Shown here: positions 1 to 34,437 of the stretch, piece after piece
Position numbering within the stretch: the stretch's first letter is position 1
How the letters are laid out: the number at the start of each line of letters is the position of its first letter
NCBI GenBank assembly: GCA_903894425.1
Contig: CAITQC010000132.1
Span: 1 to 34,437, forward strand
Length of the DNA: 34,437 nucleotides
Source: an uncultured Actinomycetes bacterium
GTDB lineage: Bacteria; Actinomycetota; Actinomycetes; Nanopelagicales; Nanopelagicaceae
Reading direction: 5' to 3'
Position numbers and translations under genes: made by a program
The notes under the pieces: generated by a model
Told to the model about the DNA's origin: nothing
Seen by the model: only the letters and a program-made list of their open reading frames with translations
Database searches by the model: none

Positions 1-359
1 ACATCATCCATTGAGATATCGATACCTGCAGCTTTCATCTTTTCAATCATCTTTCGCATACGTGGCAGGCGTCCATCGCGCGTTTCTTCAAGCATCACCT
101 GCATCTCTAAATGTGCGCCGTCGAAGAGAAGCCCAAGCATATGAACACTTATCCCATCATTTGTCAGGCAAGAGATTTCGCTACCAAGAACTAAGGCCAA
201 ATCGCCACGTAAGGTTTGCACTGCTTCTTCCCAACCAGAGGTTGTATCGTGATCTGAAATACCCAGCACGGTTAATCCTTGGGCAATAGCTTTATTGACT
301 AAGTCACGCGGGCTATCGGTTCCGTCACTGTTATTTGTGTGCGTGTGCAGATCGATCAT
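1..359 (-). CDS. PHP-domain metal-dependent phosphoesterase (C-terminus cut by window edge)
   Basis: Manual reverse-strand translation from ATG at 359: MIDLHTHTNNSDGTDSPRDLVNKAIAQGLTVLGISDHDT... with the PHP motifs HTHTxxSDG and SDHD; ATGA overlap with the upstream EamA gene. Absent from the ORF track because it is partial. Confidence 0.88.
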   Translation of the reverse strand, partial: MIDLHTHTNNSDGTDSPRDLVNKAIAQGLTVLGISDHDTTSGWEEAVQTLRGDLALVLGSEISCLTNDGISVHMLGLLFDGAHLEMQVMLEETRDGRLPRMRKMIEKMKAAGIDISMDD

Positions 360-1261
360 GGTGCAAGTTCCAGAGTTGAACTCCTTGATCGGGTCACTAC
401 TAAAACGCAGCCAATCAAAATTAATGCAATACCAGGGAGGATTCCAAGTGGCGGGCTTTGCCCAAGCCACCAAATAGCAAGCAGTGAACTAACAGGAACT
501 TCGAAAAATATTATGAGTGAAACTACGGCAGGAGAAACGCGTTTTAAAGCTGCGTTAAACATTGAGTGACCCAGGATCTGTGCACCAAAAACTAGGCCGA
601 GCAAGATCCACCACTCACGAGCCGAAAAATTAATAATCGGAAAGCCCATCACTAAAGCCATAGGCAACGCAGTTATCGCACACACAAAGTAGCAAACCGT
701 TGTGTACACAGTGGTCTCTACTGTGCGCTGAGATTTTGAGCCCGCGATCATGTACAGAGCGGCAAGGGCCGCTGAAATTAATGCGGCGAGATCTCCCAAG
801 AATGAGCGAAGCGAAATGTGCAGATCGATACCTGAAATCAAGAGAACACCCGCGAAACTGACAATCATTCCAAGCCAGGCTTTAGATGGAATATGTCCAC
901 CACTTAACTTTACAAAGATTGCCGCAAAAATCGGTTGAAGTGCAACCAGCGCGGTACCCGATGCAACGCTTGTCCATCGCATAGCCAAGAAGAAGCCTAC
1001 GAAGTGAATTGCGAGGACAGAACCGGCAATAACCGCCCATTTAATTCCTTCGCGGTGGCGCCGATGTTTAAGTGCAAATGGAAGTGTTAATAACGAGCCA
1101 CCAAGATTTCTCCAGAAAATTAACGTTGGAATCGGCATCGCGCTCATTGCAATAAGTGGCCCTGAAGTTCCGATTCCTAAAATACCAACACCCAAGCGGA
1201 TCAGATCTGGTCTTGCTGGAATCGCGGTGTGGCTATCGCGCGAATCCGCTTGAGATTTCAA
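356..1261 (-). CDS. EamA/DMT-superfamily permease
   Basis: 301 aa, about 10 hydrophobic segments, EamA-like repeats (GTALVALQPIFAAIF; LIIFFEVPVSSLLA). TTG start overlaps the Mrp stop. Confidence 0.85.
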   Translation of the reverse strand: MKSQADSRDSHTAIPARPDLIRLGVGILGIGTSGPLIAMSAMPIPTLIFWRNLGGSLLTLPFALKHRRHREGIKWAVIAGSVLAIHFVGFFLAMRWTSVASGTALVALQPIFAAIFVKLSGGHIPSKAWLGMIVSFAGVLLISGIDLHISLRSFLGDLAALISAALAALYMIAGSKSQRTVETTVYTTVCYFVCAITALPMALVMGFPIINFSAREWWILLGLVFGAQILGHSMFNAALKRVSPAVVSLIIFFEVPVSSLLAIWWLGQSPPLGILPGIALILIGCVLVVTRSRSSTLELAP

Positions 1262-2388
1262 CTGTTCTCCGGAGTAATCCCCAAGCGGACACCCAGTAAC
1301 GATTTACTTCGCTTGACTAATGTTTCGGCAATCTGTGCGATAGCTCTTGCTGATTCTGATTCTGGATCAGATTCAACAATCGGCACGCCTTCATCTCCAC
1401 CAGTGCGAAGATCTGGATTAAATGCGATCTTTCCTAATAATGGAACATCGCTTCCGACAAGGGCAGATAAACGTTTAGAGGTTTCTTCGCCTCCACCTGT
1501 TCCAAAGAGAGAAATCTTTTCACCGCAGGTAGGACATGGAAACTCCGACATATTTTCTACAACGCCAATTACTCGCTGATGAATTTGATGAGCGATTCTT
1601 CCTGCGCGCTCGGCAACTTCTGCAGCTGCCACTTGTGGAGTTGTTACAACAACAATCTCAGAGTTAGGAATTAGTTGGCCAAGTGAAATAGCTAAGTCGC
1701 CGGTGCCTGGTGGAAGATCGATAAGGAGTACATCCAAATCTCCCCAGTAAGCATCTGAAAGCAACTGCTCAAGTACGCGGTGCAACAATGGTCCGCGATA
1801 AGCAACTGGATCAGAGCGCTCAGGTTTAAACATCTCCATTGACACCACTTTTACGCCAAAAGCCTCAAGTGGAATAAAGAGTTGATCAATAGCTGTTGGG
1901 CGCTGACCCATTAATCCCATTAAACGAGGGATTGAATGTCCATAAACATCTGCATCTAAAATACCGACCCGAAGGCCTTTTTTAGAAAATGCAATCGCAA
2001 GATTTGCCGTGACCGAAGATTTACCAACGCCGCCTTTGCCCGATGCAATTCCAATTACTCGAGTCAGTGATTCTGGTTGAGCAAAGGGAATTGTTTTTTC
2101 ACGGCCACCACGTACAACTTTTTTTACGTTATCGCGTTGTTCTTGATTCATAGTTCCAAAAACTAGATTAATGCTCTTAACGCCTTCGACATTGGAAAGC
2201 GCGGTTGTAATGTCACTGCGGAGGCGATCTTGCATTGGACACCCAGAAATTGTTAATAGCACTTTGATTGAAACAGCGCCGTTTTCTTCATTTAGATCTT
2301 CGACCATACCAAGGTCGGTAATTGATCTGTGGAGTTCAGGGTCTTGAACTTTTGTTAGCGCATCGGCAAGTAGGTCGATAAGGCTCAT
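1258..2388 (-). CDS. mrp: Mrp/ApbC/NBP35-family Fe-S cluster carrier ATPase
   Basis: Deviant Walker A GIASGKGGVGKSSV, N-terminal MIP18/DUF59-like domain, C-terminal CPTC; ATGA overlap with tatB. Confidence 0.93.
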   Translation of the reverse strand: MSLIDLLADALTKVQDPELHRSITDLGMVEDLNEENGAVSIKVLLTISGCPMQDRLRSDITTALSNVEGVKSINLVFGTMNQEQRDNVKKVVRGGREKTIPFAQPESLTRVIGIASGKGGVGKSSVTANLAIAFSKKGLRVGILDADVYGHSIPRLMGLMGQRPTAIDQLFIPLEAFGVKVVSMEMFKPERSDPVAYRGPLLHRVLEQLLSDAYWGDLDVLLIDLPPGTGDLAISLGQLIPNSEIVVVTTPQVAAAEVAERAGRIAHQIHQRVIGVVENMSEFPCPTCGEKISLFGTGGGEETSKRLSALVGSDVPLLGKIAFNPDLRTGGDEGVPIVESDPESESARAIAQIAETLVKRSKSLLGVRLGITPENS

Positions 2389-2690
2389 ATAAGCTCTGGA
2401 TCAATCTTTGCGGTAGGACGCGTTGCTTTAACGGCTGGTTTATCATCAAGAAGATCACCCAACTGCTTTTTTACAAAAGTTTTGGGATGTAAGTCCGCTG
2501 GCTGAAGATTTTCAAAACCAGGCCCCAGGTTTTCGCGAAGTTCTGCTGTGGCAGTCTGCGAGAGCGCTCGAATCTTTTTGACCCACTTTGCCGCCTCGGA
2601 GGCAGCTTTGGGTAAACGCTCTGGTCCTAGCAAGATCATTCCTAAAACCGCTAGGCCAAGGATTTCTCCAGCGCCAATGTCAAAAAACAT
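2385..2690 (-). CDS. tatB: Sec-independent (Tat) translocase subunit TatB
   Basis: N-terminal TM followed by LGPERLPKAASEAAKWVKKIR amphipathic helix; located between htrA and mrp as in M. tuberculosis. Confidence 0.88.
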   Translation of the reverse strand: MFFDIGAGEILGLAVLGMILLGPERLPKAASEAAKWVKKIRALSQTATAELRENLGPGFENLQPADLHPKTFVKKQLGDLLDDKPAVKATRPTAKIDPELI

Positions 2691-2696
2691 AGTGCA

Positions 2697-2702
2697 AGCC
2701 TA
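2697..2702 (-). promoter_or_regulatory. -10 element TAGGCT, tatB (leaderless)
   Basis: TAGGCT-TGCACT-ATG(2690). Confidence 0.5.
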
Positions 2703-2717
2703 CCTTCAAAGCTGAAG

Positions 2718-3845
2718 TTAATTCTTGCCAGCAACTAAGGTTAAAGAGACAGTGACTTCTTTGCTGTTGCGGTAATAAGTAAGTGTGACCTTGTCGCCCA
2801 CGTTTCTAGCGCGAATATCCACGATTAGCTCCTCAGGCGTATTAATCGCCTTGCCCTCAAACTCAATAATGATATCTCCGGCTTTTAATCCAGCTTTTGC
2901 CGCTGGTCCACCTGGCAAAATCGCTGCGGGAGATTTTGCAACAAGTGCACCAACCCCTGTGAAATTCATATCAAGGGAGACGCCTAACACTGGATATGTA
3001 GCCTTGCCAGAAGTAATTAATTGATTTGCAGTCTTGCGTGCCTGATTAATTGGAATAGCAAAACCCAAACCAATCGAGCCAGTTTGTGAGGTAGAACCAA
3101 GGGAAGCGATTGCTGAATTAACTCCGATAACAGCCCCTGTTGCATCAACTAATGGTCCACCGGAATTTCCAGGGTTGATTGCAGCATCGGTTTGTAATGC
3201 ATTAATAAATGAGTTCTCTGTATTGGATTCACCAGCTGTTACGGGGCGATCTTTTGCACTGATAATTCCTAGGGTCACTGTTCCAGAAAGTCCAAGCGGA
3301 GAGCCGATTGCAATAACTGCATCACCAACCGCGACACTATCGCTATCTCCAAACTGTAGCGCTGGCAGATTCGTTGCTGAAATCTTAATAACCGCTAAAT
3401 CATATGATGCATCCCGTCCTACGATAGTTGCATCGTAGACATCACCATTATTTAGAGTTACCCGAAGTGTTCCATTTCCATCAGCTACATCTGAGATTAC
3501 GTGGTTGTTGGTTAAAATATAACCTTTACTATCAAATACAAAACCTGAACCCGTACCTCCGCCATTTGATGATCGAGTATTTATAGAAACAACCGAAGGC
3601 AATACGCGCTGTGCGATTCCGGCAACCGAGTCGGGTGCTCGTTCAATTGTGCTTGAAGAGTTAACGATATTGGCACCGCTTAAAAGAGATCCACCAGTTG
3701 CGGTGACACCAAGGAAGCCACCTAAACAACTTGCTAGAAGCGCGGTTATAAAGATTTTGCTGCGAGAACTCTTTGTAGGAATACTAGATTCCCACCATGG
3801 GCCAGCGGTGTCTACGGCTTTTTTTCTTGGAAAAATCATGTTCAT
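2718..3845 (-). CDS. HtrA/DegP-like S1C serine protease with PDZ domain
   Basis: Catalytic motifs TNNHV, ASYDLAVIKI and NPGNSGGPL; C-terminal PDZ (GPAAKAGLKAGDIIIEFEGKAI); N-terminal TM. Confidence 0.95.
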   Translation of the reverse strand: MNMIFPRKKAVDTAGPWWESSIPTKSSRSKIFITALLASCLGGFLGVTATGGSLLSGANIVNSSSTIERAPDSVAGIAQRVLPSVVSINTRSSNGGGTGSGFVFDSKGYILTNNHVISDVADGNGTLRVTLNNGDVYDATIVGRDASYDLAVIKISATNLPALQFGDSDSVAVGDAVIAIGSPLGLSGTVTLGIISAKDRPVTAGESNTENSFINALQTDAAINPGNSGGPLVDATGAVIGVNSAIASLGSTSQTGSIGLGFAIPINQARKTANQLITSGKATYPVLGVSLDMNFTGVGALVAKSPAAILPGGPAAKAGLKAGDIIIEFEGKAINTPEELIVDIRARNVGDKVTLTYYRNSKEVTVSLTLVAGKN

Positions 3846-3851
3846 ATCTTG

Positions 3852-4478
3852 CTACAACTTTGTTGCAACTAACAATCCATCACCAGCTGGAAGCAGGGTA
3901 CTCACCCAATGTTCTGTGTCATTCTTAATGATTTTCCCAGCCTCGCGAAGGGCGATGGTCTTTGGATCTCTTTGAGCTGGATCGTTGACCTTTGCCCCAC
4001 CGAAGAAATTGTCAATAACTAGCGCTCCGCCGCTACGCAAAATACGGTGAGATTCGCCAATAACAAAGGCAAGATCCTCTGGGTTATGACGTAGAACAAT
4101 TAAGTCATATGCCTTATCAGTAAGTTTAGAAATAACATCTAAAACCGAGTTAGTTATCAATCGGTATCGACTTGCTTCAATATCTGCATCTGCAAATGCT
4201 AACTTTGCGATTTGAGTATGTTCCATTTCATCATCAATTGATGTCAAAGTCCCGCTCTTAATAATGCCATCGAGTAGCCACAGGCTTCCAACGCCTGAAC
4301 CAGTACCGACTTCTACAACTGATTGAGCAGAAAGCGTGAAGGCTAGGTGGCGAAGATATGCACCGACTCCAGGGGTGACGTCGATGGCCCCAACCTCAAC
4401 TCCACGTGCACGAGCTTGAGATTTAAAATGGTCTTCAACTATGAAATTTTCGGCGTATGCATGCGGATCGGTTTTCAT
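3852..4478 (-). CDS. O-methyltransferase (class I SAM-dependent)
   Basis: VVEVGTGSGVGSLWLL SAM motif; start re-assigned to ATG 4478 (ATGA overlap with pepA) rather than ORF start 4496; Rv1220c-like position next to htrA. Confidence 0.85.
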   Translation of the reverse strand: MKTDPHAYAENFIVEDHFKSQARARGVEVGAIDVTPGVGAYLRHLAFTLSAQSVVEVGTGSGVGSLWLLDGIIKSGTLTSIDDEMEHTQIAKLAFADADIEASRYRLITNSVLDVISKLTDKAYDLIVLRHNPEDLAFVIGESHRILRSGGALVIDNFFGGAKVNDPAQRDPKTIALREAGKIIKNDTEHWVSTLLPAGDGLLVATKL

Positions 4479-5965
4479 TTTAGATTCATAATCCACTGAG
4501 TTAATAATCGGACCCCAAATCCAGTCCCGCCTTTAGGATTTTCTCCCGAATCTGTCTCACTTCGCGCCGTACCTGCAATGTCTAAGTGCACCCATCTGCG
4601 ATCACCTGCAAAATGTTCAAGGAATAGCGCAGCCGTAACTGAGCCGGCCGAGTACTTGGCTTTCTTTGCTAAGTGATTGAAATCTGCGATGTCACTTGCT
4701 AGTGCATCTTTGTAATCATCAATTAAAGGCATATGCCATACGCGATCACCAGATTCATTTCCGGCTTTTTCTAAATCCCGAGCAAGTTTCTGATCGCGCG
4801 TGTACATGGCGGCATACTGCTTACCCAGCCCTAACGATGCCGCACCTGTCAGTGTTGCAATATCAATTAAGTAATCTGGATCTAAATTCTTATCGGCATA
4901 GGCCAATCCGTCGGCAAGGACTAAACGTCCTTCTGCATCAGTATCGATAACTTCAACTGTGGTACCGCCATAGTGTGTAATGACATCGCTAGGGCGCTGG
5001 GCAGTTCCAGAGAAGGCGTTTTCGGCACACATCATCAAGGCACTCACTCGCACATTTGGTTGAAGTTCTTCAAGGGCCGTCAATGTTGCAAGAATCGCGG
5101 CAGCACCTGCCATGTCACTCTTCATCGCAATCATGTTGTCGTAAGGTCGCTTTAGATTTATGCCACCTGTATCAAAAGTAATTCCCTTACCGACCAATAC
5201 AACATGTGGAAGAGCTCTCTTGATTCCTTTCTTACCAGAAGGTGAATATTCAATCTCAATAAATCGTGGGCCTGGCTTTGGTGATGACAAACCAACTGCG
5301 CGAAGTCCCCCAAACTCTTTAAGCTCTTTTCCAGCTAAAACTTTTACCTTTAACCCCGTGTCTTTAGCAAACTCTTGAGCTTTAGTAGCCATCCACGCAG
5401 GAGTTTTAATATTAGAAGGCGTATGAACCAAATCACGAGCGCGCGTAATTGCTTTCGAAATAGTGAGAGCAGCATCGATTAACCCCTTGTCATTTGTTGC
5501 AACTATAAATGTTGGTACTCCTGCAGTTTCGCCTGTCTTTAAACTCCAGGTGTAGGCGCCCAGAGTTAAAGCAATTGCGTGAGCCTTGATATCTTCAGCT
5601 TTTAGCGCGCATGCGCAATAAACCATTGTGTTCTTGCTTCTAACTTTACGCGCAATTGAAGTTGCAGCGATTCTCATAGAAATTGTGGAGCTGTCTCCGA
5701 GCCCCACTAAGAAAAGACGATCAGTATTTGAACCATTTGCACTTACTGGAATTTCAAAAATCTCCCCAGCTTTTCCTGTTGGGGCAAAAAAGGTAAGTTC
5801 GTCGGTTAATTCGACATCGAAGTGTTTTTCGATATCGGCAATTAAATTTCCGGGAGCAGTAAATGAAAAACTGGAATCGTTTTTTTTATTGAAACCGATT
5901 GCGATTGAATTAGCCGATGTTGCTGCCGCTAACTCTGCCTTTGCTGCTTTTAAGATCCAGGACAT
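4475..5965 (-). CDS. pepA: Leucyl aminopeptidase (M17)
   Basis: GKGITFDTGGINLK, MKSDMAGAAA and DTDAEGRLVLADGL motifs. Confidence 0.95.
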   Translation of the reverse strand: MSWILKAAKAELAAATSANSIAIGFNKKNDSSFSFTAPGNLIADIEKHFDVELTDELTFFAPTGKAGEIFEIPVSANGSNTDRLFLVGLGDSSTISMRIAATSIARKVRSKNTMVYCACALKAEDIKAHAIALTLGAYTWSLKTGETAGVPTFIVATNDKGLIDAALTISKAITRARDLVHTPSNIKTPAWMATKAQEFAKDTGLKVKVLAGKELKEFGGLRAVGLSSPKPGPRFIEIEYSPSGKKGIKRALPHVVLVGKGITFDTGGINLKRPYDNMIAMKSDMAGAAAILATLTALEELQPNVRVSALMMCAENAFSGTAQRPSDVITHYGGTTVEVIDTDAEGRLVLADGLAYADKNLDPDYLIDIATLTGAASLGLGKQYAAMYTRDQKLARDLEKAGNESGDRVWHMPLIDDYKDALASDIADFNHLAKKAKYSAGSVTAALFLEHFAGDRRWVHLDIAGTARSETDSGENPKGGTGFGVRLLTQWIMNLK

Positions 5966-5972
5966 GCGATGA

Positions 5973-5978
5973 AGGCTA
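5973..5978 (-). promoter_or_regulatory. -10 element TAGCCT, pepA (leaderless)
   Basis: TAGCCT-TCATCGC-ATG(5965). Confidence 0.5.
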
Positions 5979-5993
5979 TCGCCTGCTAGCGAA

Positions 5994-6173
5994 TTACTTC
6001 TTAACTAATGCGACCGCGGCATGCAAAGCGGCGCTGAGGTTGTTAGCTTCTTCAGAGTTGAGTTCGACGACTAGTCGACCTCCACCTTCTAGAGGAATTC
6101 GCATCACTAATGAGCGAGCCTCCTTTGTGACCTCCATTGGACCATCACCGGTTCGGGGTTTCATGGCTGCCAT
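5994..6173 (-). CDS. DUF3117 family small protein (Rv1211-like), 59 aa
   Basis: Manual translation MAAMKPRTGDGPMEVTKEARSLVMRIPLEGGGRLVVELNSEEANNLSAALHAAVALVKK*, with strong SD AAAGGAG upstream of ATG 6173. Shorter than the ORF-track cut-off. Confidence 0.9.
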   Translation of the reverse strand: MAAMKPRTGDGPMEVTKEARSLVMRIPLEGGGRLVVELNSEEANNLSAALHAAVALVKK

Positions 6174-6259
6174 GTGGGGACTCCTTTAAAGATGGACGGG
6201 GAAGGTGCAAGAGGAGAAGTATCTCGCATTTAGCGCGTGAGTGCGAAATCCTGCCAGGC

Positions 6260-6451
6260 CTATAAGCCTAAAATCGCGCTTAACCTGGCCTTACCACTGG
6301 AAATAACTACATCAACTGAGCGCTGTGGCACTTTGAGCATTACCGCAATCTCTTCGGCGCTTAGAGATTTTAGGTAGTGCAGAGTCAGGATAATCCGCTC
6401 CTCTTGCGGCAGCGATGCCAGTACCTGTGCCAGTGTGGTCGGATCGCTCAT
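6260..6451 (-). CDS. Stand-alone sigma-70 region 4-like HTH protein, 63 aa
   Basis: LASLPQEERIILTLHYLKSLSAEEIAVMLKVPQRSVDVVISSGKARL resembles ECF sigma region 4 (LPxxxRxxLxLxYxxxLSxxEIAxxLxxxxxxVxxxxxxARxxL); no region 2 upstream; TAACCT 7 nt before ATG. Confidence 0.75.
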   Translation of the reverse strand: MSDPTTLAQVLASLPQEERIILTLHYLKSLSAEEIAVMLKVPQRSVDVVISSGKARLSAILGL

Positions 6452-6458
6452 GGTTGCA

Positions 6459-6464
6459 AGGTTA
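6459..6464 (-). promoter_or_regulatory. -10 element TAACCT, sigma-r4-like gene (leaderless)
   Basis: TAACCT-TGCAACC-ATG(6451). Confidence 0.5.
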
Positions 6465-6498
6465 CTGGAATCGTTGCCTTAAGGCCCTGAGGTTGCTT

Positions 6499-6924
6499 CT
6501 AGCGGAATGTTCGAGAAAATCGCGCCAGCGAGATACGTACTCCGCCATAAAGGGCGGGCCAAATCATTAGGAAAATAACTCGAGGGGCCATTACTACTTC
6601 AGACCAATCAAAAGCCGTTGTGGATTGATCTATCTGGCGTAAATGAAAGCGACCCGTTCCTTTGATGATTTTTCCGCTATGAACGACTTCACATGTATGC
6701 GGTGGTTGCCACGTTGTAACTGACATCGTGTCAAGAATTCCCAATCTACCAATTCCGGTGAAAGCGCTTATATCTGTTCCGACACCTTCGGTAATTTGCG
6801 ATGTCACCCATACCTTAGTTTGTAACATCCAATCGCCTTGCTTTTCCCAGTGTGCTAGCGCGTTCCAAACTTCTTGGATTGGTGCCTTTATTATTACCGT
6901 AATCGAAATATTATTACTTGTCAT
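6499..6924 (-). CDS. SRPBCC (polyketide cyclase/START-like) family protein
   Basis: ISITVIIKAPIQEVWNALAHWEKQGDWM N-terminus typical of SRPBCC proteins; ATGA overlap with the LOG gene favours ATG 6924 over 6933. Confidence 0.75.
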   Translation of the reverse strand: MTSNNISITVIIKAPIQEVWNALAHWEKQGDWMLQTKVWVTSQITEGVGTDISAFTGIGRLGILDTMSVTTWQPPHTCEVVHSGKIIKGTGRFHLRQIDQSTTAFDWSEVVMAPRVIFLMIWPALYGGVRISLARFSRTFR

Positions 6925-7454
6925 ATTCGACATGCATTCAGTGCTTCATCGACAGTAGTTGTCCACGAAATTAATTCGCGCATTCCTGGTTTAATGAAAT
7001 TTTCGGTTTCCAGATGCTCAACTAATTCGTGCAGCGGGTCATAAATTCCAAATGGATCCAAAATAACTACGGGCTTGTTGTGAAACTTCAAATAGCGCCC
7101 TACCCATATTTCAAAAAACTCTTCCAGGGTTCCTGCTCCTCCGGGCAAAGTTATAAATGCATCTGCGATATCTGTTATTAACGCCTTGCGCTCTCCCATA
7201 GTTTCAACGACATGTAATTCGTCATTATCGTGATCAGCAAATTCAATATCTACCAATGCCTGTGGGATTACACCAATGGTTCGCCCGCCAGATTCGCGGG
7301 CACCACGCGAAACCGCGCCCATCATCGAGATATGGCCGCCACCGCTAACTAACTCCCATCTTTGGCCAGCAATCGCTGTGCCAAGTTCAAAAGCTAGGTC
7401 AACATACTTCTGGTCAATAGTTGGCGATGAAGAACAAAAGACTGCAATGCGCAT
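6921..7454 (-). CDS. LOG family / TIGR00730 Rossmann-fold protein (possible cytokinin riboside 5'-monophosphate phosphoribohydrolase)
   Basis: MRIAVFCSSSP, SGGGHISMMGAVSRGA, LPGGAGTLEEFFE motifs; start moved from 7508 to ATG 7454. Confidence 0.92.
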   Translation of the reverse strand: MRIAVFCSSSPTIDQKYVDLAFELGTAIAGQRWELVSGGGHISMMGAVSRGARESGGRTIGVIPQALVDIEFADHDNDELHVVETMGERKALITDIADAFITLPGGAGTLEEFFEIWVGRYLKFHNKPVVILDPFGIYDPLHELVEHLETENFIKPGMRELISWTTTVDEALNACRI

Positions 7455-7461
7455 GCAGGCA

Positions 7462-7467
7462 AGGATA
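7462..7467 (-). promoter_or_regulatory. -10 element TATCCT, LOG gene (leaderless)
   Basis: TATCCT-TGCCTGC-ATG(7454). Confidence 0.5.
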
Positions 7468-7472
7468 GGGGT

Positions 7473-7478
7473 TAGGCT
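7473..7478 (+). promoter_or_regulatory. -10 element TAGGCT, dapD (leaderless)
   Basis: TAGGCT-TAGTAC-ATG(7485). Confidence 0.5.
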
Positions 7479-7484
7479 TAGTAC

Positions 7485-8402
7485 ATGACGACTCTCGCAT
7501 CTGGCCATGGAGTTGCAACGGTGGCCGCTGGCAAAGTTCTCGATGTTTGGTTTCCATCACCAGCACTTGGCTCACTCACAAGTGCAGTTCCAGCAGAACT
7601 CACCGCACTTGTAGGAAGCGATGAAGTGCGCGGCGTTGTTCGGGAAATCATAAGTGTAGAAATCGACATAACGGCCGCTCCCAAAGATGCCGCTGATGCA
7701 TATTTAAGATTGCATCTGTTGTCTCATCGATTGCTTAAACCCCATGGTGTTTCACTCGATGGAATATTTGGACTGCTCAATAACGTTGTTTGGACTTCGG
7801 TTGGGCCATGTGCCGTCGAAGATTTTGATTTAACACGTGCGCGCTTAAAAGCTAAGTACGGCCATATCACTGTTTTTTCAGTCGACAAGTTCCCTCGGAT
7901 GGTTGATTACGTAATCCCAAGTGGAGTTCGAATTGCAGATGCTGACCGCGTTCGCCTTGGCGCACATTTGGCACCGGGCACCACAGTTATGCATGAAGGT
8001 TTCGTGAACTTCAATGCCGGAACCCTTGGAACTTCAATGGTCGAAGGTCGTATCTCAGCTGGAGTAGTTGTTGGCGATGGTACCGATATTGGTGGCGGCG
8101 CCTCGATTATGGGCACGCTCAGCGGTGGAGGTAAAGAGGTAATTTCAATCGGTGAAAAATCACTTCTTGGAGCAAACTCTGGTTGCGGAATTTCGCTAGG
8201 TGATAACTGTGTTATTGAAGCGGGTACTTACATCACTGCTGCTTCTAAAGTTCGACTTCCCGATGGTGAAATTGTAAAAGCTTCGGTTTTATCTGGTGGA
8301 AATAACTTACTCTTTCGCCGTAATTCACTTGATGGTGCAATTGAAGCGATTAATCGCACTGGATCATGGGGCGGACTTAATTCAGTTTTGCACGCCAACT
8401 AG
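7485..8402 (+). CDS. dapD: 2,3,4,5-tetrahydropyridine-2,6-dicarboxylate N-succinyltransferase
   Basis: Left-handed beta-helix hexapeptide repeats, [36 protein letters not shown]; actinobacterial DapD-type length. Confidence 0.92.
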
Positions 8403-9617
8403 AGCAAACCATGCTGAAGGTATCTTTGTTCGACTTCTAAATGTTTCACCTCGCAAAACCTCTTGTACTCCAGTACTTGAAGTTGCTTGAATCTGGCTAA
8501 CCGTTCCGCTCTCGTTATTGCCGAGGATTTCAAGGGAAACCACATCGGGTAAGAGAAATGCTGCTGCAATAACGCTCTGTGGAATTTCGCGATCCCATGA
8601 AACAAAGCGGGGGTTCAACGTTAAGTCCAGCGAGCCGGGATCATCAACAATCTGCGTATAGCTACGGGCGCTGCCCCACGCATTAATTGCCAACTCGGTT
8701 TTTCCGCCAGAGGATGAGAAAAAGTAAGCTGTAATCGCTGCCCCACCTTGTGTAATTGTTAAGCCAGTGGTGCGTGTGATTGTGTCTTTCCAAATCACTC
8801 CATACTTCTTTTCAAGCTCCTTGGAATATCCCAAGAATTTTTGATCTGAGATTTCTCCATATAAATCACAATCGCAAGCCGTTCTATATAGGCCGGCCTT
8901 GCTCAAGGCATATGTCCGAGAAGCGATTGCCTGCGCCTCTATTGCAGCGGTTGGCCAAAATGAGGGCATCTCACTTACTCCCCATAGATATTCATCTGCA
9001 AGGCGAACTAAGTTTGTAAGTTCGATTCGATAACCGGAGGCGCTTTTGACCGCCTTAATCTGCATCTGTCCATATCGGTATTTTTGAGATGAGCCAGAGT
9101 GAGTAACGGAAACTACAGACTCTGGACCATCTAGATAACGAGTGCCGCTCCAACGGATAGTAAAAACCCTATTACGGGTAAGCGTTTGCGTAGATTTTCC
9201 TAGTAAGACTTTTGGACTCACTGTGGAACCGATAATTGAAAAACTAAGAGAAGTGCCTGATGCCAAAGGAGTTGCATCGTTTTGCTGCCCTATGTCGCCT
9301 TGATAAATGTTAATCAGAGTATCTTTAGTGGTGTTTGTAATCTTTGCAGCTGTAAGTAAATGACCGATATTGACCCGTAAAATCTTTGAATCATCCTTCT
9401 GTTCAATCGCAACATCTTTGTAGAAATACTGCAAAATCTCAGTCGAATTTTTCCCAGCTAAGGCCATAGATCTGGCGCCCATCTGACTCAAACCCACGCC
9501 ATGTCCATAACCCGAACCGTGGAAAGAAAAGACCGTTGGTACATCTACGGCGTTGGCAGTTGGTGCCAACAATAAAAAGCCTAGAAGAGATGCAATAAAA
9601 GCTTTAGACGTCCTCAT
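8382..9617 (-). CDS. SpoIID/LytB-domain protein, secreted (signal peptide)
   Basis: Start re-assigned to ATG 9617: [23 protein letters not shown] signal peptide, [22 protein letters not shown] motif and [28 protein letters not shown] core. Confidence 0.88.
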
Positions 9618-10407
9618 CGATGGCTGCGCTCTTTCCGACCTGCAAAAATTCACGGTATGCATTAATTACCGTGGCTGGATCTCCACGTTGAATAAGCTTT
9701 CCTTTGTGCAGCCATGCAACATCGTTGCAAACATCTAACAAGGTCGCCATTGCATGGCTTACCAAAATGAGGGCGCGATCATCGCTTCGTAATTCCTTTA
9801 TTCGATTCAAAGATTTCTCTTTGAATTTTGCATCGCCGGTACTCAACGCTTCATCAACAATTAAAATATCTGGGCGCACAATGGCGGCAACAGAAAAAGC
9901 TAAACGGGCGTACATTCCCGATGAATATGTGCGCATCGGCGCATCGATGGCCTCACCTAGCTCTGAAAAATCAGCGATCTCTTCGAAGTGTGCATCGATT
10001 TCTTCGCGCGACATTCCAGCTGCTAAACCACCAAGGTAGACGTTATCGCGCCCAGACAATGATGGATTGAAGCCGACGCCCAGGGCCAGCAAGGTGCTTA
10101 CGCTTCCGAATACTTCAACACGGCCATGCGTCGGTGGCACGATTCCCGCCATTACTCGCATGAGTGAAGATTTACCTGCACCATTAGTGCCAATAATTCC
10201 TAAAACATGTCCATACTCGACATCAAGGTTTACATGATCAAGTGCATGAATCACGCGTGTTTGTTTTCCACCTCTACCAAAAGCTTTAAGGCGCGCTTTT
10301 AAAGTTGGTCGGCGTTCAATGGCAGTTGTATATGTAAGACCAAGGTCGCGAACCGAAACTGCAATTTCATTGGTTTTGTGAGAACTAGAGACGGACGGCA
10401 AATTCAC
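9604..10407 (-). CDS. Polysaccharide/teichoic-acid type ABC exporter, ATP-binding protein (Wzt/TagH-like)
   Basis: Walker A GTNGAGKSSLMR, signature YSSGMYARLAF, Walker B ILIVDEAL; GTG start. Confidence 0.92.
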   Translation of the reverse strand: MNLPSVSSSHKTNEIAVSVRDLGLTYTTAIERRPTLKARLKAFGRGGKQTRVIHALDHVNLDVEYGHVLGIIGTNGAGKSSLMRVMAGIVPPTHGRVEVFGSVSTLLALGVGFNPSLSGRDNVYLGGLAAGMSREEIDAHFEEIADFSELGEAIDAPMRTYSSGMYARLAFSVAAIVRPDILIVDEALSTGDAKFKEKSLNRIKELRSDDRALILVSHAMATLLDVCNDVAWLHKGKLIQRGDPATVINAYREFLQVGKSAAIDEDV

Positions 10408-11212
10408 GCTCCCTTGATAGGAAGAAATATGAACCTATTAAAAAGATTCCAATTGCCCAGCCAAGTGCAATCAGCAACTGTGAAAGTTGTGGGACTTGAC
10501 CATGAACTAATGCACGGGACCAACTATCAAGAATTGGAAATAATGGATTGAATAGTTGAAGGGTCCTTAGTTTTGGCTGCAGATCGCTGGCTTCATAAAG
10601 AATTGGTGACAAATAAAGAAGTGTCCGTGTCATATACGGCAGAAAATTTGCGATATCTCTGAAATATACATTTATGCAGGAAATCGTAATAGCCAATCCT
10701 AAAGCTAATAACAAAGCAATGAGCAGTATTGGAATTGCCCACAACATCTGCCAAGCAAATGAAAGTCCAAGCACGGTTCGGATGACCAAGAAAACCGCCA
10801 GTGTAGGCAAAAATTTAATTGCTGAAATCACTACTGCCGAGATTGGAAGCATGATGCGAGGGAATGCCGTATTTAGAATTAAACGCTGGCCTGCAGTTAT
10901 GGATTTCACTCCACCGGTAAGAGAGTTCGATACTAAGTAAAAAAGAAAAAGAGTCGCTGTGAGATGCGCATACCGCGTGCTATCGGATGAGCCGCGAATG
11001 ATGACTATCAGAAGGAAATACACCGCTGATAAAAGTAGCGGGTTAAGAATCAGCCATAACTGGCCAAATGCTGAATCGAAATGCTGTTCGCGAAGTTCAG
11101 AGCGTGAGTATTCTGCGATGAAAGTGCGGCGCGACCAAAGGGATTTCCAGTATTTGCGAAGTGGCGGCAGGCCAGCGCGAAATGGCTCGTAGACCTGCAG
11201 CGGTGTGCTCAC
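10385..11212 (-). CDS. Polysaccharide ABC exporter permease (Wzm/TagG-like, ABC-2)
   Basis: Six hydrophobic segments; SELREQHFDSAFGQLWLILNPLLLSAVYFLLI; adjacent to the Wzt-like ATPase. Confidence 0.9.
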   Translation of the reverse strand: MSTPLQVYEPFRAGLPPLRKYWKSLWSRRTFIAEYSRSELREQHFDSAFGQLWLILNPLLLSAVYFLLIVIIRGSSDSTRYAHLTATLFLFYLVSNSLTGGVKSITAGQRLILNTAFPRIMLPISAVVISAIKFLPTLAVFLVIRTVLGLSFAWQMLWAIPILLIALLLALGLAITISCINVYFRDIANFLPYMTRTLLYLSPILYEASDLQPKLRTLQLFNPLFPILDSWSRALVHGQVPQLSQLLIALGWAIGIFLIGSYFFLSREREFAVRL

Positions 11213-12219
11213 GGTCGTAAGGCTACCTTAGGGGCCAACGACTTTGGCGAGGTTAGAAAGCCAATGCCCCATGTCATATGCATGGTGAGCAAAATAAGTG
11301 GCAAAGAAACAAATTCAGCCAGAGATCTTCCAATTTTTGCCGATGCAAGAAGAATAAATAATGCATACGTCAATGCAGGGATGAAAAGAAGTGGCGAAAC
11401 AATTGCCCCAAGCAAGATTGATGAAAATACTCCAATAACAGTAAAGGGTGGAGCGAGATATCTGTAGTTGATTGTTCCTTCATGTCTGCGCGAAACTACT
11501 CGACGCCAACGTCCATATTCAAAATACTGCTTCGCAAGCGCCTTTACGCTTCCTCGCGGCCGATAGGTAACGACTAAGCGCGGATCGAAATACACGACTC
11601 CGCCAGCTGCACGTAATCGAAAATTCAACTCCCAATCTTGTGCTCGAGTAAATCTCTCATCGAATGCACCGACAGCAAGCAAAGCCTGTTTTCTGAAAGC
11701 ACCTAAATACACAGTATCGGCAGAGCCTGATTGGCCACCAGTGTGGAAACGTGATGCACCAACTCCTAGTGGGCTACGCATGGCACGGGCAACTGAGTTT
11801 TCAAAAATGCCTTGACCTTCGGCGGCCATAATGCCACCAACATTTACCGCACCCGTCTCTTTCAAAATCTCAAAGGCCAGCGCGAGATAATTCTTTGGAA
11901 TCTTTGAATGGCCATCAACGCGCACGATAATTGAATACTTTGTTGCTGCCACGGCAAGATTTAAACCTGTTGCAGTACGACCAGTTGGGTTTGCTACTAC
12001 AACAACTCGAGAGTCTTTATCAGCTAACTCCTGTGCAATTCTTTCTGTTCCATCATGCGATGGTCCAACCGCCAGAATAATCTCAATTGAGCCAGCAAAA
12101 TCCTGATCAAGAATCGCATTCACAGACTCTTCTAAATATTTGGATTCATTGAGAACTGGCAGGATCACCGAGATTTCAGGCTCCGGTGAGCCATATAACG
12201 CGTTTGCTGATGTCTCCAT
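11209..12219 (-). CDS. Family 2 glycosyltransferase, membrane-associated (ExoA-like)
   Basis: ISVILPVLNESKYLEESVNAILDQ, VRVDGHSKIP and RAQDWELNFRLRAAGG, plus C-terminal TM segments; ATG 12219 (METSAN...) chosen over GTG 12228. Confidence 0.88.
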   Translation of the reverse strand: METSANALYGSPEPEISVILPVLNESKYLEESVNAILDQDFAGSIEIILAVGPSHDGTERIAQELADKDSRVVVVANPTGRTATGLNLAVAATKYSIIVRVDGHSKIPKNYLALAFEILKETGAVNVGGIMAAEGQGIFENSVARAMRSPLGVGASRFHTGGQSGSADTVYLGAFRKQALLAVGAFDERFTRAQDWELNFRLRAAGGVVYFDPRLVVTYRPRGSVKALAKQYFEYGRWRRVVSRRHEGTINYRYLAPPFTVIGVFSSILLGAIVSPLLFIPALTYALFILLASAKIGRSLAEFVSLPLILLTMHMTWGIGFLTSPKSLAPKVALRP

Positions 12220-12243
12220 AACCCCCACACCGTATCGTCCAAG

Positions 12244-12249
12244 TAGTCT
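12244..12249 (+). promoter_or_regulatory. -10 element TAGTCT, LCP gene (leaderless)
   Basis: TAGTCT-TACCCG-GTG(12256). Confidence 0.5.
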
Positions 12250-12255
12250 TACCCG

Positions 12256-13383
12256 GTGAAAGCGACGCGACCAATACGGATTATTACCTCACTATCTCTG
12301 GCTGTGGTCGTCATCTCTGCATTTTCTTGGCTGGGTTTAGGCCAAGTAAGCGGTGCCATTAATCGCGTTGATGTATTTGGTTCACTTACTAAGCGCCCCG
12401 ATAAACCAACCTCTGCACTTAACTACTTACTTGTGGGATCTGATACACGTGTTGGATTAACTAAAGAGCAATCAAAACTCTTACGCGTTGGTACTACAAA
12501 GTCGGCAGCTGGGGCTCGATCAGACACCATGCTTTTGGTTCACATCAGCAAAGCACGAGATAAAGCAACGATTATTTCGATTCCTCGAGATTCTCTAGTA
12601 ACAATTCCTGAACATGAATCTTCTTTATACAAAGGTAAAATTGTTGCTGCAGCTCCAGGAAAAATTAATGCTGCCTTTGCTTGGGGTGGTGCGCCATTAC
12701 TTATTCAAACTATTGAGCAAGAATCAAATGTAAAAATAGATCATTACATTGAGATTGGATTTGCCGGTTTTGCCGATATCGTGGATGCGTTAGGTGGAAT
12801 CCAAGTTTGCACAAAGAGAGACATTGATGATCCTAAAAGCCATCTTGTTTTAGCAGCCGGGATACATACTCTCGATGGAGTAGAAGCTTTGAAATATGTT
12901 CGAACACGTGACTTCGATGGTATGGGCGACCTTGGGCGCATGCAACGTCAGCAACAGTTCATGAGTGCCGTACTTCGCAAAGTAACAAGTACAGGTGTCT
13001 TGCTCAATCCAATCAAACTCGTAAATTTCTTTAATGCAGCGATTGCAACGGTGCAGACCGACTCTGAACTCAATCGTAATGACCTCATAGTCTTAGCCAA
13101 GCAGCTGAAAAATCTTTCGCCAAGTAAAGTCCGAACTCTGACGATTCCTTTGGGAAATGCAAATGCACGAGTGGATGGTCTTGGTTCGGTTGTGACCTGG
13201 GATTCAGTACTAGCCCCAGATCTTTTCAATAGATTACGGGAAGATCTGCCACTTATTGATGAAGTTACCCCGTCTCCTTCGGCATCCTCCAGCGCATCTG
13301 CCAGCGCATCTGCAACCCCAACTGTGATTGATAAATTCAAGACTCGTACCGCCGATGAAAACCCTTGCGGAGCGCTGAAGTAA
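12256..13383 (+). CDS. LytR-CpsA-Psr (LCP) family cell-wall polymer ligase
   Basis: NYLLVGSDTR, ARSDTMLLVHI, TIISIPRDSLVTIP and RTRDFDGMGDLGRMQRQQQF; N-terminal TM; GTG start; Ser/Ala-rich tail. Confidence 0.94.
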   Translation: MKATRPIRIITSLSLAVVVISAFSWLGLGQVSGAINRVDVFGSLTKRPDKPTSALNYLLVGSDTRVGLTKEQSKLLRVGTTKSAAGARSDTMLLVHISKARDKATIISIPRDSLVTIPEHESSLYKGKIVAAAPGKINAAFAWGGAPLLIQTIEQESNVKIDHYIEIGFAGFADIVDALGGIQVCTKRDIDDPKSHLVLAAGIHTLDGVEALKYVRTRDFDGMGDLGRMQRQQQFMSAVLRKVTSTGVLLNPIKLVNFFNAAIATVQTDSELNRNDLIVLAKQLKNLSPSKVRTLTIPLGNANARVDGLGSVVTWDSVLAPDLFNRLREDLPLIDEVTPSPSASSSASASASATPTVIDKFKTRTADENPCGALK

Positions 13384-13386
13384 ACT
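13381..13386 (+). promoter_or_regulatory. -10 element TAAACT, UDP-glucose dehydrogenase (leaderless)
   Basis: TAAACT-CGCGCCC-ATG(13394); the first three bases are the LCP stop codon. Confidence 0.45.
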
Positions 13387-13393
13387 CGCGCCC

Positions 13394-14704
13394 ATGGATT
13401 TGAAACTCTCAGTTATCGGCTGCGGCTATTTAGGTGCCACACATGCAGCATGTATGTCTTCACTCGGCTTCAACGTAATCGGCGTAGACACCGACCCAAA
13501 TAAAGTAGCGATGCTGCAAAAAGGCGAGCTCCCTTTTTATGAACCAGGCCTAGATACTTTGCTTGCCGCAGAAATGAAAACTGGTCGGCTTTCTTTCACA
13601 ACTGATTTTTCAGCAATCAAAGATGCTGATGTTCACTTTGTTTGTGTTGGAACACCACAGAGCAAGGATGGCCTAGCCGCAGATTTAACGTATGTGCGTT
13701 CAGCGGTTGCCGAGATTGCGCCACATCTTAAAGCTGGATCTTTGGTTGTTGGAAAATCAACTGTTCCGGTCGGAACTGCTCAGTCGCTACGTGATGAGTT
13801 AGCAATAACTGCACCGCATGCAGATCTTGCATGGAATCCTGAATTCCTGCGCGAAGGTTTTGCTGTGGAAGATACCTTGACACCAAATCGTTTAGTGGTT
13901 GGTGTTGCAAATGATCGTGCCGAAGAGATTTTAAGGCAAGTTTATGAGCCCGTAATCGCACTTGGAACTCCATGGATTCGTGCAGATTTACCAACGGCTG
14001 AACTAGTTAAAGTTGCAGCAAACTCATTTCTTGCAACAAAGATTTCATTTATTAATGCAATGGCTGAAGTCTGCGAAGCAGCTGGTGGCGATGTCACCGT
14101 TCTTGCGCAGGCAATTGGTTACGACCCCCGTATCGGTAATAAATTCTTACAGGCAGGTATTGGTTTCGGTGGCGGATGTTTGCCAAAAGATATCCGTGCC
14201 TTTATGGCGCGTGCCGAAGAGCTTGGCGCAAAGCAAGCTCTTGAGTTCTTGCGCGAAATCGATGCAATTAACCTTCGTGCGCGTCAGCGAGTTATTGACG
14301 TTGTCCGCAGCGAACTTTCAGATGATCTAACGCAGTACAAAATCGCCGTTCTTGGAGCAACTTTCAAGCCAGATAGCGATGACGTGCGTGATTCTCCAGC
14401 TTTAGACATTGCTGCTCAGTTGCAGGCAGCTGGGGCACATGTTGTTGTGCATGACCCAAAGGGCATAGAGCCTGCACGCAAGCGTTTTCCAAATCTTCAA
14501 TATGCTGAAGTGGTTACCGATGCTGTTAAAGATGCCGACTTAATCCTGCATTTAACTGAGTGGAAGGAATATCGCGCAATCGACCCAACAAAGATTTCTC
14601 CACTAGTTAAAAATAAAATAATTATCGATGGTCGAAATATGCTTGATCGCGATTTATGGCGTTCTGCCGGATGGAAATTCCACGCGCTAGGGCGTACAGA
14701 TTAA
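13394..14704 (+). CDS. UDP-glucose 6-dehydrogenase
   Basis: SVIGCGYLGATHAACMSSLGFNVIGVDTD, NPEFLREGFAVEDTLTPNRLV, GIGFGGGCLPKDIRAF (catalytic Cys). Confidence 0.95.
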   Translation: MDLKLSVIGCGYLGATHAACMSSLGFNVIGVDTDPNKVAMLQKGELPFYEPGLDTLLAAEMKTGRLSFTTDFSAIKDADVHFVCVGTPQSKDGLAADLTYVRSAVAEIAPHLKAGSLVVGKSTVPVGTAQSLRDELAITAPHADLAWNPEFLREGFAVEDTLTPNRLVVGVANDRAEEILRQVYEPVIALGTPWIRADLPTAELVKVAANSFLATKISFINAMAEVCEAAGGDVTVLAQAIGYDPRIGNKFLQAGIGFGGGCLPKDIRAFMARAEELGAKQALEFLREIDAINLRARQRVIDVVRSELSDDLTQYKIAVLGATFKPDSDDVRDSPALDIAAQLQAAGAHVVVHDPKGIEPARKRFPNLQYAEVVTDAVKDADLILHLTEWKEYRAIDPTKISPLVKNKIIIDGRNMLDRDLWRSAGWKFHALGRTD

Positions 14705-14735
14705 CGAGCAAGAAACTATCGACGCAGTCCTTGCA

Positions 14736-15098
14736 ATGAAAACTTGGGCTGTAGTTGGTCTTGGAAACAACCCGGAGCGTGCCGCCTTCGGAGTTGCCAA
14801 ACTCTTGCAAGAAAAGGGCCATCTAATAATCCCGGTCTATCCTCGGGCCGAAGTTGTTCATGGCCAGACCGGATATAAATCTCTGGCGCAAATTCCTCAG
14901 AGCGTTGATGTCGTTGATTGCTTTGTAAATTCAAATCTCGTCGGAAAAGTTGTAGATGAAGCGATTGCAATCGGAGCAAAAGCCGTGTGGCTGCAACTCG
15001 ATGTTATAGATCAAGATGCTGTAGAACGTGCACAAGCTGCAGGTTTATTAACTGTAATGGATCGCTGCCCGGCGATTGAATATAGTAAGAAAAACTAA
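14736..15098 (+). CDS. CoA-binding domain protein (YccU-like)
   Basis: [35 protein letters not shown]...; [12 protein letters not shown]. Confidence 0.88.
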
Positions 15099-15601
15099 AA
15101 ACCTGTCTTATGTGTTCGACGCGCAGTGAGATTGGCGCCTTTTGCTTTAGCCTCAATGTTTATTTCCTTTAAGGCATCTGCAACTTTCGAACTAATCGCA
15201 GCATCTGAAATTCCTAAGATGCGTGCTGCCAGCAATGCGGCGTTCTTAGCGTTTCCGACTCCAACCGTTGCGACAGGAACGCCGGCGGGCATCTGTACGA
15301 TTGAAAGCAAAGAGTCCATTCCGTCAAGATTCTTAAGTGCAACAGGCACGCCAATTACCGGCAGGGTTGTTAAAGATGCAACCATTCCTGGTAAGTGTGC
15401 TGCTCCACCTGCGCCCGCAATAATTACTTTGAAACCTTTGCTTTGTGCACTTTGTGCAAACTCCACCATTTCAATGGGCATGCGATGTGCAGAAACAACA
15501 TCTGCTTCATAAGAAATTCCCAAGTGATCTAGAACCTTGGCAGCTTCTTCCATCACTGGCCAATCAGAATCTGATCCCATGATGATTGCTACATCACTCA
15601 T
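15095..15601 (-). CDS. purE: N5-carboxyaminoimidazole ribonucleotide mutase
   Basis: [55 protein letters not shown]. Confidence 0.96.
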
Positions 15602-16706
15602 CAATTTCTCCGCTCAGGTAATCAAGTGCATGTTGAACTTCCTGGGTTAATTCTACGAGGTTATCTCCCAGCAAATTAACATGGCCAATCTTGCGGCCTG
15701 AGCGTACTTCCTTCATGTAGTGATGAAATTTTAGTGAAGGTGTTCGTGCCATTAGGTGAAGATATGGACGATACATATCTCTCTTTTCGCCACCCAAAAT
15801 ATTTCCCATAACTGCGATTGGTGCCGTCATTTCTGGGCTACCTAGCGGCAGATCAAGTACGGCACGAAGGTGCTGTTCAAACTGACTTGTAACTGCGCCC
15901 TCAATGGTCCAGTGACCAGAGTTGTGTGGTCGCATTGCTAACTCATTGACAAATAAATCTTCACCTTTTACAAAGATTTCAACAGCCATGACTCCAATAA
16001 CTCCAATTTCAGCTGCAATATCCAGTGCAAGCTTCTGTGCCTTCTGGTTCAACTCATCAGAGAGTAGCGGGGCCGGTGAAATTGTCATTGTGCAGATTCC
16101 ATCGCGCTGAACTGTTTGTGTTGGTGACCATGTAGTTGCTTGCCCATGTGGTGAGCGCGCAACCATCACCGCAATTTCAAAGTCAAACTCGATTAACTCC
16201 TCAACTAGAACTTTTCCCAACTCTTTAATAACTGCAGTTAGTTCGAGTCCATCATTAACTCTCCAGACCCCACGCCCGTCGTAACCACCTGAAATTGCTT
16301 TAGCAATAACAGGAAAGGTTGTTATTTGCGAAGCATCTGTGACAACCCAGCTCTTAGGAGATGGAAAACTCTTGAGACGTTCACGCATTGCAGCTTTATC
16401 CTGTGAATAGAGGAAGCTTGCTGAACTTGGCCGCACTACAACGCCATCGGCTTCAAGCGCCTTGATAATGCTTAAAGGAATTAACTCATGTTCGAAAGTT
16501 ACGACATCACATTTACGTGCAAAGGCACGAACGGTTTCCAGATCTTTGTAGTCACCAACTACATGGTGAGAGATTTGAGCAGCACTGTCATTTGAATCAT
16601 TGGCTAGCAACAACAAGTTGATGCCAAGGGCTGTAGCTGGCGCAATACTCATGCGTGCCAACTGCCCGGCGCCAATAACGCCTACTGTCGGAAATGGCTT
16701 GCTCAC
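15594..16706 (-). CDS. purK: N5-carboxyaminoimidazole ribonucleotide synthase
   Basis: [32 protein letters not shown]-grasp; [24 protein letters not shown]; adjacent to purE. Confidence 0.95.
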
Positions 16707-16710
16707 TGGC

Positions 16711-17469
16711 TTATCGTAGATGAACTACGTCACCGGCTTGAACATGAGTGCCTGAGTCTAAAACCAACTCTCCACGAGGCGAGATTGCGATTGCAACTCC
16801 TTTTTCGATTTGATCATTTGGGTAATGAATCTGAACTCTAGTTCCAAGAGTTGAACTTAAGGATTTATAGAGTTCGGCAATTGATTGATCACCTTGGTCC
16901 CAGGCTGCAAAATTTATTTCAAATTGAGACAAAATCTTGGCTAACAAATGGTTTCGATCGATATTTTCTACACCTTCAATTGCCAGAGAAGTAGCGGTAG
17001 GTACAGGTAACTCTTGCGCGGTCATTCCTACATTTATTCCTATTCCAACTATCACGCCTTCTCCGGCGATTTCGGCAATTAATCCTGAAACTTTCTTTTC
17101 ATTTATCAAAATATCATTAGGCCATTTAACACTTGCTCCATATGGCTTGAGAGTTTGAGCAACTGAGACTCCTGCAATTAAGGCAATCCAGCCCCAATCT
17201 TCTTTATCTCTCTCTGGCTCTAAGTAGAAAGAAAAAAGGAGTGCACTATTTTTTGGTGCTTCAAATGTACGTGACATTCTTCCGCGCCCTGATCTTTGAA
17301 AATTTGCAGTGACCACATCTCCGGGTTTGGCTTTCCCATCATTTGCGCGCTCCACCAGAAGGTTTTGGGTTGACGCGGTGACATCAACCACGCTTACTCG
17401 CCAGTACTGCGTAACTAAAGAGTTGATGAGCACTTTATCCAGTGCCGCTCTTAGCATTTGCTTGCCCAT
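16711..17469 (-). CDS. birA: Biotin--[acetyl-CoA carboxylase] ligase (lacks N-terminal HTH)
   Basis: [49 protein letters not shown]; start re-assigned from 17505 to ATG 17469 ([12 protein letters not shown]). Confidence 0.93.
16713..16718 (-). promoter_or_regulatory. -10 element TACGAT, purK (leaderless)
   Basis: TACGAT-AAGCCA-GTG(16706); overlaps the birA stop codon. Confidence 0.4.
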
Positions 17470-17487
17470 GACATGTACCGTAGGGGC
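17470..17487. promoter_or_regulatory. Putative 18-bp bidirectional leaderless promoter between birA and accD
   Basis: gacatgTACCGTAggggc: TACCGT+6 nt+ATG on plus, TACGGT+7 nt+ATG on minus; the hexamers overlap at 17476-17482. Confidence 0.6.
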
Positions 17488-19059
17488 ATGAGCCGTGATC
17501 TGCATACTACTGCCGGAAAAATTGAAGATCTACGCGCGCGAATTGAGGAAGCGGTACACGCTGGCTCGGCGCGCGCAGTTGAAAAGCAACATGCCAAGGG
17601 CAAGAACACTGCCCGTGAACGTATTGAAATGCTCGTTGACCCAGATTCATTTACTGAAATCGATGAGTTCGCACGCCATCGCTCTACCGCCTTTGGGATG
17701 GAAAATAACCGTCCTTACGGTGATGGTGTAGTTATTGGTACTGCAACAGTTGATGGAAGACCAATCGCTCTGTACTCACAAGATTTCACCATCATGGGCG
17801 GATCGCTCGGTGAAGTTCATGCTGAAAAAATAGTAAAGATCGCAGAGTTCGCGTTAAAGAGTGGTATTCCACTTATTGGTATTAATGACTCAGGTGGTGC
17901 ACGTATTCAAGAAGGCGTTGCCTCTCTTGCTGGCTACGGAAAGATTTTCCGTCTAAACACTCGCTCCTCCGGTGTAATACCTCAGATCTCACTGATTCTT
18001 GGACCATGCGCGGGTGGTTCAGCGTATTCGCCAGCACTTACAGATTTCACTGTGATGGTTAATGAGACATCGCACATGTTTATCACTGGTCCAGATGTTA
18101 TTAAAACCGTTACTGGTGAAGAAGTTGGAATGGAAGAGTTAGGTGGGGCGCGCACTCACAATACTCGTACCGGTAATTCTCATTACTTAGCTGAAAATGA
18201 AGCCGATGCAATTGATTATGTGAAGGCACTGCTTTCATATCTGCCATCAAATAATATGGATGGTGTTCCACATCTGCCCCCAACCCAAACACTTGAAAAA
18301 AATGTAACAGATATCGCCTTAGATACTTTGATTCCAGATAGCCCTAATCAGCCATACGACATGAAGGTTCTAATTCAAGCCCTTGTTGATGAGGGCGAAT
18401 TCCTTGAAGTTCATGCTCTGTATGCGCCTAATATTGTTGTTGGCTTCGCCCGCATCGAAGGCGAATCGATTGGAATTATTGCAAACCAACCAAATCAGCT
18501 AGCTGGAACTTTGGATATTAACTCAAGCGAAAAAGCTGCACGTTTCTTACGTTTCTGCGACGCTTTTAATATTCCAATCCTAACTCTTGTTGATGTTCCA
18601 GGGTTTTTACCTGGAACTGAGCAAGAGTGGGATGGCATCATTCGTCGCGGAGCAAAGTTGCTCTACGCATACGCTGAAGCTTCAGTTCCATTGGTAACTT
18701 TGATTACACGTAAAGCATATGGCGGAGCATTTATTGTTATGGGATCTAAGTATTTGGGTAGCGATATTAACTTTGCATGGCCGAGCGCTGAAATTGCAGT
18801 GATGGGTGCACAAGGCGCAGTAAATATTTTGTATCGTAAAGAACTCGCCGATGCCAAGGATCCCGTTGCTACTCGTACCCAGTTAGTTGATGACTACAAC
18901 GAATCACTTGCAAATCCATATCTGGCTGCCGAGCGCGGAACTATTGATACGGTCATCGAACCAAATCAATCGCGCGCATACATCACCAAGGCATTTAGAA
19001 CACTGCGCACAAAACGAGACACATTGCCAGCCCGCAAACATGGAAATATTCCGCTGTAA
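17488..19059 (+). CDS. accD: Acyl-CoA/propionyl-CoA carboxylase beta (carboxyltransferase) subunit
   Basis: [50 protein letters not shown]; start re-assigned to ATG 17488 ([11 protein letters not shown]). Confidence 0.95.
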
Positions 19060-19241
19060 TGGAGTTTTCAATTACAAAGGGTGAGCCAACTCCAGAGGAG
19101 CTACTGGCGATTCATTTAGTTATGTCACGCCATAAACGCGAAGAGTTGAAGCCTGTAATCCGCAGAAGTGTCTATGGTTTGCCACAGCTTCGCCAAGCAC
19201 TGCCTCACCAAATTACTTTCGGCGCACGAAAGAACGCATAA
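19059..19241 (+). CDS. accE: Acyl-CoA carboxylase epsilon subunit
   Basis: FSITKGEPTPEELLAIHLVMSRH is typical of small actinobacterial AccE; TAATG overlap with accD and precedes maf. Confidence 0.88.
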   Translation: MEFSITKGEPTPEELLAIHLVMSRHKREELKPVIRRSVYGLPQLRQALPHQITFGARKNA

Positions 19242-19244
19242 CTT

Positions 19245-19847
19245 ATGCCACGTATCGTTTTAGCTTCCGCATCTGCGTCCAGACGCCGCCTACTTGAATC
19301 TGCAGGATTAAAGCCAACAATTATGGTTAGCCATGTTGATGAAGAAACGGATTTCTTTAATGCCATGACGCCTTCAGACATGGTTATTGCTTTAGCAATT
19401 ACCAAAGCTCATACAATCCGCGAACAGATTGATTTTCCAGCAATCATTATCGGCTGCGATTCAACCTTTGAGTTTGAGGGTTTATCTCTTGGCAAGCCAG
19501 CTACGCCCGAGATCGCTATCGAACGTGCTTCACGTGTGCGCGCGCATTCAGGTCTTCTGCACACCGGGCACTGCATCATAGATACAAGCAAAGACAAAGA
19601 GATTTCTAGCATCGTGACCACCAAAGTTACATTTGACGATATGACCGATGATGAAATTGCAGATTATGTTGCAAGTGGCGAACCGCTACATGTAGCAGGC
19701 GGCTTTACTCTCGATGGTTTTAGTTCGCCATTTATTCCTTCAATCGAGGGTGACTACACAAATGTTGTCGGAATTTCAATGCCATTTTTGCGAAAGGCAT
19801 TTGGACAACTTGGATATTCATGGCCAGAGGTTAAGGTGATGCAATGA
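19245..19847 (+). CDS. maf: Maf family nucleotide pyrophosphatase
   Basis: [39 protein letters not shown]. Confidence 0.95.
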
Positions 19848-21562
19848 AACGCGTATTAATTGCCAACCGTGGTGAAATCGCTGTCCGCGTAATTCGTGCC
19901 TGTAAGGATCATGGATTACAGAGTGTGGCTGTTTACTCGGATGAAGATCGCACAGCTATTCATACACAAATGGCCGATGCCGCATATTCACTTAACGGCA
20001 CAACAGCAACTCAAACCTACTTAGATATAGAGAAACTAATTGCAGTTGCTAAAGAATCTGGCGCAGATGCAGTTCACCCTGGTTATGGTTTTCTTTCTGA
20101 AAACGCGAACTTTGCCCAAGCAGTTATAGATGCAGGATTAACGTGGATTGGTCCTCCCCCTGAAGCGATTCGCGCACTTGGTGACAAGGTTTCTGCGCGC
20201 AAAATTGCATCGAAGGCAGGCGCACCGCTTGTAGCTGGAACCAAGGATCCAGTTGCTGGGCATGAAGAAGTTACCGCATTTGCTAAAGAACATGGTCTGC
20301 CAGTTGCGATTAAGGCGGCCCATGGTGGTGGCGGACGTGGCTTGAAAGTAGTTCGCACGATGGAAGAAATTCCGGAGTTATTTGATTCAGCTGTTCGTGA
20401 AGCTATAAGTGGCTTCGGTCGTGGCGAATGTTTCGTTGAACGTTACTTAGATAAGCCCCGCCACGTAGAAACTCAAGTATTGGTCGATAAACATGGACAT
20501 GCAGTTGTTGTTAGTACTCGTGACTGTTCTTTGCAACGTCGACATCAAAAACTGGTTGAAGAAGCGCCTGCACCTTTCTTAACCGATGAACAAAATGCCG
20601 AGCTATACCGCTCGAGTAAAGCGATAATGAAAGAAGCAGGATATGTAGGCGCAGGTACGTGCGAATTTTTAGTCGGTATGGATGGGACTATTTCATTCCT
20701 GGAAGTCAATACTCGCTTGCAAGTTGAACACCCAGTTAGCGAAGAAATCACTGGCATCGATTTGGTTCGCGAACAGTTCAGGATTGCAATGGGAGAATCA
20801 CTTGGATTTGATGATCCAGTAATTCGCGGTCACTCAATTGAGTTCCGTATCAATGGTGAAGACCCAGGTCGATCATTTCTACCAGCGCCAGGACGCATCA
20901 CAGATTGGGCAATCCCTACCGGCCCTGGAGTTCGCGTTGACGCTGGCTTTAAAAATGGGGACACAATCGGTGGAAACTTTGATTCACTGCTTGCAAAGTT
21001 AATCGTCACCGGTGCAACTCGCCAACAAGCCATCGAACGTGCACGTCGAGCACTTGCCGAATTTACCGTAGAAGGATTGGCAACTGCCCTCCCATTTCAC
21101 CGAGCAATTCTTGAAGATCCTTCATACACCGAAGATTTCAAGGTTTACACAAGTTACATCGAAAATGAATTTGATAATCAGATTCCTGTGTATCAAGGCG
21201 CTGCAATTGCACTTGAAACACATATGGCACCTGAGTATTTAGTGACTGAGGTCAATGGCAAGCGCTTTGAAATATTAGTTCATGCACCTAAGCCAGTTGT
21301 TAAGCGTCACCGCGCTAAGCAATCAATGGCCGGTGGTTCGGGCGGAGCTGCATTGGCAAGCCCGATGCAAGGAACTGTTGTAAAAATCGCAGTTAATGAA
21401 GGTGACTCCGTAGAAATTGGTGATCTTGTTATTGTCCTTGAAGCCATGAAGATGGAGCAGCCACTAATGGCGCACAAAGCTGGTGTAATCACCAACTTAA
21501 CTGCGGTGATTGGAAACACAGTCTCGAGTGGAACCTCACTTTGTGACATTATTGATGCATGA
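19844..21562 (+). CDS. accA: Acyl-CoA carboxylase alpha subunit (biotin carboxylase + BCCP)
   Basis: [23 protein letters not shown]; biotinylation motif EAMKMEQPL near the C-terminus. Confidence 0.96.
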
Positions 21563-22389
21563 CAAATAGCGAACTCCTCTATTCAGATCCACTAGCAGCG
21601 GCCAGAGTTGCAGCTAAAGAAATCGCAGGGCGCACAGGTGTTGCTGCACATGATGTTGCACTTGTGATGGGATCGGGTTGGGTCAGTGCAGTTGATGCAC
21701 TTGGAACGCCCGCATATGAGTGCAATGCTGAAGATATAACTGGATTTCTACCGCCAACAGTAGAAGGACATTCAGGAAAAGTTCGCTCATATGAAATTGA
21801 ATCGGAAGGTAAATCACTTCGTGCGTTGGTTTTTCTCGGACGAACACATTTATACGAGGGAAAAGGCGTCGAACCTGTAGTTCATAGTGTGCGCGCTGCA
21901 GTAATGGCCGGTTGCAAAGTAATCATCTTGACCAATGCATGTGGCGGAATTAATAAGAGTTACACCGTTGGTCAGCCAGTTTTGATCCGTGACCACATCT
22001 CATTAACCGCAGTTTCACCACTTTCTGGTGCAACATTTGTTGATTTAACCGATCTATACAGCAAGCGAATCCGCGAAATTGTAAAGATGGAAGATTCAAG
22101 CCTGGAAGAAGGCGTGTACGTACATTGGCGTGGTCCAACTTATGAAACACCTGCAGAGATTTTAATGATGCGAACTATGGGTGCTGATTTAGTTGGTATG
22201 TCGACAGTTCCTGAAGCAATTGCCGCACATGCATTAGGTGCAGAGGTATTGGGTATATCTCTTGTTACCAATGCCGCTGCCGGTGTTACGGGTGAAAAAC
22301 TAAACCATGAAGAAGTTATTGCCGCTGGAAAGGCCGCCGCAGATCGCATGGGCGCTCTTCTCAAAGGGGTAATTCCAAAGTTATTCTAG
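21559..22389 (+). CDS. Purine-nucleoside phosphorylase (trimeric class)
   Basis: [59 protein letters not shown]. Confidence 0.95.
22382..22387 (+). promoter_or_regulatory. -10 element TATTCT, phospho-sugar mutase (leaderless)
   Basis: TATTCT-AGGCTC-ATG(22394); overlaps the PNP stop codon. Confidence 0.45.
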
Positions 22390-22393
22390 GCTC

Positions 22394-24004
22394 ATGGATT
22401 TGCGCCAAGAAGTTGCTGCATGGATTGCAGATGATCCAGATCCAAAGACCGCTGCCCAATTACAGCTTTGGCTAGATACCAACAATGAAATAGAGCTTGG
22501 CAACTCTTTCGCTGGTTTTCTGCAGTTCGGCACCGCCGGCCTGCGTGGACCAATTAGACCAGGGCCCTCTGGAATGAATCGCGCTGTTGTCGGACGCGCA
22601 GCAGCGGGAATAGCTGCCTATATGAAGGAGCGAGATTTAACTAGCGTTGTCATTGGACGCGATGCCCGATATGGATCTGAGGATTTTACATTTGAAACTG
22701 CTGAAATTATGAGCGGTGCTGGAATGAAGGTTTATGTTCTCCCCCGCCCTCTTCCAACTCCAGTGTTGGCATATGCCACAAATGAGTTGGCGTGCGATGT
22801 TGGAATTATGGTTACGGCGAGCCATAACCCTCCGCAAGATAATGGCTACAAGGTTTATTTAGGTGGGACAGTCGATGGAATTCATTACCGAGGTTCACAG
22901 ATTGTTTCACCAACTGATGAGGCAATTGCAGCAAAAATAGATGCGGTCACTTCACTTAAATCCCAGCCCCGCGGAAATCAATGGACCGTACTTGGCGAAG
23001 AAGTTATTCATAAATATGTCAGCATCACTGCCGCTCTTGCAAAGCGCCCCGGAACTCTAAAGATTGTTTACACAGCAATGCATGGAGTTGGTACCGAAAC
23101 ATTGCAACACGTTTTTCATAAAGCTGGTTTTCCTCAACCAATCCTGGTTGATTCCCAAGCAAAGCCAGATCCAGATTTTCCAACAGTTGCTTTTCCAAAT
23201 CCCGAAGAGCCAGGTGCAATTGATTTAGCTCTTGAAACCGCTCGCAATTTTGATGCAGACCTTGTAATCGCAAATGATCCCGATGCAGATAGATGTGCCG
23301 CAGCGATAAAGGATCCAGTAACAGGCTGGAGAATGCTACGCGGGGATGAGTTAGGCGTGGTTTTTGGCGAAACTATCGCTCGAGAAACGAGCAAGGGAAT
23401 ACTTGCAAACTCCATTGTTTCTTCATCGATTCTGAGCAAAATAGCCGCTCATTACAAACTTGATTTTAAGGAAACCCTCACTGGCTTTAAATGGTTGGCT
23501 AAAATCGATGGCCTAACTTTTGGGTATGAAGAAGCCTTGGGATATGCCGTAGATGCAATAACAGTAAATGACAAAGATGGAATATCGGCAGCCATTAAGT
23601 TGGCGCAGATTGCCACAGATTTAGCTCATGAAAACAAAACGATTTTGGATTTACTTGATGAAGTTTGGGCACGTCATGGATTCCATGCCACTGAACAAAT
23701 CTCAATTCGATTGACCGATCTTTCGCAAGTCGGAGTTATTATGGGCAGATTGCGCAGTAACCCGCCACATGAGATTGCTGGCCGCGCTGTGACTTCGATC
23801 GATGATCTTTCCAAACCAGCTGACGGATTACCACCAACCGATGGTCTGCGTATCTGGCTCGATGGTGCAATACGAATCATCATTCGGCCAAGTGGCACTG
23901 AGGCAAAGATGAAGTGTTACATTGAGGCTATTGCTAAGGATTCAACTACTGCGCAAGTGGTTTTGGATCAGCTACGTGCCCCACTTAAGGATTTATTATC
24001 GTGA
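22394..24004 (+). CDS. Phospho-sugar mutase (alpha-D-phosphohexomutase family; candidate phosphopentomutase)
   Basis: GIMVTASHNPPQDNGYKVY, NDPDADRC, GYEEALGY, RPSGTEAKMKCY. Confidence 0.95.
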   Translation: MDLRQEVAAWIADDPDPKTAAQLQLWLDTNNEIELGNSFAGFLQFGTAGLRGPIRPGPSGMNRAVVGRAAAGIAAYMKERDLTSVVIGRDARYGSEDFTFETAEIMSGAGMKVYVLPRPLPTPVLAYATNELACDVGIMVTASHNPPQDNGYKVYLGGTVDGIHYRGSQIVSPTDEAIAAKIDAVTSLKSQPRGNQWTVLGEEVIHKYVSITAALAKRPGTLKIVYTAMHGVGTETLQHVFHKAGFPQPILVDSQAKPDPDFPTVAFPNPEEPGAIDLALETARNFDADLVIANDPDADRCAAAIKDPVTGWRMLRGDELGVVFGETIARETSKGILANSIVSSSILSKIAAHYKLDFKETLTGFKWLAKIDGLTFGYEEALGYAVDAITVNDKDGISAAIKLAQIATDLAHENKTILDLLDEVWARHGFHATEQISIRLTDLSQVGVIMGRLRSNPPHEIAGRAVTSIDDLSKPADGLPPTDGLRIWLDGAIRIIIRPSGTEAKMKCYIEAIAKDSTTAQVVLDQLRAPLKDLLS

Positions 24005-24948
24005 GTTTTTATGGCTTAGTCGATGGCACGGATGCATCGCTAAAGAAATATCTGGGTTCACTCTCAGGTGTAGACCAAGTAGGTGCCGACGCACGCGCTG
24101 CGATGCTTGCTACACGAAGTATTAAGACAAGTTCTAAGCGCTGGGCAATTGATACGGCGATCTCAATGGTTGATCTAACAACGCTAGAAGGTGCTGATAC
24201 ACCTGGAAAAGTTAAAGCGCTTTGTACTAAAGCAGTACGCCCAGATCCAACAGATTCAGCTGTTCCTAGCGTTGGTGCAGTCTGTGTTTACAACGACATG
24301 GTTTCAATCGCTCGCAAACATTTGGATCTCATCGGAGGTCAGCATGTTGGAGTTGCTGCGGTTTCAACGGCATTTCCTTCTGGACGTGCCTCTATGGCAG
24401 TTAAACTCCAAGATACTCAAGATGCGATCGATGCAGGTGCCTCTGAAATCGATATGGTGATTGATCGAGGCGCATTTCTATCTGGGCGCTATATCGATGT
24501 ATTTGATGAAATTGTTAAAATACGCGAAATTTGCGGTACTAAAGCCCACCTCAAAGTTATCTTTGAAACAGGCGAATTAGTCACATATGACAATGTCCGT
24601 AAAGCATCATTCTTGGCTATGGCAGCGGGTGCAGATTTTATTAAGACCTCAACTGGAAAAGTTGCCCCCGCGGCCACGGCGCCAGTTGTCTTAGTAATGC
24701 TTGAAGCGGTCCGCGATTTTTACACCATGACCCAAGTTCGCATTGGTGTTAAACCAGCTGGCGGAATTCGAAACACTAAAGACGCCATCAAGCAGTTAGT
24801 TCTAGTTAATGAAACCGCAGGCCCAGAGTGGCTAACGCCATCACTATTTCGTATCGGTGCAAGTGCACTCTTAAATGACTTATTAATGCAACGTATGAAA
24901 ATGGATGATGGCTACTACGCTAGCCCTCAGTACGTAACGATCGACTAA
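24001..24948 (+). CDS. deoC: Deoxyribose-phosphate aldolase
   Basis: VSTAFPSGRASMAVKLQDTQDAIDAGASEIDMVIDRGAFLSG; LKVIFETGELVTYDNV; ADFIKTSTGKV; GVKPAGGIR. Confidence 0.96.
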   Translation: MSFYGLVDGTDASLKKYLGSLSGVDQVGADARAAMLATRSIKTSSKRWAIDTAISMVDLTTLEGADTPGKVKALCTKAVRPDPTDSAVPSVGAVCVYNDMVSIARKHLDLIGGQHVGVAAVSTAFPSGRASMAVKLQDTQDAIDAGASEIDMVIDRGAFLSGRYIDVFDEIVKIREICGTKAHLKVIFETGELVTYDNVRKASFLAMAAGADFIKTSTGKVAPAATAPVVLVMLEAVRDFYTMTQVRIGVKPAGGIRNTKDAIKQLVLVNETAGPEWLTPSLFRIGASALLNDLLMQRMKMDDGYYASPQYVTID

Positions 24949-26399
24949 TGGAGGAAAAATTGTCATTTGAATATGCGCCAGCTCCAGAGTCAAGCGCCGT
25001 CGTTTCGATTAAGCCAAAGTACGGACATTTCATTGGCGGTAAGTTCGTTGCAGGCAGCAAGCATTTCCCAACTATTAATCCGGCAACTGAAGAAGTTCTC
25101 TCACATATATCCCTTGCCGGAAAAAACGAAGTTGATGCCGCTGTAAAGGCAGCCCGCAAGGCTTATGCAACCACATGGTCAAAAATGAGCGGAAAAGAGC
25201 GTGGAAAATACCTATTTCGCATCGCCCGAATCATGCAGGAACGCGCACGAGAGTTTGCAGTTCTAGAAACTTTAGATAATGGCAAGCCGATCCGTGAATC
25301 TCGCGATGTCGATGTACCGCTGGCAGCTGCACACTTTTTCTATCACGCAGGGTGGGCCGACAAGCTTGAATACGCCGGATTAGGCACCACACCAAAACCA
25401 CATGGTGTTGCCGGGCAGATTATTCCCTGGAATTTTCCACTTCTCATGCTTGCATGGAAAGTTGCACCAGCTCTAGCTGCAGGAAATACCGTTGTCTTAA
25501 AGCCAGCGGAGACAACTTCTTTAACCGCACTTCTTTTTGCGCAAGTTTGCCAACAGGCAGAACTTCCAGCAGGTGTAGTCAATATCGTCACTGGTGATGG
25601 TTCTACCGGTGCTTTAATTGTTAACCACCCTGGTATCGACAAGATTGCATTTACAGGATCTACTGAGGTCGGGAAAATAATCGCTCGCGCAGTTGCACCG
25701 ACACACAAAAGCGTGACTTTGGAACTTGGGGGCAAAGCGGCAAATATCGTTTTTGAAGATGCTGCTATCGATGAAGCGGTCGAAGGAATCGTTAATGGAA
25801 TCTTTTTTAATCAAGGACATGTTTGTTGCGCGGGCTCACGATTGCTATTACAAGAGAGCATCGAAAATGAGTTCCTAGAAAAACTTAAAGTTCGCATGGC
25901 AAAGATTCGTGTTGGAGATCCAATGGATAAGAACACTGATTTGGGCGCAATCAATAGCAAAGAACAGCTACTTAAAATCGCCGAGCTTTCGTCAACAGGT
26001 GATTCTGAAGGTGCTGAACGTTGGAGCACACCATGTGATTTACCATCAAAAGGTTTCTGGTTTGCACCAACAATCTTTACGGGTGTCACACAGGCCCATC
26101 GCATCGCACGCGAAGAAATCTTCGGACCGGTACTTTCAGTATTAACTTTTAGAACGCCACAAGAGGCCATTGACAAGGCAAATAACACGCCTTTTGGCCT
26201 ATCCGCTGGCATCTGGAGTGAAAAAGGATCCAAGGTTTTATGGGCATCGCAACAACTTCGCGCTGGTGTTATCTGGGCAAATACATTTAATAAATTCGAT
26301 CCGACATCACCTTTTGGTGGATACAAAGAATCTGGGTGGGGCCGCGAGGGCGGACGTCACGGCTTAAGTGCATATTTGAAGGGGGTCTCACATGAGTAA
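24948..26399 (+). CDS. Aldehyde dehydrogenase family protein, catalytically complete
   Basis: IIPWNFPLLML, TLELGGKAANIVF (Glu), NQGHVCCAGSR (Cys). Alternative TTG start at 24960 sits behind SD GGAGG. Confidence 0.95.
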   Translation: MEEKLSFEYAPAPESSAVVSIKPKYGHFIGGKFVAGSKHFPTINPATEEVLSHISLAGKNEVDAAVKAARKAYATTWSKMSGKERGKYLFRIARIMQERAREFAVLETLDNGKPIRESRDVDVPLAAAHFFYHAGWADKLEYAGLGTTPKPHGVAGQIIPWNFPLLMLAWKVAPALAAGNTVVLKPAETTSLTALLFAQVCQQAELPAGVVNIVTGDGSTGALIVNHPGIDKIAFTGSTEVGKIIARAVAPTHKSVTLELGGKAANIVFEDAAIDEAVEGIVNGIFFNQGHVCCAGSRLLLQESIENEFLEKLKVRMAKIRVGDPMDKNTDLGAINSKEQLLKIAELSSTGDSEGAERWSTPCDLPSKGFWFAPTIFTGVTQAHRIAREEIFGPVLSVLTFRTPQEAIDKANNTPFGLSAGIWSEKGSKVLWASQQLRAGVIWANTFNKFDPTSPFGGYKESGWGREGGRHGLSAYLKGVSHE

Positions 26400-27234
26400 T
26401 CGCATCGATGTCAAAAAGACATACAAATTATTTATCAACGGTGCATTTCCCCGCACTGAATCAGGGCGAACATATGAAGTTAAAAGCGCTAAAGGTTCCT
26501 TCATCGCCAATCCATGTTTAGCTTCGCGCAAGGATTTAAAAGATGCAGTTGTTGCTGCGCGCGCAGCACAGCCAGGATGGAACAAAGCAACTGCCTATAA
26601 CAAAGGTCAGATTCTTTATCGAATTGCAGAGATGCTTGAAGGCCGTCGTGCTCAATTCGTGGATGAGATTGTCACTGTTACTGGTGCAACTAAGGCAAAG
26701 GCTGAGAAAGAAGTAACAGACTCTGTAGATCGCTTAGTTTGGTATGCGGGATGGACTGACAAGATTTCATCTTTATCTGGTGCCCTTAATCCCGTTGCAG
26801 GTCCTTATTACAACTTTACAATCCCTGAAAGCATGGGCGTTATTGCCGCTGTAGCACCAGAGTCTCCATCGCTGCTTGGATTAATCGATGCGATTGCACC
26901 GATAGTTGTCAGCGGAAATACAGTTGTAATTCTTGCAAGTACAAAGGCTCCGTTATCTGCAATGAGCTTTGCAGAAGTAATTGCAACCAGCGATGTTCCT
27001 GCAGGTGTAATCAATATCTTGACCGGCAAGAAGGATGAAATCGCACCATGGATGGCTTCGCACATGGATATCGATGGCTTTGATATCTCGGGATTGAGCG
27101 CCAAGAAGCATGGTGAATTGAAGATTTCCGGAGCTGAAAATCTCAAGCGGATTTACAGTTTTAAATCAGCAGATCCTGGTCGAATCCTGGCATTCATGGA
27201 GAACAAGACAGTTTGGCATCCGATCGGGCTATAA
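26392..27234 (+). CDS. Truncated ALDH-superfamily protein lacking the catalytic Cys/Glu motifs (ALDH16 second-domain-like)
   Basis: KLFINGAFPRTESGRTYEV...GVIAAVAPESPSLLGLIDAIAPIVVSGNTVVILAS aligns with the ALDH N-terminal half; no ELGGK or GQxCCA motif; 8-bp overlap with the upstream ALDH. Confidence 0.85.
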   Translation: MSNRIDVKKTYKLFINGAFPRTESGRTYEVKSAKGSFIANPCLASRKDLKDAVVAARAAQPGWNKATAYNKGQILYRIAEMLEGRRAQFVDEIVTVTGATKAKAEKEVTDSVDRLVWYAGWTDKISSLSGALNPVAGPYYNFTIPESMGVIAAVAPESPSLLGLIDAIAPIVVSGNTVVILASTKAPLSAMSFAEVIATSDVPAGVINILTGKKDEIAPWMASHMDIDGFDISGLSAKKHGELKISGAENLKRIYSFKSADPGRILAFMENKTVWHPIGL

Positions 27235-28182
27235 CCAGCCCTTTTCAATGGTTTTGAACCATAGTTGCTGCACAGCTTCGACATCTAAATCTAAAACCAC
27301 TCGCACCGATGCTGCATCAGATAAATCAATTGGTTCTAGTGCTTTTAAAAATGGCTCTCTGCGATCACAAATAGTTTGACCACGTGCTGGACCCTGTGAT
27401 GTATCAACCACAACATCAAAAATTTCAGTTGTAAATAACTCAGGGCGAATCGCATTTGCCACCGCGCCATAATCGCCAAGAGTTATCGGTGAGACATGCA
27501 AGCGCTCTATAAATGCCTCAATCAAGGTGGCTGCAAATTGCGCTGCTGGATCTGTAGATTTTTTTAATTTGGCAGCATCTTCACTGCTTGCACCTGGGCG
27601 CATAAATACATCAAGTCCATACATTGTGATTGGAATTCCGCTTTGGAAAACAATTGCTGCTGCTTCTGGGTCATGCCATACATTGAATTCAGCTGCGGCT
27701 GTTGCATTTCCTGCCGATGCTGACCCACCCATTAAAACAATACGGTGCAACTTCTTAGCAGTTTCAGGAAAAGCTCGCAAGAATAAAGCAATATTTGTAA
27801 GCGGCGCCAATGGCACCAATGTGACAGGTTCTGGGGATTGTTCAATCAAATCTCGAAGCAATTCAACCGCGGTGCGCGGGTCAACTTTTCGTAATGATGG
27901 TGCAATACCTAAATCGCCCATTCCGTCTGCACCATGTACATATTCGGCGTATTGCGACTTACCTAGTAATGGGCGAACCGCACCGCGTGCTACTGGAATA
28001 TCTCCAGCATCTGCCGCGTCCAAGACCTTCAATGTATTTGCGATGACCTGATCAACATTTGTATTTCCATCAACGCAAGTAATTCCTAATAAATTGATTT
28101 CGGGGTGGCGGGCAGCAAAGAGAACAGCAAATGCATCATCGACGCCTGTATCAACATCAAGAATTATTGAAGTTTTAGTCAT
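27229..28182 (-). CDS. Nucleoside hydrolase (IUNH family)
   Basis: IILDVDTGVDDAFAVLFAARHPEINLLGITCVDGN; VTLVPLAPLTNIALFLRAFP; EFNVWHDPEAA. Confidence 0.94.
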   Translation of the reverse strand: MTKTSIILDVDTGVDDAFAVLFAARHPEINLLGITCVDGNTNVDQVIANTLKVLDAADAGDIPVARGAVRPLLGKSQYAEYVHGADGMGDLGIAPSLRKVDPRTAVELLRDLIEQSPEPVTLVPLAPLTNIALFLRAFPETAKKLHRIVLMGGSASAGNATAAAEFNVWHDPEAAAIVFQSGIPITMYGLDVFMRPGASSEDAAKLKKSTDPAAQFAATLIEAFIERLHVSPITLGDYGAVANAIRPELFTTEIFDVVVDTSQGPARGQTICDRREPFLKALEPIDLSDAASVRVVLDLDVEAVQQLWFKTIEKGWL

Positions 28183-28200
28183 AAGCGATAGCCTATCGCC
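28183..28200. promoter_or_regulatory. Putative 18-bp bidirectional leaderless promoter between nucleoside hydrolase and rbsK
   Basis: aaGCGATAGcCTATCGCc: 7-bp arms, 1-bp centre. TAGCCT+6 nt+ATG on plus, TAGGCT+7 nt+ATG on minus; the hexamers overlap at 28189-28195. Confidence 0.65.
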
Positions 28201-29097
28201 ATGAGTAAAGCAGTAATAGCGGTGGTCGGAAGCGCCATGATAGATTTAACGGCTTATGCAAAAAATATTCCACTGCCCGGCCAAACTTTAGAGGGCGAGT
28301 TATTCACCACTGGATTTGGCGGAAAAGGGGCTAACCAGGCCGTTATAGCCGCCCACTGCGGGGCCGATGTCCATTTCATTGGAAAGCTTGGCAGAGATCT
28401 CTTCGGCGACTCCATCGCAGAGAACTTTAAGAAATTGGGAATGAACTCAGATTTTGTAGATCGAAGTGATACGCCTAATGGGGTTGCACATATCTGGGTA
28501 GATGGAAACGGTGAAAACCGCATCGTAATTATTCCAGGTGCAAATTATGAGATAGATCCAGCTAGGGCGATACAAGGCATCAATTCAATCCAAGATTTAA
28601 CCGTTGTGGTTGCGCAGTGCGAAATTAAACAGGAAGTAACTCTGGCTGCATTTAGCGCTGCTAAGAAGCGCGGATGTACAACAATCTTAAACCCCGCACC
28701 TTTTCAACCATTGAGTGCGCAACTCCTAGAAGTCACCGACTGGATTATTCCCAATGAAACCGAGTTTCTTGAACTCCATGGCAAAGCTCCTTCTAGTGAT
28801 GAAATCCTAAAAGAGTTTAGGCCTGGTAAAAACTCAATCGTCACTTTGGGTTCAGAGGGCGCAGCACTTATTAAAGCTGATGGAACAATCACAAGAATTG
28901 CAGCACCAAAAGTTTCTGCAGTTGATACAACTGGAGCTGGCGATGCATTTGTTGGAACCTTTGCCTTTGCACTGGCCAGCGGCAAGAGCGCCATCGATGC
29001 AGTTAACCTGGGAATCAAGGTTGCATCAATGAGTGTGACGAGAAAAGGCGCACAATCTTCTTATCCAACTCAGATTGAAATTTCTACACTTTCATAA
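28201..29097 (+). CDS. rbsK: Ribokinase / PfkB-family carbohydrate kinase
   Basis: GFGGKGANQAVIAAHCGADVHFIGKLGRDLFGD; LNPAP; DTTGAGDAFVGTFAFAL. Confidence 0.94.
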   Translation: MSKAVIAVVGSAMIDLTAYAKNIPLPGQTLEGELFTTGFGGKGANQAVIAAHCGADVHFIGKLGRDLFGDSIAENFKKLGMNSDFVDRSDTPNGVAHIWVDGNGENRIVIIPGANYEIDPARAIQGINSIQDLTVVVAQCEIKQEVTLAAFSAAKKRGCTTILNPAPFQPLSAQLLEVTDWIIPNETEFLELHGKAPSSDEILKEFRPGKNSIVTLGSEGAALIKADGTITRIAAPKVSAVDTTGAGDAFVGTFAFALASGKSAIDAVNLGIKVASMSVTRKGAQSSYPTQIEISTLS

Positions 29098-30254
29098 CCA
29101 CGCAGAACAAAAGTTGGTCTACGCACCGGAGTACTGGCCAACTGCATAGTTGGATATTTCTCCCAAAGCGCAGGCAGTGAGACACCCATTTCAAGGCGAG
29201 CAAGTGGGGCCCCTAGACAGAAATGTATTCCGGCGCCAAAACCAATATGTGGATTTGGGTCTCTAGTTAAATCCATTGAGTCGGGATCGGAAAAAATCGT
29301 TTCATCACGATTTGCCGCACCGATGAGCGCTGCAATTTTTTGACCTTGGGCAATTTTGACTCCACCGAGTTCGGTATCTACGGTGGCAGTACGCTCAAAA
29401 AGATGCAGCGGAGCATCAAATCTCATGAACTCTTCAAGTGCAGTCTCAGTTACCCCACGTGGATTATCACGCAGTAACGCGCTTTGATCTGGGCGTTCAA
29501 GAGCTGCGACCATGCCATTTCCAAATGCATTCACACTTGCTTCATGGCCTGCGTTAAGTAATAGAACGCACGTTGCAACCAACTCGTGAGAATTTAACTT
29601 TTCGCCGTTTTCTTCAACCATCGCTAAATCTGTAATCAAATCCTGCCCTGGATTGGCCTTACGATGCTGCGCTAAATCGCGGACGTATGCGGCAAACTCA
29701 CCAGCTGCCTTCTTAGCTTCCTCTTTGTATTGCTCGGAGGGGTTAACTTCATACATTTTTACAATTGATTGGGACCAGGGACGAAGTAAATGTTCTTCCG
29801 ACTCAGGAAAACCAAGTAGATCGGCGATAATCTTGACTGGAAGCGGCTCGGCGTAATCTGCAATGAGATCGAAGTTTTGACCGCTCTTAACTTTCTCATT
29901 GATTGCATCAAGAAGTTGCTGCGTTATTCGTTCAACTGCTGGGCGCATACCTTCGATCTTGTTGCGATTAAATGCCTTAGCAACTAGAGCGCGCAGCCGA
30001 GTGTGCTTAGGAGGTTCGCTATCTAAAATCGAATCGGAGTGCAGCCAGTTAAATGTTTCCCACTCAAACTCTGGTGTTTTATCTTTAAAAATGCGGCCTA
30101 GAGCTTTATTTCGAAAGACATCATTAGCATCGTTATGTCGTGCAGCTAAGAAGATCTGCATCTGCTCATGCCAAATGGGTTGGCCATGCAGACGCAGCGA
30201 TTTAAGGGCTTCGTAAGGGTCGGCAACAAACGACGGGTTGTTAAAATCAATCAT
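29070..30254 (-). CDS. Cytochrome P450
   Basis: Heme-Cys loop HIGFGAGIHFCLGAPLARLE, ExxR in EEFMR, I-helix LLLNAGHEASVNAFGNG. Confidence 0.95.
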   Translation of the reverse strand: MIDFNNPSFVADPYEALKSLRLHGQPIWHEQMQIFLAARHNDANDVFRNKALGRIFKDKTPEFEWETFNWLHSDSILDSEPPKHTRLRALVAKAFNRNKIEGMRPAVERITQQLLDAINEKVKSGQNFDLIADYAEPLPVKIIADLLGFPESEEHLLRPWSQSIVKMYEVNPSEQYKEEAKKAAGEFAAYVRDLAQHRKANPGQDLITDLAMVEENGEKLNSHELVATCVLLLNAGHEASVNAFGNGMVAALERPDQSALLRDNPRGVTETALEEFMRFDAPLHLFERTATVDTELGGVKIAQGQKIAALIGAANRDETIFSDPDSMDLTRDPNPHIGFGAGIHFCLGAPLARLEMGVSLPALWEKYPTMQLASTPVRRPTFVLRGYESVEISI

Positions 30255-31363
30255 TATTCTGCAGAGATTTTTGCATAACCAGGCTTGATGATATTTTCAA
30301 TAATCTTTAAGCGATCTGGATACGGGATAAATGCACTCTTCATTGCATTAATTGTGACGCGCTGCAGTTCGGCAAAGTCCCAGTTAAATGCCTTCACTGC
30401 CTCTTCCATTTCAAATGACATTGACGTCTGGCTCATTAAACGGTTATCTGTATTGAGAGTGACTCTAAAACGCAGGCGGGCTAACGCGCCGATTGGGTGT
30501 TCGGCATAACTCTTGGCCGCCCCTGTTTGCAGATTTGATGTTGGGCAAAGCTCTAATGGGATTCGACGATCTCGAACATAGGAAGCTAGCTGCCCTAACT
30601 TTGGTTCGGGTCCCGAGAAATCGATGTCATCAATGATTCGTACACCGTGGCCCAAACGTTCAGCACCGCAAAGTTGAATCGCTTCCCAAATGGAAGGAAG
30701 GCCATATGCCTCGCCTGCGTGAATCGTGAAATGCGCATCTTCTTTGCGCAAGTAATCAAAGCTTTCTTTTTGATCACTAGGTGGAAAACCGTCTTCTGGA
30801 CCAGCGATATCAAAACCAACGACACCCTGATGGCGGTATTTAACAACTAACTCAGCAACTTCCTGTGAAAGTTTATTTTGACGCATTCCACAGAGAAGGG
30901 AGTAAACCTGAATTTCAAAGCCCTCTGCTTTAGCTTCTGCCATTCCCTGTTTGTATCCCTCAATAGTTGCTTCAACAACATCGGCCATTGAGAGGCCTTC
31001 TTCGGTAAAGAGTTCGGGGGCTCCACGTACTTCGGCATAAACAACTCCGTCACGTGCAAGATCCAATGCACATTCGCGAGCAACACGAATGATATCTTCG
31101 CGGCGTTGCATGACCGCGATTGTGTGCGAAAAAGTCTCTAGGTATCGAACTAGTGAACCGGAATCACAGGATTCGCGAAACCATATTGCAAGCTCTGCTG
31201 CATCGTGAGTCGGAAGCGCCGTGTAACCAATCTCTTGGGCGATATCAATAATTGTTTGCGGACGTAGACCGCCATCGAGATGATCATGCAACAAAACCTT
31301 TGGGACACGCTTGATTTGTTGCGGTGAAGGTGTGCTTGTAAGGCTCAACGTCTGGTCTCTCAA
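30254..31363 (-). CDS. add: Adenosine deaminase
   Basis: VLLHDHLDGGLRPQTI; FTIHAGEAYG; ERLGHGVRI; LELCPTSNLQT; TLNTDNR. Confidence 0.95.
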   Translation of the reverse strand: MRDQTLSLTSTPSPQQIKRVPKVLLHDHLDGGLRPQTIIDIAQEIGYTALPTHDAAELAIWFRESCDSGSLVRYLETFSHTIAVMQRREDIIRVARECALDLARDGVVYAEVRGAPELFTEEGLSMADVVEATIEGYKQGMAEAKAEGFEIQVYSLLCGMRQNKLSQEVAELVVKYRHQGVVGFDIAGPEDGFPPSDQKESFDYLRKEDAHFTIHAGEAYGLPSIWEAIQLCGAERLGHGVRIIDDIDFSGPEPKLGQLASYVRDRRIPLELCPTSNLQTGAAKSYAEHPIGALARLRFRVTLNTDNRLMSQTSMSFEMEEAVKAFNWDFAELQRVTINAMKSAFIPYPDRLKIIENIIKPGYAKISAE

Positions 31364-32664
31364 TCAGTAATTCGTTCGACTACAAGTGGCAATCTATCTA
31401 TTTTTGCGCCCTTTTCTAAATCGCCTATGGTTACAGAATCAGTGAGTGATTCCTGTGCACGGGCAAAGGCGGCAGGTGTGTCGGTGTGCAATGTATATAA
31501 CGGGGCACCAGCAACAATTACATCACCAGGCTTAGCGTGAATTTCAATACCCGCACCGGCCTGTACTGCTTCTCCTTGGCGAGAACGGCCGGCACCTAGA
31601 CGCCATGCAGCCATACCGACTTTCATTGCATCCATCGAAAGAATGGTTCCACTGTTTTGCGCAGTCACAACTATGTTTTCTTTTGCCGTTGGAAGTTTGG
31701 CATCTGGATCTCCACCTTGCGCAGAAATCATCTTTCGCCAGGAATCCATTGCTTTTCCATTTTTCAAAGCATCGGCTGGATCGACATCTGTTATTCCAAC
31801 AGCTTCAAGCATTTCACGTGCAAGTAAAACAGTTAACTCGACGATATCGGCCGGACCGCCACCTGCAAGGACCTCTACAGATTCGCGCACTTCAAGGGCG
31901 TTACCTGCAGTTAAACCAAGTGGAATATCCATAGCGGTTACTAAGGCAATGGTTTTTACTCCTGCGCGTTTGCCAAGTCCTACCATTACATGTGCAAGCT
32001 CTTTTGCCTTTTCTGGATCGCTCATAAATGCACCAGCGCCAGTCTTTACATCTAAAACAAGTGCACTGGTTCCTTCTGCGATCTTCTTACTCATAATCGA
32101 AGATGCAATAAGTGGAATCGCCTCAACGGTTGCTGTCACATCGCGCAATGCATAGAGCTTTTTATCTGCTGGTGCTAAGCCAGCTCCAGCTGCACAAATA
32201 ACAGCGCCACAATCTTGTAAGACTTTGAGCATCTCTTCATTTGATAATGATGCACGCCAACCAGGAATCGACTCCAACTTATCTAGAGTTCCACCGGTAT
32301 GACCAAGTCCGCGTCCAGATAACTGTGGAACCGCAGCGCCACATGCTGCTACAAGAGGAGCAAGGGGCAGAGTAATTTTGTCTCCGACTCCCCCAGTTGA
32401 ATGCTTATCCACTGTTGGTCGTGACAATGCAGACCAGTTCATGCGTTCGCCGCTGTTTATCATTGCATCAGTCCACCGTGAAATTTCACGGAGCTCCATA
32501 CCGTTCAGCAAGATAGCCATTAATAGCGCAGACATTTGTTCGTCGGCCACAACTCCGCGTGTATATGCATCGATAATCCAGTCGATCTGAGGATCGGTCA
32601 AAGAATGTCGGTCACGCTTGGCAGCGATAACTTCAGCAGCCGAAAAAGCCTCAATCTGTGACAT
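31360..32664 (-). CDS. deoA: Thymidine (pyrimidine-nucleoside) phosphorylase
   Basis: DKHSTGGVGDKITLPLAPLVAACG; LSGRGLGHTGGTLDKLESIPG. Confidence 0.96.
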   Translation of the reverse strand: MSQIEAFSAAEVIAAKRDRHSLTDPQIDWIIDAYTRGVVADEQMSALLMAILLNGMELREISRWTDAMINSGERMNWSALSRPTVDKHSTGGVGDKITLPLAPLVAACGAAVPQLSGRGLGHTGGTLDKLESIPGWRASLSNEEMLKVLQDCGAVICAAGAGLAPADKKLYALRDVTATVEAIPLIASSIMSKKIAEGTSALVLDVKTGAGAFMSDPEKAKELAHVMVGLGKRAGVKTIALVTAMDIPLGLTAGNALEVRESVEVLAGGGPADIVELTVLLAREMLEAVGITDVDPADALKNGKAMDSWRKMISAQGGDPDAKLPTAKENIVVTAQNSGTILSMDAMKVGMAAWRLGAGRSRQGEAVQAGAGIEIHAKPGDVIVAGAPLYTLHTDTPAAFARAQESLTDSVTIGDLEKGAKIDRLPLVVERITD

Positions 32665-33066
32665 TTAACGCTCGTTACGGTCTAAATCATCTGGGCCAAA
32701 AGCCCAAGGCAACATTGCAGCCATTGTTTGTGGGCCATCATCGGTCATTAAAAGCGCATTGGAGCCACCATGTTCGAACAAGAGTTGGCGACAGCGACCA
32801 CAAGGTGCCAAGTGATTTCCCTGTCCATCTACACATGAGATTGCGATCAAGCGACCGCCGCCGGTAGCAATCAAATTTGAAACTAAACCGCATTCGGCGC
32901 ACAGTCCTAAGCCATAGCTAGCGTTTTCAACATTGCAGCCAGAGACGATACGACCATCATCTACTAGGGCTGCAACACCAACAGGAAATTTTGAATATGG
33001 AGCATATGCGGTTTTCATCGCTGCTACTGCAGAATTATGTAGCGCATCCCAATCTATAGTTGTCAT
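32665..33066 (-). CDS. cdd: Cytidine deaminase
   Basis: YAPYSKFPVGVA, GCNVENASYGLGLCAE, PCGRCRQLL; start re-assigned from 33213 to ATG 33066 (ATGA overlap with permease). Confidence 0.95.
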   Translation of the reverse strand: MTTIDWDALHNSAVAAMKTAYAPYSKFPVGVAALVDDGRIVSGCNVENASYGLGLCAECGLVSNLIATGGGRLIAISCVDGQGNHLAPCGRCRQLLFEHGGSNALLMTDDGPQTMAAMLPWAFGPDDLDRNER

Positions 33067-34298
33067 CGCAATCCGCCGCGACGATATGGAATGCCATCTG
33101 CTGCAGGCATTCGAAGTCGCTGCGAAGCAAGTGACATCACAAGAAGAGTTGCAATGTATGGAGTCATTGTTACCAACTGACCAGGCAAAACATCTACAGC
33201 TAAGTAGAACCACATAAATCCTGCTGACATTACTGCGCTAATTGCTGCAGATAGATACTTTGCCTTACGGAAATCTCGATAAACAAGATATGCCAGTACA
33301 ACAACAATCAGAAGAATTAGAGCATGGATTGCCGCAGAGTCACGCAGTTGAAGTGCATCTGCAAATCCAAAGAGCCCTGCACCCATTAGTACTCCACCGG
33401 GGCGGTAATTTCCAAATAGCAGTGCAGCTAGACCGATATAACCACGGCCCGCAACTTGATTTTCTTGGTAATGGTTGGCTGCAACGATCGCTAAGAATCC
33501 ACCACCTAAGCCCGCTAATCCACCTGAGATAAGAACTCCGGCATATTTCATGAGATAAACATTTACACCCAATGATTCAGCAGCTACTGGCGCTTCACCA
33601 GCACTACGTAAACGCAGGCCAAAGGATGTCTTCCAGAGAATAAAGAATGAAATTGGAACTACCGCTACTGCAACAACAGTTACATATGAAAGATCTCCAG
33701 TTAGTCCGCGGATAATCGCAGCTACATCAGAGATGAAAAACCAGTGTTTTTCAGCTATCGGAGTCAATATATCCGGGCTTTGCCAGCCGAAATAATGACC
33801 ACCCGAAAGTACTGGTAAACCGTTATTTGAAATCGCGCCAATATCTGGAGATTGCGAAGGTCCAGGCCATGATCCACCTTGATACAAAATCGTTGAAAGA
33901 TAACGAACTAAGCCTGCAGCGATAATGTTAATGGCAACACCAGAAACAACATGGTCTACGCCAAAAGTAATTGTGGCAATCGCATGAAGTAACGCGCCAA
34001 CAGCACCAAAAAATATTGCTGCAGCTAATCCTAACCACGGACCATGTTTTGAACCGATAAATCCGCCGGCCCAAGCACCAAGAATCATCATGCCTTCAAG
34101 ACCGATATTTACAACACCTGAACGCTCAGAGAAGAGTCCGCCAAGTCCAGCTAAGACGATTGGAACTGAAAGAAGTAAGGCTGCAGACGCAGTTCCAATA
34201 CTTGTTAAATCCGTAGCACCAGTGATTAAACGAATTATAGAAAGCACAAGAATAAGTAGGGTTGCGTTTAGCAGCAATTTTGTAGATTTAGTCTTCAT
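33063..34298 (-). CDS. ABC transporter permease, nucleoside/BMP type (YufQ/NupQ-like)
   Basis: GLFSERSGVVNIGLEGMMILGAW; GVDHVVSGVAINIIAAG; LRSAGEAPVAAESLGVNV. Confidence 0.93.
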   Translation of the reverse strand: MKTKSTKLLLNATLLILVLSIIRLITGATDLTSIGTASAALLLSVPIVLAGLGGLFSERSGVVNIGLEGMMILGAWAGGFIGSKHGPWLGLAAAIFFGAVGALLHAIATITFGVDHVVSGVAINIIAAGLVRYLSTILYQGGSWPGPSQSPDIGAISNNGLPVLSGGHYFGWQSPDILTPIAEKHWFFISDVAAIIRGLTGDLSYVTVVAVAVVPISFFILWKTSFGLRLRSAGEAPVAAESLGVNVYLMKYAGVLISGGLAGLGGGFLAIVAANHYQENQVAGRGYIGLAALLFGNYRPGGVLMGAGLFGFADALQLRDSAAIHALILLIVVVLAYLVYRDFRKAKYLSAAISAVMSAGFMWFYLAVDVLPGQLVTMTPYIATLLVMSLASQRLRMPAADGIPYRRGGLR

Positions 34299-34437
34299 GC
34301 TGCTACCGCCTTTGCTAACTCTTTACTTTGCAGAGTTATCTTGTATCTGCGAACAACTTCATAGGCGATAACTGAGGAAAGAAGAATTGAACCTTGCATG
34401 ATTACGTAGGTTTCGGGCGCAATGTCGATGAGTTCTA
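34295..34437 (-). CDS. Second ABC transporter permease (C-terminal end only; YufP/NupP-like)
   Basis: Manual translation: ...ELIDIAPETYVIMQGSILLSSVIAYEVVRRYKITLQSKELAKAVAA*; ATGA overlap with the downstream permease. Confidence 0.8.
   Translation of the reverse strand, partial: ELIDIAPETYVIMQGSILLSSVIAYEVVRRYKITLQSKELAKAVAA

Follow-up and report, generated by a model that had tools for sequence, protein, structure and literature searches.

Leaderless genes with a TANNNT motif about 12 bp upstream are widespread in Actinobacteria (PMC3160421, Zheng et al. 2011), and TANNNT is likewise the -10 box of Mycobacterium tuberculosis (PMC3898074, Cortes et al. 2013). A second class of relevant promoters works in two directions. 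There, a -10 element that is nearly symmetric allows RNA polymerase to initiate both ways (PMC10268837). In these promoters (Warman et al. 2021, as described in PMC10268837 and PMC12825309) the two transcription start sites (TSSs) usually lie 18 bp apart, within a range of 7-25 bp, and A(-11) and T(-7) form reciprocal pairs; T at -18 is a preference and not a strict requirement. The TSS separation varies slightly when the distance from the -10 element to the TSS is suboptimal (PMC10268837, PMC12825309). Such promoters take one polymerase at a time, and their two directions can interfere (PMC12825309). The genes birA and accD5 are divergent in Streptomyces, Nocardioidaceae and other Actinobacteria as well, where they typically lie about 150-500 nt apart without a shared box. 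Our literature search found no paper on this birA/accD5 divergence, on leaderless genes in Nanopelagicales, or joining leaderless genes and bidirectional promoters in mycobacteria. The birA/accD gap described here appears to combine two features known from bacteria, the symmetric -10 bidirectional promoter and the leaderless start.

Two hexamers in an 18-nt gap

The window, i.e. the whole stretch of 34,437 nt that was analysed, encodes on its minus strand a biotin-protein ligase of 252 aa (birA, 16711..17469; PF03099, TIGR00121 above cutoff). On the plus strand follows an accD/pccB-type carboxyltransferase beta subunit of an acyl-CoA carboxylase with 523 aa (17488..19059; PF01039, E=3.9e-196; below cutoff for TIGR01117). 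Both genes are predicted to be leaderless. Downstream of accD lie a Maf-family protein and a biotin carboxylase/biotin carrier (BCCP) alpha subunit (19844..21562, plus strand; PF00289, PF02785, PF00364), which is likely the substrate of BirA. The nearest named genomes belong to uncultured freshwater Actinomycetota, including Candidatus Planktophila and Nanopelagicaceae MAGs.

The birA ATG at 17469 (CAT at 17467-17469 on the forward strand) and the accD ATG (17488-17490) are separated by exactly 18 nt (17470-17487, GACATGTACCGTAGGGGC), as the first-pass annotation had claimed. The gap contains TACCGTA at 17476-17482, a heptamer that is symmetric only as TAnnnTA or as TAC-C-GTA around an odd centre; at one fixed offset, a TANNNTA is expected by chance in about 0.5% of cases. 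The same annotation had assigned spacers of 7 and 6 nt to this core. These figures exceed what a 7-bp core leaves free in 18 nt, since the heptamer is flanked by 6 nt towards the minus-strand ATG and 5 nt towards the plus-strand ATG; they belong to the TANNNT hexamer of each strand. TACCGT on the plus strand (17476-17481) precedes the accD ATG by 6 nt, and TACGGT on the minus strand (17482-17477) precedes the birA ATG by 7 nt. A -10 hexamer with reciprocal A(-11)/T(-7) pairing can therefore be read on both strands of 17476-17482.

The spacing was compared with that of other genes in the window and in two complete genomes of the same genus, each sampled by 20 stretches of 20 kb (400 kb), counting the TANNNT spacer upstream of the longest start of each gene. 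A spacer of 6-7 nt occurred at 63 of 311 and 67 of 318 sampled genes (about 20%) and at 10 of the 30 genes of the window, and nearly all other spacers had single-digit counts in the sampled genes. Both accD (6 nt) and birA (7 nt) fall into this spacing class. No conserved Shine-Dalgarno sequence at a working distance was found before accD, and none before birA, in the gap and its counterparts in relatives; the GGGG that stands 1 nt before the accD ATG gives way to CGCC, TGTT or AGCG in relatives. The distance of 6-7 nt to the start codon and the lack of a Shine-Dalgarno sequence are shared with the leaderless TANNNT genes described earlier (Zheng et al. 2011; Cortes et al. 2013), from which the birA/accD locus differs in having a single box for two divergent genes (PMC3160421, PMC3898074).

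The 18-nt gap (17470..17487, both strands) is thus very probably a minimal bidirectional promoter of the sigma-A type with a symmetric -10 element and leaderless mRNAs in both directions, as judged from the sequence. TANNNTA can be read as the actinobacterial -10 box in either direction at 6-7 nt from both start codons, hence leaderless transcripts are predicted on both sides. RNA polymerase would bind the symmetric box in either orientation and would start transcription on the first base of the start codon or at most one base away, giving leaderless mRNAs of accD on the plus strand and of birA on the minus strand; binding in the two orientations would be mutually exclusive. Promoter activity, start sites, leaderless translation and exclusive polymerase binding at birA/accD are what we infer from this arrangement.

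The locus resembles the promoters of Warman et al. 2021 in having one -10 element on both strands, the A(-11)/T(-7) pairing and TSSs expected about 18 bp apart. It differs from that description in its predicted transcripts, which are leaderless housekeeping mRNAs, and in a promoter that occupies the entire gap. Two further differences count against the bidirectional reading: the start codons imply a TSS separation of about 19 bp versus the optimum of 18 bp, and there is no T at -18 when the A of each ATG is taken as TSS. This position is G17470 on the plus strand and also G on the minus strand (17487 is C on the plus strand), with T at -19.

Start codons of birA and accD

The mechanically called open reading frames extend beyond the chosen ATGs, to 17505 for birA and 17458 for accD, so that the re-annotation of the starts required support. 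If one of these longer starts were real, the genes would overlap and the core would be a fortuitous sequence within coding DNA. Another ATG upstream of accD begins at 17473. Positions 17472-17475 read CATG in the window and CTAG in most relatives, which places an in-frame TAG before the accD ATG and excludes the upstream accD starts 17458 and 17473 in those relatives. Upstream of accD, TANNNT-N6-RTG was found at about 117 sites in 112 genomes, all but six with CAY at the birA start. CAT or CAC occupied the position of the birA start (17467-17469) at 111 sites in 106 genomes, and the similarity of BirA relatives reaches residue 1 at the 17469 start.

The birA start at 17505 survived the stop-codon test because the triplet is a conserved His codon of accD read in reverse complement, and it therefore carries no information; left unexcluded by stop codons, it is nevertheless a point against the bidirectional promoter. 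The four T/A positions of the core were identical to the window in 68 of 68 comparisons with 17 relatives, as opposed to 41% identity at fourfold-degenerate accD sites, a contrast that also argues against a chance motif in coding sequence. Longer starts with overlapping genes are accordingly very improbable.

Conservation of the box and alternative readings

A family scan of 251 genomes was conducted with the pattern birA start, 18 nt and accD start, in which the box itself was not required. All 111 sites retrieved, from 106 genomes of five genera, carry TANNNTA at the same offset. All four T/A positions of TANNNTA were the same throughout 30 distinct variants of the gap, and the interiors CCG, CCT or CGG left TANNNT on both strands each time. 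The same holds for TAACGTA at one further locus (L078). The pattern had no match in 12 of the 17 family genera sampled, which may be explained in part by accD codons that it demands and that some groups lack, such as the one represented by L138; conservation across the whole family is thus not claimed. In this more distant group, L138 and L143 have TAAAGTG before a GTG accD start, with the seventh A lost and birA still close by. L108 shares the TAAAGTG box, its birA lying outside the covered sequence. Beyond the four T/A positions, the gap showed 76% identity in the same 17 relatives, and G17475 and C17478 were invariant in the 30 variants, neither of which is required by a bare TANNNTA.

This additional conservation exceeds the needs of TANNNTA and counts against a bare promoter. 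Because it extends past the -10 positions, and because the core comes close to a palindrome (GTAC-C-GTAC in some variants), the core could be regarded as an operator to which a dimeric transcription factor binds, either a biotin-responsive regulator or BirA itself. We consider such an operator quite unlikely. TACCTTA, present in 6 of the 30 variants, breaks the inner symmetry and retains both TANNNT boxes, and on this ground a transcription factor reading of the palindrome was rejected. Pairs of the same geometry with different interiors (TAGGATA, TACTTTA, TAGCCTA) and unrelated genes likewise speak against it. Matches of the minus-strand protein to models of bifunctional BirA start at profile residue 67 at the earliest, i.e. 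the N-terminal helix-turn-helix domain of the bifunctional repressor is missing, and autoregulation by BirA was ruled out for lack of this DNA-binding domain.

Among the relatives examined, the compact 18-nt form of the divergent pair was found only in Nanopelagicaceae-like genomes. Leaderless accD-like starts whose TANNNT lacks the seventh A occur in other Actinobacteria (TAGGGTG, TACAGTG, TACCCTG), and a leaderless-looking accD of this kind is present at several Actinomadura-type loci. Together with the wide spacing of birA and accD in other Actinobacteria, these boxes make the compact shared box look derived, and accD is likely, from these sequence comparisons, the older of its two directions. 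It could then be argued that accD is served by the only true promoter, in which case the birA side would result incidentally from the symmetry of the box and birA would mostly be transcribed from elsewhere; the birA-side spacing of 7 nt is indeed slightly off the commonest value of 6 nt. This is unlikely given that A17482, needed solely by the minus-strand box, is invariant at all 111 sites, and that birA is the first gene on its strand and all other upstream space is accD coding sequence.

Recurrence of the geometry and possible coupling of the gene pair

The window contains one other case with 6/5 flanks, the gap between a nucleoside hydrolase (minus strand, start 28182) and a ribokinase (plus strand, start 28201). 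This gap (28183..28200, both strands, AAGCGATAGCCTATCGCC) has the same 6/7/5 layout, in agreement with the identical architecture that had been reported for the two pairs, and one rule covers both, a symmetric -10 element combined with leaderless spacing of 6-7 nt. Two spacers of 6-7 nt around a 7-bp box result in gaps of 17-19 nt, mostly 18 nt.

Enrichment of the geometry was assessed by a gene-anchored test on the sampled 20-kb stretches and by pattern scans, using a looser gene caller, as the stricter one omitted birA/accD of one genome (G015). Divergent pairs whose TANNNTA had flanks of 5-6 nt numbered 6 in 4 spacing cells, compared with 8 in 425 control cells. In the sampled sequence, six divergent start pairs were separated by 18 nt, and every one of them contained TANNNTA. 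The six matches represent four gene pairs: birA/accD (in three genomes), nucleoside hydrolase/ribokinase, MobA-like/phosphoesterase and Crp-like/endonuclease III. A scan of 41 genomes of the genus with the strict ATG/ATG pattern gave 62 sites at 5/6 versus 17 at 8/9, and 27 sites at 5/5 (17 nt) and 16 at 6/6 (19 nt) versus 6 at 8/8, although orthologous sites recur in these counts, which are thus not independent events. A privileged length of 18 nt was rejected, as the counts per ordered spacing were 27 (5/5), 31 (mean of 5/6 and 6/5) and 16 (6/6); 18 nt is the commonest gap since 6 and 7 nt can be combined in two orders. The search proposed in the first-pass annotation, for divergent starts 18 bp apart with TAnnnTA, thus revealed an enrichment in the sampled genomes. 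With four gene pairs, and with birA/accD kept through much of the family, the suggestion of a recurrent compact promoter class is supported.

The conserved gene neighbourhood would make coupled expression of biotin ligase and its carboxylase substrate complex, as initially suggested, plausible. Competition between the two directions instead of coupling is possible by analogy with published bidirectional promoters (PMC12825309). If both transcripts compete for one box, the levels of ligase and carboxylase would be linked by the choice of the polymerase and not by a regulator. As a tentative idea, streamlined freshwater actinobacteria may employ promoters that are leaderless on both sides, with a single 7-bp symmetric box as the sole non-coding signal for two divergent genes; the birA/accD box, kept across several genera, would possibly fix the ratio of ligase to substrate through exclusive polymerase binding, with G17475 and C17478 tuning the directions. 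The birA/accD pair is a very clear example from nature of a bidirectional promoter predicted solely by the spacing of start codons (about 106 genomes compared), and for divergent genes of streamlined Actinobacteria TANNNTA with flanks of 5-6 nt provides a rule by which annotated starts can be corrected.

Between nucleoside hydrolase and ribokinase, the gap holds a perfect inverted repeat of greater length, GCGATAG-C-CTATCGC, to which related sites exist in many genomes of the genus; this repeat may also be an operator. The 18-nt gap between the Crp-like regulator and endonuclease III in a related genome (L047:7280-7299) is symmetric as well (GAAGGGTACTTTACTCGC). A 17-nt variant with 5/5 spacing, CATCACAGTAGGSTARGC..ATG, recurs at another conserved divergent pair in several genomes (e.g. 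G014:C1:808279-808301).

Follow-up and report, generated by a model that had tools for sequence, protein, structure and literature searches.

The 18 bp that separate a nucleoside hydrolase gene (NH) from a divergently oriented gene for a ribokinase-like kinase (RK) are interpreted here as a bidirectional core promoter, in which a single shared −10 block would serve both strands and both mRNAs would be leaderless. We give this reading a probability of roughly 0.85; it is the most likely one because the core is conserved, because start codons and −10 elements have moved together in a clade with a 23 bp gap and because TANNNT is enriched before start codons in the genus. The window, i.e. the whole stretch of 34 437 nucleotides that was analysed, is contig G000:C132 of an incomplete 1.53 Mb genome from what we take to be a streamlined lake bacterium. 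NH (27229–28182, minus strand, 317 amino acids) was assigned by a profile match to PF01156; its scores lie below the NCBIfam equivalog cut-offs, so that these profiles assign no particular substrate. RK (28201–29097, plus strand, 298 amino acids) was assigned by profile match to the PfkB kinases and scores 297.6 bits against TIGR02152 (cut-off 299.65). The surroundings of the pair consist of nucleoside and deoxynucleoside salvage genes. An aldehyde dehydrogenase-like open reading frame (26392–27234, 280 amino acids) overlaps the 3′ end of NH by 6 nt and matches only positions 11–213 of the 461 of its profile, so that it is apparently a short or truncated form; at one locus that lacks NH (L244), a C-terminus resembling that of this frame sits before the ribokinase. 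On the other side, a cytochrome P450 gene (29070–30254) lies immediately downstream of adenosine deaminase in the nucleoside salvage cluster, and its 3′ end overlaps that of the ribokinase tail to tail by 28 bp.

The junction reads CAT (28180–28182), AAGCGATAGCCTATCGCC (28183–28200) and ATG (from 28201), with the predicted start codons 18 bp apart. The length, sequence and coordinates of the gap given in the preliminary description proved correct on re-reading, as did the perfect 7+1+7 inverted repeat (28185–28199) with its TAGCCTA core and the hexamer of the form TANNNT that this core supplies on each strand. The putative −10 element of RK, TAGCCT, occupies 28189–28194 on the plus strand and ends 6 nt before the ATG; that of NH, TAGGCT, occupies 28190–28195 on the minus strand and ends 7 nt before its ATG. 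Positions 28190 and 28194 provide −11A and −7T of both hexamers, i.e. the reciprocal overlap of −7T and −11A on opposite strands. Leaderless genes are recognized by a TANNNT ending 6–7 nt before an ATG or GTG together with the lack of a Shine–Dalgarno sequence, and both starts have this combination: no Shine–Dalgarno-like motif was found at the start of either NH or RK. From the −10 distances, transcription is predicted to begin at the A of each ATG (28182 on the minus strand and 28201 on the plus strand), which would place the divergent transcription start sites 18–19 bp apart, inside the range of 7–25 bp that characterizes bacterial bidirectional promoters.

Of the 135 genomes of the genus, 64 contain a match to NH, and about 50 of these matches are close orthologues. 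The 18 bp gap was kept at 44 loci, 42 of which are non-redundant and were used for all counts; apparent gaps of 27 or 33 bp at some loci reflect a longer ribokinase N-terminus, and a start at +18 is present there. Although these 42 junctions comprise 21 distinct 18-mers, TANNNTA is intact in every one. Its columns are T (42), A (42), G (39) or C (3), C (42), C (42), T (42) and A (42), so that the T, A and T of the RK element, the T/A positions of the NH element and the reciprocal −7T/−11A overlap are invariant. The base at −1 is T or C in 42/42 junctions on the NH side and a pyrimidine in 39/42 on the RK side. Outside the core most columns vary, with the frequency of the commonest letter falling to 0.52. 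All seven core columns reach at least 0.86, whereas only two of 42 fourfold-degenerate sites in NH reach 0.85 or more; at fixed residues the mean pairwise identity of such sites is 0.39, although such sites are only an approximate standard of neutrality and the compared loci share descent. Whether relatives with a close divergent pair also retain TANNNTA had been set beforehand as a test, and the motif was present throughout. The middle CC of the core is also invariant, which is more than TANNNT requires, and the flanking CG dinucleotides are partly conserved (81–98%); some further constraint may therefore exist.

To place this spacing in the genus, 400 kb from each of two complete genomes (800 kb in total) were surveyed. 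TANNNT ended 6 or 7 nt before the first ATG in 46 and 23 of 354 genes, respectively, in the first genome (69/354) and in 53 and 23 of 357 genes in the second (76/357). Other offsets held about 2.5–3 genes on average, an enrichment of about 10–20-fold at 6–7 nt. The peak was weaker before GTG and absent before TTG. In the logo of the leaderless-type genes a spacing of 6 nt was the commonest, the hexamers were TAG-rich (TAGACT and then TAGGCT being most frequent), a pyrimidine was preferred at −1 and no consensus −35 was seen. A leaderless-type −10 was present on both sides in 28 of the 106 divergent pairs within the 800 kb, with alternative starts within 150 bp allowed. Given that the core is kept in 42/42 junctions despite a fourfold-site identity of 0.39, and that its spacing is the dominant one before ATG in the genus, the TANNNT pair at the leaderless distance is, as judged from these comparisons, not a product of chance.

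Seven further loci of the genus set, forming one clade, have a gap of 23 bp, typically CAT-GGAGTTAGCCTATTATCTATTTC-ATG, with a GTG start at two of them (L125 and L131). On the NH side TAGGCT is kept and now ends 6 nt from the ATG. On the RK side, where the start has moved 5 bp further away, a TATTAT has arisen that ends 7 nt upstream of the start; this hexamer has TA in common with the old core, so that the two −10 elements overlap by two bases only. Despite the changed gap, each gene thus has its own −10 at leaderless spacing. In other genera (L245, L246, L248, L249 and L260) the divergent pair has separate TANNNT elements, which as judged by eye from the sequence lie mostly 7–9 nt from each start. 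Ribokinases that lack an NH neighbour (L250–L259) belong to a different operon and were set aside as uninformative on the junction. A chance origin, in which a compact genome happens to combine a short gap with a palindrome, is hardly credible. With some 94% of the sequence coding, genomes of the genus often have very short gaps, and about 2.6 perfect 7+1+7 repeats are expected in shuffled sequence of the length of the window, but the conservation of core and spacing and the joint movement of start codons and −10 elements contradict such an origin.

The preliminary description had also placed any −35 element inside the opposite gene, which was borne out for one direction only. On the plus strand, a candidate RK −35, TTGAAG (28167–28172), lies within NH codons 4–6 and 16 bp from the −10. 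In the 18 bp set the third base does not vary in NH codons 3 and 4 and is the same in 41/42 junctions in codon 5, compared with three invariant synonymous positions among 72 at fixed NH residues overall. The motif is missing from the 23 bp clade, from the decoupled locus L039 and from L248, and the TTG is absent from one locus of the 18 bp set (L025). A search of the RK codons for a corresponding conserved −35 of NH gave none. The RK direction probably has a −35 within the NH coding sequence, and on account of this one-sided element RK may be the stronger direction. The same asymmetry could be taken to mean that only one gene is leaderless from the junction, the other using a promoter inside the opposite gene or a leadered mRNA, with the second TANNNT a by-product of symmetry, which by itself makes a second hexamer likely. 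We regard this as highly improbable: in the 23 bp clade, whose hexamers have no more than two bases in common, NH and RK both retain a separate −10 at the leaderless distance; the wider gaps of other genera hold a separate TANNNT for each gene; and neither start has a Shine–Dalgarno sequence.

The inverted repeat had been proposed as a possible repressor operator, and this part of the earlier interpretation did not hold, whereas the bidirectional leaderless promoter was strengthened by the conserved core, the co-movement in the 23 bp clade and the genus-wide spacing signal. If the repeat served mainly to bind a repressor or activator of both genes, overlapping the promoter, its arms should be conserved across orthologous junctions and further sites should occur at co-regulated genes; neither was found. 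The repeat is perfect at the junction of the window, the inner CG pairs remain complementary in 33/42 and 36/42 junctions and pair 6–14 switches from A–T to C–G in some lineages, all of which would suit a bound protein. However, the full seven-pair repeat occurs in only three of the 42 junctions, the outer arms are not conserved (pairs 3–17 and 6–14 are complementary in 16/42 and 14/42) and the repeat is lost in the 23 bp clade. No copy with fewer than two mismatches exists elsewhere in the genome or at the other nucleoside genes of the window, and the window holds one perfect 7+1+7 repeat against 2.6 expected from dinucleotide shuffles. An operator is thus quite improbable, in view of the rarity of the perfect palindrome and its chance-level frequency, and the repeat is best read, from its pattern of variation, as a symmetric −10 core with chance arms. 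A protein that binds at this single site would be compatible with the missing second copies, and the inner CG pairs are more conserved than a symmetric −10 core with chance arms fully explains.

The preliminary description had called a two-gene leaderless promoter of this size unusual, but within the genus it is not. The template CAT-N6-TANNNTA-N5-ATG also matches 17467–17490 of the same window, where a second leaderless-type divergent junction of 18 bp (17470–17487) with a TACCGTA core lies between the start of birA (17469, minus strand) and that of a carboxyltransferase subunit (17488, plus strand). An 18 bp gap with a TACCGTA or TACCTTA core was present in all 30 genus genomes examined, with birA starting with ATG or GTG; at three of these 30 loci the carboxyltransferase begins one codon after the alignment start, and counted from there the gap is again 18 bp. 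The birA open reading frame called from 17505 is probably 12 codons too long. A third family, which is recurrent in the genus, has a TATCCTA/TAGGATA core (L264:1212–1235) between genes for MobA-like and metallophosphoesterase-like proteins, names that are a reading of the protein sequences and not the result of a family search. Across the 135 genomes the 18 bp template gave 215 matches compared with 139 for a reversed-pattern control, an excess that is only modest because most matches are not gene junctions; when open frames of at least 60 amino acids were required on both sides, the fetched matches fell into the NH/RK, birA/carboxyltransferase and MobA-like/metallophosphoesterase-like families. 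The 19 bp template was not clearly above its control, and one family dominated the matches to the 17 bp template. A recurrent 17 bp motif, CATCACAGTAGGCTAGCCAAATG (L271:1243–1265), lies upstream of an endonuclease IV-like gene in many genus genomes; the opposing open reading frame may be spurious. A further recurrent motif, CATAGCATATATGCTA (L265; G000:C18:4660–4684), was found with both the 18 and 19 bp templates and has a strong palindrome; it could be a real operator.

In the mechanism that we propose for the NH/RK junction, a single TANNNTA block would supply the −10 on both strands, with −7T of one strand paired with −11A of the other, and RNA polymerase carrying the housekeeping sigma factor would bind in either orientation. 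Each transcript would begin with the A of its own start codon, at 28201 on the plus strand and 28182 on the minus strand, so that both mRNAs would be leaderless and translated from a 5′-terminal AUG. Its likely role would be to express two steps of ribonucleoside salvage, from nucleoside to ribose (NH) and from ribose to ribose 5-phosphate (RK), at low levels that vary together and at minimal cost in DNA. A stronger version, in which the 18 bp form a complete minimal control unit with no leader, ribosome-binding site or regulator, steric exclusion of polymerase sets the ratio of two successive pathway enzymes, the −35 of one gene lies in the codons of the other and the whole is a standard design in streamlined Nanopelagicales, appears rather doubtful. 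Whether polymerases that compete sterically for a shared −10 set the ratio of two enzymes of one pathway is a question that the junction is well suited to address.

Bidirectional promoters with symmetric −10 elements were reportedly described by Warman et al. in 2021 (cited by PMC10268837). Such promoters are defined by shared −10 elements that polymerases cannot occupy in both orientations simultaneously, and, short of activation, they fire too rarely in one direction to influence the other (PMC12825309; PMC10268837). By analogy with this low basal firing in Escherichia coli, independent low-level firing in both directions would be favoured at the junction over the switch-like, mutually exclusive expression that the preliminary description had considered. 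In E. coli the distance between the two start sites is most often 18 bp, with 10 and 23 bp also common (PMC12825309). The NH/RK junction resembles these promoters in its shared −10 and reciprocal −7T/−11A, and by −10 arrangement the 18 bp junction and its 23 bp variant fit two of the preferred classes; it differs in the predicted start of each transcript at the start codon itself, which would leave the gap with nothing but the promoter. Neither of the two accounts mentions the leaderless case. Leaderless genes of mycobacteria have a TANNNT −10, no consensus −35, ATG or GTG at +1 and a preferred pyrimidine at −1 (Mycobacterium tuberculosis, PMC3898074; M. smegmatis, PMC4633059), and the genus logo agrees with them in its TANNNT −10, pyrimidine at −1 and lack of a consensus −35; unlike them, the junction has two leaderless-type genes on one −10 block. 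For M. tuberculosis Rv1129c/prpD (Rv1130), both mRNAs of the divergent pair are leaderless (PMC3898074, Fig. 4), as is predicted here for NH and RK; unlike NH/RK, that pair includes a regulator. A search of the open-licence literature yielded no prior description of a pair of leaderless genes whose start codons enclose a single shared −10 and no other element, of leaderless and bidirectional promoters combined in actinobacteria or of leaderless mRNA in Nanopelagicales. The junction is accompanied by an evolutionary record, in the form of 18 bp, 23 bp and, in other genera, decoupled versions, and since a start codon bounds the promoter on either side, genome sequence by itself is enough to read spacing rules that in E. 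coli come from transcription mapping. Both ingredients, symmetric bidirectional promoters and leaderless mRNAs, are already known; the junction joins the two in a condensed form of an established kind of promoter, and the result may be near the smallest possible divergent gene arrangement.
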